A DNA stretch of 36,269 nucleotides from a virus. Shown piece after piece: positions 1 through 36,269 of this stretch; positions within the stretch are counted from its first letter, which is position 1; every line of letters begins with the position of its first letter. The stretch lies in the IMG/VR virus record IMGVR_UViG_3300037104_000269, positions 1-36,269 of that record. One strand, 5' to 3'. The notes below the pieces were generated by a model. It searched no databases. It was not told the DNA's origin and worked only from the letters and a program-made list of their open reading frames with translations. The translations under genes were made by a program, and so were the position numbers.

Positions 1-1
1 T

Positions 2-133
2 AATAACTTTACAACCAATAAAGTAACTATCAGAATTGAAGAAAGAATAGCACTCCCGATTTATAGGGATGAAGCTTTCGTTTACGGTGACTTTGATACT
101 GCCATTAAAGCAATTGATAAAGCTATTTCATAG
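2..133 (+). CDS. major capsid protein, 3' fragment
   Basis: This open frame runs in from the left edge and stops with TAG at 131-133. It encodes the last 43 residues of the HK97-type major capsid protein whose complete gene is at 34939-36195. Apart from one Val/Ile difference (codon at 80-82) the residues are identical. It is not a separate gene but the result of opening a circular genome inside this gene. The following terminator is also duplicated. Confidence 0.9.
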   Translation, partial: NNFTTNKVTIRIEERIALPIYRDEAFVYGDFDTAIKAIDKAIS

Positions 134-152
134 GTGATAGAATTATAAAATT

Positions 153-183
153 AAGCCGGGCTTTTAAGTTCGGCTTTTTTTTT
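153..183 (+). terminator. rho-independent terminator after capsid gene
   Basis: The arm at 153-161 pairs with 168-176 through nine pairs, two of them G-U, around a six-base loop, and is followed by a run of T to 183. It lies 19 bases after the capsid stop codon and would end the packaging/head transcript before the glycosyltransferase genes. The second copy is at 36215-36245. Confidence 0.85.
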
Positions 184-184
184 G

Positions 185-192
185 TAGTTTTA
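185..192 (+). promoter_or_regulatory. candidate -7 box (TAGTTTTA) for glycosyltransferase operon
   Basis: TAGTTTTA fits the Bacteroidetes -7 pattern TAnnTTTG with a final A. It begins right after the capsid terminator and ends 4 nt before ATG 197, so transcription would start at or next to the start codon. No clear -33 TTTG is seen at the right distance, so confidence is low. Confidence 0.35.
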
Positions 193-196
193 CTAT

Positions 197-841
197 ATGA
201 AGATATTCGTATTTATACCGGCTTTTAATGCAGAAAAAACACTTGAGAAAACATTATTATCATTATTAAATCAAACTTATCCAGTAACACCAATCGTTAT
301 AAATGACTACTCAACTGATAAAACTGCAATAATTGCACGTAAAATGGGAGTAGAAGTTATCGAGAATAAAAAGAATGTAGGTTGTTATAATTCAATCAAC
401 CATGGTTTATTTGTAAAAAAGGGAAAGTTTGATGCTTGGAGTATTCACGGTTCCGATGATGTAAGCACAATAAATAGGTTTGAGATACACAAAGAAGCAT
501 TCGACAAAGGTTATTTGTCATCAATCGCTAAATTTACCCGGATAAATTACGATAACCAGATACTTTCTAAACCAATACATTGTAGTTCAACAACTTGTTT
601 TAGTTCTAAAATATTTAATGAGTTGGGTTATTACGATAACACAAGATTTGGCGGCGATACAGAGTATTACCATCGGGTCCGTAAGTATATTGGCAATATC
701 GCAATTATAAATATAAACTTACTGATGGCGTATACTAATGAAAAAAATCTAACATCAACAGTTAGTAATGACAAGAGAAAAATTTACTGGGATAATTTTC
801 TTTTAGAAAATATAAAGCACAAAGAATGGATAAGGCAATAA
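197..841 (+). CDS. family 2 glycosyltransferase (GT-A fold)
   Basis: This 214-residue protein begins with the GT-A signature of family 2 glycosyltransferases: a beta strand MKIFVFIPAFN, then the nucleotide-binding NDYSTD at residues 36-41, and a DxD-like SDD at 86-88 that should bind the metal and nucleotide sugar. It probably transfers a sugar from a nucleotide-sugar donor. The acceptor is unknown; capsid or tail protein or host surface glycan are possible. It follows the capsid terminator and overlaps the next glycosyltransferase gene by 16 bp, so the pair is probably co-translated. At 214 residues it is a minimal catalytic domain with no membrane segment. Confidence 0.85.
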   Translation: MKIFVFIPAFNAEKTLEKTLLSLLNQTYPVTPIVINDYSTDKTAIIARKMGVEVIENKKNVGCYNSINHGLFVKKGKFDAWSIHGSDDVSTINRFEIHKEAFDKGYLSSIAKFTRINYDNQILSKPIHCSSTTCFSSKIFNELGYYDNTRFGGDTEYYHRVRKYIGNIAIININLLMAYTNEKNLTSTVSNDKRKIYWDNFLLENIKHKEWIRQ

Positions 842-1815
842 TTGGAATAGCGTCTTATGATAATAGGATAGAATCGCTACAAGCAACGGTTTTATCGTTA
901 ATCAATCAATGCGACGAGATGCATATTTATCTTAATGATTATTCACACGTTCCATTTTACCTGAATAATCCGAAAATTATCGTTTATCAAAGTGAAAAAG
1001 AAAGAGGTAACCTGGGTGATGTTGGCAAATTCTACGGATTAACAAAAATAAATAAACCATGCTACTATTTAACCTGTGACGATGATCTAACTTATGCTAA
1101 TAATTATGTAAGTAAAATTATAACAAAAATAGACTATTATAAAAAAGAGCAAGTTATTACAATGCATGGCCGTAATTTTAATTCATTTCCTGTAAAATCT
1201 TATTACCATGGTAAGGCTCGATCTTATGCATGTTTGCAACGTAATTCTATTGATATGCCAGTACAAGTCGGTGGTACAGGTGCAATGGGTTTCTGGTCGG
1301 ATCTTATTAAAATTAATATAGATTTCTTTCAATATATTAATATGTCGGATATTTATTTAGCAAAATATTGTAATAGTGAAAAAATATTAATAACTTGCAT
1401 AGCTCATAACCAAGGTATTATTATTCACAATAAAATTGATATGAATGATACAATTTATGCGAAATACGGAAGCAACGATGAAATTCAAACAAAATTAATC
1501 AACTCAATAAAATTTCAAACCATGACAAATTCTAACAAAGTATTTTACAAACTGCCAAACGGCTCAACTGGACAGGCTTCTGCCTATAGGTTTAATGCAT
1601 TAAAACGTATTATCTGGGCTGTTGAAATTACAGAAGATGAATATAACCGTATTAATGGCATATTATCTAAACCAACGCCAAAAGTAGAACCGGCAAAAAT
1701 AATTGCACCAAAAGTTATTGTAATTAACAAGGAACCAATCTTCCAGACAGAGCCACAACCAACGAAAAATAAAGAAGATATTAAAATAGTTGCCAAAAAA
1801 TCGGGCAAAAAATGA
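826..1815 (+). CDS. glycosyltransferase-like protein with Pro/Lys-rich tail
   Basis: The 329-residue product starts IIGIASYDNR, has NDYS at residues 37-40 and a clear DxD-type motif CDDD at 84-87, all typical of GT-A glycosyltransferases. The last roughly 45 residues, after about 284, are rich in Pro, Lys and Val and end KKSGKK, which suggests a flexible basic tail rather than catalytic sequence. It overlaps the upstream glycosyltransferase and shares an ATGA overlap with the downstream virion-type gene, so it is expressed with structural genes. Modification of virion proteins is a plausible inference; donor and acceptor sugars cannot be told from sequence. Confidence 0.75.
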   Translation: MDKAIIGIASYDNRIESLQATVLSLINQCDEMHIYLNDYSHVPFYLNNPKIIVYQSEKERGNLGDVGKFYGLTKINKPCYYLTCDDDLTYANNYVSKIITKIDYYKKEQVITMHGRNFNSFPVKSYYHGKARSYACLQRNSIDMPVQVGGTGAMGFWSDLIKINIDFFQYINMSDIYLAKYCNSEKILITCIAHNQGIIIHNKIDMNDTIYAKYGSNDEIQTKLINSIKFQTMTNSNKVFYKLPNGSTGQASAYRFNALKRIIWAVEITEDEYNRINGILSKPTPKVEPAKIIAPKVIVINKEPIFQTEPQPTKNKEDIKIVAKKSGKK

Positions 1816-2870
1816 TTTATGATATTAACATACTGAAAACTAATATCGCTGACGTTGTCGGCTGGCAAACTCCATTGTTATCGGATTATGATATTCTTGA
1901 TTCAGGCGTAACGGTTAGTGAGTCAGGTTTATATTTTGAAGATTTCCACCCTATTTGCCAAATTGACAATTTAAAAAACGTTGCTCCCGAACTCGATGAT
2001 AACGATTTTAGTACTTGGTTAGTCCGTGAACGGGAATCCGCAATCGCTAAAATGCTGATAACAACCTTTCAGGCATACAAACCACAGGTTAAGTCAATCA
2101 TCGCTTATTATAATATGTATGATTTGTCTGTAAATATTGATGATACCATTGGTAATACAGGCGCATGGGTAGGTTACAGATTTCAATTAACAGGCAATAA
2201 TACAAGATTAAAAATTAATCGAGTATTAGCCGATTTTGATGAAGACGACACAATAACGCTTCAATTATTTCATTCCAGCCAGAAAGCCGCAATTAAAACA
2301 TTTGATATTGACACTAATAAAAATGAAGAAATTAAGTTAGACCTTACGGATTGGAATTTAACGTATAATTTAACCAACTCAATCGGTGGTTACTGGTATA
2401 TTGGCTACAATCAGAATGCAATATCTTCACAAGCGATTGACCGGAACCAGAAGATTAAACATTTGCATCATGCTAAAATAAAATCAGTTATATCAGATAG
2501 TTACACTGGTTCAGATATTCCAACAGACTTACAAGATAGTCCATACACTCACGGTTTGAACTTTGAAATTATTGTAGAGAGCGATTTAACCCAGTTGTTC
2601 ATTGACAACAGATTAGATTTTGCAAATGCAATCGGTTATCAATTTGCTTACAATATGCTGGAAAAAGCCCTATATTCCAGCAGAACAAACGAGATTGAAA
2701 GGTTTAACAAACAACAGTTACTCATCGAGTTAAAGGGTACAGACGAGAATAAAAGTATTGGACTTGAATATAAATTGAACCAAGCAATAAAAGAGATTAA
2801 TTTCGATTTATCGGGTTTGGATAAAATAAATTTACCTGTAATAGATAAATTTCCTTTTATAGATTTGTAA
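1812..2870 (+). CDS. putative virion (connector/adaptor-region) protein
   Basis: I do not recognise a family in this 352-residue protein. It is rich in beta-prone stretches, such as AWVGYRFQLTG and DTITLQLFHSS around residues 118-160, and ends in a more helical segment with QFAYNMLEKAL and EIERFNKQQLL. The start overlaps the previous stop as ATGA. Its place between the capsid/glycosyltransferase block and the probable tail tube gene is where siphophages carry head-tail connector proteins. A structural role is inferred from position only. Confidence 0.5.
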   Translation: MIYDINILKTNIADVVGWQTPLLSDYDILDSGVTVSESGLYFEDFHPICQIDNLKNVAPELDDNDFSTWLVRERESAIAKMLITTFQAYKPQVKSIIAYYNMYDLSVNIDDTIGNTGAWVGYRFQLTGNNTRLKINRVLADFDEDDTITLQLFHSSQKAAIKTFDIDTNKNEEIKLDLTDWNLTYNLTNSIGGYWYIGYNQNAISSQAIDRNQKIKHLHHAKIKSVISDSYTGSDIPTDLQDSPYTHGLNFEIIVESDLTQLFIDNRLDFANAIGYQFAYNMLEKALYSSRTNEIERFNKQQLLIELKGTDENKSIGLEYKLNQAIKEINFDLSGLDKINLPVIDKFPFIDL

Positions 2871-2897
2871 TAATATGAAAAATTTTATTTAACTTTA
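2864..2897 (+). promoter_or_regulatory. candidate promoter for tail tube gene
   Basis: TTTG at 2864-2867 is followed after 22 nt by TAACTTTA at 2890-2897, close to the Bacteroidetes TTTG / TAnnTTTG pair though slightly long in spacing. The same TAACTTTA octamer also lies just upstream of ATG 18593 and ATG 20833. It would add transcription to the abundant tail protein gene, which has its own terminator at its 3' end. Confidence 0.4.
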
Positions 2898-2914
2898 CAA
2901 TAAAAATTAAAATT

Positions 2915-3547
2915 ATGGCATCACAAGACCTCTGCAATTGTCCTATCGGTTCGATAAATTCGATTCCGGCAACGGACTGTACCGAAACAATCGGCGTTAT
3001 CCGGAAAATGGCTATTTCCAGGGAAAAGAAATTCCAAGCCAAAACACCACCTGCCACACTGAATAAGTTGAAAGATTTAGCAGAATGGGCAACAACTCTT
3101 GGCGCAACAGATGAGGCAAAAACGGTCATTACTGATTTTATCGAAAATGTTGATATTGCCCCTGGTGATTTTAACACTGAAACAGTATCTCAGTTTGATG
3201 TTATCAACGGTAAAAAGCCCGCTAAAGTTACCGGTGTAATGATCGGAGCCAGCGCTGACACTATTGACGCAATGTTAAACATCGCCTGTGAAAAGAAATT
3301 ATTCGTTTACTTCATCAACGATTTGGGACAGATAATTCACACTTATGATACCGATGGAACAACTCCGTCAGGTTTTAGAATTATGCCAGGAAGTTTCGGA
3401 GTTCAGGACAAATCAGTAAACGGAAATTCATCAGATTCTGAAAAAAATATAATTCAGTTTGAAATCGAGCGAGGATGGTCGGCAAATACAGTCATTACTA
3501 CTCCATCTTTTGACGCACTTTCAGACTTAGTAAACACTGTCTCTTAG
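2915..3547 (+). CDS. probable major tail (tube) protein
   Basis: The 210-residue product has no membrane segment and an alternating beta pattern: KPAKVTGVMIGASADT, then KLFVYFINDLGQIIHTYD, then GFRIMPGSFGVQDK, ending in IIQFEIERGWSANTVITTP. This resembles tail tube proteins, and its place upstream of small completion genes and the tape measure gene fits. A candidate promoter precedes it and a strong terminator follows directly, which suits a very abundant virion protein. The N-terminal DLCNCPIG with paired Cys is unusual. The assignment relies mainly on position and length; a second connector protein is the alternative. Confidence 0.6.
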   Translation: MASQDLCNCPIGSINSIPATDCTETIGVIRKMAISREKKFQAKTPPATLNKLKDLAEWATTLGATDEAKTVITDFIENVDIAPGDFNTETVSQFDVINGKKPAKVTGVMIGASADTIDAMLNIACEKKLFVYFINDLGQIIHTYDTDGTTPSGFRIMPGSFGVQDKSVNGNSSDSEKNIIQFEIERGWSANTVITTPSFDALSDLVNTVS

Positions 3548-3575
3548 TTAGTTGTTCATTTGATTTAATATTTGG

Positions 3576-3601
3576 AAGGGGGTGGATAGCCCCCTTTTTT
3601 T
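3576..3601 (+). terminator. rho-independent terminator abutting the next start codon
   Basis: AAGGGGG at 3576-3582 pairs with CCCCCTT at 3590-3596 around a seven-base loop, followed by T to 3601. It sits 28 bases after the tail protein stop, and its T run touches ATG 3602. It should strongly reduce transcription into the minor tail genes and could mask the next start codon region when folded. Confidence 0.9.
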
Positions 3602-4048
3602 ATGGAACTCGATAAGAAAATATTGAAAATAATCCAGTTAAAAAACAATTTGAACAAACTGTACAGGAGAATAATTGAGCAAAACAAGGATAGTTGGGAA
3701 ATGATGCTTGCTAATGATCAGATGTATGAACAAGGTATTGACGGCAATGAAAATAAGATAGGAGAGGGATTTTACAGTAAAAAAACCCTGAAGATAAAAC
3801 AGGAAAAAGGGCAAAGAACCGACCATATAACGTTAAGAGACACGGAAAAGTTTCATAATTCGATCTCATTACAATTAGATAATAGTGGAATTACAACTAT
3901 AGCGCCCGGAGCTGAAAAAGACGATGGTAACTTAATGGACATATACGGGGAGGATATAATTAAGCTAACGGATAAAAACAAAGACAAATTAATTGAAAAT
4001 ATATACATTCCATCATTAACACAAATAATTAAAAATGAATATCTTTGA
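3602..4048 (+). CDS. putative neck/tail completion protein
   Basis: This 148-residue protein starts with a helix (about 1-40) and then has GEGFYSKKTLKIKQEKG and TLRDTEKFHNSISLQL, a layout reminiscent of small gp10-like or tail completion proteins that cap the head-tail junction. I cannot name the family with certainty. The start codon lies directly after the terminator T run with no Shine-Dalgarno sequence. It overlaps the next small gene by 14 bp. A minor structural role is inferred from neighbours. Confidence 0.5.
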   Translation: MELDKKILKIIQLKNNLNKLYRRIIEQNKDSWEMMLANDQMYEQGIDGNENKIGEGFYSKKTLKIKQEKGQRTDHITLRDTEKFHNSISLQLDNSGITTIAPGAEKDDGNLMDIYGEDIIKLTDKNKDKLIENIYIPSLTQIIKNEYL

Positions 4049-4238
4049 GTATATCGAACAACTGAAATCTGATGCTAATGTACAATTCTTTGAAAGTTGC
4101 GAAGAGGAGTTATATATTTTAAACGTAAAGAAAAACAATAAACAAATAGTTGATTATAAGATAATTAAATGCAAGTGTGAAAATTGCTACAGAACGAAAA
4201 GAAGATACTATCAAATCCTTAAAAATAAAATGTCATGA
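4035..4238 (+). CDS. small hypothetical protein with Cys cluster
   Basis: This 67-residue protein begins MNIFEYIEQL and carries CKCENCYRTKRRYY near its C-terminus, a compact cluster of three Cys plus basic residues that could bind metal or nucleic acid. It overlaps both neighbours (14 bp upstream, 4 bp downstream), which supports a real, translationally coupled gene. I do not recognise a family. Confidence 0.55.
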   Translation: MNIFEYIEQLKSDANVQFFESCEEELYILNVKKNNKQIVDYKIIKCKCENCYRTKRRYYQILKNKMS

Positions 4239-4789
4239 GTTACTTAAACCCTTCTGAACTAAACATCACTAATGCCAAAGGCTTAGACCTTGCTATACAA
4301 AGATTGCAAATACCATTACAAGCAATAATCTGGCTCGAAAAGGTATTTGAGCGGGCCCGGAAAAACAAGGATTCAAAAGGTAATGACTTCCCGGAAGTTT
4401 GGCAGGGAAAAGGATTAGACTACTACAATTGTTTTCCAAATGATAATTTACAGGCATATTCGTTTTTTTATGCCAAAAATGATGAGAATATAGGCACATT
4501 AACCACGTCATTTGGGGCATTTAGCAGAAATATAGATTTAATAATTTTCGGTAACCTGAATAAAATAGATAGTTCGAAGGATTATATTTTCACTGAAATA
4601 TTAAAAGTTGATATTATTTCGGTACTTGCACTTAAAATGAATACTAATTCAGTGGTTACTAATTATATAGATACAATCGAGGGTGCATTTTCTGATTTCT
4701 CAAAAGATTACATTAAACCTCAATTTATGAACAAAAAATATTTCGCAATGAAGTTTTCGATTACTTTGCAGTACACAAACGATTGTTAA
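4235..4789 (+). CDS. putative tail terminator/completion protein
   Basis: The 184-residue product begins MSYLNPSELNITNAKG and has alternating strand and helix segments, with a beta-like C-terminus KYFAMKFSITLQYTNDC typical of tail terminator proteins that end in an edge strand. It is the last + strand gene before the reverse-strand frameshift gene and the tape measure gene, the usual place for a tail terminator. Its last 29 bp overlap the 3' end of the convergent reverse gene. Function is inferred from position. Confidence 0.45.
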   Translation: MSYLNPSELNITNAKGLDLAIQRLQIPLQAIIWLEKVFERARKNKDSKGNDFPEVWQGKGLDYYNCFPNDNLQAYSFFYAKNDENIGTLTTSFGAFSRNIDLIIFGNLNKIDSSKDYIFTEILKVDIISVLALKMNTNSVVTNYIDTIEGAFSDFSKDYIKPQFMNKKYFAMKFSITLQYTNDC

Positions 4790-5461
4790 GGAGTGAATAA
4801 AACTCAAATGTTGTTGATTCTTTTACGTCACGCCCAAAGTCTTTTTGCAAGGCCACACAATAAGAGTAAAACATATTTATAATTTTCTCTTGATCTTTAC
4901 CCTGTATAAAATCAAATGATTTTTTGTTTTTTGCTAAATACCTGTCAATATCATCCGTGTTTATTTCGACACCAAGTATTTTATCGTACTCAGCTATTAT
5001 CTTTTTCTTAAGTTGTTGATTGTAGTTTAGTTGTGATGAATCGGAAAAAAGTTTAGGGAAATATCGGCTTAACTCCTCATTGTAAATTGATAAGTGTTTT
5101 ATTATTTCTATTTGTATTTGCTTTTCCGTAACGCCATTTTTGGAAAGCTCCAGTAAAATAGCATCCTCATCGCTTTTTTTTTTAATGACTTGATCAAATC
5201 CAGAAATAAATAATGGATAGGGTTGTTCCCTGTTTGAATATTGTTGAATAATATCCGTGTATTATTGATTTCGTTTAGCAGTTTATTTTTCTCGCCGGCA
5301 TTGGCGTAAACTATCATATCCTTAAAATGCTTGTCAAAATCAGTGATATTTGAGCCTATTCCGGCATTAATAAGCCACATTTTCTGTATTTTAATGAAAT
5401 TGATCGCTGGTAATTCATAGATTGAATTATAAAACTCGACCACGTTTCCTTTTATTTTCAT
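4761..5461 (-). CDS. tail assembly chaperone-like frameshift fusion on the minus strand
   Basis: Starting at ATG 5461 on the minus strand, the zero frame reads 95 codons to an A10 run (5183-5174). A -1 shift within that run opens a further frame with no stop for more than 130 codons, ending at TAA 4763-4761 and giving about 233 residues. The second frame has no ATG near the junction, so it depends on the shift. Its sequence is protein-like and ends STTFEFYSLLNNRL, like the end of T-type tail chaperones. A gene pair joined by -1 frameshifting next to the tape measure gene is the tail chaperone (lambda G/GT) arrangement. Here the orientation is inverted relative to all other genes. Alternatives are a moron or a homopolymer sequencing error in a single 233-residue gene. 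Confidence 0.65.
5108..5461 (-). CDS. zero-frame short product of the frameshift gene
   Basis: Without frameshifting, translation from ATG 5461 continues to a stop at 5110-5108 and makes 117 residues. The first 95 are shared with the fusion: MKIKGNVVEFYNSIYELPAI, then helical KMWLINAGIGSNITDFDKHF. The last about 21 (AMRMLFYWSFPKMALRKSKYK) look like random out-of-frame sequence. In lambda-type systems the short protein is the more abundant G-like chaperone. The start is 36 bp from the divergent tape measure start. A role in tail assembly is inferred from architecture and place, not from a recognised family. Confidence 0.6.
   Translation of the reverse strand: MKIKGNVVEFYNSIYELPAINFIKIQKMWLINAGIGSNITDFDKHFKDMIVYANAGEKNKLLNEINNTRILFNNIQTGNNPIHYLFLDLIKSLKKKAMRMLFYWSFPKMALRKSKYK
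5174..5183 (-). promoter_or_regulatory. slippery A10 run for -1 frameshift
   Basis: On the minus strand the zero frame reads TTA AAA AAA AAA GCG. The A AAA AAA heptamer fits the X XXY YYZ rule for -1 ribosomal slippage, and a ten-base A run can also cause polymerase slippage. The shift joins two open, protein-like frames. A sequencing or assembly error in the homopolymer would give the same picture. Confidence 0.6.
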
Positions 5462-5472
5462 TTTAAAAATGT

Positions 5473-5480
5473 TATATTTG
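5473..5480 (+). promoter_or_regulatory. -7 box (TATATTTG) for tape measure gene
   Basis: TATATTTG matches the Bacteroidetes -7 consensus TAnnTTTG exactly and ends 17 nt before ATG 5498, in the 36-bp gap between divergent genes. No good -33 box is visible. A + strand promoter is needed here because the gene upstream runs the other way, unless read-through crosses that gene as antisense RNA. Confidence 0.45.
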
Positions 5481-5497
5481 TTATTAAAGATACAAAA

Positions 5498-8400
5498 ATG
5501 CGCTCAGAATACAAAGATTTTTTCTCAGAAAACATAGAAACGGGTGTTGATGCGCTCATAGGAAAATTAAAACAACTTGAAACACAGCATATTAACACGG
5601 CAAAAGCTGGTAAGGCAATTGCAAGCGGTACAAGTGTATCAGATACCGCTGGACTTGAAAAGCAAATAGATCAGACTCAAAAGTTATCTACCGAAATTAA
5701 GAACTTACAAGACCAGATTGTAAAGTTACAAACAGCAAAAGAAAACTCAAAAAAGGCTACTATAGAAGAGCAGGAAGCCAGAAAGCAAGAGATAGCCAAC
5801 TCTCGATTAATTGCTAAATTAAATATAACAGAAGAGGGAAGCCGTGCCAGACTCGTTGCAACGGTTAACGGGTTAACCAACGAGTTGAATCACTTAGGTA
5901 ATGCCAATACAACGAACGCAAATAAAGCAGCATCCCTACGAAAAGAAATAGAAAGTACACAGAAACAAGTCGACAAAATGGGTACCTCAATGCAAAAAGG
6001 AAAATCTCACGTGGGGGAATATACACAAGGGATTAAAGATGCTATTACTCAGAATGTTCCTTTTGCCGGCAGTATTATGAATATAGCCGGAAAATTTACC
6101 TCGCTTGCTGGTGGTGGTATTGCCTTAGCCGTTGGAGCGTTGGCAACATTTGCAGAGGGTATTAAATTAAATGAGGAGTTATCAGAAAAATTAGGTTCGT
6201 ATGTTTCGTATATGAACGGTTTGTGGCAATCTTTAGCTTTAAACCTTACAGGGGTTTCGAGCAATATGTTTGAAGTTGCGGCAGCATTTAGAGAGGCTCA
6301 CATGGCTGAGAAAGACTTAATTTATACACAATCCGGACATCTCGTCTTACTGGCACAATTAGAAGAAGCGGCTGCCAAGTCAAGACTCGAATCGTATGCG
6401 GAAGATAAAGGATATACGGATAAGCGTTCGGCATTGGCTGACTATATGAAAGATTTAGAGAAGATAAAAAATATAAAAGTAACCGATGCGGAAAAACAAG
6501 CAGAAATAAACGAATTAAATTTAACCGCTTACGGTATAGATGAAAATACAAGTGCTCAATTAAGATCTGGTTTACAGGTTTGGAGCGAAACCGATATTAA
6601 GAAAATTAAAGGACTTGACAAATTAATTGAAAAATACAAAGATTTACAAGGAACTATTTCAGGAATTAGTTTAGGGGAGGCAGCTCATGTTAGCGGTATG
6701 GGAAATATTTTTGAAAATGCGCAAAATTATGCACAACAAAATGATTTAATTGATATTTCTGGAAATACAAAATTAAAAAAAGTAACTGATGATAAATTCA
6801 AAATATTACAACAGGGTTACGCAAATATATTTCAATTAAATGCTGATTTTAATAGTTCGCTAAAAAGAGTATATAAACAAGATCAAACATTGGCGGCTTC
6901 GCAAGATAAATATAAAATCGATACCGAGGCCGAAAACCAAAAGAACCTGAATAATCTAATTAAAGACGCACGGACAAAAGATTTAGCAATTGAATCGGCA
7001 GAAAATAAAAAACTAATTGCCGAAAAGAAAAAACAAAATTTATTAAACGGTGATTTGGCAACAACAGATTTGAATTTAATCGAAAAGAATTACTATCAGA
7101 AAAAAGCTGAAATAAATTATAAATACAATAAACTTGAATTTGATTTAACACAAAAAACTGAAAAATCAAAATTTGAGGTTATAAAACATTCTGACGAAGA
7201 AATTGCAGAACTTACTTTACAACAATGGCAGGCTAAATTAGCTTTCGATGAAGCGCATCCGGATCCATCACTAACGATAAAGAAACGTAAAGAAGTATTA
7301 GATGCCGATAAAACGGAAATATTAAAAGCCACCAACGATTTAAACCAATTGAAATTTGATGCATCACAACAATTTAATAAGGCAGTTTTTGAGGAAACAA
7401 AAAAGAATAAAATCCAGCAATTAAACGAAGAAATAATTGTTATCAATCAAGAAATTGACTATCAGCAAAAACAGTTAGGGAAAGAATCAGCGGAATATAA
7501 AAAATATTTAGAACTTAAAAATGCTTTAATTATCAAATATCAAAATGAAATGATTGATATTCAAAGAGAAGCAGAAATACAACTCGAAAAATCCAATGAA
7601 GAACGATTGGAAATGGATTTAGAAGTAACGGCCAAAACACAGGCACAGAAAGATGCTATTAAACGAAAAGGCCTTGAAAACGATATAAGAATGGCTCAAA
7701 TTAATTATGATTACGAACTGACTAATAATGCAGCCACAACGGAAGAAAAACAAATAGCCGCTAATAATTTACAGATTGCAAAAGATAAATTATTGATTTG
7801 GGATAAAACTGAACAGGAAAAAGCTAACAAAGAATTAACGGATGCCGCAATACAGGCAACAGAATACATAGTATCTCAGGCGCAGGAAGCAACTAAAAAG
7901 AAAATGGCTTTACTCGATATGGAATACGAGGCAAGCAAACAGCATGAAGATACTTTGAGGGCGTTGGCGGCATCACGTACAGAAGGCGCACTCGACAACC
8001 TGGCATTTGAGCAAAAACGCCAAGCGGAAATCCAGAAAGAAAAAATAAAGCTATTAAAAGAAGAACTACACTGGCAAGAGCTTATCTCAACGGTTAAAAT
8101 TGCTGATAAACTTACAAGTAGCGATAAAGGTGGCGCAGGTAATTTGTCCGACCTGTTAAGTTCGATTAAAGGGTTTGAGACAGGCGGTTTGGTGGAAGGT
8201 GGCGAGCAACTTATTAGGATTAATGAAGTTGGAAAAGAATTTGTAACAAATGCAGCCGCAACAGCTAAGTATAAACCAGTTCTTCAAGATATAAATATGA
8301 TGCAGTTTAACCCGATGAATTATTTACCGCTGGCTAAACCCGTAAATGATGATTCAGGTATAATAAATAAACTTGAAGGTATCGAAAATGCAATAAAAAA

Positions 8401-8512
8401 TCAATCTGTATTAGATGATATTAAAATAGATAAGTTTTCATCGGCTGTTTTATACCAGTTTAAAAAAGGAAACGAAACGATAATTACCCGTAAACCTTGT
8501 AGTTTAATGTAA
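5498..8512 (+). CDS. tail tape measure protein
   Basis: At 1004 residues this is among the longest proteins. It is mostly charged helical coiled coil (about 50-170 and 440-900), with a hydrophobic membrane-prone segment at about 188-222 (GSIMNIAGKF...ALAVGALATFAEG). The C-terminal region has the Gly-rich FETGGLVEGGEQLIRINEVG then EFVTNAAATAKY, typical of tape measure C-termini. Such proteins set siphovirus tail length and are ejected with the DNA. The length points to a long flexible tail. The gene follows the frameshift gene, as expected for a tape measure, but in the opposite orientation to it. Confidence 0.9.
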   Translation: MRSEYKDFFSENIETGVDALIGKLKQLETQHINTAKAGKAIASGTSVSDTAGLEKQIDQTQKLSTEIKNLQDQIVKLQTAKENSKKATIEEQEARKQEIANSRLIAKLNITEEGSRARLVATVNGLTNELNHLGNANTTNANKAASLRKEIESTQKQVDKMGTSMQKGKSHVGEYTQGIKDAITQNVPFAGSIMNIAGKFTSLAGGGIALAVGALATFAEGIKLNEELSEKLGSYVSYMNGLWQSLALNLTGVSSNMFEVAAAFREAHMAEKDLIYTQSGHLVLLAQLEEAAAKSRLESYAEDKGYTDKRSALADYMKDLEKIKNIKVTDAEKQAEINELNLTAYGIDENTSAQLRSGLQVWSETDIKKIKGLDKLIEKYKDLQGTISGISLGEAAHVSGMGNIFENAQNYAQQNDLIDISGNTKLKKVTDDKFKILQQGYANIFQLNADFNSSLKRVYKQDQTLAASQDKYKIDTEAENQKNLNNLIKDARTKDLAIESAENKKLIAEKKKQNLLNGDLATTDLNLIEKNYYQKKAEINYKYNKLEFDLTQKTEKSKFEVIKHSDEEIAELTLQQWQAKLAFDEAHPDPSLTIKKRKEVLDADKTEILKATNDLNQLKFDASQQFNKAVFEETKKNKIQQLNEEIIVINQEIDYQQKQLGKESAEYKKYLELKNALIIKYQNEMIDIQREAEIQLEKSNEERLEMDLEVTAKTQAQKDAIKRKGLENDIRMAQINYDYELTNNAATTEEKQIAANNLQIAKDKLLIWDKTEQEKANKELTDAAIQATEYIVSQAQEATKKKMALLDMEYEASKQHEDTLRALAASRTEGALDNLAFEQKRQAEIQKEKIKLLKEELHWQELISTVKIADKLTSSDKGGAGNLSDLLSSIKGFETGGLVEGGEQLIRINEVGKEFVTNAAATAKYKPVLQDINMMQFNPMNYLPLAKPVNDDSGIINKLEGIENAIKNQSVLDDIKIDKFSSAVLYQFKKGNETIITRKPCSLM

Positions 8513-8515
8513 GTT

Positions 8516-10342
8516 ATGAATAAGATTTTCAAAATAGACGGTGTTCAGAATGAACAGTTCGAGCCAGCCACAACGGACGGCAGCGGTGGAACTACGGCTA
8601 ATTTTGATGAAATAGAGATACTGGCTACATTCGAGACAATGAGCGTTCAACCAAATTTAACGGTAGCTGATATTATTTTCAGACAGGACGCTGTAAATAC
8701 AATTTACGCACACGTGGACAACGGGCAAATATTTGAAGCTCAAAAATTCACGATTGAATTACAAGATGGTATAAACAATTATTTAGCTTTCAATGGCATT
8801 TTAAACCCGTTGGATAAGTTCGTTCGTTGGCCGGACTTTTGCACTATGAAAATAAAAGACCTGTATGGATTAACGCAGCTTGAAAATAGAGCTTCTGTTG
8901 TTTCATTTGCTTATTTAGCCGATGCGTCTTATTCCGGGCCCGGCAAAATTACTTCCGTTGATTATTTCGATGTTCCTTATGAAATTAACTACATACCAGA
9001 TGCTTTGCAAGAAGTAGTTTTGGGAATACAAATTTATATGGTATCCGAAAAATTAATTGATATACCGAGTAAAATAAAAGATATTTCCTTAGACTCAGGA
9101 ATGAGTGTTTGGGCTGTTTTAATATCCGTAGCAAAATTGATATTATTTATTATTTATATGGGCATATTGGTTATTCTAATTGCCAAAATGGTGGATAGTT
9201 ATATTAATAATATGTTTGGCCAAGTTCGGTATTACAGAACGATGAAAATAAAAACTATGTTAGAACGTGGAGCAGAATATTTAGGCCTGACTTTTCAAAG
9301 TTCGATATTTGCAAATGGTTATGAAAACCTTGTTTATTTACCGTTAAAATCAATGAAAGGTAATTTCGGGTGTAATGGCAAACATGGTGGATTAGATGAT
9401 TTATTAAGCCCATGGCAAGTTCGTGATGATTACGGATATCCGGGTGCGCAGAGTTACGGATATACTCTTTTAGATATAATTCATTTGGTAATGCAAATTT
9501 TTCACGCTAAACCACAGGCGGTTAATGGTGTTTTGTTTATTGAAAGTACGGTTAATAAGCAATTCTGGGAAAAAACTATTCAGACAATGCCGAATATCGG
9601 GGTTGAAACACTATCGAATGAATATAATACAAACGAATTAAAAGCGAACTATTTGATAGATTATAAATTAGATTCAGTTGATAGAAATACTTATGATAAT
9701 TTTACAGGTACTAATTACGAACGATTGACTAACTCGACAAATACATCATTAGACGCGACTTTATCACTGATTACAGGACTTGAAAGTGTTGATATTCCGT
9801 GCGCACTTGGAACACGAAAACACTCACTGACAGGTTTTGAAAATGAATTACTTGTTTTTGCTAAGATAGTTGACGGCCTTATGGATGTGGTTGGTGCGTT
9901 GTCGAAAAAGAAATACCCAAAATTTGCAAACCGGATAACCGGGCGTGTAGGTATGCTTAACCTATCCACCCATTCCGTTGGCGTGCCTAAATTATTGATT
10001 TGCGAAAGCGATGGTACCTTATCAGCTAACTATCGTGATTTAATGTCTGCGAAAACGATCTATAATACATGGCATTGGACTACTTCGTTTTGTTATAACA
10101 ACGGAAATGAAAATCAATATTTACTTTATAAACAAGTAGAAATACCTTTTGGCTTTTCTGATTTCTTAAATTGCATACAAAATTCATGGTTTAATACATT
10201 AGACGGTCGCAGGGGTAAATTTGATTCAATCAAATGGCGTTTTGGTTCGGATTATGCCATTGTTGATTATCGAATAAGGATGCCTTATACGATTGACAAC
10301 ACCGGAACAAACAGATTAATTGAAACTTTTATTGAGGGGTAA
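8516..10342 (+). CDS. tail hub/distal tail-associated protein with a membrane segment
   Basis: This 608-residue protein follows the tape measure gene, where distal tail and hub/baseplate proteins are encoded. The N-terminal about 110 residues are beta-rich (FDEIEILATFETMSVQPN, ...FTIELQDGINNYLAFNG). Residues about 198-224 form a strong hydrophobic helix (VLISVAKLILFIIYMGILVI), unusual for a tail hub and possibly used in membrane contact during DNA entry. The C-terminal part is soluble, with aromatic-rich stretches. I cannot name a family, so the hub role is positional inference. Confidence 0.55.
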   Translation: MNKIFKIDGVQNEQFEPATTDGSGGTTANFDEIEILATFETMSVQPNLTVADIIFRQDAVNTIYAHVDNGQIFEAQKFTIELQDGINNYLAFNGILNPLDKFVRWPDFCTMKIKDLYGLTQLENRASVVSFAYLADASYSGPGKITSVDYFDVPYEINYIPDALQEVVLGIQIYMVSEKLIDIPSKIKDISLDSGMSVWAVLISVAKLILFIIYMGILVILIAKMVDSYINNMFGQVRYYRTMKIKTMLERGAEYLGLTFQSSIFANGYENLVYLPLKSMKGNFGCNGKHGGLDDLLSPWQVRDDYGYPGAQSYGYTLLDIIHLVMQIFHAKPQAVNGVLFIESTVNKQFWEKTIQTMPNIGVETLSNEYNTNELKANYLIDYKLDSVDRNTYDNFTGTNYERLTNSTNTSLDATLSLITGLESVDIPCALGTRKHSLTGFENELLVFAKIVDGLMDVVGALSKKKYPKFANRITGRVGMLNLSTHSVGVPKLLICESDGTLSANYRDLMSAKTIYNTWHWTTSFCYNNGNENQYLLYKQVEIPFGFSDFLNCIQNSWFNTLDGRRGKFDSIKWRFGSDYAIVDYRIRMPYTIDNTGTNRLIETFIEG

Positions 10343-10346
10343 AATT

Positions 10347-10547
10347 ATGGAAGATTTATTAAAACAAATGCAAAATCAATTGAAAGATTTTACAACAACA
10401 ATTCAGCAGGCAAAGGGCAGAATAGAAGATTTTAAAAAGACTGCAACGCCGGAAGAAATGGCACATATTATCAACTTGGAAAACCTTGGAAAATCGGGCA
10501 ATATTAATGAGGCATATAAATACTTTGAAAACTTACAAAAAAAATAA
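10347..10547 (+). CDS. small coiled-coil protein
   Basis: From ATG 10347 the product is 66 residues (MEDLLKQMQNQLKDF...), mostly helical and charged, ending ENLGKSGNINEAYKYFENLQ. A start at 10320 would overlap the previous gene by 23 bp; I prefer 10347 because GAGGGG at 10333-10338 is suitably placed and the upstream residues look unrelated. It sits between two large tail genes and may be a small structural or assembly factor. No family is recognised. Confidence 0.6.
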   Translation: MEDLLKQMQNQLKDFTTTIQQAKGRIEDFKKTATPEEMAHIINLENLGKSGNINEAYKYFENLQKK

Positions 10548-10548
10548 T

Positions 10549-10556
10549 TATATTTG
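10549..10556 (+). promoter_or_regulatory. -7 box (TATATTTG) directly before tail fibre gene
   Basis: TATATTTG is an exact TAnnTTTG match ending 3 nt before ATG 10560. If used, transcription would begin at about the start codon and give a leaderless mRNA. No -33 element stands out upstream in the AT-rich sequence, so it may be chance. Confidence 0.35.
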
Positions 10557-10559
10557 CAT

Positions 10560-13500
10560 ATGGCACTTACGGTAATATCTCGATCATTTAAAAATTTGTT
10601 TAGAAACGAAACAACAGATTATTTATTGGGTGAAGTTGGTGAGACTATAGAGGTAACAACAAACATAAGTATCAACTGGTCATGCAATTATGCGCAGTAT
10701 ACTAATCCTTTACTTTATGTTGACTCCACCAAAACGATAAGTCGAACGAATGGCAGTTTTATAACTGATGAGTTTGCGGTTGGTGATACTATATTAATTA
10801 CCTCCCCTGCTGGTCAGGAATGGGGAACGATAACAGCAATTACTGATTTATCACTAACTTATACCTATTTAGCTGGCACTACCCCGGCTGATGGTGAATT
10901 TAACCTACAAATTGTAGGGTTTACAACTCTTTCAGGATTTAGATTTAAGTATAATCTAATTGAAAATAATGATGCGACCAGTTTTTTAAATTCGATTGAT
11001 GGTACCGAGATGGCATTTGTTGCCGATGGTTTGGCAAGTGGCTACCATTACTTAGGTACTTGGGCAAGCGGAGGTGTGATAACAGCAACTTGGAATAATA
11101 CTTATAATACAGCTAAATGTGGGACTTGCACAATAGAAGCATTAGGAGTAGATACTTTTGGTAATTTTACGTTTGAAATAGTACATACGTTTGAAATTGA
11201 GCCAGTGGCGATGCCAGGAGACTTTCCGAACATTCAGGGATTAATATCACCTTCTTATTTTGGCGGCACAAATTGCCTTAAATATGTTTCCGGATATGAG
11301 GGTAAAATTTCGCTTTACGATCCTAACAGTTCACATAGCGGAATAGATGATGTTATACTTGGGAATACAGGTTGGTTCAACGAACATTTCAACGCTTTTT
11401 TACCTTTAAATTATACGTTAGAATCAATTGTTTATAAAGATTTATCGAATAATATAATCGCAACAGCACAAACAAACGGTTGCACGGTTGAGATTGTTAT
11501 AAATGATAGTACAGCTTCATACTCAAACCTTAACACACTGTTTGAATTGCAACATAGATTTGTACCAAATTCAATAACACCAAATACTGATGATTATTTT
11601 ACCAATTTTGCAATAAGTAAAGTATTTAATATGGTCGGTAGTGTGGCATTATCAGATACTAATTACGCTGGTATTTTGCAAAATGTAGCAGGTGTGTTTG
11701 TTTCGGCAACTCAAATTAAGATAATAGCTACATTAAGTTATACAGCAGCGCAACAGGCGCAACTTGCAAATGGTAACTATATTTTGTCGGTTATAACGCA
11801 AAATTACACCATGGAAACCGCTGCCAGCGATAAGATGAATGTACTTTGTGATGCAAACACATTTGTTTCAAATCCCGATAATGCAAGTTTATTGACAATT
11901 AATTCTGTTCAGCATTTTGAACAACCATATAACGAAACTGACAGCCCGATTATGGGAACATCTGATTTCAAAGGTTGGCTTGTGGATAACGTTTATACTT
12001 TTGCCGATATACAGACAAATTCAGGCAGATTGGATAAAATTACTTTAAAATATCAGGTTAATAATTTAAGTACTGGCGATGTTCAGCCATTATCAATGTT
12101 TACGCTTGATTTAACTACTTTACCCGTTAATGCTGATAATATCCGATTAGTAACGATGAACACCCCTGCTGGCTACATACTGCCATCAACAGATATACAC
12201 AACCAAATGAAATTGTTGATGGGTACAACTGCCGGGGTTAATCAACAATATTTATTACATTTAGCTTCACGGTTAAGGTGGGAAGATTGGGTAAAACTTA
12301 ATTATATCGTTTCTACTTTTTACACGTTTTACGACAATTCTTTACCCCAGAATGGTATCAATGAGAAATGGGACAGATATATTAAAAATGTAAGTTGGGA
12401 ATTAGTTCAGGTTTTGGAAATTGCTGTTTCAGATATTTCAGGAAACCAAACTATCACACAGCTGCAATCAGATATGCAAATCCATGATTACAACGAGGAT
12501 GGTAATATCTCGCCTAAATGGACGGCAACTATACAAACATTTGACGGGGCAACGGATATAACTCCAAACCTATCGAGTGTAAATAATACTAAAATTGTAG
12601 CTACATTTACAACGCCTGGCGCAGTAAGCGGCAATCCTTACGGGGTTATATCAATAGAACCTTATCAACAAGGCGGCCAAAATGGTAAATACGAGGTTAA
12701 TTCAATTGACCAGTCATTACCCGGGCAAATGATTTATCCTATTTCAACAACTCCCGGCGATATGATCGACATTGGAAGCGGAACAGTTACACTTTCAGCT
12801 TGGATAGATTTTACTAAAATAGACAAAACAAAACAATATCACATAATCGCACGTTTAGGGAACGACTGTGTAGGCTCAATCGTAACGGGTTGGCAACTTG
12901 TTGGCACAAGTGATTATACTTTCTTAATTCAATCTTTAGGTTTTTTTGATTCAAACGTCGGACTTTCAATTAAATCATTCAATTTCGGTGGTAGCGCAAT
13001 TGAGAAAACAACGGACGGCGGTTTTCATTGGAACCAAGTTTTTTCAATGCCAACTTTGAGTATAGGTGCAGATGAATATTGCGGAATATCTATAATTGAT
13101 AATTTACACGCCTTTATTTTAGTTGCAAATCAGTTATTTTATACTACAAATGCCGGCAACACATGGACTTTAAAGCAAAATTTAAGTTCTATTTTTACAA
13201 ATGTAACTGATAACGTTGCTCACATACATTTTACAACTCCTTTAATTGGCGTTTGTGCGGTAAATTATGGCTCTGATTATGGCATTTATAAAACATTAGA
13301 CGGCGGTTTAACATGGGTACAAAAATATTCAGGGGCAATAACAGATTATCGCAGATTCTCTTTTTTGGATGCAAATAATGGCGTTATTTGTACACATTCA
13401 ACAAATATATTAAAAACTTCTGATGCCGGTGAGACGTGGACTATTTGTGCATTTCACCCACACGTGCAACAATGGTGTATTTTATATTTAGACATAAATA

Positions 13501-13898
13501 CATTAATCATTTGCGATCAAGATGGAATTAAAAAAAGTACAGATACAGGGGCGACAGCATCACTCGTTTATGGTGGGTTTCAGGCAAAAAGTATTTCAAA
13601 GTTAGACATACATAATATCTTACTAATGCCGTGGGGTGGCTTAAACGCTTCCCGTTCTTATGATGCCGGGGCAACTTGGATAGACGAGGGTTTAGATGGC
13701 GTTCCGAATCAGATTTATGATGTGATTTATAATAAAACAGACTGCGGCGTTGCCGGTGGAAGTTTAGGTGCCGGAAAATATTTTGTTTTTGGCTCAATGA
13801 TAAGTTATTGTGAAATGACATCCACTCTGATGTTTATGTTAAAAGAAGATGGTAGTTATGTAACAAAAGAAGATACAGGAAAAATAATAATTGAATAA
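10560..13898 (+). CDS. tail fibre/receptor-binding protein with Asp-box beta-propeller
   Basis: From ATG 10560 this is 1112 residues; a TTG two codons earlier is less likely. The first about 750 residues look like beta-sandwich tail modules. Between about 13,000 and 13,680 there are six Asp-box-like motifs (S/TxDxGxTW): KTTDGGFHW, YTTNAGNTW, KTLDGGLTW, KTSDAGETW, the degenerate KSTDTGATA and RSYDAGATW. Such repeats form the blades of sialidase, YCF48 and sortilin-type propellers. On a tail protein this suggests glycan binding or cleavage. I see no certain sialidase catalytic Arg triad, so binding is the safer reading. It is the longest gene in the window. Confidence 0.75.
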   Translation: MALTVISRSFKNLFRNETTDYLLGEVGETIEVTTNISINWSCNYAQYTNPLLYVDSTKTISRTNGSFITDEFAVGDTILITSPAGQEWGTITAITDLSLTYTYLAGTTPADGEFNLQIVGFTTLSGFRFKYNLIENNDATSFLNSIDGTEMAFVADGLASGYHYLGTWASGGVITATWNNTYNTAKCGTCTIEALGVDTFGNFTFEIVHTFEIEPVAMPGDFPNIQGLISPSYFGGTNCLKYVSGYEGKISLYDPNSSHSGIDDVILGNTGWFNEHFNAFLPLNYTLESIVYKDLSNNIIATAQTNGCTVEIVINDSTASYSNLNTLFELQHRFVPNSITPNTDDYFTNFAISKVFNMVGSVALSDTNYAGILQNVAGVFVSATQIKIIATLSYTAAQQAQLANGNYILSVITQNYTMETAASDKMNVLCDANTFVSNPDNASLLTINSVQHFEQPYNETDSPIMGTSDFKGWLVDNVYTFADIQTNSGRLDKITLKYQVNNLSTGDVQPLSMFTLDLTTLPVNADNIRLVTMNTPAGYILPSTDIHNQMKLLMGTTAGVNQQYLLHLASRLRWEDWVKLNYIVSTFYTFYDNSLPQNGINEKWDRYIKNVSWELVQVLEIAVSDISGNQTITQLQSDMQIHDYNEDGNISPKWTATIQTFDGATDITPNLSSVNNTKIVATFTTPGAVSGNPYGVISIEPYQQGGQNGKYEVNSIDQSLPGQMIYPISTTPGDMIDIGSGTVTLSAWIDFTKIDKTKQYHIIARLGNDCVGSIVTGWQLVGTSDYTFLIQSLGFFDSNVGLSIKSFNFGGSAIEKTTDGGFHWNQVFSMPTLSIGADEYCGISIIDNLHAFILVANQLFYTTNAGNTWTLKQNLSSIFTNVTDNVAHIHFTTPLIGVCAVNYGSDYGIYKTLDGGLTWVQKYSGAITDYRRFSFLDANNGVICTHSTNILKTSDAGETWTICAFHPHVQQWCILYLDINTLIICDQDGIKKSTDTGATASLVYGGFQAKSISKLDIHNILLMPWGGLNASRSYDAGATWIDEGLDGVPNQIYDVIYNKTDCGVAGGSLGAGKYFVFGSMISYCEMTSTLMFMLKEDGSYVTKEDTGKIIIE

Positions 13899-13899
13899 A

Positions 13900-14277
13900 A
13901 TGCCAGTAGCAGACCAGAAAATATCAGCGTTAACATTAATGAGTACATTGCCAGATAGTACATTAATTCCAGTTGTAGACATGACGGGAACGCCAACAAC
14001 AAAAAAAACAACGATGTTGATTTTACGTAACGAATTACGTAAATCGTTATTTCATGCACAGGGGTTGGATTTAACTGCAGGAGTTCCGGTTACAATTACA
14101 TTTGCGGTAGCTTTGGGAACTGAGGTAAACGGAAAAGATTACGAATTATTTGTAAATAACCATTTATCCGATGAGTTAGAGGGATATAGTATTACATTAC
14201 GAACACAGAACGGGTTTACAATTACAAGCATTGAAACGTGCCGTTGTGAATTATTAGCGGTTTATAAAAGTGTATAA
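13900..14277 (+). CDS. tail fibre/appendage adaptor protein
   Basis: From ATG 13900 the protein is 125 residues. Its N-terminus has the phage appendage motif QKISALTLMSTLP then DSTLIPVVDMTG, followed by KKTTMLILRNEL, which in many tail fibres forms the attachment module. The C-terminal half (DYELFVNNHLSDELEGYS...) is beta-rich and may be a small fibre domain. The TTG at 13891 would add three residues inside the overlap with the previous gene and was not chosen. Confidence 0.7.
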   Translation: MPVADQKISALTLMSTLPDSTLIPVVDMTGTPTTKKTTMLILRNELRKSLFHAQGLDLTAGVPVTITFAVALGTEVNGKDYELFVNNHLSDELEGYSITLRTQNGFTITSIETCRCELLAVYKSV

Positions 14278-14279
14278 CA

Positions 14280-15221
14280 ATGATAATAATTAGAAATAGC
14301 GGTAATTGGATGCAACTTGTAGGTATGACAACTGATTTAGTTGCAACGCCCATGGGTAAATTACAAGCACTTCCAATTACTGATGATAGAGATTTTAAAA
14401 CTTGCTGTTATTCGAATATCGTTCTTACGGATGGAACCGGAACAGGTTCATTAAAGAATGATATTTCGTCTTTTATGTTCAAATGCACAACAAATTCAGA
14501 TACATTTACTTTACAATTATTCAAAGATGATACGTTTTTAGCTGATTTAAATGATGATAACTACGGTACATTTTACGATTTAGGCTCTATTATTTACTAC
14601 TTAGACCAGGCTTTAATGTTCGGATATACAATTGACTGGACAAAAGTATATAATGCAGAAGGAGAAGGAAATTATAAAATAGTTGCGGTTATCACTTCAT
14701 TTGGTGTTGATACAACAATTGCGAGTGTAAATTATAAATTAATGCTTTATTCACAAGATAACGTTGAGGGCACATTTAGGATTTATTCAAAAATGAACGG
14801 TTATTTGATGCGTACCGATATGAATTACAAAGGCCTTAATTTGCCGGATATGATTCGCGTTCCCGGATTTTTCGGCAATGCAACCGAGTCATTAACAATT
14901 ACAAGTGATTTATTTACAACATTAAACGGTGATAAAAGGTCGGTAGAGGTAAGAAAAGTTAATAAAATAGACATATACCAATTATACACACTTCCGCTTC
15001 CCAAATGTATAGCGGATTCTATTATTAATTACCATTTTTTAGCCAATGAAATTTATATAACTGATTACAATAATATCAATTACGATTATTCTTTAAATAA
15101 CATAAAAGTTTACAAAGATGAAGCATTTGATTTTTCCTATGGAATGAATAATCGTTTAGTAATTATAAGGGGAAAATTAAAAGAAGCAATCCAAGATAAC
15201 CAAAAAACCAATTATTTTTAA
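14280..15221 (+). CDS. putative tail-associated structural protein
   Basis: This 313-residue protein is rich in Asp, Asn, Tyr and beta-prone segments, with no signal peptide or membrane segment. It starts 2 nt after the previous stop, within the fibre gene cluster, and is followed closely by another fibre-like gene. I do not recognise a family. A virion component, such as an upper fibre or baseplate-periphery protein, fits the context. Confidence 0.5.
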   Translation: MIIIRNSGNWMQLVGMTTDLVATPMGKLQALPITDDRDFKTCCYSNIVLTDGTGTGSLKNDISSFMFKCTTNSDTFTLQLFKDDTFLADLNDDNYGTFYDLGSIIYYLDQALMFGYTIDWTKVYNAEGEGNYKIVAVITSFGVDTTIASVNYKLMLYSQDNVEGTFRIYSKMNGYLMRTDMNYKGLNLPDMIRVPGFFGNATESLTITSDLFTTLNGDKRSVEVRKVNKIDIYQLYTLPLPKCIADSIINYHFLANEIYITDYNNINYDYSLNNIKVYKDEAFDFSYGMNNRLVIIRGKLKEAIQDNQKTNYF

Positions 15222-15229
15222 TAAATTAG
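15222..15229 (+). promoter_or_regulatory. candidate -7 box (TAAATTAG) before secreted fibre gene
   Basis: TAAATTAG begins immediately after the upstream stop and ends 4 nt before ATG 15234. The TAnnTTAG variant is also seen at 21393-21400 and at 25222-25229, where a well-spaced TTTG supports it. No -33 box is seen here. Confidence 0.25.
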
Positions 15230-15233
15230 CAAT

Positions 15234-17534
15234 ATGAAAAAATTATTGTTCATCATATTTTTAGGATTTTCGCTTTCTGGATATAATCAAATAATACTAT
15301 CTGGACTAAAAAATAACTACTTTACCGCTTTATATTACATGAAAAGCCCGATTTATTTTATAACAACTGCCGGGGTTGTAGTAGATACAGGCGCAACCTT
15401 ATCACAATTACGGGCATTGAAGAAAAATGGAAATACAGATGGGCAATTATTGCGATGGAATAATTATGCTCACAAATGGTCACCTGAACCATTCTTAATC
15501 GTAGATACTGCGCTAAATGCTTTATATCTTACAGATAATACAGTAACTGCAAGCGGAGGCATTGCATTGGGATTTGAATGTAATGTGTTTGGAGTTCATG
15601 GGTTTGCAATAGGTTTAAATTGTATGGCTGGTATAGCGTCTCTTGCATCTGGTGTAGCATCTTATGCAAAAGGAGTTAGTTCTGTATCTTTAAATAATAG
15701 CTTATCTAATGGTAATTATTGTTTTTCATCTGGTATGCAAACCAATTCAAATAGTTACGACCAGTTTACGATTGGCTATAATAATGATACAACGGGTAAT
15801 ACGAGTTATACATCATGGGTTGCAACAGATAAGTTATTTGTTATTGGTAATGGCTTTTATGGTGGTCGGCATAACGCTTTTGAAATGCAAAAAAATGGAA
15901 ACACAATTCTTAACGGTAAACTAAAGGTAAGAGATTCGGTTCAATCTCCATTATATTTGCAAAAAACAGACACATTAGCTACAAAGCTATATGTAAGGCA
16001 ACATGCCGGCGGTGGTAGTTTTAATTATGTTGTCGCTGATACAACATCAGATGCAATCCATAAAGTTGCACATACGGCATATATCGCTTATGCCGGAAAG
16101 CCATGTATAGTGTTTGTGCCATCAGGAAGTTATACAGAGATCCATTGTTTTAATTATCCGGGGGTTTCATATCAAGCCGCTGGACAAGTTAATATAACTT
16201 ATACAAACGATAGTTCAATGTTTAATAGTTCTGCATTTGGCGCAGGAGTGGATGAATATATTAATGGTAATTTCGTAATAATATCAAACCAATCAGTTTT
16301 ATTTGATAATAATAGTACATATAAGAAATCTATTTATATAGATGGGATGCAAACTACCTGTACTGGTGCCGGACAGAGCTGTATTGATTTTTATAATTTC
16401 AAAGTTAATTCAATAAAAATAGTAAATAGTTCATTTCTATCCACTGGTGGTTATGGAATGAAAATATCAACTATTAATCCAAGCACTTATGACCAGAAAG
16501 ACATATACATACACGCAGATATTAAATCAACTTATACAACTGCTGTTTATCTATATTATATCTTTCAAACGTCGCCTAAAAATTCAAACTTTATAATTGA
16601 TGGCACAATATCAACCACATCTGGCAATCCCGGATTATTTGCTGATGGTGTATCAGATAATGTTTTTATAAAAAGTAGTATCTTGTGTAAAGGTGGTATA
16701 GCATTTTCAACGGGTAACAATTCGGGGAACGGGGTTTCTTTAACGTATGATAGTTATTGCGAGGGCGATATTAATATTATTGAAGGTTATAATTTTATTA
16801 CGTGGAAAGGATATGTTGGTAATTCGGTTATAACAATTAACCCGGCATTATCATCAACATCTTACGCAATAAATGATATAACATTTGAGGCACATGCAAG
16901 AAATAGTACATATTATATCACAGGTACATCATTATCACACATTAATATAATGGGGGATATATTTTGCGATAATACAGTATACCCTTATAATAAATCAGGT
17001 ATTTATGTAAATAATGCGAATGCAAAAGTAGTATTTGGCAAGATTGTATTTACAGATTATGGAGGAGGCTCAGGTATTCAAATAGTTGCGGGGGATGTAC
17101 ATTTTACGAAAATGATTGAACTTGGAAATGATAATTCTTATGGTGGGTTAACATTGTCTGGTGGCCATACAACTATAAGTGATTTATTAACATGGAACAC
17201 GCAATTAGGTTACGGTAACGGTGTAATGCCATTAATCACAATATCGGGAAATGCTGTTCTTGAATTAAAGCCAAACGCTAAACTATATCATACCAACAAT
17301 GATACAGCAGCTCATTGTATTAAGGCTGTTGGAAATTGTACAATAATACTAAATGGTTGTACGCTTTTGACATCAAATGCAACAGCGAAACCAATATCTA
17401 ACCCAGCATCTACAGTTACATTGCAAGAAAAAACTAATTGGTATGATAATTATGCTATTACTCCATCGGCGAGATTTGTTCATTCGATTAATAACGCTGG
17501 ACAAGAAATTACTAACGTTAATTTTACTTATTAA
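15234..17534 (+). CDS. fibre-like probable beta-helix protein with signal peptide
   Basis: The 766-residue product opens with a typical Bacteroidetes signal peptide (MKKLLFIIFLGFSLSGYNQ). Residues about 105-190 are Gly/Ser/Ala-rich with trimeric-adhesin-like repeats (GVHGFAIGLN, GIASLASGVASYAKG), then FEMQKNGNTILNGKLKV, a common fibre motif. From about 290 to 740 many short beta repeats with Asn/Gly turns (IHADIKST, NFIIDGTIST, VVFGKIVFTDYGGG) suggest a right-handed parallel beta-helix, as in tailspikes and polysaccharide lyases. A signal peptide on a virion fibre is odd; the protein may instead be exported from infected cells. Confidence 0.65.
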   Translation: MKKLLFIIFLGFSLSGYNQIILSGLKNNYFTALYYMKSPIYFITTAGVVVDTGATLSQLRALKKNGNTDGQLLRWNNYAHKWSPEPFLIVDTALNALYLTDNTVTASGGIALGFECNVFGVHGFAIGLNCMAGIASLASGVASYAKGVSSVSLNNSLSNGNYCFSSGMQTNSNSYDQFTIGYNNDTTGNTSYTSWVATDKLFVIGNGFYGGRHNAFEMQKNGNTILNGKLKVRDSVQSPLYLQKTDTLATKLYVRQHAGGGSFNYVVADTTSDAIHKVAHTAYIAYAGKPCIVFVPSGSYTEIHCFNYPGVSYQAAGQVNITYTNDSSMFNSSAFGAGVDEYINGNFVIISNQSVLFDNNSTYKKSIYIDGMQTTCTGAGQSCIDFYNFKVNSIKIVNSSFLSTGGYGMKISTINPSTYDQKDIYIHADIKSTYTTAVYLYYIFQTSPKNSNFIIDGTISTTSGNPGLFADGVSDNVFIKSSILCKGGIAFSTGNNSGNGVSLTYDSYCEGDINIIEGYNFITWKGYVGNSVITINPALSSTSYAINDITFEAHARNSTYYITGTSLSHINIMGDIFCDNTVYPYNKSGIYVNNANAKVVFGKIVFTDYGGGSGIQIVAGDVHFTKMIELGNDNSYGGLTLSGGHTTISDLLTWNTQLGYGNGVMPLITISGNAVLELKPNAKLYHTNNDTAAHCIKAVGNCTIILNGCTLLTSNATAKPISNPASTVTLQEKTNWYDNYAITPSARFVHSINNAGQEITNVNFTY

Positions 17535-17536
17535 TT

Positions 17537-17962
17537 ATGAAAAAAATACTTTATATAATAATGTTTTCCCTTGGGATTACAGCATCTTCACAAAATAATT
17601 CAATACAACATATTTACGATTTTCAGTATTTTGTCGTTTTAAAAAATTATGTTATAAATGTAAATACCACAAATGGCGACACTATATTAAATATTACCGA
17701 ATCCGGCTTAATCCCTGAAATTATTGACGTGGAAAATATTATAATTTCAAAATTACAATGCCAAAAATCTGATATCCAAAAAATAATATACCAAAACATA
17801 GACCGTTCTTATTGTTATGAACGGTTTTTAATTCAAAAAATAGGAGTTATAAAACCATATGAATTGATCATAATAAATGGGCAATATAGTGATTTTAAAA
17901 TGGAGCAATTATATTATATACAAAAATTATTAGATCGAATAAAAAACCTACCAGTAAGATGA
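17537..17962 (+). CDS. small predicted secreted protein
   Basis: This 141-residue protein has a signal peptide (MKKILYIIMFSLGITASSQ, cleavage near residue 19) followed by a soluble domain with YFVVLKNYVINVNTTNGDT and a helical C-terminus QLYYIQKLLDRIKNL. It starts 2 nt after the fibre gene with a similar signal peptide, so the two form a secretion pair. I do not recognise the family. A periplasmic role in lysis or in assisting the fibre-like protein is possible. Confidence 0.6.
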   Translation: MKKILYIIMFSLGITASSQNNSIQHIYDFQYFVVLKNYVINVNTTNGDTILNITESGLIPEIIDVENIIISKLQCQKSDIQKIIYQNIDRSYCYERFLIQKIGVIKPYELIIINGQYSDFKMEQLYYIQKLLDRIKNLPVR

Positions 17963-17997
17963 TGTTAATTTTAATGGAAATATTAAATTTATAAGTT

Positions 17998-18564
17998 ATG
18001 ATTTTTTTACAAATTTCTTCACAAGTTCAATTTATAATTATAGGGTGGATTATTTCATTATTATTACTCTTTATTTCAGGTCTGGGAATTATCATTTGGT
18101 TTGCAATTGTTTCATACATTAAAACAGTTAAGATAAAATTTACTGAGGTTGGCAGTGAACTTAATGGTTTAAAAATACTGGTAAATGAACAATTAAAAGG
18201 ATTTTCCGAAGCATTTAATAAAGGGTTTGATAAAATGTGGTTAGAATTAAGGTCTCTAAATAATAAATTTACGGCGTTAAACTCCTCAAATGCCGTACAT
18301 GCCGAACAAATATCTGAAATAAAGAAAAATTTAGAAGAAATAAAAGAAAGTGTTCAAAAATCAAAAGAAGATGTTTTGGAAAATTTATTGACGTACGAAA
18401 CCAATAATAAATGCGACCATGAACGGATGGAAGATAAAATATTTGAGGTTTCTTTGATGAATATTGAGGATAAAAAACTAAGGGAACTTATGATAAAGCA
18501 GCATGAAGAAATGAAAGAGAATAGGAAAGTTGAACTTCCTGTTTGCAAATTAGATAGGAAATGA
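17998..18564 (+). CDS. membrane-anchored coiled-coil protein
   Basis: The N-terminus carries a strong hydrophobic stretch at about residues 9-42 (FIIIGWIISLLLLFISGLGI...), long enough for one or two passes, followed by about 140 residues of charged helix (ISEIKKNLEEIKESVQKSKE). The layout of a short membrane anchor plus long coiled coil resembles some phage lysis or membrane-organising proteins. It lies just before a holin-like gene. A role in lysis is inferred from position. Confidence 0.6.
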   Translation: MIFLQISSQVQFIIIGWIISLLLLFISGLGIIIWFAIVSYIKTVKIKFTEVGSELNGLKILVNEQLKGFSEAFNKGFDKMWLELRSLNNKFTALNSSNAVHAEQISEIKKNLEEIKESVQKSKEDVLENLLTYETNNKCDHERMEDKIFEVSLMNIEDKKLRELMIKQHEEMKENRKVELPVCKLDRK

Positions 18565-18592
18565 TTAAATTTAACTTTAAATAATAAAAACA

Positions 18593-19108
18593 ATGAGCAA
18601 ATTAGGAGTCTATCTAAACAATATTGAAAGTGCTAAGTTTGGCGGTATTTCAATTAAAGACACTGTAAGAGGTCTTTTATCGGCAGTTTTATTAGCAATT
18701 GCTGGTTTTTTAATCAACTGGTATCAAACTGGCACTGCCTTTAGTTTAAAGGCATTAGTGGCGGTGGTAGTAGGTGCGTTAATTGGATATTTTAAAAGTA
18801 CAATTTTATCACAACTATCCAATTCAAACGGAGTGCCATTATCGAAAGAACCCACACCGGAAGATGTTAAAGCAAAGGCTGAAAATGTTATTGCACAGGT
18901 AGAAATAGAAAAAGCATTACCACAAGTCGAAAAAGAAGTAATTAGTACACCAGTACAGGTTATTGTTAGTACACCACCTGTTGTTAGTACTCCAGTACAA
19001 ATAGCGGTTGGTACACCAGTTGTTATTCCGGCAGTTGATTTATCGAGTGAATTAAATCCTGACGGAAGCCCTGTTACTTTACAAAATTTTGGAGCGGTTG
19101 GAAAATAA
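18593..19108 (+). CDS. holin-like membrane protein
   Basis: The 171-residue product has two hydrophobic helices at about 26-44 (RGLLSAVLLAIAGFLINWY) and 50-68 (LKALVAVVVGALIGYFK), then a cytosol-type tail with a Pro/Val/Thr repeat (STPVQVIVSTPPVVSTPVQ) near 115-140. Two close transmembrane helices beside spanin-like and DUF5675 genes suggest a holin. TAACTTTA at 18572-18579 is a possible promoter element. No named holin family is recognised, and the tail is longer than in most holins. Confidence 0.55.
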   Translation: MSKLGVYLNNIESAKFGGISIKDTVRGLLSAVLLAIAGFLINWYQTGTAFSLKALVAVVVGALIGYFKSTILSQLSNSNGVPLSKEPTPEDVKAKAENVIAQVEIEKALPQVEKEVISTPVQVIVSTPPVVSTPVQIAVGTPVVIPAVDLSSELNPDGSPVTLQNFGAVGK

Positions 19109-19115
19109 TTACGAA

Positions 19116-19331
19116 ATGATTGATATTTCCAGAGATAAGGAAGACGTGATAACTGTTAGGATATACGGTGATATTATTAGTAATTTTAATCCTAATAATA
19201 CATTATCTCCTGTTTGGGGTTGTATCTTTGATGTATGCCCGGAAGCTAAAAAAATGAAATGTAATTTTTGTAAAATTGAAAATAAGTTTATATTTACAAA
19301 ACATGTGGAGCAAATTAACCTTAAACATTAA
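19116..19331 (+). CDS. small Cys-rich protein
   Basis: From ATG 19116 the product is 71 residues (MIDISRDKEDVITVRIYGD...). It has Cys in GCIFDVCPEAKKMKC and CNFCKI, a pattern that could form a small zinc site. A TTG start at 19089 would overlap the holin-like gene by 20 bp and is less likely. It overlaps the next gene by 29 bp in another frame. No family is recognised. Confidence 0.5.
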   Translation: MIDISRDKEDVITVRIYGDIISNFNPNNTLSPVWGCIFDVCPEAKKMKCNFCKIENKFIFTKHVEQINLKH

Positions 19332-19659
19332 AAATATAACAATAACAATTATAGTGATAATTATATTTTGTTTTGTAGTTTATTTTATTTATAATAAGTT
19401 TCATAAGAAGCATGGTATTCCGTCTAATAATGTTATACAAAACGACAGTATTATAGCTATTAATAAAAACATTTTAAAGAAAACAATAGCTATTGATTCT
19501 TTGTATAAGATAAATGTAAGACTATCAAAAAAGGTTGATTCGTTAACAGTATTAATAAATAAAAACTCAATTAAACATGATTCAATTTATAAGAGGGTTC
19601 TTCATACTACTGGCAATGATGACGCTAAGTGGTTTGATAGCAAGTTCCCAAAACGATAG
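19303..19659 (+). CDS. spanin-like single-pass membrane protein
   Basis: From ATG 19303 the product is 118 residues: a short basic N-terminus, one transmembrane helix at about 11-30 (ITITIIVIIIFCFVVYFIY), then a periplasm-type helical domain with heptad-like SLYKINVRLSKKVDSLTVL. This is the layout of inner-membrane spanins (Rz). The next gene starts inside it in another frame, recalling Rz/Rz1 overlap. Family membership is not proven by sequence. A TTG at 19276 would add nine residues. Confidence 0.5.
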   Translation: MWSKLTLNIKNITITIIVIIIFCFVVYFIYNKFHKKHGIPSNNVIQNDSIIAINKNILKKTIAIDSLYKINVRLSKKVDSLTVLINKNSIKHDSIYKRVLHTTGNDDAKWFDSKFPKR

Positions 19660-19897
19660 CATATACACTATTACTTACAGGCAATTAAAAGAAGTCAGGC
19701 CTTACACAGACGATAATATTATAAGTATTCTTGTTTTAGGTACTTATTGGGATATTTTGAAAAGTAATCCTGAAAATTCTGCATTTTGGCGACCTTTTTA
19801 TGAGAAATACCCGGTTTTTCTCGAATATACTCATGTTGTAATTTTGGATAACAACGAAATAGTTTTTACAAAAAACGATGAAAGCATTATTAATTAG
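19577..19897 (+). CDS. small secreted protein overlapping the spanin-like gene
   Basis: This 106-residue protein has a signal peptide (MIQFIRGFFILLAMMTLSGL, cleavage near IASSQ) and starts 83 bp before the end of the spanin-like gene, in a different frame. The overlap resembles Rz1 inside Rz, but there is no lipobox Cys, so it is not a classical outer-membrane spanin lipoprotein. The mature part is acidic and soluble (WRPFYEKYPVFLEYTHVVIL). It overlaps the DUF5675 gene by 20 bp. Confidence 0.5.
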   Translation: MIQFIRGFFILLAMMTLSGLIASSQNDSIYTITYRQLKEVRPYTDDNIISILVLGTYWDILKSNPENSAFWRPFYEKYPVFLEYTHVVILDNNEIVFTKNDESIIN

Positions 19898-20282
19898 AAT
19901 TAACAGCAATTATATTGAAATGCTGGGCAAATTTGCGTTAATTGACGATAAATTAAACGATATTTTCGTTTGTAAAACGCTTGAGTTACCCTGGAAAAAT
20001 AACCAGCATCAAATAAGTTGTATACCTACCGGCACTTACGATGTTGTTCCACGTTTTTCACCAGAACACGGGCAACATTTTCACGTTATAAATGTGCCGG
20101 ACCGAGATATGATACTAATTCACGAGGGTAATTATCATTTTAATTTTTTAGGTTGTATTGGCGTTGGACAGGATTTTTCCGATATAAATAAAGATGGACA
20201 AACCGACATAACGAACACAAAAGCAACATTAGCGCAATTAGTTAAAGTTGCACCAAACGGATTTAGATTGACAATAAAATGA
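19878..20282 (+). CDS. DUF5675 family protein (lysis-region)
   Basis: The 134-residue protein matches the DUF5675 pattern as I recall it: KTLELPWKNNQHQISCIPTG, YDVVPRFSPEHGQHFHV, then MILIHEGNYHFNFLGCIGVG with conserved His, Gly and Cys. DUF5675 proteins are common in phage and prophage lysis regions and are suspected cell-wall-active enzymes, but the activity is not established here. It is the last gene before a strong terminator, closing the late block. No other endolysin is recognised in the block, so it is a candidate for that role. Confidence 0.75.
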   Translation: MKALLIRINSNYIEMLGKFALIDDKLNDIFVCKTLELPWKNNQHQISCIPTGTYDVVPRFSPEHGQHFHVINVPDRDMILIHEGNYHFNFLGCIGVGQDFSDINKDGQTDITNTKATLAQLVKVAPNGFRLTIK

Positions 20283-20366
20283 AAAAACAATATAATAAGA
20301 AGTTAGTATATCCTTCAATTCCTTCCACGTTTATTTTATAATTACACTCAAAATTAGTTTTAAACA

Positions 20367-20396
20367 GGGGCAAACAATCGTTTGCCCTTTCTTTTT
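20367..20396 (+). terminator. rho-independent terminator ending the late block
   Basis: GGGCAAAC (20368-20375) pairs perfectly with GTTTGCCC (20380-20387) around a four-base loop, followed by TTTCTTTTT. It lies about 85 bp after the last late gene. The bases before it (20283-20366) show no gene. Confidence 0.9.
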
Positions 20397-20459
20397 ATAA
20401 AAATAATTACCCTCATTATCAATAACATATAAAATATATTGAAAATAATCCTCCTAAAA

Positions 20460-20491
20460 TTTGTTTACTAAGATAAAAGGCTATATCTTTA
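20460..20491 (+). promoter_or_regulatory. Bacteroidetes-type promoter for the early region
   Basis: TTTG at 20460-20463 and TATCTTTA at 20484-20491 are 20 nt apart, matching the -33/-7 arrangement of Bacteroidetes promoters with one change in the -7 box. It lies after the late terminator and about 28 nt before ATG 20520, so it can start transcription of the early/accessory region. Confidence 0.6.
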
Positions 20492-20519
20492 CTTATACAA
20501 ACCAATTAAATCAAAGCAA

Positions 20520-20747
20520 ATGAAAACACTAACAATTTACCAAAACAAGAAAACTCTAAATTTAACAATTGATGCAACTATATGGGCAAAAGAAAATATT
20601 GTTCCTTACAAAGTAGTTGTTTCCGCAGAAGATTTATTTCATACTGGCGGTAAAATAATTGAAAAATCTTTTTCACAAATGTATAAGTATGCGAATACAC
20701 GAACTTTAAAAGCTTGTGAAAAATTCTTTAATAAATATGCCAACTAA
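20520..20747 (+). CDS. hypothetical protein, first early gene
   Basis: The 75-residue product (MKTLTIYQNKKTLNLTIDAT...) has a short beta-rich N-terminus and a basic helical C-terminus (YANTRTLKACEKFFNKYAN). It is the first gene after the late terminator and a good promoter, and is followed by a GC-rich hairpin, so it may be a single-gene transcript. First-expressed phage proteins often act on the host, but no family is recognised. Confidence 0.6.
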   Translation: MKTLTIYQNKKTLNLTIDATIWAKENIVPYKVVVSAEDLFHTGGKIIEKSFSQMYKYANTRTLKACEKFFNKYAN

Positions 20748-20755
20748 GATGCTTT

Positions 20756-20810
20756 GATTGTCGTAACCGCTGGAACTATGCTTTTGCACCCCGGCGGGCG
20801 GCAATCTTTT
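20756..20810 (+). ncRNA. GC-rich extended stem-loop (terminator or structured RNA)
   Basis: GATTGTCG (20756-20763) pairs with CGGCAATC (20799-20806), and inside it CCGCTGG (20767-20773) pairs with CCGGCGG (20791-20797), leaving a loop that can form TGC-TTTT-GCA. Only TTTT follows, so termination would be weak. The element is much richer in GC than its surroundings and lies between a short gene and a TAACTTTA box (20813-20820). It may be a terminator, an mRNA processing element or a small RNA. Confidence 0.5.
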
Positions 20811-20832
20811 ACTAACTTTAAATCTTAAAATC

Positions 20833-21363
20833 ATGAAAACTAAAGAAAAGATTACACTATCACTTATCAGGTCATTCAAACCTTGTTATGACCCTAAAGA
20901 TATCGGATTTATCGAGCCTAAAGGTATCACACCATTAGGTTTTATCGAAAAATACAGGGATAAAGTAAAAGAACAATCGGATATAATCTGGCTATTGTGT
21001 CGAAATGAATTTATGACCGAAAGGGAACAAAGACTGTTTGCCGTATGGTGCGCTCTCGAATCTTTTAAACTGCAAGAAAAGGTAGACGAAAGAAGTATTG
21101 AAGCGGTCAATGTAGCCGAAAGATTTGCAAATGGGACAACTACTAATGAAGAATTGTCTGCCGCAAGGTCTGCCGCATGGTCTGCCGCAAGGTCTGCCGC
21201 AAGGTCTGCCGCATGGTCTGCCGCATGGTCTGCCGCATCTGCCGCATGGTCTGCCGCAAGGTCTGCCGCATGGTATGCTGCATGGTATGCTGCATGGTCT
21301 GCCGCATCTGCCGCATCTGCCCAAATTGATAGATTAGTCGAAATGTTTAAAGAAAATAACTAA
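20833..21363 (+). CDS. Imm5-like 'putative immunity' protein with SAAW/SAAR repeats
   Basis: The 176-residue protein has IIWLLCRNEF, then FAVWCALESF, then VDERSIEAVNVAERFANG and NEELSAARSAAW. This matches my memory of the Imm5-like 'putative immunity protein' family, found in bacteria and phages with Ala-rich tails. From about residue 109 to 165 it is a run of four-residue units SAAW, SAAR or YAAW, broken by three-residue SAA units. The tail is encoded by a 12-bp DNA repeat that could change length by recombination. A TAACTTTA box lies 12 nt before the start. The function of the family in phages is unknown to me. Confidence 0.65.
   Translation: MKTKEKITLSLIRSFKPCYDPKDIGFIEPKGITPLGFIEKYRDKVKEQSDIIWLLCRNEFMTEREQRLFAVWCALESFKLQEKVDERSIEAVNVAERFANGTTTNEELSAARSAAWSAARSAARSAAWSAAWSAASAAWSAARSAAWYAAWYAAWSAASAASAQIDRLVEMFKENN
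21157..21320 (+). repeat. 12-bp tandem repeat inside coding sequence
   Basis: Units close to TCTGCCGCATGG or TCTGCCGCAAGG repeat about a dozen times, with some 9-bp units lacking the last codon. All unit lengths are multiples of three, so gain or loss of units changes protein length without a frameshift. Both strands have long open frames here only because of the repeat. Confidence 0.85.
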
Positions 21364-21431
21364 CTAAACTTTTTTTATTCAGATATTATTTGTAAATTAG
21401 CATTAATTACTAACAATCTAAAATCAAAACC

Positions 21432-21686
21432 ATGAACGCAACTATCAAACAAGCCGACCATATCGGCCAATTTATCGAAAATCTTTTGAAACTACCAGCA
21501 GCAACGCCGAGACAAGTAAAACTGTCTGAATCAAAAAAATCTTTGGCATCATTGAAAAAAATGCACAAAGAAGAGTATCGAAAATCGTTACGCCGTCAAG
21601 GTATCGAAAAAATGGACAACGACCATAGTTACGAAGAGCCATATTACGGCGGTTATATCAGTTATGATGGAATGAATATTAATTAA
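21432..21686 (+). CDS. hypothetical protein
   Basis: The 84-residue product is basic in the middle (KKSLASLKKMHKEEYRKSLRR) and acidic/aromatic at its end (EEPYYGGYISYDGMNIN). A TAAATTAG box at 21393-21400 may be a promoter element. It directly precedes the ERF-type recombinase gene and may be co-transcribed with it. No family is recognised. Confidence 0.6.
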   Translation: MNATIKQADHIGQFIENLLKLPAATPRQVKLSESKKSLASLKKMHKEEYRKSLRRQGIEKMDNDHSYEEPYYGGYISYDGMNIN

Positions 21687-21712
21687 TTACTAACAACTAA
21701 ATAACTAATAAA

Positions 21713-22297
21713 ATGGAAAAACTTATCAAAATTCAATCGGAATTAAAAGTTCCGAAACTGCATCACAACTCATTTGGTAACTATAATTACAGAAATGCAG
21801 AAGATATTCTCGATGCTGTCAAGCCTTTATTAATTCGTGAAAACCTACTTTTGAACATAACAGATGAATTGGTGATGTTAGGATCCAGATTTTATGTAAA
21901 ATCAACCGTTTCATTAATTGATGAAAATAATAAATGTATTCAATCAACCGGCTATGCCCGTGAGGAAGAAACAAAAAAAGGTATGGATTCAAGTCAGATA
22001 ACTGGTAGTTGTTCTTCTTATGCAAGAAAATATGCCTTAAATGGCTTATTTTTGATTGACGACGTTAAAGATAGTGATTCATCCAAACCAGAAGAAAAAA
22101 TGACACACACGCCAAAACAGGCACCCACAACAACGGATAACAAACCATGGCTTAATCCCGGAACGGAAGCATATACAGCTGCAATTAAATGGCTACAAAC
22201 AGAACCATCGGCCACAATTGCCGGAATTGAAAAAAAGTATAAAATTTCAAAAAAAACAATGGAACAATTACTAACAGATGTTGAAACAACTTTGTAA
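21713..22297 (+). CDS. erf: ERF-family single-strand annealing protein
   Basis: This 194-residue protein carries the ERF superfamily pattern: LKVPKLHHNSFGNYNYRNAE, then ILDAVKPLLIREN, and MDSSQITGSCSSYARKYALN with GLFLIDDVKDSD at about residues 101-133. ERF proteins anneal complementary single strands in phage recombination and replication. The C-terminal about 60 residues, after a Pro/Thr linker, form a separate small helical region (TIAGIEKKYKISKKTMEQLL) that may bind DNA or a partner. The next gene begins 1 nt after its stop. Confidence 0.9.
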   Translation: MEKLIKIQSELKVPKLHHNSFGNYNYRNAEDILDAVKPLLIRENLLLNITDELVMLGSRFYVKSTVSLIDENNKCIQSTGYAREEETKKGMDSSQITGSCSSYARKYALNGLFLIDDVKDSDSSKPEEKMTHTPKQAPTTTDNKPWLNPGTEAYTAAIKWLQTEPSATIAGIEKKYKISKKTMEQLLTDVETTL

Positions 22298-22298
22298 A

Positions 22299-22706
22299 AT
22301 GGAAAATATTAAAGAAAAATTATCATCAATGGCGCAAAGCGTCATTGATGGGGATGTATCAGCAATCAAAATATTTATCCAAATGAAACAACTTTCGAAA
22401 CATCTTGATAACTGCCTTTCTAAAATTAAAAGCGATGTTAAGTATGAAATGAAAAACGAAAAGTCAATTGAGAAAGACGGCTTTACAATTGAAATCCGAT
22501 CAGGTGGTAAGATGTTTGATTTTAAAAATTGCACTTCCTGGATTAACGCCAAAACGGCATTATCAGGCGTTGAAGAAATATTGAAGTTAAATTTCCACGC
22601 CAGTCAACAGGGTATGGGTTTGCATGATTCAAACGGAGAAGAACCTGAATTACCGACCATTACATACAAAAAAGATTCAATTGTAGTTTTGCCAAAACGA
22701 ATATAA
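22299..22706 (+). CDS. recombination-associated hypothetical protein
   Basis: From ATG 22299 the product is 135 residues. It has a helical N-terminus (KQLSKHLDNCLSKIKSDVKY), then a beta-type core with EIRSGGKMFDFKNCTSW, and ends IVVLPKRI. It starts 1 nt after the ERF stop; an ATG at 22278 would overlap ERF by 20 bp and is less likely. Proteins of similar layout often sit next to ERF genes, but I cannot name the family. Co-expression with ERF suggests a role in recombination or ssDNA handling. Confidence 0.6.
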   Translation: MENIKEKLSSMAQSVIDGDVSAIKIFIQMKQLSKHLDNCLSKIKSDVKYEMKNEKSIEKDGFTIEIRSGGKMFDFKNCTSWINAKTALSGVEEILKLNFHASQQGMGLHDSNGEEPELPTITYKKDSIVVLPKRI

Positions 22707-22730
22707 AAACCTTTATAAAACTATAAAAAA

Positions 22731-23039
22731 ATGAACTTCAAACAACGAAAACTAAAAGGTTTCGGAACAATTACCGAAACCGAGATATCAACGGGAAAAT
22801 GGTATTTGCCTATTGAATTTTTCCCGGATTACTCTAATTTAACCATGAAATTGAAAGAGATTAGCATTGATGATAGGATGATTTTGAAAGAACGTATTTT
22901 TCTCGATATTATGGCGCAGAATAAAATCATCTCGAAATACACAACGAAGCTAAATTTGGTAAACAAAACAGGTCTTCTGATGCTACTTTGCCGCCGGGAA
23001 ACTATGACAAAATTATTTGAACTTGAAAAAACATTATAA
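22731..23039 (+). CDS. hypothetical protein ending at the cassette junction
   Basis: The 102-residue product (MNFKQRKLKGFGTITETEIS...) is mixed alpha/beta with a basic C-terminal helix (LMLLCRRETMTKLFELEKTL). Its stop codon TAA lies inside TTATAAC at 23034-23040, the left boundary of the cassette-like segment. The gene may therefore end naturally there or have been shortened by the insertion. No family is recognised. Confidence 0.6.
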   Translation: MNFKQRKLKGFGTITETEISTGKWYLPIEFFPDYSNLTMKLKEISIDDRMILKERIFLDIMAQNKIISKYTTKLNLVNKTGLLMLLCRRETMTKLFELEKTL

Positions 23040-23050
23040 CGGCTGCAGGT

Positions 23051-23395
23051 TTGGTAGCCAATTTTTTATATTATGTGTTAGCAAATCGGGCTTTTTTTGA
23101 TGATGAATGGCAGTTTCAACAACTTAAATTCAATCGTAAAGAATGGCTCGACAAAGATGGGAAAGACGATAAGTTTTATAATCTAAAATATGTACAGTAT
23201 GAGAAACAACTTGGTGAAGAAGATGCAGCAATTGAAGTATGTTATCGCTACAAAACGGATGATGGCGAAAACTATAAGTTGTTTGAAACTTCGTGTGAAT
23301 TGCGTATCGGAACTGAGTATATAAAAATCAATACTGATAAGGTTTACAAACTTCGAGAATTATACAAAACTATCACAGGGCAGCGACTTCTTTAG
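23051..23395 (+). CDS. cassette-borne hypothetical protein (no ATG start)
   Basis: An open frame of 114 codons from TTG 23051; GTG 23075 is an alternative, and no in-frame ATG exists. The product is charged and aromatic (NRAFFDDEWQFQQLKFNRKEW, ...EVCYRYKTDDGENYKLFE), protein-like throughout, and ends KTITGQRLL just before the first hairpin. No family is recognised. The lack of ATG suggests either a real alternative start or a gene whose 5' end was lost. Confidence 0.5.
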   Translation: MVANFLYYVLANRAFFDDEWQFQQLKFNRKEWLDKDGKDDKFYNLKYVQYEKQLGEEDAAIEVCYRYKTDDGENYKLFETSCELRIGTEYIKINTDKVYKLRELYKTITGQRLL

Positions 23396-23401
23396 CCTAT
23401 T

Positions 23402-23499
23402 TGCTAACGGTGGGGCTATGCGCCTGTTTTGCCTGCCGAAAACTGTCAATTTACAACAAAACTATATGGGCAAAATGGCGTATTAGCCCGTGTTATAAC
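23402..23499 (+). repeat. attC-like imperfect hairpin 1
   Basis: The left arm from TTGCTAACGG and the right arm ending GTTATAAC pair as TAAC/GTTA, GGGCTA/TAGCCC, CGCC/GGCG and TTTTGCC/GGCAAAA, about 22 pairs with small bulges on one side, around a loop of about 37 nt. The outer AAC...GTT, the bulged stem and the size of about 98 nt are those of integron attC sites. The recombination point would be G23492^T23493. Confidence 0.55.
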
Positions 23500-23549
23500 C
23501 AGTGCTTATTTTATAATTATCTAAATATTAACAATTTAATTTTAACAAA

Positions 23550-23825
23550 ATGGAAAAAGACACAGTATTATTAGACGTTGAAAAATACAACGAACTAAGA
23601 GATTTTAAACAAAAAATTGAAGAAGGTAAAACCATTGTAATAATTTCAGGATGGAATTATTATCGTAAAGATTTTATTACAACTGAAAAAGCATTAGAAG
23701 AAATTGCAGAAGCAAATAAACTTCTTCAAAAGGAAAATGAAGAATTAAGAAAGCCAAAAGAAATAACACTTAATGACATAAAGAAAATGTCATATTGGGA
23801 ATTTCGTAAATGGCGTAAATCCTAA
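23550..23825 (+). CDS. cassette-borne small coiled-coil protein
   Basis: The 91-residue product (MEKDTVLLDVEKYNELRDFK...) has a central helix IAEANKLLQKENEELRKP and ends IKKMSYWEFRKWRKS. It is the only gene in the second cassette-like unit, which runs from G^TTATAAC at 23492/23493 to the second hairpin. It lies well within the unit and ends 6 nt before the hairpin, as cassette genes do. No family is recognised; small accessory or toxin/antitoxin-type functions are common in cassettes. Confidence 0.6.
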   Translation: MEKDTVLLDVEKYNELRDFKQKIEEGKTIVIISGWNYYRKDFITTEKALEEIAEANKLLQKENEELRKPKEITLNDIKKMSYWEFRKWRKS

Positions 23826-23831
23826 TTTTTC

Positions 23832-23880
23832 AACTCAATGCAGGAACTATCTTCGGAGCGTTCTTGCATTGGTTATAACG
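23832..23880 (+). repeat. attC-like imperfect hairpin 2
   Basis: CAAC at 23832-23835 begins an arm that pairs with 23861-23875 (GTTCTTGCATTGGTT): fourteen pairs, one mismatch and one extrahelical T at 23836, loop of about 12 nt. The right end is again GTTATAAC (23873-23880). It is short for an attC site (about 50 nt) but shares the AAC...GTT ends and bulged stem. Confidence 0.5.
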
Positions 23881-23910
23881 TATGTATACCGTAATATTGC
23901 ATATATAATT

Positions 23911-24093
23911 ATGAATTTAAAAAGCAATAATATAATACATTACAAATTAAGCGTAAATCAAGATAAAGCGTTACTTAATTTACGAAAAATTGGTTATAAT
24001 AAATCAAAAATAATTAACTTAGCATTAGACGATTATTTATACAAAAATTACAGAAAATTTATTAACGAAGAAAAAATTAAATTACCTTTTTAA
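23911..24093 (+). CDS. small RHH-like hypothetical protein
   Basis: From ATG 23911 the product is 60 residues: IIHYKLSVNQDKALLNLRKI, then KSKIINLALDDYLYKNYRKF. A beta strand followed by two helices is the ribbon-helix-helix layout of small DNA-binding regulators. Upstream codons from 23869 cover the cassette junction and are unlikely to be translated. It is the first gene after the cassette-like segment. Confidence 0.5.
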   Translation: MNLKSNNIIHYKLSVNQDKALLNLRKIGYNKSKIINLALDDYLYKNYRKFINEEKIKLPF

Positions 24094-24111
24094 TAACTAA
24101 AAATCAATAAG

Positions 24112-24261
24112 ATGAAAGAAAATCAATACAAAAGCGTGATTTACGCCGAATATCAGGCCGAACAACAACGGATAAAACGAAACCGCCGGGATCTCAATTT
24201 TCTTATGGCTGGAATACTCTTCGGCATTATTGTAACAACCGTTTATTTTTTACTAAAATGA
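24112..24261 (+). CDS. small membrane protein
   Basis: A 49-residue product: a charged N-terminus (QAEQQRIKRNRRDLN), then one transmembrane helix FLMAGILFGIIVTTVYFLL at about 29-48. It overlaps the next small membrane protein gene by ATGA, so the two are probably translated together. Confidence 0.55.
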   Translation: MKENQYKSVIYAEYQAEQQRIKRNRRDLNFLMAGILFGIIVTTVYFLLK

Positions 24262-24377
24262 TCTGGTGGGTAAGCGCTATCGCAATTGTCGGGATACTGG
24301 CATTACGGTTTTTTATCGGGCTTATCAAGGCATTCGAAGAAATACACCAGGATAAAAAAAGGGAGTTGGATATATGA
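24258..24377 (+). CDS. small membrane protein
   Basis: A 39-residue product (MIWWVSAIAIVGILALRFFI...) with one membrane helix followed by a charged tail AFEEIHQDKKRELD. ATGA overlaps on both sides join it to its neighbours, which is the main evidence that it is real. Confidence 0.5.
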   Translation: MIWWVSAIAIVGILALRFFIGLIKAFEEIHQDKKRELDI

Positions 24378-24628
24378 AAACACCGTTAAAACGAATAGTT
24401 GTAATCCGGGATCCGGATATAAAACTATTTATATTTCACAAATGCCAAATGAAACGAGTAAAAGAGGAGGTTTTGAATACTTTTTGTCGAACACATAAAA
24501 CGATATTACCAATATATGAAAATGATGATCGTTGGATGGTTAGAGACTCCATCCGTCCTTATATTCCAAAAATTGAAGAAGATGAAATAGCGGTACTTTT
24601 TGAATTATTAATTAAAAAACCAAAATAA
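24374..24628 (+). CDS. hypothetical protein
   Basis: The 84-residue product (MKTPLKRIVVIRDPDIKLFI...) has a beta-type N-terminus, Cys at CQ and FC in the middle, and an acidic helical end (IEEDEIAVLFELLIKK). Its start overlaps the upstream membrane protein gene by ATGA. Family not recognised. Confidence 0.55.
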   Translation: MKTPLKRIVVIRDPDIKLFIFHKCQMKRVKEEVLNTFCRTHKTILPIYENDDRWMVRDSIRPYIPKIEEDEIAVLFELLIKKPK

Positions 24629-24629
24629 A

Positions 24630-24881
24630 ATGAGAAAAATAACTAAACGCCTGGGAATAGCAATTTTATTCGGATTGCTAATTGTAACATCTATTTTTTA
24701 TTACAATAATCGAGATTTAAGTAAACATATTAATGTAATATCTATCCAAGAGGACGCTTACCGCGCGGGCCGAATGAACGCAATAAAAGCGGAAAATATG
24801 TGCAAAGGTAAAATTAACACAAAGAAGTTTGTACATATTTCCGATAGTATTATGAAATACGATTTTGAAACCTTTAAATAA
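24630..24881 (+). CDS. small membrane-anchored protein
   Basis: The 83-residue product has a basic start and a hydrophobic helix at about 8-24 (LGIAILFGLLIVTSIFYY), then a soluble charged domain (ISIQEDAYRAGRMNAIKAEN). Orientation would place the C-terminus outside the cytoplasm. It follows the previous gene by 1 nt. Family not recognised. Confidence 0.55.
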   Translation: MRKITKRLGIAILFGLLIVTSIFYYNNRDLSKHINVISIQEDAYRAGRMNAIKAENMCKGKINTKKFVHISDSIMKYDFETFK

Positions 24882-24888
24882 TAAGAAA

Positions 24889-25194
24889 ATGAGCTACTAC
24901 AACACAACAAATGAGAGCGGCAAGAGATTGGCCGAACTTATTAAAAATGCTAAAACGTGCGAACGTTGCGTGTTTAACTTTTACAAAAATAATCCTGGGT
25001 TGCTTTTTACCCCGAACGATGTTTGGCAACAACTCGGAAATATGAATAGACATTATCCATTGACATCTATACGTAGGGCGATAACAAACCTCTCAAATGA
25101 CGGTTGGTTGATTAGAACAGATTACAAGCGAGAAGGATTGTACCGTAATAAAGGCGTTCCAGTGCTTAATTATTGCTGGAAATTAAAAACGTAA
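24889..25194 (+). CDS. winged-helix-like DNA-binding protein
   Basis: From ATG 24889 the product is 101 residues. The region TPNDVWQQLGNMNRHYPLTS, IRRAITNLSNDGWLIR and the wing-like TDYKREGLYRNKGVPVLNYC has the helix-turn-helix plus beta-wing order of a winged-helix fold. A start at 24865 would overlap the previous gene. It lies just before the promoter of the replication genes, so a regulator of early or replication genes is a reasonable inference. Confidence 0.55.
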   Translation: MSYYNTTNESGKRLAELIKNAKTCERCVFNFYKNNPGLLFTPNDVWQQLGNMNRHYPLTSIRRAITNLSNDGWLIRTDYKREGLYRNKGVPVLNYCWKLKT

Positions 25195-25198
25195 TTTA

Positions 25199-25229
25199 TT
25201 TGATTAATTGAAAATTTTTTGTATATTAG
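25199..25229 (+). promoter_or_regulatory. Bacteroidetes-type promoter for replication genes
   Basis: TTTG at 25199-25202 and TATATTAG at 25222-25229 are 19 nt apart, a well-spaced -33/-7 pair with one change from TAnnTTTG. It lies after the winged-helix gene and about 21 nt before a small gene and the replication initiator. Confidence 0.6.
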
Positions 25230-25250
25230 CATCGTCTTAAATAATTATAC

Positions 25251-25373
25251 ATGAATAAAAATCTTAAAAAAAATCCGGGTAAAGTTTTCAATTACAGTGA
25301 TGTATTGACGGTCGTATCATGTACGTTTCCGAGACAAGACTTTATCCGGTTTTATTTTGATTATGGCATCTGA
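25251..25373 (+). CDS. short leader ORF before initiator
   Basis: A 40-codon frame (MNKNLKKNPGKVFNYSDVLT...FIRFYFDYGI) starts about 21 nt after the promoter -7 box and overlaps the first 11 bases of the initiator gene. It may be a genuine small protein or a leader whose translation is coupled to the initiator. Only position and overlap support it. Confidence 0.4.
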   Translation: MNKNLKKNPGKVFNYSDVLTVVSCTFPRQDFIRFYFDYGI

Positions 25374-26010
25374 ATTACCTTATTTTCGTTTCACCGCTTC
25401 CGAATGGTTGCAGGGTGATATTAACCTTGAATCTTACGAGATAAAGGGATTATTCATTGATATTTGCGCTTATTATTGGTTTAAAGATTGTAGTATAACT
25501 TTAGCAATGCTACAAAAAAAGTTTAGCAATACTGAATTAATACAAATTTTAATTGAATCCGGAATAATTAAGCACGAAAATAGGCACGATAAAATTGAAA
25601 TTGTGTTTTTGAATAACCAGTATGATTTATTAAGTGAAAAACGTAAACTTCGACAGTTAGCAGGTTCTAAGGGTGGCAATGCTACAGCAATGCTACAGCA
25701 TTGCTGTAGCTATAAAGATAAAGATAAAGATAAAGATAAAGATAAAGATAAAGATAAAGATAAAATACCTACACTTTTAGAAATTAAAAATTATTGTTTA
25801 GAAAGAAAAAATTCAGTAGATGTAGTTAAATTTTTTAACTTTTACGAATCAAAAGGGTGGATGATTGGAAAAAATAAAATGAAAAATTGGAAAGCCGCTA
25901 TTCATACTTGGGAACACTATAATAAAAATGATGACTACCACGCTGCTGAAAAAAAACAATCGTTTGAATGTATTCAAGATTTTAATATTAAACCACTAAA
26001 TGCTAAATAA
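25363..26010 (+). CDS. DnaD/replisome-organiser-like replication initiator
   Basis: From ATG 25363 the product is 215 residues. The N-terminus (PYFRFTASEWLQGDINLESY then IKGLFIDICAYYWFKDCSI) matches phage replisome organiser N-terminal domains of DUF1376-like type. A linker at about 107-134 holds SKGGNATAMLQHCC and eight Lys-Asp pairs. The C-terminal helix VVKFFNFYESKGWMIGKNK then WKAAIHTWE is typical of DnaD-like C-terminal domains. Such initiators bind the origin and, with a DnaC-like loader, recruit the host helicase; the loader gene follows directly. The linker region encodes the inverted repeat and hexamers that may be the origin. Confidence 0.8.
   Translation: MASELPYFRFTASEWLQGDINLESYEIKGLFIDICAYYWFKDCSITLAMLQKKFSNTELIQILIESGIIKHENRHDKIEIVFLNNQYDLLSEKRKLRQLAGSKGGNATAMLQHCCSYKDKDKDKDKDKDKDKDKIPTLLEIKNYCLERKNSVDVVKFFNFYESKGWMIGKNKMKNWKAAIHTWEHYNKNDDYHAAEKKQSFECIQDFNIKPLNAK
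25681..25761 (+). repeat. inverted repeat plus (AAAGAT)8: candidate origin
   Basis: GCTACAGCAATGC (25681-25693) is a perfect inverted repeat of GCATTGCTGTAGC (25698-25710) around TACA. It is followed 3 nt later by eight AAAGAT hexamers (25714-25761). Both lie inside the initiator gene, as origin sequences do in lambda O and many phages. The hexamers also encode the KD linker and keep the frame if their number changes. Confidence 0.55.
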
Positions 26011-26680
26011 CATGGAAGAAATGGAAGAATACAAACATCCCTTAATAATAAAACTGGATAATGAAATTGAAGAAATGACACGTAAAATCAAAGAAAAGCG
26101 TTTTAAAATATCAATTTCAGCAGAAAACTTTAAGGAATTATTTTTCAAAATAGCTAAAATTGGGCTTTTATCACGAAAAATAACAAAGGATTATGTAGTT
26201 GATGATACTAACAGGGATGTTATCAACCAATTTTATTTTTATTTAACTCAGGATGAAAAATTTATAGGTGACTTTGATAAGGGATTTTTAATTTATGGTA
26301 ACAATGGCACCGGAAAAACCTTATTAATGGAAACTTTTATTAAAATAATTTCGGAACTGGCAGGTAAAAACTTTACAATTTTCAATAGCCGAATATTAAG
26401 AGAACAATTAATCGAGGATAAAAATTTAATGAAGTTTCTTGAAAATCGTCCACTTTATATTGATGACTTGGGCAAAGAAAACCTTTTTGCCAACAACTAC
26501 GGCATAAAAGAAACCCCGGTAATGGATTTGCTTGCTTTAAGGTATGATAAGCACGCCTTGACTTTTATAACAACGAATAACGATTTGCAATATTTTGCCG
26601 AAAATTATGGAGTTTCATTGGCCGATAGAATGAAAGAAATGTTTAATTTTTTTGAAATGAAAGGGGAAAGTAAGCGATGA
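26000..26680 (+). CDS. dnaC: DnaC-like AAA+ helicase loader
   Basis: The 226-residue protein has a Walker A GNNGTGKT (about 100-107), Walker B LYIDDLGKE (about 152-160), and a sensor-like FITTNND with downstream SLADRMKEMFN typical of DnaC/IstB-type loaders. It would load the host DnaB helicase at the phage origin together with the upstream initiator. The start may be 26000 (11-bp overlap) or ATG 26012. It overlaps the next gene by ATGA. Confidence 0.85.
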   Translation: MLNNMEEMEEYKHPLIIKLDNEIEEMTRKIKEKRFKISISAENFKELFFKIAKIGLLSRKITKDYVVDDTNRDVINQFYFYLTQDEKFIGDFDKGFLIYGNNGTGKTLLMETFIKIISELAGKNFTIFNSRILREQLIEDKNLMKFLENRPLYIDDLGKENLFANNYGIKETPVMDLLALRYDKHALTFITTNNDLQYFAENYGVSLADRMKEMFNFFEMKGESKR

Positions 26681-27003
26681 TAACGGCAAAACGTGTAAAA
26701 CTAAGTATATTTACGTATGTTTATTTTCTAAGTGAAAAACTTATTATTGTAAAATTTCCAGAACAAATTAGCAATAAACTAAAATTAAACGATAAAAAAC
26801 AGGCAATTTTAATTGATTTTGAAGAATTAAATATCGGTAATTGTGGAAAGATTGTTTATGATTATGCAGTAAAAAAAGGTTATTCAGTTGCTGCAACAAA
26901 TGGATTTTTATTTAGGATGATTTTTGATAATAATTTTAAAATTGAAGATGATAAATTACAGGAAGTTTTTCAATTCATTGACGACAACTATAAAAACTTT
27001 TAA
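26677..27003 (+). CDS. hypothetical protein
   Basis: The 108-residue product (MITAKRVKLSIFTYVYFLSE...) is mixed alpha/beta, with PEQISNKLKLNDKKQAILID and an acidic C-terminal helix (DDKLQEVFQFIDDNYKNF). It overlaps the helicase loader gene by ATGA and is likely co-translated, which suggests a replication-related role. Family not recognised. Confidence 0.55.
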   Translation: MITAKRVKLSIFTYVYFLSEKLIIVKFPEQISNKLKLNDKKQAILIDFEELNIGNCGKIVYDYAVKKGYSVAATNGFLFRMIFDNNFKIEDDKLQEVFQFIDDNYKNF

Positions 27004-27005
27004 CT

Positions 27006-27191
27006 ATGAAACCAAACTTATTGATTATACCTGATGATTTAACGCTGAAAGTAGAATACAACGGCGTTATACTCGAAAAAAAAATGTGCTGTACTCCAAG
27101 CGGATTTAAGGCGAAACGTAGGGAGATTTATAAAAAATACCAGGAAGCACCGGATTTTAAAGAACCAGTAACCCACTTAGATAAATTTTAA
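27006..27191 (+). CDS. hypothetical protein
   Basis: This 61-residue product (MKPNLLIIPDDLTLKVEYNG...) has a beta-type start, CC followed by TPSGFKAKRREIYKKYQ, and no membrane segment. It lies 2 nt after the previous gene in the replication block. Family not recognised. Confidence 0.5.
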   Translation: MKPNLLIIPDDLTLKVEYNGVILEKKMCCTPSGFKAKRREIYKKYQEAPDFKEPVTHLDKF

Positions 27192-27201
27192 CCCGACCAC
27201 C

Positions 27202-27531
27202 ATGCCAACGAGAACGAATCAAACAACTGCAAGTATTATAAAATTTCTTAATTATTCAAATTATTTTGTTTGGAGAAATAATACAACCGGTGTTTGGGAT
27301 CCGGTTAAAAAAGTGTTTCGCACGAATAAAACGGCATTAAAAGGTGTGGCCGATATAGTTGGTTTGCGCTATGATTCTACATTTATTGCTGTGGAAATTA
27401 AAACTGGTAGGGATAAACTTTCCTCGGATCAGGAAACGTTTAAGTGTAACATCGAAAATCACAACGGTATCTACATTATTGCCAAAGATTTTGACGATTT
27501 TATGAAACAATTTAAAGAAATAGGAAAATGA
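27202..27531 (+). CDS. VRR-NUC domain nuclease
   Basis: The 109-residue protein fits the VRR-NUC branch of PD-(D/E)xK nucleases: KGVADIVGLR (Asp at about 51), then FIAVEIKTGRDKLSSDQ (Glu 65, Lys 67, Gln 77). Standalone phage VRR-NUC proteins of this size are likely structure-specific nucleases that resolve branched DNA in recombination or packaging. It follows the replication genes and overlaps a small remnant gene by ATGA. Confidence 0.85.
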   Translation: MPTRTNQTTASIIKFLNYSNYFVWRNNTTGVWDPVKKVFRTNKTALKGVADIVGLRYDSTFIAVEIKTGRDKLSSDQETFKCNIENHNGIYIIAKDFDDFMKQFKEIGK

Positions 27532-27623
27532 AAGTACTAAAAGTTTTGATTGCTTGCGAAGAAAGCCAAGCCATAGCAAATCAATATTCAGAATATATTT
27601 TACAAAAAGAAATTTCAAAATAA
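27528..27623 (+). pseudogene. probable remnant of a phage DNA methyltransferase
   Basis: A 31-codon frame starts MKVLKVLIACEESQ, which resembles the N-terminus of phage C5-type and related DNA methyltransferases (KVLIACEESQ, followed normally by a SAM-binding core). The rest, AIANQYSEYILQKEISK, resembles the C-terminus of such enzymes, so a large internal deletion seems to have joined the two ends in frame. It starts at the ATGA of the nuclease gene. Confidence 0.5.
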
Positions 27624-27648
27624 TTAGGATTATATTAAATTAATTTAT

Positions 27649-27656
27649 TATATTTG
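27649..27656 (+). promoter_or_regulatory. -7 box (TATATTTG) before small regulator gene
   Basis: Exact TAnnTTTG match, ending 4 nt before ATG 27661 and following a 37-bp gap after the methylase remnant. Transcription would start at or next to the ATG. No -33 match is seen. Confidence 0.4.
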
Positions 27657-27660
27657 TAGT

Positions 27661-27831
27661 ATGAAAGAAGAAAAACGAAAAGTAGGGCAACCACGGAAGC
27701 CTGAATCAGAAAAGAAAGTACCGGTAACGGTATATATTAAACAGAAATGGGTATCTATATTGGGTATTGAAAAATGTAGGATTATTTCATTCTCGGCAAT
27801 TGAAGATGAAATTATTGAAAACGAAAAATGA
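27661..27831 (+). CDS. small RHH-like regulator
   Basis: The 56-residue product has a basic N-terminus (KRKVGQPRKPESEKKVPVTV) followed by YIKQKWVSILGIEKCRIISF and an acidic helix. This is a layout of small DNA-binding proteins common in Bacteroidetes phages, with a basic arm, a beta strand and two helices. It has its own -7 box directly upstream and overlaps the next gene by ATGA. Confidence 0.55.
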   Translation: MKEEKRKVGQPRKPESEKKVPVTVYIKQKWVSILGIEKCRIISFSAIEDEIIENEK

Positions 27832-28010
27832 GCGCAAAAAAGTATTATATGGTAAATATTTTGTTAACGGAATTAAGTATTGGTGGAAGTTTTAGGCCAT
27901 TACCAAAAAATGAATATTTAATCCCGTGTTTTAAAAGTAAAGCAAAAGCAATGAAAATGGCAAATAGTGCCGTCCCTAAATGCGGAATAACACTTATAAC
28001 AGATAATTAA
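27828..28010 (+). CDS. hypothetical protein
   Basis: A 60-residue product (MSAKKYYMVNILLTELSIGG...) with a basic C-terminal part KSKAKAMKMANSAVPKCG. The start overlaps the preceding regulator by ATGA, so the two are likely co-translated. Family not recognised. Confidence 0.5.
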   Translation: MSAKKYYMVNILLTELSIGGSFRPLPKNEYLIPCFKSKAKAMKMANSAVPKCGITLITDN

Positions 28011-28012
28011 TT

Positions 28013-28222
28013 ATGAGAAAAGAACCACACACACTATCTTGTAAGGTAACTATCGCCGACTTCGACAAAGCTGTAAAGCAAGCCGAAAAGGAAGGATTTA
28101 CTTACATGGGCGAGTTTGTTTATGACAAGATTTTTGCAAAACCGGAAAAACCGAATTACTGGCCGATTGCTGTGTGTTCGGCTGTTTCGGTTGGATTGGC
28201 TTTTTGTATAACTTTAATTTAA
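28013..28222 (+). CDS. small C-terminal-anchored membrane protein
   Basis: The 69-residue product has a charged soluble N-terminus (TIADFDKAVKQAEKEGFTYM) and a single C-terminal hydrophobic helix at about 50-68 (PIAVCSAVSVGLAFCITLI). Family not recognised. Confidence 0.55.
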   Translation: MRKEPHTLSCKVTIADFDKAVKQAEKEGFTYMGEFVYDKIFAKPEKPNYWPIAVCSAVSVGLAFCITLI

Positions 28223-28226
28223 AAAA

Positions 28227-28472
28227 ATGAAAACGAGAGAAGAAGTTTTCATAAAAGCACTTGAAAAGAGATGCAAGTATGAAAGTAGTAAAAAAATGGA
28301 CTACGACACACATTTAGCTGTTATGGATGCAATGGAAGAGTGGGCTGAATATTATACAAGTAAGAGTGCATGTGATATTAGCGATCATCTATGTAGCATT
28401 TGCGCCCACAACCTTACTAATTTTGAACTAAATAATAATATGTGTATAAAATGTGGACAATCAGTATATTAA
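28227..28472 (+). CDS. small zinc-ribbon-like protein
   Basis: The 81-residue product has a helical N-terminus and ends with CSICAHNLTNFELNNNMCIK-CG, two CxxC-type pairs that would bind zinc as a ribbon. It may bind nucleic acid or protein. It begins 4 nt after the previous stop. Confidence 0.6.
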   Translation: MKTREEVFIKALEKRCKYESSKKMDYDTHLAVMDAMEEWAEYYTSKSACDISDHLCSICAHNLTNFELNNNMCIKCGQSVY

Positions 28473-28485
28473 AACAAATAAAACT

Positions 28486-28929
28486 ATGAAAACGAAAGAA
28501 ATTGAAAAACTACAACAAGCGTTAAACATGTTTAACGGCACATTTCAAGAGATTTTGGTAAGATTGACAGAAAAACCCGAACCCAAGAAAGATAAAACGC
28601 TTGAGGAGTATTATAGAGAGTATTGCGATATTAATGGCATTATGTTTCATCCGGACAGGCAACCTTACGAATTAACGCCCCAGCATAAACACGGCCTCAT
28701 ACTCTATATCATCGAGCAGTTGCATGAGGGGTGCGATATGGATAGAAATTGGGTTATTTATTATGATACTATAAGTAAATCATTTGATTATGATTATGAA
28801 GATAAAGAAATTTCTAATCCTTACTTTTGCACCCAAGAAAACGCCATAAAACTCCTATCAATTTGCGGCGAGGACTTTTTGAAATCACTTTTTTCTTGTA
28901 TATATAAAATATATAATGTATATTTATAG
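28486..28929 (+). CDS. hypothetical protein
   Basis: From ATG 28486 the product is 147 residues, starting MKTKEIEKLQQALNMFNGTF. An ATG at 28453 overlaps the previous gene and is less likely, because the 31-nt segment around ATG 28486 is repeated around ATG 29379. The body is acidic and aromatic, with PEPKKDKTLEEYYREYCDIN. Family not recognised. Confidence 0.55.
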   Translation: MKTKEIEKLQQALNMFNGTFQEILVRLTEKPEPKKDKTLEEYYREYCDINGIMFHPDRQPYELTPQHKHGLILYIIEQLHEGCDMDRNWVIYYDTISKSFDYDYEDKEISNPYFCTQENAIKLLSICGEDFLKSLFSCIYKIYNVYL

Positions 28930-28949
28930 AGAATTTAAAACTTGAAATC

Positions 28950-29168
28950 ATGACAACAAATCAGAAAAGTGTTATCATAGCACTGAAAAACGGAACAATG
29001 ATTTATTTATTTTCAAATCCATTGATGTATAGACTTGGTAAATTAGGTAGGTTTTTAAATTGGGATTGGTGCAATAAAATGATTAGTGATGGCTATTTTG
29101 AAACAACCGACACAATTTCGAGCAGATGGAATGAATTTACATTAACAGAAAAAGGCAAACTATTATGA
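28950..29168 (+). CDS. small winged-helix-like protein
   Basis: This 72-residue protein (TNQKSVIIALKNGTMIYLFS..., KMISDGYFETTDTISS then FTLTEKGKLL) ends with a pattern of 'helix, strand, TLTEKG' common in winged-helix proteins. DNA binding is inferred. It overlaps the next gene by ATGA. Confidence 0.5.
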   Translation: MTTNQKSVIIALKNGTMIYLFSNPLMYRLGKLGRFLNWDWCNKMISDGYFETTDTISSRWNEFTLTEKGKLL

Positions 29169-29329
29169 AAAAAAATATAGACATACCAGATGATGTTCGT
29201 TGGGATTTAGAAATACTGGCAAAGCAAGAAAAAAAGGATTTAAAAACATTCATTCAGGATATTCTTATTTCTCTTGTGCGTGGGCAAAATAAAAAAACTG
29301 CTAACCGAAATATTAAATCGAAGCAGTAA
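29165..29329 (+). CDS. small RHH/antitoxin-like protein
   Basis: A 54-residue product: NIDIPDDVRWDLEILAKQEK then DLKTFIQDILISLVRGQNKK. The beta strand followed by 'L..LA..E...L..FI.DIL' is a ribbon-helix-helix pattern seen in antitoxins and small repressors. It overlaps the upstream gene by ATGA. The next 49 bp (29330-29378) are non-coding. Confidence 0.6.
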   Translation: MKKNIDIPDDVRWDLEILAKQEKKDLKTFIQDILISLVRGQNKKTANRNIKSKQ

Positions 29330-29378
29330 AGTAGCCTTGTTGGTAACTCATCGCTAAACGCAATAAACGTATAAAACT

Positions 29379-29897
29379 ATGAAAACGAAAGAAATTGAAA
29401 ACGGCTGGATATTGCTTACCTCGGCAAAAACATTCACGTCCGAAGTTATTCAAATGTTTGAAGGGTGTGTTTGGTCGCATTCTGCTTGGTTATTTTGGGA
29501 GGACGGGATACTTAAAGTTATTGGCGCCGATATAGAGGGCGTAAGGATAACGCCATTTGAAAACTGGTTGGACGATGCAGGGCGCACATTTCTAATCGTA
29601 CAGCCTACCTTTGCATTTGACTTCGACGAGTTAATACGACTTGCAAAAACTTATGACGGTGTAAAATATGACTTTTTCAATTTAGTTGTCTCGCAGTCAA
29701 TTAATATCATCACTGAACGCCGTTTTTGGATTGGGCACAGTAAAACATACACGAAACAGTTCATCTGTGGGGCTTTCGTTTGGTTTTGCATGGCTAAGCA
29801 GTTCCCGGAATATTTCGGCACTTGGCAAGATATGCGACCAGATAACATCTTTGAATTACCGTTTAATCACTTTCAACTCGAAGGATATACTAATTAA
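29379..29897 (+). CDS. permuted NlpC/P60-like (YiiX-type) cysteine hydrolase
   Basis: The 172-residue protein has the permuted papain-like order: His at 34 in VWSHSAWLFW, an acidic residue in GADIEGVRI, and Cys at 130 in KQFICGAFVWFCM. Circularly permuted NlpC/P60 (YiiX/YebB-like) enzymes cleave amide or ester bonds in peptidoglycan or lipids. It has no signal peptide and lies in the accessory region, far from the late lysis block, so it may act inside the host rather than as the endolysin. Its 5' end shares 31 nt with the gene at 28486. Confidence 0.75.
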   Translation: MKTKEIENGWILLTSAKTFTSEVIQMFEGCVWSHSAWLFWEDGILKVIGADIEGVRITPFENWLDDAGRTFLIVQPTFAFDFDELIRLAKTYDGVKYDFFNLVVSQSINIITERRFWIGHSKTYTKQFICGAFVWFCMAKQFPEYFGTWQDMRPDNIFELPFNHFQLEGYTN

Positions 29898-29912
29898 CTA
29901 AAAACCGAAAAG

Positions 29913-30119
29913 ATGACACAGAAAGAAGAAAATTACCAAAATTTAGTTTATTTTAAAATGAATTTATTGCAAGCTGAAATTGAAATGCAAGGGATGATTG
30001 CTGAAAATAAAATTCAGGAATTAAAAGGTGAGCCATTATATTATAATGAGGTCTCTTTTAAGAGTTTAATCAACAAATATGATATACACCATAACAAATT
30101 TCCATTTATAAAAGTATAA
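29913..30119 (+). CDS. hypothetical protein
   Basis: This 68-residue protein is mainly helical (NLLQAEIEMQGMIAENKIQE) with a basic end HHNKFPFIKV. Family not recognised. It follows the hydrolase gene by 15 nt. Confidence 0.5.
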   Translation: MTQKEENYQNLVYFKMNLLQAEIEMQGMIAENKIQELKGEPLYYNEVSFKSLINKYDIHHNKFPFIKV

Positions 30120-30122
30120 AAG

Positions 30123-30264
30123 ATGAAACCAGAAATATTAGTACAAGCCGAAAAGCCTATACGGCAATTAAAATTTCTACTATTGTAGATAAGAGCAACT
30201 TAATAAAGTAATCAACGGAATATATGAACTCCCGAAACCGGGCAAGCCGTTAAAAAACAAATAA
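30123..30264 (+). pseudogene. decayed small gene
   Basis: MKPEILVQAEKPIRQLKF is read from ATG 30123, but the frame stops at 30186-30188. A second frame continues EQLNKVINGIYELPKPGKPL to TAA 30262-30264, preceded by an in-frame TAA at 30190-30192. The two halves look like one small gene broken by a frameshift and a nonsense codon. A read error could explain part of this. Confidence 0.4.
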
Positions 30265-30265
30265 G

Positions 30266-30502
30266 ATGAAATGGATAAGTGTTAAAGAAAAATTACCCTT
30301 ATTTATCGAAGGTAAAGAGCAAATAGTTATAGTCTCTGGAATAAGGGAAGAAGAAATGCCTGAAAATGAAAGATATGTATATTGGGCGGTTGCTCATGCT
30401 TACGGGGAAGAAAAAGGTAATAAAATATTTTCGGTACCCGGATGGTCAAAGATGAATGTTACACACTGGACACCATTGCCAGAACCGCCGAAAGATAAAT
30501 AA
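30266..30502 (+). CDS. DUF551 family protein
   Basis: The 78-residue protein begins MKWISVKEKLPLFIEGKEQI and ends VTHWTPLPEPPKDK, the start and end motifs of DUF551, a small family common in phages and prophages. The role is unknown. It is the last gene of the accessory region. Confidence 0.85.
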   Translation: MKWISVKEKLPLFIEGKEQIVIVSGIREEEMPENERYVYWAVAHAYGEEKGNKIFSVPGWSKMNVTHWTPLPEPPKDK

Positions 30503-30533
30503 TTGTTTTTATCCTTATAATTTCGTAAATTTG
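30503..30533 (+). promoter_or_regulatory. Bacteroidetes-type promoter before glycosyltransferase and packaging genes
   Basis: TTG at 30503-30505 and TAAATTTG at 30526-30533 are 20 nt apart; the -7 box is an exact TAnnTTTG match. It ends 5 nt before ATG 30539, so the transcript would start at or next to the start codon. It may drive the glycosyltransferase and the late packaging genes. Confidence 0.65.
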
Positions 30534-30538
30534 ATTTG

Positions 30539-31270
30539 ATGAAACTAATAAATCACTATATTATAACTCGATTTTCACTAAATATCAAAGGCCTTAACTC
30601 GATTTGGCCTAATGATAAAAACCAGGTATTTGATGAAAATAGGCTAAAAGAACGTTTCGATATATTTGTAAAAATTACACTTCCTTCTGTTATTTGCCAA
30701 ACTAACCATAATTTTACTTGGATAATTTTGATTGATCCTTTATTACCAATTAATTGGTCGAAACGCCTAAGAGAGATTTGTAAACCTTATCCAAATTTCA
30801 AAATAATTGTGCATGATTGGAAACAGGCAATATCTCACAACTACTGGTTAAAATATTTTGAAACTGAAAAATCTGAATATGTAATTACAACGCGGTTGGA
30901 TGATGATGATGCAATTGCTTCTTTTATAGTAAATAGTATTCAGAGCCAAATTGAAGATAAATATATTTATAAATTTATAACTTTTAGAAATGGTATTTTG
31001 TCAGAAAATGATATAAAATTTAACTTTCCATATCCATCGAATAAAGGTGGAATAGCAATAGGAATGAGCTTAATCGCTAAAGAGTTGTTTTCAGATAATT
31101 TAAATATCTACGCCGTTACTCATACTGATATTATCGGCTACATTCATAAATATCTTGCTAATTATTCGTGTAAGTTAAAGATTATCGAAACAAAAGAGCC
31201 AGCTTGGTTGTATTATCGACACCCGAACGCTTCAAGTAAATTTAATTCAAAAGGATTGCAAAAAATATAA
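30539..31270 (+). CDS. putative rhamnosyltransferase-type glycosyltransferase (PF11316-like)
   Basis: From ATG 30539 the product is 243 residues. It opens NHYIITRFSLNIKGLN, then LKERFDIFVKITLPSVICQT and FTWIILIDPLLP, the order of the putative rhamnosyl transferase family (PF11316) as I know it, and has ITTRLDDDDA with a DxD cluster at 121-124. It would transfer a sugar, possibly to a virion or cell-surface acceptor. It lies before the terminase genes behind an exact -7 box, and is the third glycosyltransferase of the genome. Confidence 0.8.
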   Translation: MKLINHYIITRFSLNIKGLNSIWPNDKNQVFDENRLKERFDIFVKITLPSVICQTNHNFTWIILIDPLLPINWSKRLREICKPYPNFKIIVHDWKQAISHNYWLKYFETEKSEYVITTRLDDDDAIASFIVNSIQSQIEDKYIYKFITFRNGILSENDIKFNFPYPSNKGGIAIGMSLIAKELFSDNLNIYAVTHTDIIGYIHKYLANYSCKLKIIETKEPAWLYYRHPNASSKFNSKGLQKI

Positions 31271-31274
31271 AATC

Positions 31275-31715
31275 ATGCCAACAGAAAAACATTATAAGAA
31301 TCCTGAAATATTCAACACATGGTTTGACGAGTACGTTTCAATAACAAAAGCAAACCCCAGGATAAAATATAACCTATGCCAGAAAACCGCTGAAATGATA
31401 CCGGAGGAACTTGAACCACCACTCACGATCGAAGGTTATCTCGTATTTTGCTATGATAAAGGATGTTGTTCAATTCACGATTATTGGTATAATAAAGACG
31501 AACGTTATTCCGAATACGCTACCATCTTTACCCGTATAAGGGAGAAAATAAGGATAGACCAGATTACAGGCGGCATGGTTGGCCAGTTTAATGGGAACCT
31601 AACTGCCCGACTTAATGGCCTTGTTGATAAATCAGAACAGAAACAAGAACATACGGTTAAATCTGTGACAGGAATTGAAATTATAAGGATTTCCAAAGAT
31701 GCCAGCCAAACTTAA
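31275..31715 (+). CDS. terS: terminase small subunit
   Basis: The 146-residue protein has the order seen in terminase small subunits: a helical N-terminus (PEIFNTWFDEYVSITKANPR), PPLTIEGYLVFCYDKG, YSEYATIFTRIREKIRIDQI, and GGMVGQFNGNLTARLNGLVD. It would bind phage DNA and start packaging. It lies directly upstream of, and overlaps by 17 bp, the large subunit gene. Confidence 0.85.
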   Translation: MPTEKHYKNPEIFNTWFDEYVSITKANPRIKYNLCQKTAEMIPEELEPPLTIEGYLVFCYDKGCCSIHDYWYNKDERYSEYATIFTRIREKIRIDQITGGMVGQFNGNLTARLNGLVDKSEQKQEHTVKSVTGIEIIRISKDASQT

Positions 31716-32913
31716 AGTATCAAAGAATTTTGAATTTATCTTAGACAACTTTTCGTTTGAAAAAGCAAACATACAGGAAAAGCAAGGTTTTTGTTTTGAA
31801 GGAGGTTCAGGAAGCTCGAAAACATGGGATATACTTCAGTTTCTAATTTATTACTGCGAAATTAACCGAGACAAGAAGAAAGATATTTTAATATTTCGTT
31901 CCACTTTTGCTGATTTGCGTAAAACAGTTTTAAAAGATTTCCTTAAAATACTCGAATTATACGATTTATACGAAGATGATATGTATTTCAGATCGGCTCC
32001 TGTTAATTACAAGTTATTCGGCAATACAATTTATTTCACTGGTTTGGATTCAGTGGGCAGCCACGGTGAACGGCATGATGTTATTTATGGCAATGAAGCA
32101 ATGGAGATTGATTTCGATGCTTTTAGGCAGTTGAACCAGCGTTGTAACGAATTATTTTTATTAGACTGGAACCCATCATATACCGAACATTGGATATTTA
32201 ATTCAATCTTAACACGGCCCGATACATTTTATTGTCAGTCCACCCAGTTAGATAATCCATTCTTGCCAAAAGGGCAAAGAGACGAGATATTAAGTTATGA
32301 ACCCACAGCCGAAAATATAAGCAATGGAACAGCTGATGAGTATATGTGGAAGGTTTACGGCCTCGGGATAAGAACAGCAATAAGAGGTTTGATATTCCCG
32401 AACGTTGAATGGGTGGATTCTTTCCCTGTTGATTGCAAATATATTTTAGCTAATGACTTTGGTTATACGAATGATCCGAACGCATTGGTTAAAATTGGGT
32501 TAAACAGTCAGGGACTATGGATTGAGATATTATGTTATGAACCAATTGACAACCCGTTTGCTGTTTCTGAAATGTTTAATAATTTAAAATTACCGAAACA
32601 TGAACTTATAATTTGTGACAGCTCAGACAAATTTGATGATAAAAGTTTTATAATTGACCTTAGAAATTTAGGATGGCACGTTAAAGCGGCCAATAAATCA
32701 CAAGGAATAAAATATGGAATTGGGCAAATTAAAAAGAATAAGATACACATTATACGCAATGTTAACGCCAAACGAGAGGCCGAAAATTATAAGTGGCGAG
32801 AGATTAACGGAATTTGTATTAATGAGCCAATTGACAAGTTTAATCACATGTGGGATGCTGTCCGTTATGGTTACACTTATTTAGAAAATTACAAAAACTT
32901 TGCTTGTTGTTAA
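31699..32913 (+). CDS. terL: terminase large subunit
   Basis: The 404-residue protein shows an ATPase with Walker A-type GGSGSSKT (about 35-42) and Walker B DVIYGNEA (about 127-134, catalytic Glu 133), and a nuclease domain with Asp at LANDFGYTND (about 253), IICDSSD (about 307) and MWDAVRYGY (about 386). These are features of PBSX/SPP1-like TerL (Terminase_3 and its C-terminal domain). It cuts concatemers and drives DNA into proheads through the portal. Length is normal. Confidence 0.95.
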   Translation: MPAKLKVSKNFEFILDNFSFEKANIQEKQGFCFEGGSGSSKTWDILQFLIYYCEINRDKKKDILIFRSTFADLRKTVLKDFLKILELYDLYEDDMYFRSAPVNYKLFGNTIYFTGLDSVGSHGERHDVIYGNEAMEIDFDAFRQLNQRCNELFLLDWNPSYTEHWIFNSILTRPDTFYCQSTQLDNPFLPKGQRDEILSYEPTAENISNGTADEYMWKVYGLGIRTAIRGLIFPNVEWVDSFPVDCKYILANDFGYTNDPNALVKIGLNSQGLWIEILCYEPIDNPFAVSEMFNNLKLPKHELIICDSSDKFDDKSFIIDLRNLGWHVKAANKSQGIKYGIGQIKKNKIHIIRNVNAKREAENYKWREINGICINEPIDKFNHMWDAVRYGYTYLENYKNFACC

Positions 32914-32947
32914 AATTATTACTATTTTTACTTAAAATGTATAAGTT

Positions 32948-34198
32948 ATGGCCTTATTTAACTTCTTCAACAACAAAATAAAAGATAAAATTGAATTTGC
33001 TTTTTTAAGATATATAGGTAATAACTTACCCGTTTTCGCTGACCAACACTTTCATGGTAACGCAAAGACTTACGCATCTAATGCCGATGTTTATTCAATC
33101 ATCAACTTAATAGCTAAAAACTGCGTAAATGTTGATATAGAACTGTTTGAAATAAAAGGTAGCAAACAAACGCTTATACCTGAGCATGAAATAATTGATT
33201 TATTATACAAACCGAATAACGATCAGAGTTATGGTGATTTCATTGAGCAATATATTGGCAATAAACTAATTACTGGTAATGGATACATTTATGGCGTCAA
33301 ACCTATAATTGGGATTAATAAGACTGTTACTAAAGAATTAAAGATATTACCGTCTAATTATATCCAAATCTTAGCCAATAGGGATGGCGTTATTGGCTAT
33401 AAGTTCGATACTTGGTATGAAACACAGATTAATTTTACTCCCGAAGAGGTTTTACACGTTAAGAATTTCAATGTAAAATACGATGCTGGACAGTATCTAT
33501 ACGGCTTAAGTCCGTTATCAGTTGCGTATTTATTAACATCATCCAGCGAAAGCGGCGATATTGCGCGTGTAAAGGCATTTCAAAATATGGGTGCGATGGG
33601 AGTTATATCGAGTAATTCAAACGATGCAATGACGTTAATGAGTCCTGATGAAGCCAACCAATTGCACGAAAAGTATATCGAAAAATTCGGCGGCGTTAAG
33701 AATTTTAACAAAGTATTGTTTACAACGGCAAACGTTAAATGGCAGAACATGGGGATGTCCCCTGTTGATTTACAGATATTAGCGTCTAAGGCTCATGATT
33801 TAAGGAGTCTATGTAATGTATTTGGTATTCAAAGCCAATTACTTAACGATCCAGAAAATAAAACGTATCACAACCAGGAACAAGCGGTAAAATCTATGTA
33901 TGAAATGACCGTTATTCCTGAGATGAAGAAGTTTGTTGATGGGTTAAATCGTTGGCTAATACCTCAATATTCAGCACGTGACAATAAAAACTATTGGCTT
34001 AATATCTCAACTAAAAATGTAAATGCTTTAAAAGTTGACTTGAGCGCCTTAATAACTTCATTGAAAGATGCTTCCTGGTTAACTATCAATGAAAAGCGTG
34101 AGTTATCCGGGTTTGATTCAATGCAAGATGCAATGTATGACGAGATAAACCAAGCACAGCCACAACCGGACATAATCCCAGAACCACCAAAACAATAA
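32948..34198 (+). CDS. portal protein (HK97 family)
   Basis: The 416-residue protein has the HK97 portal pattern: NADVYSIINLIAKNCVNVDI, LLYKPNNDQSYGDFIEQYIG, GNGYIYGVKP, EVLHVKNFNV, LYGLSPLSVAYLL and FGIQSQLLND. It ends with a Pro/Gln-rich tail (QAQPQPDIIPEPPKQ). It forms the ring at the capsid vertex for DNA passage. It sits between terminase and prohead protease genes, the usual HK97 order. Confidence 0.95.
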   Translation: MALFNFFNNKIKDKIEFAFLRYIGNNLPVFADQHFHGNAKTYASNADVYSIINLIAKNCVNVDIELFEIKGSKQTLIPEHEIIDLLYKPNNDQSYGDFIEQYIGNKLITGNGYIYGVKPIIGINKTVTKELKILPSNYIQILANRDGVIGYKFDTWYETQINFTPEEVLHVKNFNVKYDAGQYLYGLSPLSVAYLLTSSSESGDIARVKAFQNMGAMGVISSNSNDAMTLMSPDEANQLHEKYIEKFGGVKNFNKVLFTTANVKWQNMGMSPVDLQILASKAHDLRSLCNVFGIQSQLLNDPENKTYHNQEQAVKSMYEMTVIPEMKKFVDGLNRWLIPQYSARDNKNYWLNISTKNVNALKVDLSALITSLKDASWLTINEKRELSGFDSMQDAMYDEINQAQPQPDIIPEPPKQ

Positions 34199-34202
34199 GA
34201 CA

Positions 34203-34838
34203 ATGGAAATTAAAACATTAAGCCACGAAGTAAAAGATGTTGACGAGTCCAAAGGGCTTGTCAAAGCATATTTCAGCAAGTTTGGAAATGTTGATTCTTA
34301 TAAAGAAATAACAGCAGAATCGGCATTTAATAAATCAATGTTAGAAGGTATCGGCAGGATCAAGCATTTTAAGAACCATGATAAAAATATTGCCATCGGT
34401 AAAATTCAGGAAATAGGAAAAGAAGATGGCCACGCTTATTTTGTCAGCAAATTAAGCCAAAACACAGCCGGCAAAGATGCGATGATCGAATATAAAGACG
34501 GCCTTATTACTGAACACTCTTACGGTTATGATGTTATTAACCACATGATGAAAGATAATATTAAAGTTTTGACCGAGGTGAAATTATGGGAAGTGTCTTC
34601 CTTAACTGGTTGGGGTGCAAATTCGGAAACCCCTATGGTGTGGATGAAATCTTTACAAACTGAAGATGATATTGTTAAAGCAATTGAAATGCTGGAAAAA
34701 GCTATTAGTATAACTGCTTTCAGCGATGAATACATATTAAAATGTTATGAAAAAATTACTTTCTTTAATGATTTACTTAGGGTAAAACTTCCGATTAAAG
34801 AAGATTTAACGAAATTCAAATCATTATTAAAATTTTAA
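34203..34838 (+). CDS. prohead protease (U35, HK97 family)
   Basis: The 211-residue protein matches HK97 prohead protease: GLVKAYFSKFGNVDSYKEI, FNKSMLEGIGRIKHFKNHD with catalytic His at about 59, and GLITEHSYGYDV with catalytic Ser at about 106. It cleaves the capsid scaffold/delta domain during maturation. The tail, roughly 160-211, is helical and extra to the core. The 100 bp to the capsid gene (34839-34938) hold no gene. Confidence 0.9.
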   Translation: MEIKTLSHEVKDVDESKGLVKAYFSKFGNVDSYKEITAESAFNKSMLEGIGRIKHFKNHDKNIAIGKIQEIGKEDGHAYFVSKLSQNTAGKDAMIEYKDGLITEHSYGYDVINHMMKDNIKVLTEVKLWEVSSLTGWGANSETPMVWMKSLQTEDDIVKAIEMLEKAISITAFSDEYILKCYEKITFFNDLLRVKLPIKEDLTKFKSLLKF

Positions 34839-34938
34839 AAACATTCACTCTGACACGATAGCCGGGATTTTCCACTATTTTATAGGAGCCGATAAATACC
34901 AATAAATCTAAATTATAAACATTAAAATTAAAAACAAA

Positions 34939-36195
34939 ATGGAAAATCTCGAAACATTGGCAAAAGAACTTAACGAAAAGTTCGATGCTTTCAAAAAAGA
35001 AGTTGGCGAAAAAGCCGACACAAAATCAATTTTAGAACTAAGAACTATCGTTGATGGTTTTGACTTCAAAGGATTGGAAGAAAAACATTCAGCTGAAATT
35101 ACCGAACTAAAAGCCGGATTTCAGAAACAAATTGATGAAATCGGAATTAAACTATCCGTTAAATCTCAACAGAAAAAAGAATCTAAAACATTCAAACAGG
35201 CTTTAGTTGACATTTTTTCGGGCGATGAGTTTAAAAAATTCGCTGAAAAATCAATAAGCAAAACAAAACCGATTGAAATTAAACTTGCCGGCGATATGCT
35301 GGAAAGCGGAAATCTTAACCAGGATGGTGTTGCTCCGGTAATTTTACCCGACCGCAGGATTAACCCACTGATGTATGTAGATCGTAAATTCAACTTACGT
35401 GATGCCATTGCCGTTGGTACCACAACCTCAAACACTGTTGATTTCGTAAAAGAAGAAAACTACCAAGATGGAGTTGCTATGCAGGTAGAAGGAAACGCCA
35501 AAGGACAAAGCGAATTTGATTTAACAGAAGCATCTGTTAAAGTTGAAACTATCGCAACTTTCTTCCGTGTTTCTCGCCAGATGCTTGATGATATAAGTTA
35601 CTTAGCTTCTTATATTTCTAATCGCGCATCGAAAAAACTGCGCAACAAAGAAGATCAACAAATTTTGTTTGGTAATGGCACAAGCCCACAGATTACTGGT
35701 GTTGCTAAAAATGCAACTGTTTTTGCTGCTGGTGTTTTTGCCGGCAATGTTCCTGGAGCAAATGAATATGATGTATTAAGGATTGCTGTAAGTAACCTGA
35801 ATGTAGCTTACTATTCAGCTTCTTTGGTCATCGTTAATCCTGTTGATTCCGCTAAAATGGATTTGATCAAAGATTTAATTGATAATTACCTGTTGCCACG
35901 TTTTGTGACTGATTCTGTAACCGGTGTTAAATCATTCATGGGTTTACCTGTATTTGAAACTACCGCGATGCCTGCCGGTAAATTCTTAATAGGTGACTTC
36001 CAAAACGGTGTTGAGTTACTCGACCGTCAGGGATTGAATGTTCAACTTTCTGATTCTGACGCTAATAACTTTACAACCAATAAAGTAACTATCAGAATTG
36101 AAGAAAGAATAGCACTCCCGATTTATAGGGATGAAGCTTTCATTTACGGTGACTTTGATACTGCCATTAAAGCAATTGATAAAGCTATTTCATAG
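34939..36195 (+). CDS. major capsid protein (HK97 fold)
   Basis: The 418-residue protein starts with a charged coiled coil (about 1-75; LAKELNEKFDAFKKEVGEKA), typical of the HK97 delta/scaffold domain removed by the prohead protease upstream. The shell region includes TSNTVDFVKEENYQDGVAMQ, SVKVETIATFFRVSRQMLDD, the loop LFGNGTSPQITGVAKN and EERIALPIYRDEAFIYGDFD, all typical of Phage_capsid (PF05065). It forms the icosahedral shell. Its 3' end recurs at the left end of the window. Confidence 0.97.
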   Translation: MENLETLAKELNEKFDAFKKEVGEKADTKSILELRTIVDGFDFKGLEEKHSAEITELKAGFQKQIDEIGIKLSVKSQQKKESKTFKQALVDIFSGDEFKKFAEKSISKTKPIEIKLAGDMLESGNLNQDGVAPVILPDRRINPLMYVDRKFNLRDAIAVGTTTSNTVDFVKEENYQDGVAMQVEGNAKGQSEFDLTEASVKVETIATFFRVSRQMLDDISYLASYISNRASKKLRNKEDQQILFGNGTSPQITGVAKNATVFAAGVFAGNVPGANEYDVLRIAVSNLNVAYYSASLVIVNPVDSAKMDLIKDLIDNYLLPRFVTDSVTGVKSFMGLPVFETTAMPAGKFLIGDFQNGVELLDRQGLNVQLSDSDANNFTTNKVTIRIEERIALPIYRDEAFIYGDFDTAIKAIDKAIS

Positions 36196-36269
36196 GTGAT
36201 AGAATTATAAAATTAAGCCGGGCTTTTAAGTTCGGCTTTTTTTTTGTAGTTTTACTATATGAAGATATT
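36063..36269. repeat. terminal redundancy, right copy
   Basis: The right end repeats bases 1-207, with A at 36142 where the left copy has G at 80. It includes the end of the capsid gene, its terminator, and the first 11 bases of the glycosyltransferase gene (36259-36269). Confidence 0.9.
36215..36245 (+). terminator. rho-independent terminator after capsid gene, second copy
   Basis: Same nine-pair hairpin and T run as at 153-183, here at the end of the complete capsid gene. In the closed circle there is only one such terminator. Confidence 0.85.

Follow-up and report, generated by a model that had tools for sequence, protein, structure and literature searches.

Integron-like cassette array of a Bacteroidota-type phage: units probably exchanged at the R'' side of their hairpins

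The window, i.e., the whole 36,269-nt stretch analyzed here (IMG/VR record IMGVR_UViG_3300037104_000269), carried a 207-bp terminal direct repeat (1-207 = 36063-36269, one G/A mismatch at position 80), which points to a complete genome. Its genes included a terminase, a portal, a capsid and an ERF annealase. The terminase matched many Bacteroidota phages, the single best match being a Rhodobacteraceae phage, and both portal and terminase matched Lillamyvirus and Muminvirus proteins. Judged from its sequence, the window is a complete phage of Bacteroidota type. No gene for a tyrosine recombinase or an integron integrase was found in it, and an Rfam scan of the window returned no match. An overlapping repeat of ~95 bp (21153-21247 and 21225-21316, 90% identical) was located inside an early gene (20833-21363).

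Two short genes were found downstream of a small phage gene, embedded among hairpins and AAC and GTT boxes (Table 1). Homologues of gene 1 and of unit 2 were retrieved from a 36.6-kb phage contig (G001) and a 14.4-kb contig (G002), respectively, and a third contig (G003) was retrieved through hairpin 2. The first-pass annotation had read the segment as two cassettes, each a gene followed by its hairpin, delimited by three copies of TTATAAC. The three copies were present (starting at 23034, 23493 and 23873), with 27 in the whole window for 15 expected, so that the 7-mer alone means little. The outer two copies could be retained as delimiters. The middle one lies on the inner R' side of hairpin 1, and the boundaries were placed at AAC 23038, 23406 and 23877, those of unit 1 by analogy with breakpoints in Polaribacter phages P12002L and P12002S and in Lillamyvirus.

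Table 1. Features of the cassette array and its flanks in the window (a slash marks the cut position).
Feature	Position	Strand	Evidence or remark
Upstream phage gene, 102 aa	22731..23039	+	no significant match in Pfam and PHROGs; TAA stop inside left TTATAAC
Left boundary TTATAAC (AAC 23038-23040), putative left exchange site of the array	23034..23040	+	identical 7-bp junction repeat in Lillamyvirus unit gains
Unit 1 hairpin (stem 0), decayed, nearly loopless	23038..23079	+	score 13.5
Putative mobile unit 1, cut A/AC	23039..23406	+	homologue L001/L004 (G001), 91% nt identity up to R'' AAC
Gene 1, 114 aa, no family match	23051..23395	+	88% aa identity to L001 (G001)
Unit 1 R'-type start GTTAGCAAATCGGG	23077..23090	+	start/end complementarity
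Unit 1 R'' end CCTATTTGCTAAC, able to pair with unit 1 start	23396..23408	+	
attC-like hairpin 1, predicted to travel with gene 2	23406..23494	+	stem score, fold, shuffles
Putative mobile unit 2, cut A/AC	23407..23877	+	G002 homologue, 90.8% nt identity over 23490-23880
Unit 2 R'-type start GTTATAACCAGTGC	23492..23505	+	start/end complementarity
Gene 2, 91 aa, no family match, coiled-coil-like by eye	23550..23825	+	92% aa identity to L002
Hairpin 2, internal 3' hairpin of unit 2	23832..23874	+	conserved in G002 and G003
Unit 2 R'' end GCATTGGTTATAAC; putative right exchange site (AAC 23877-23879)	23866..23879	+	
Proposed attI-like right flank GTATGTATACCGTAATATTGC	23880..23900	+	resembles other array right ends weakly; inferred in window
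Small protein, ribbon-helix-helix-like by eye, directly 3' of array	23911..24093	+	

Hairpin 1 was recovered with the one-sided bulges and AAC...GTT ends described for it earlier (~20 pairs), and hairpin 2 with its extrahelical T (~13 pairs). The stem score of hairpin 1 (39.4) was the best among all AAC..GTT pairs in the window and was reached in 4 of 600 whole-genome shuffles, both strands considered. Hairpin 2 had been taken for the attC site of the second cassette, a role contradicted by G002 and G003, where the same hairpin was followed by an R'' box and then by a separate large attC-like hairpin. The 3' half of stem 0 aligned without gaps to the G001 hairpin preceding the same gene. With stem 0 decayed and hairpin 2 not an attC site, the window harbored one good attC-like site, while G001, G002 and G003 each harbored several of the same build (at least four per contig).

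attC-like folds were seen in the window, the three contigs, P12002L and Lillamyvirus. Hairpin 1, like over 25 related sites, could fold as a single strand and had R''/R' (AAC...GTT) and L''/L' boxes together with spacers and extrahelical bases; the box spacing varied from site to site. The extrahelical bases were mostly on the gene-5' arm. Under the classic IntI rule, extrahelical bases on this arm predict cutting at R', the side opposite to the one observed in related phages (see below). Extrahelical bases were considered as the determinant of polarity, and the folds were not decisive. A sense-strand G.T bias in one hairpin set (54:18, p 2.6e-5) did not recur among the Lillamyvirus hairpins (31:25) and could reflect mRNA hairpins.

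Unit starts and unit ends were complementary to each other. In the window, 12 to 13 of 14 nt could pair (GTTAGCAAATCGGG with CCTATTTGCTAAC, GTTATAACCAGTGC with GCATTGGTTATAAC). Over 20 units, the 14 nt from the starting GTT and the 14 nt ending in AAC shared a mean of 12.1 complementary matches, compared with 7.5 when ends were shuffled between units; the observed mean was reached in none of 2000 shuffles. In 12 of the 20 units, the complementarity ran for exactly 10 nt, broke at position 11 and then resumed, a pattern that may mark a recombinase binding site. This relation is that of R'' and R' in integron cassettes, where its usual length is 7 bp; it is longer here.

The homology of the window units with other viral contigs stopped at the unit ends. 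That of unit 2 with G002 started at GTG/TTATAACC and ended at GGTTATAAC, and that of unit 1 with G001 ended at TTTGCTAAC; beyond these limits, the neighbors differed between the window and both contigs. Window unit 2 shares its 5' leader and its 3' hairpin with a unit on the reverse strand of G003 (L046, 15361-15908), where they enclosed a different gene; this suggests that the outer shell was conserved and the gene replaced. Related phages with the same genes and no hairpin or TTATAAC boundary, which the first-pass annotation had named as contrary evidence, were the opposite of what was found. Neither gene 1 nor gene 2 matched any of 84,980 species genomes in a short-pattern search, able to detect close relatives only, and the cassette proteins were not found among isolate phages. 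The absence from species genomes, together with close homologues in viral contigs, points to shuffling of units from phage to phage, in place of the capture from bacterial integrons that had been proposed initially.

Comparison of related phages shows precise gain, loss and relocation of cassettes. Flavobacterium lillamy9 phages were retrieved through a G001 cassette protein that has a 92.8% identical counterpart in them. A 439-bp unit, 100% identical between lillamy9-1 and lillamy9-3, occupied 6080-5642 in one phage and 2475-2037 in the other. The donor site was perfectly healed in lillamy9-3, where the unit was found at the constant site at the array 3' end (target TTATAAC/TACAATATTACATGAT). 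Other clean gains or losses of whole units in Lillamyvirus and Muminvirus were bounded by TAAC repeats. Precise excision, donor healing, a constant 3' target and a hairpin moving with its downstream gene can thus be read from the relatives. An array scan of Pseudoalteromonas phage H101 and of MW202573 gave no clear array.

The side of exchange was placed in the AAC of R'', on which five lines of evidence agreed: the lillamy9 relocation and the TAAC-bounded differences given above, the P12002L and P12002S arrays, the ends of G001, and the reading of genes through their hairpins. Between P12002L and P12002S, seven homology-block edges fell at AAC (R'') and none at the GTT of R'. In the circular G001, the contig ends overlapped in two versions, one lacking the last unit (CTTAATTGCGTATAAC/TACATTG) and one with a 582-bp unit inserted after TAAC, i.e., presence and absence of a cassette within one sample, as an assembly bubble (L003 1-225, L004 17817-18627). 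In G001 (gene 1), P12002L and the window (VANFLYYVLANR), coding sequence covers the 3' arm of the hairpin together with the R' box, so that an R' cut would split the genes; the frame of window gene 1 includes that arm and GTGTTAGCAAAT. The unit of exchange thus appears to be TA/AC-hairpin-GTT-gene-TA/AC. Exchange at the G/TT of R', with a unit made of a gene and its downstream attC, was not what P12002L/S, Lillamyvirus and G001 displayed, and we infer the same for the window.

The 3' ends of arrays were conserved as well. All visible Bacteroidota array ends stopped in R'' without a hairpin (the window, two in G001, G002, two each in P12002L and P12002S, eight in Lillamyvirus and Muminvirus). 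The right end TACAATATTACATGAT was kept in all eight Lillamyvirus and Muminvirus phages read, after four different last cassettes. A right end of ~69 nt was present in two copies in P12002L (~37266 and ~29242) and in a single one in P12002S. The right end TAACWAYATTRTAWRCGC was common to G001 and G002, and its pattern with an A/T-rich tail was found in IMG/VR in those two phages only. This constant sequence after the last AAC seems to behave as an attI-like site, located after the last gene of the array and not at a 5' end with genes pointing away. A ribbon-helix-helix-like small gene followed the attI-like end of several arrays (window 23911-24093; L005 5357-5542, minus strand; P12002S near 28990). 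The small gene after the G002 array resembled the window product (32% identity, shared C-terminal IKLPF). A regulator or accessory factor is possible.

No integrase was found in the array-bearing phages. Neither tyrosine recombinases (PF00589) nor serine recombinases were detected in the window, G001, G002, G003, P12002L, P12002S, lillamy9-1 or mumin6-4, and the integron integrase model TIGR02249 matched none of these eight records. Genes common to at least four of the eight phages were structural genes and methyltransferases, with no other shared enzyme. These two results together make the host the probable supplier of the recombinase.

The segment is best explained as a two-unit integron-like cassette array with R''-side exchange, insertion at a 3' attI-like site and a recombinase acting in trans (probability of about 0.78). 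A site-specific recombinase, for which an IntI/Xer-type tyrosine recombinase of the host is the likeliest candidate, would act on a folded single strand; the unit would be excised, presumably as a circle, by joining of two AAC (R'') boxes and inserted at the attI-like site after the last AAC, at the array 3' end. The enzyme, the strand used, the single-strand folding and the circular intermediate belong to the model, and the window array would work like those of its relatives given its matching anatomy. Removal from the first to the last TTATAAC would leave, as had been noted earlier, a single copy and an intact upstream stop codon, the remainder being ACATTATAACGTATG and that stop. The empty site expected in a relative of the window phage is one intact ATTATAACGTATG, i.e., the single site ATTATAACGTATGTATACCG. 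In IMG/VR, no close relative was retrieved with the upstream gene and the capsid as queries, hence no empty site, and 35 ERF-bearing loci displayed neither a flanking-gene homologue nor an array. Points against this explanation are that no close relative was retrieved in which an empty site or movement of the window units could be seen, the decay of the first hairpin, the weak match of the right flank, the side on which the extrahelical bases lie and the absence of a recombinase gene among the phages tested. The initial proposal of integron-like cassettes with attC-like sites in a phage is kept, the terminase and portal matching Bacteroidota phages and the units being mobile; the role of hairpin 2, the middle boundary and the bacterial capture are given up.

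Exchange without any site-specific recombinase, through replication template switching or single-strand annealing by phage annealases (ERF, Rad52-like, RecT) that would join TAAC homologies at hairpin bases, appears unlikely. Such annealases were encoded in the window, G001 and G002, no recombinase family was found in the tested phages, and the junction homology was just 3-12 bp. However, the constant insertion site, the cut-and-paste of whole units, the start/end complementarity and the one-sided use of hairpins are not predicted by annealing.

A classic integrase-less attC cluster, made of bacterial-integron cassettes (gene and downstream attC) exchanged by IntI at the G/TT of R', is slightly less probable again. 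The attC-like folds with AAC/GTT boxes, spacers and extrahelical bases are those of such clusters. Tetrasphaera phage TJE1 looks fully classic, and IntI1 in E. coli recombined one of the P12002L sites, which were called in divergent directions (PMC9892861). Nevertheless, all dated events in Bacteroidota phages broke at the AAC of R'', with the hairpin going with the downstream gene, the arrays terminated in R'' without a hairpin, and the window genes were absent from the genome collection in the pattern search. For Lillamyvirus and P12002, the classic reading is already contradicted by the breakpoints.

Non-autonomous single-strand transposon units moved by an HUH (Y1, IS200/IS605-like) enzyme, inserted 3' of a tetranucleotide with a hairpin beside the left cut, are very improbable. 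IS200/IS605 elements insert 3' of a fixed tetranucleotide, which the geometry TAAC/hairpin-gene-TAAC/ resembles. Against this, the Y1 transposase (PF01797) was found in none of the eight records, a right-end hairpin was absent, and start/end complementarity with head-to-tail arrays at one site is integron-like. Least probable of all is that the hairpins between these small genes are ordinary intergenic ones of a phage, serving as terminators or as RNA processing sites, and immobile in the window: no movement was observed within the window itself and one hairpin is decayed, but homologous units lie in other contexts with ends at the same boxes, related systems display relocation, and both hairpin 1 and the start/end complementarity stood out in shuffle tests.

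Returning to the preferred reading of an integron-like array served in trans, we lean slightly towards a broader version, in which mirror-image integrons would be common to Bacteroidota phages. A host recombinase would cut the gene-sense strand at the hairpin 5' base, the hairpin would move with the gene behind it, and genes would be added at the operon 3' end, so that phages would have a pool of genes to exchange, with anti-restriction functions among others. Units other than those of the window encoded methyltransferases, a GNAT-type gene and a PAPS-reductase-type gene. In the Flavobacterium Lillamyvirus and Muminvirus phages, which carry moving units, several units encoded DNA methyltransferases. 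Methyltransferase content was tied to plating efficiency in these phages, and LMO9 isolates without one methyltransferase plated poorly on host strain LMO6 (Nilsson et al. 2020, PMC7077304); neither cassettes nor gene order came up in a text search of that paper. Cassettes may tune the resistance to restriction, and lytic phages might thereby tune host compatibility through cassette exchange.

Phage-borne integrase-less attC clusters (CALINs) are already known, including those of P12002L and TJE1 (Qi et al. 2023, PMC9892861). The clusters of that study and the window have in common attC-like hairpins, small cassettes and the absence of an integrase, and the array anatomy of P12002L is that of the window. 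The right end of the actinobacterial phage TJE1 is a complete attC, unlike those of Bacteroidota arrays. In its available text, the study treats phage clusters as classic cassettes and describes neither relocation nor exchange on the R'' side nor an attI-like 3' end, and the open-access literature searched held no report of these in phages. Relative to that literature, the reversed exchange side, the attI-like 3' end and the visible relocation are new. Static attC-like hairpins of a few phages would thus become an active gene-shuffling system, with moves visible between near-identical isolates having cultured hosts, by which phages can exchange accessory genes, DNA methyltransferases among them. 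The question raised is which recombinase uses hairpin sites with a side preference opposite to that of IntI.

As in integrons (IntI, attI, attC), each site of the arrays is a single hairpin with R and L boxes and each unit holds one gene; excision is precise, one insertion site is preferred, and unit starts and ends are complementary. The arrays differ in that exchange appears to occur in the AAC of R'' instead of the G/TT of R', the hairpin precedes its own gene, genes overlap R', no intI is present in the record, and the preferred site lies at the 3' end, with genes pointing toward it.
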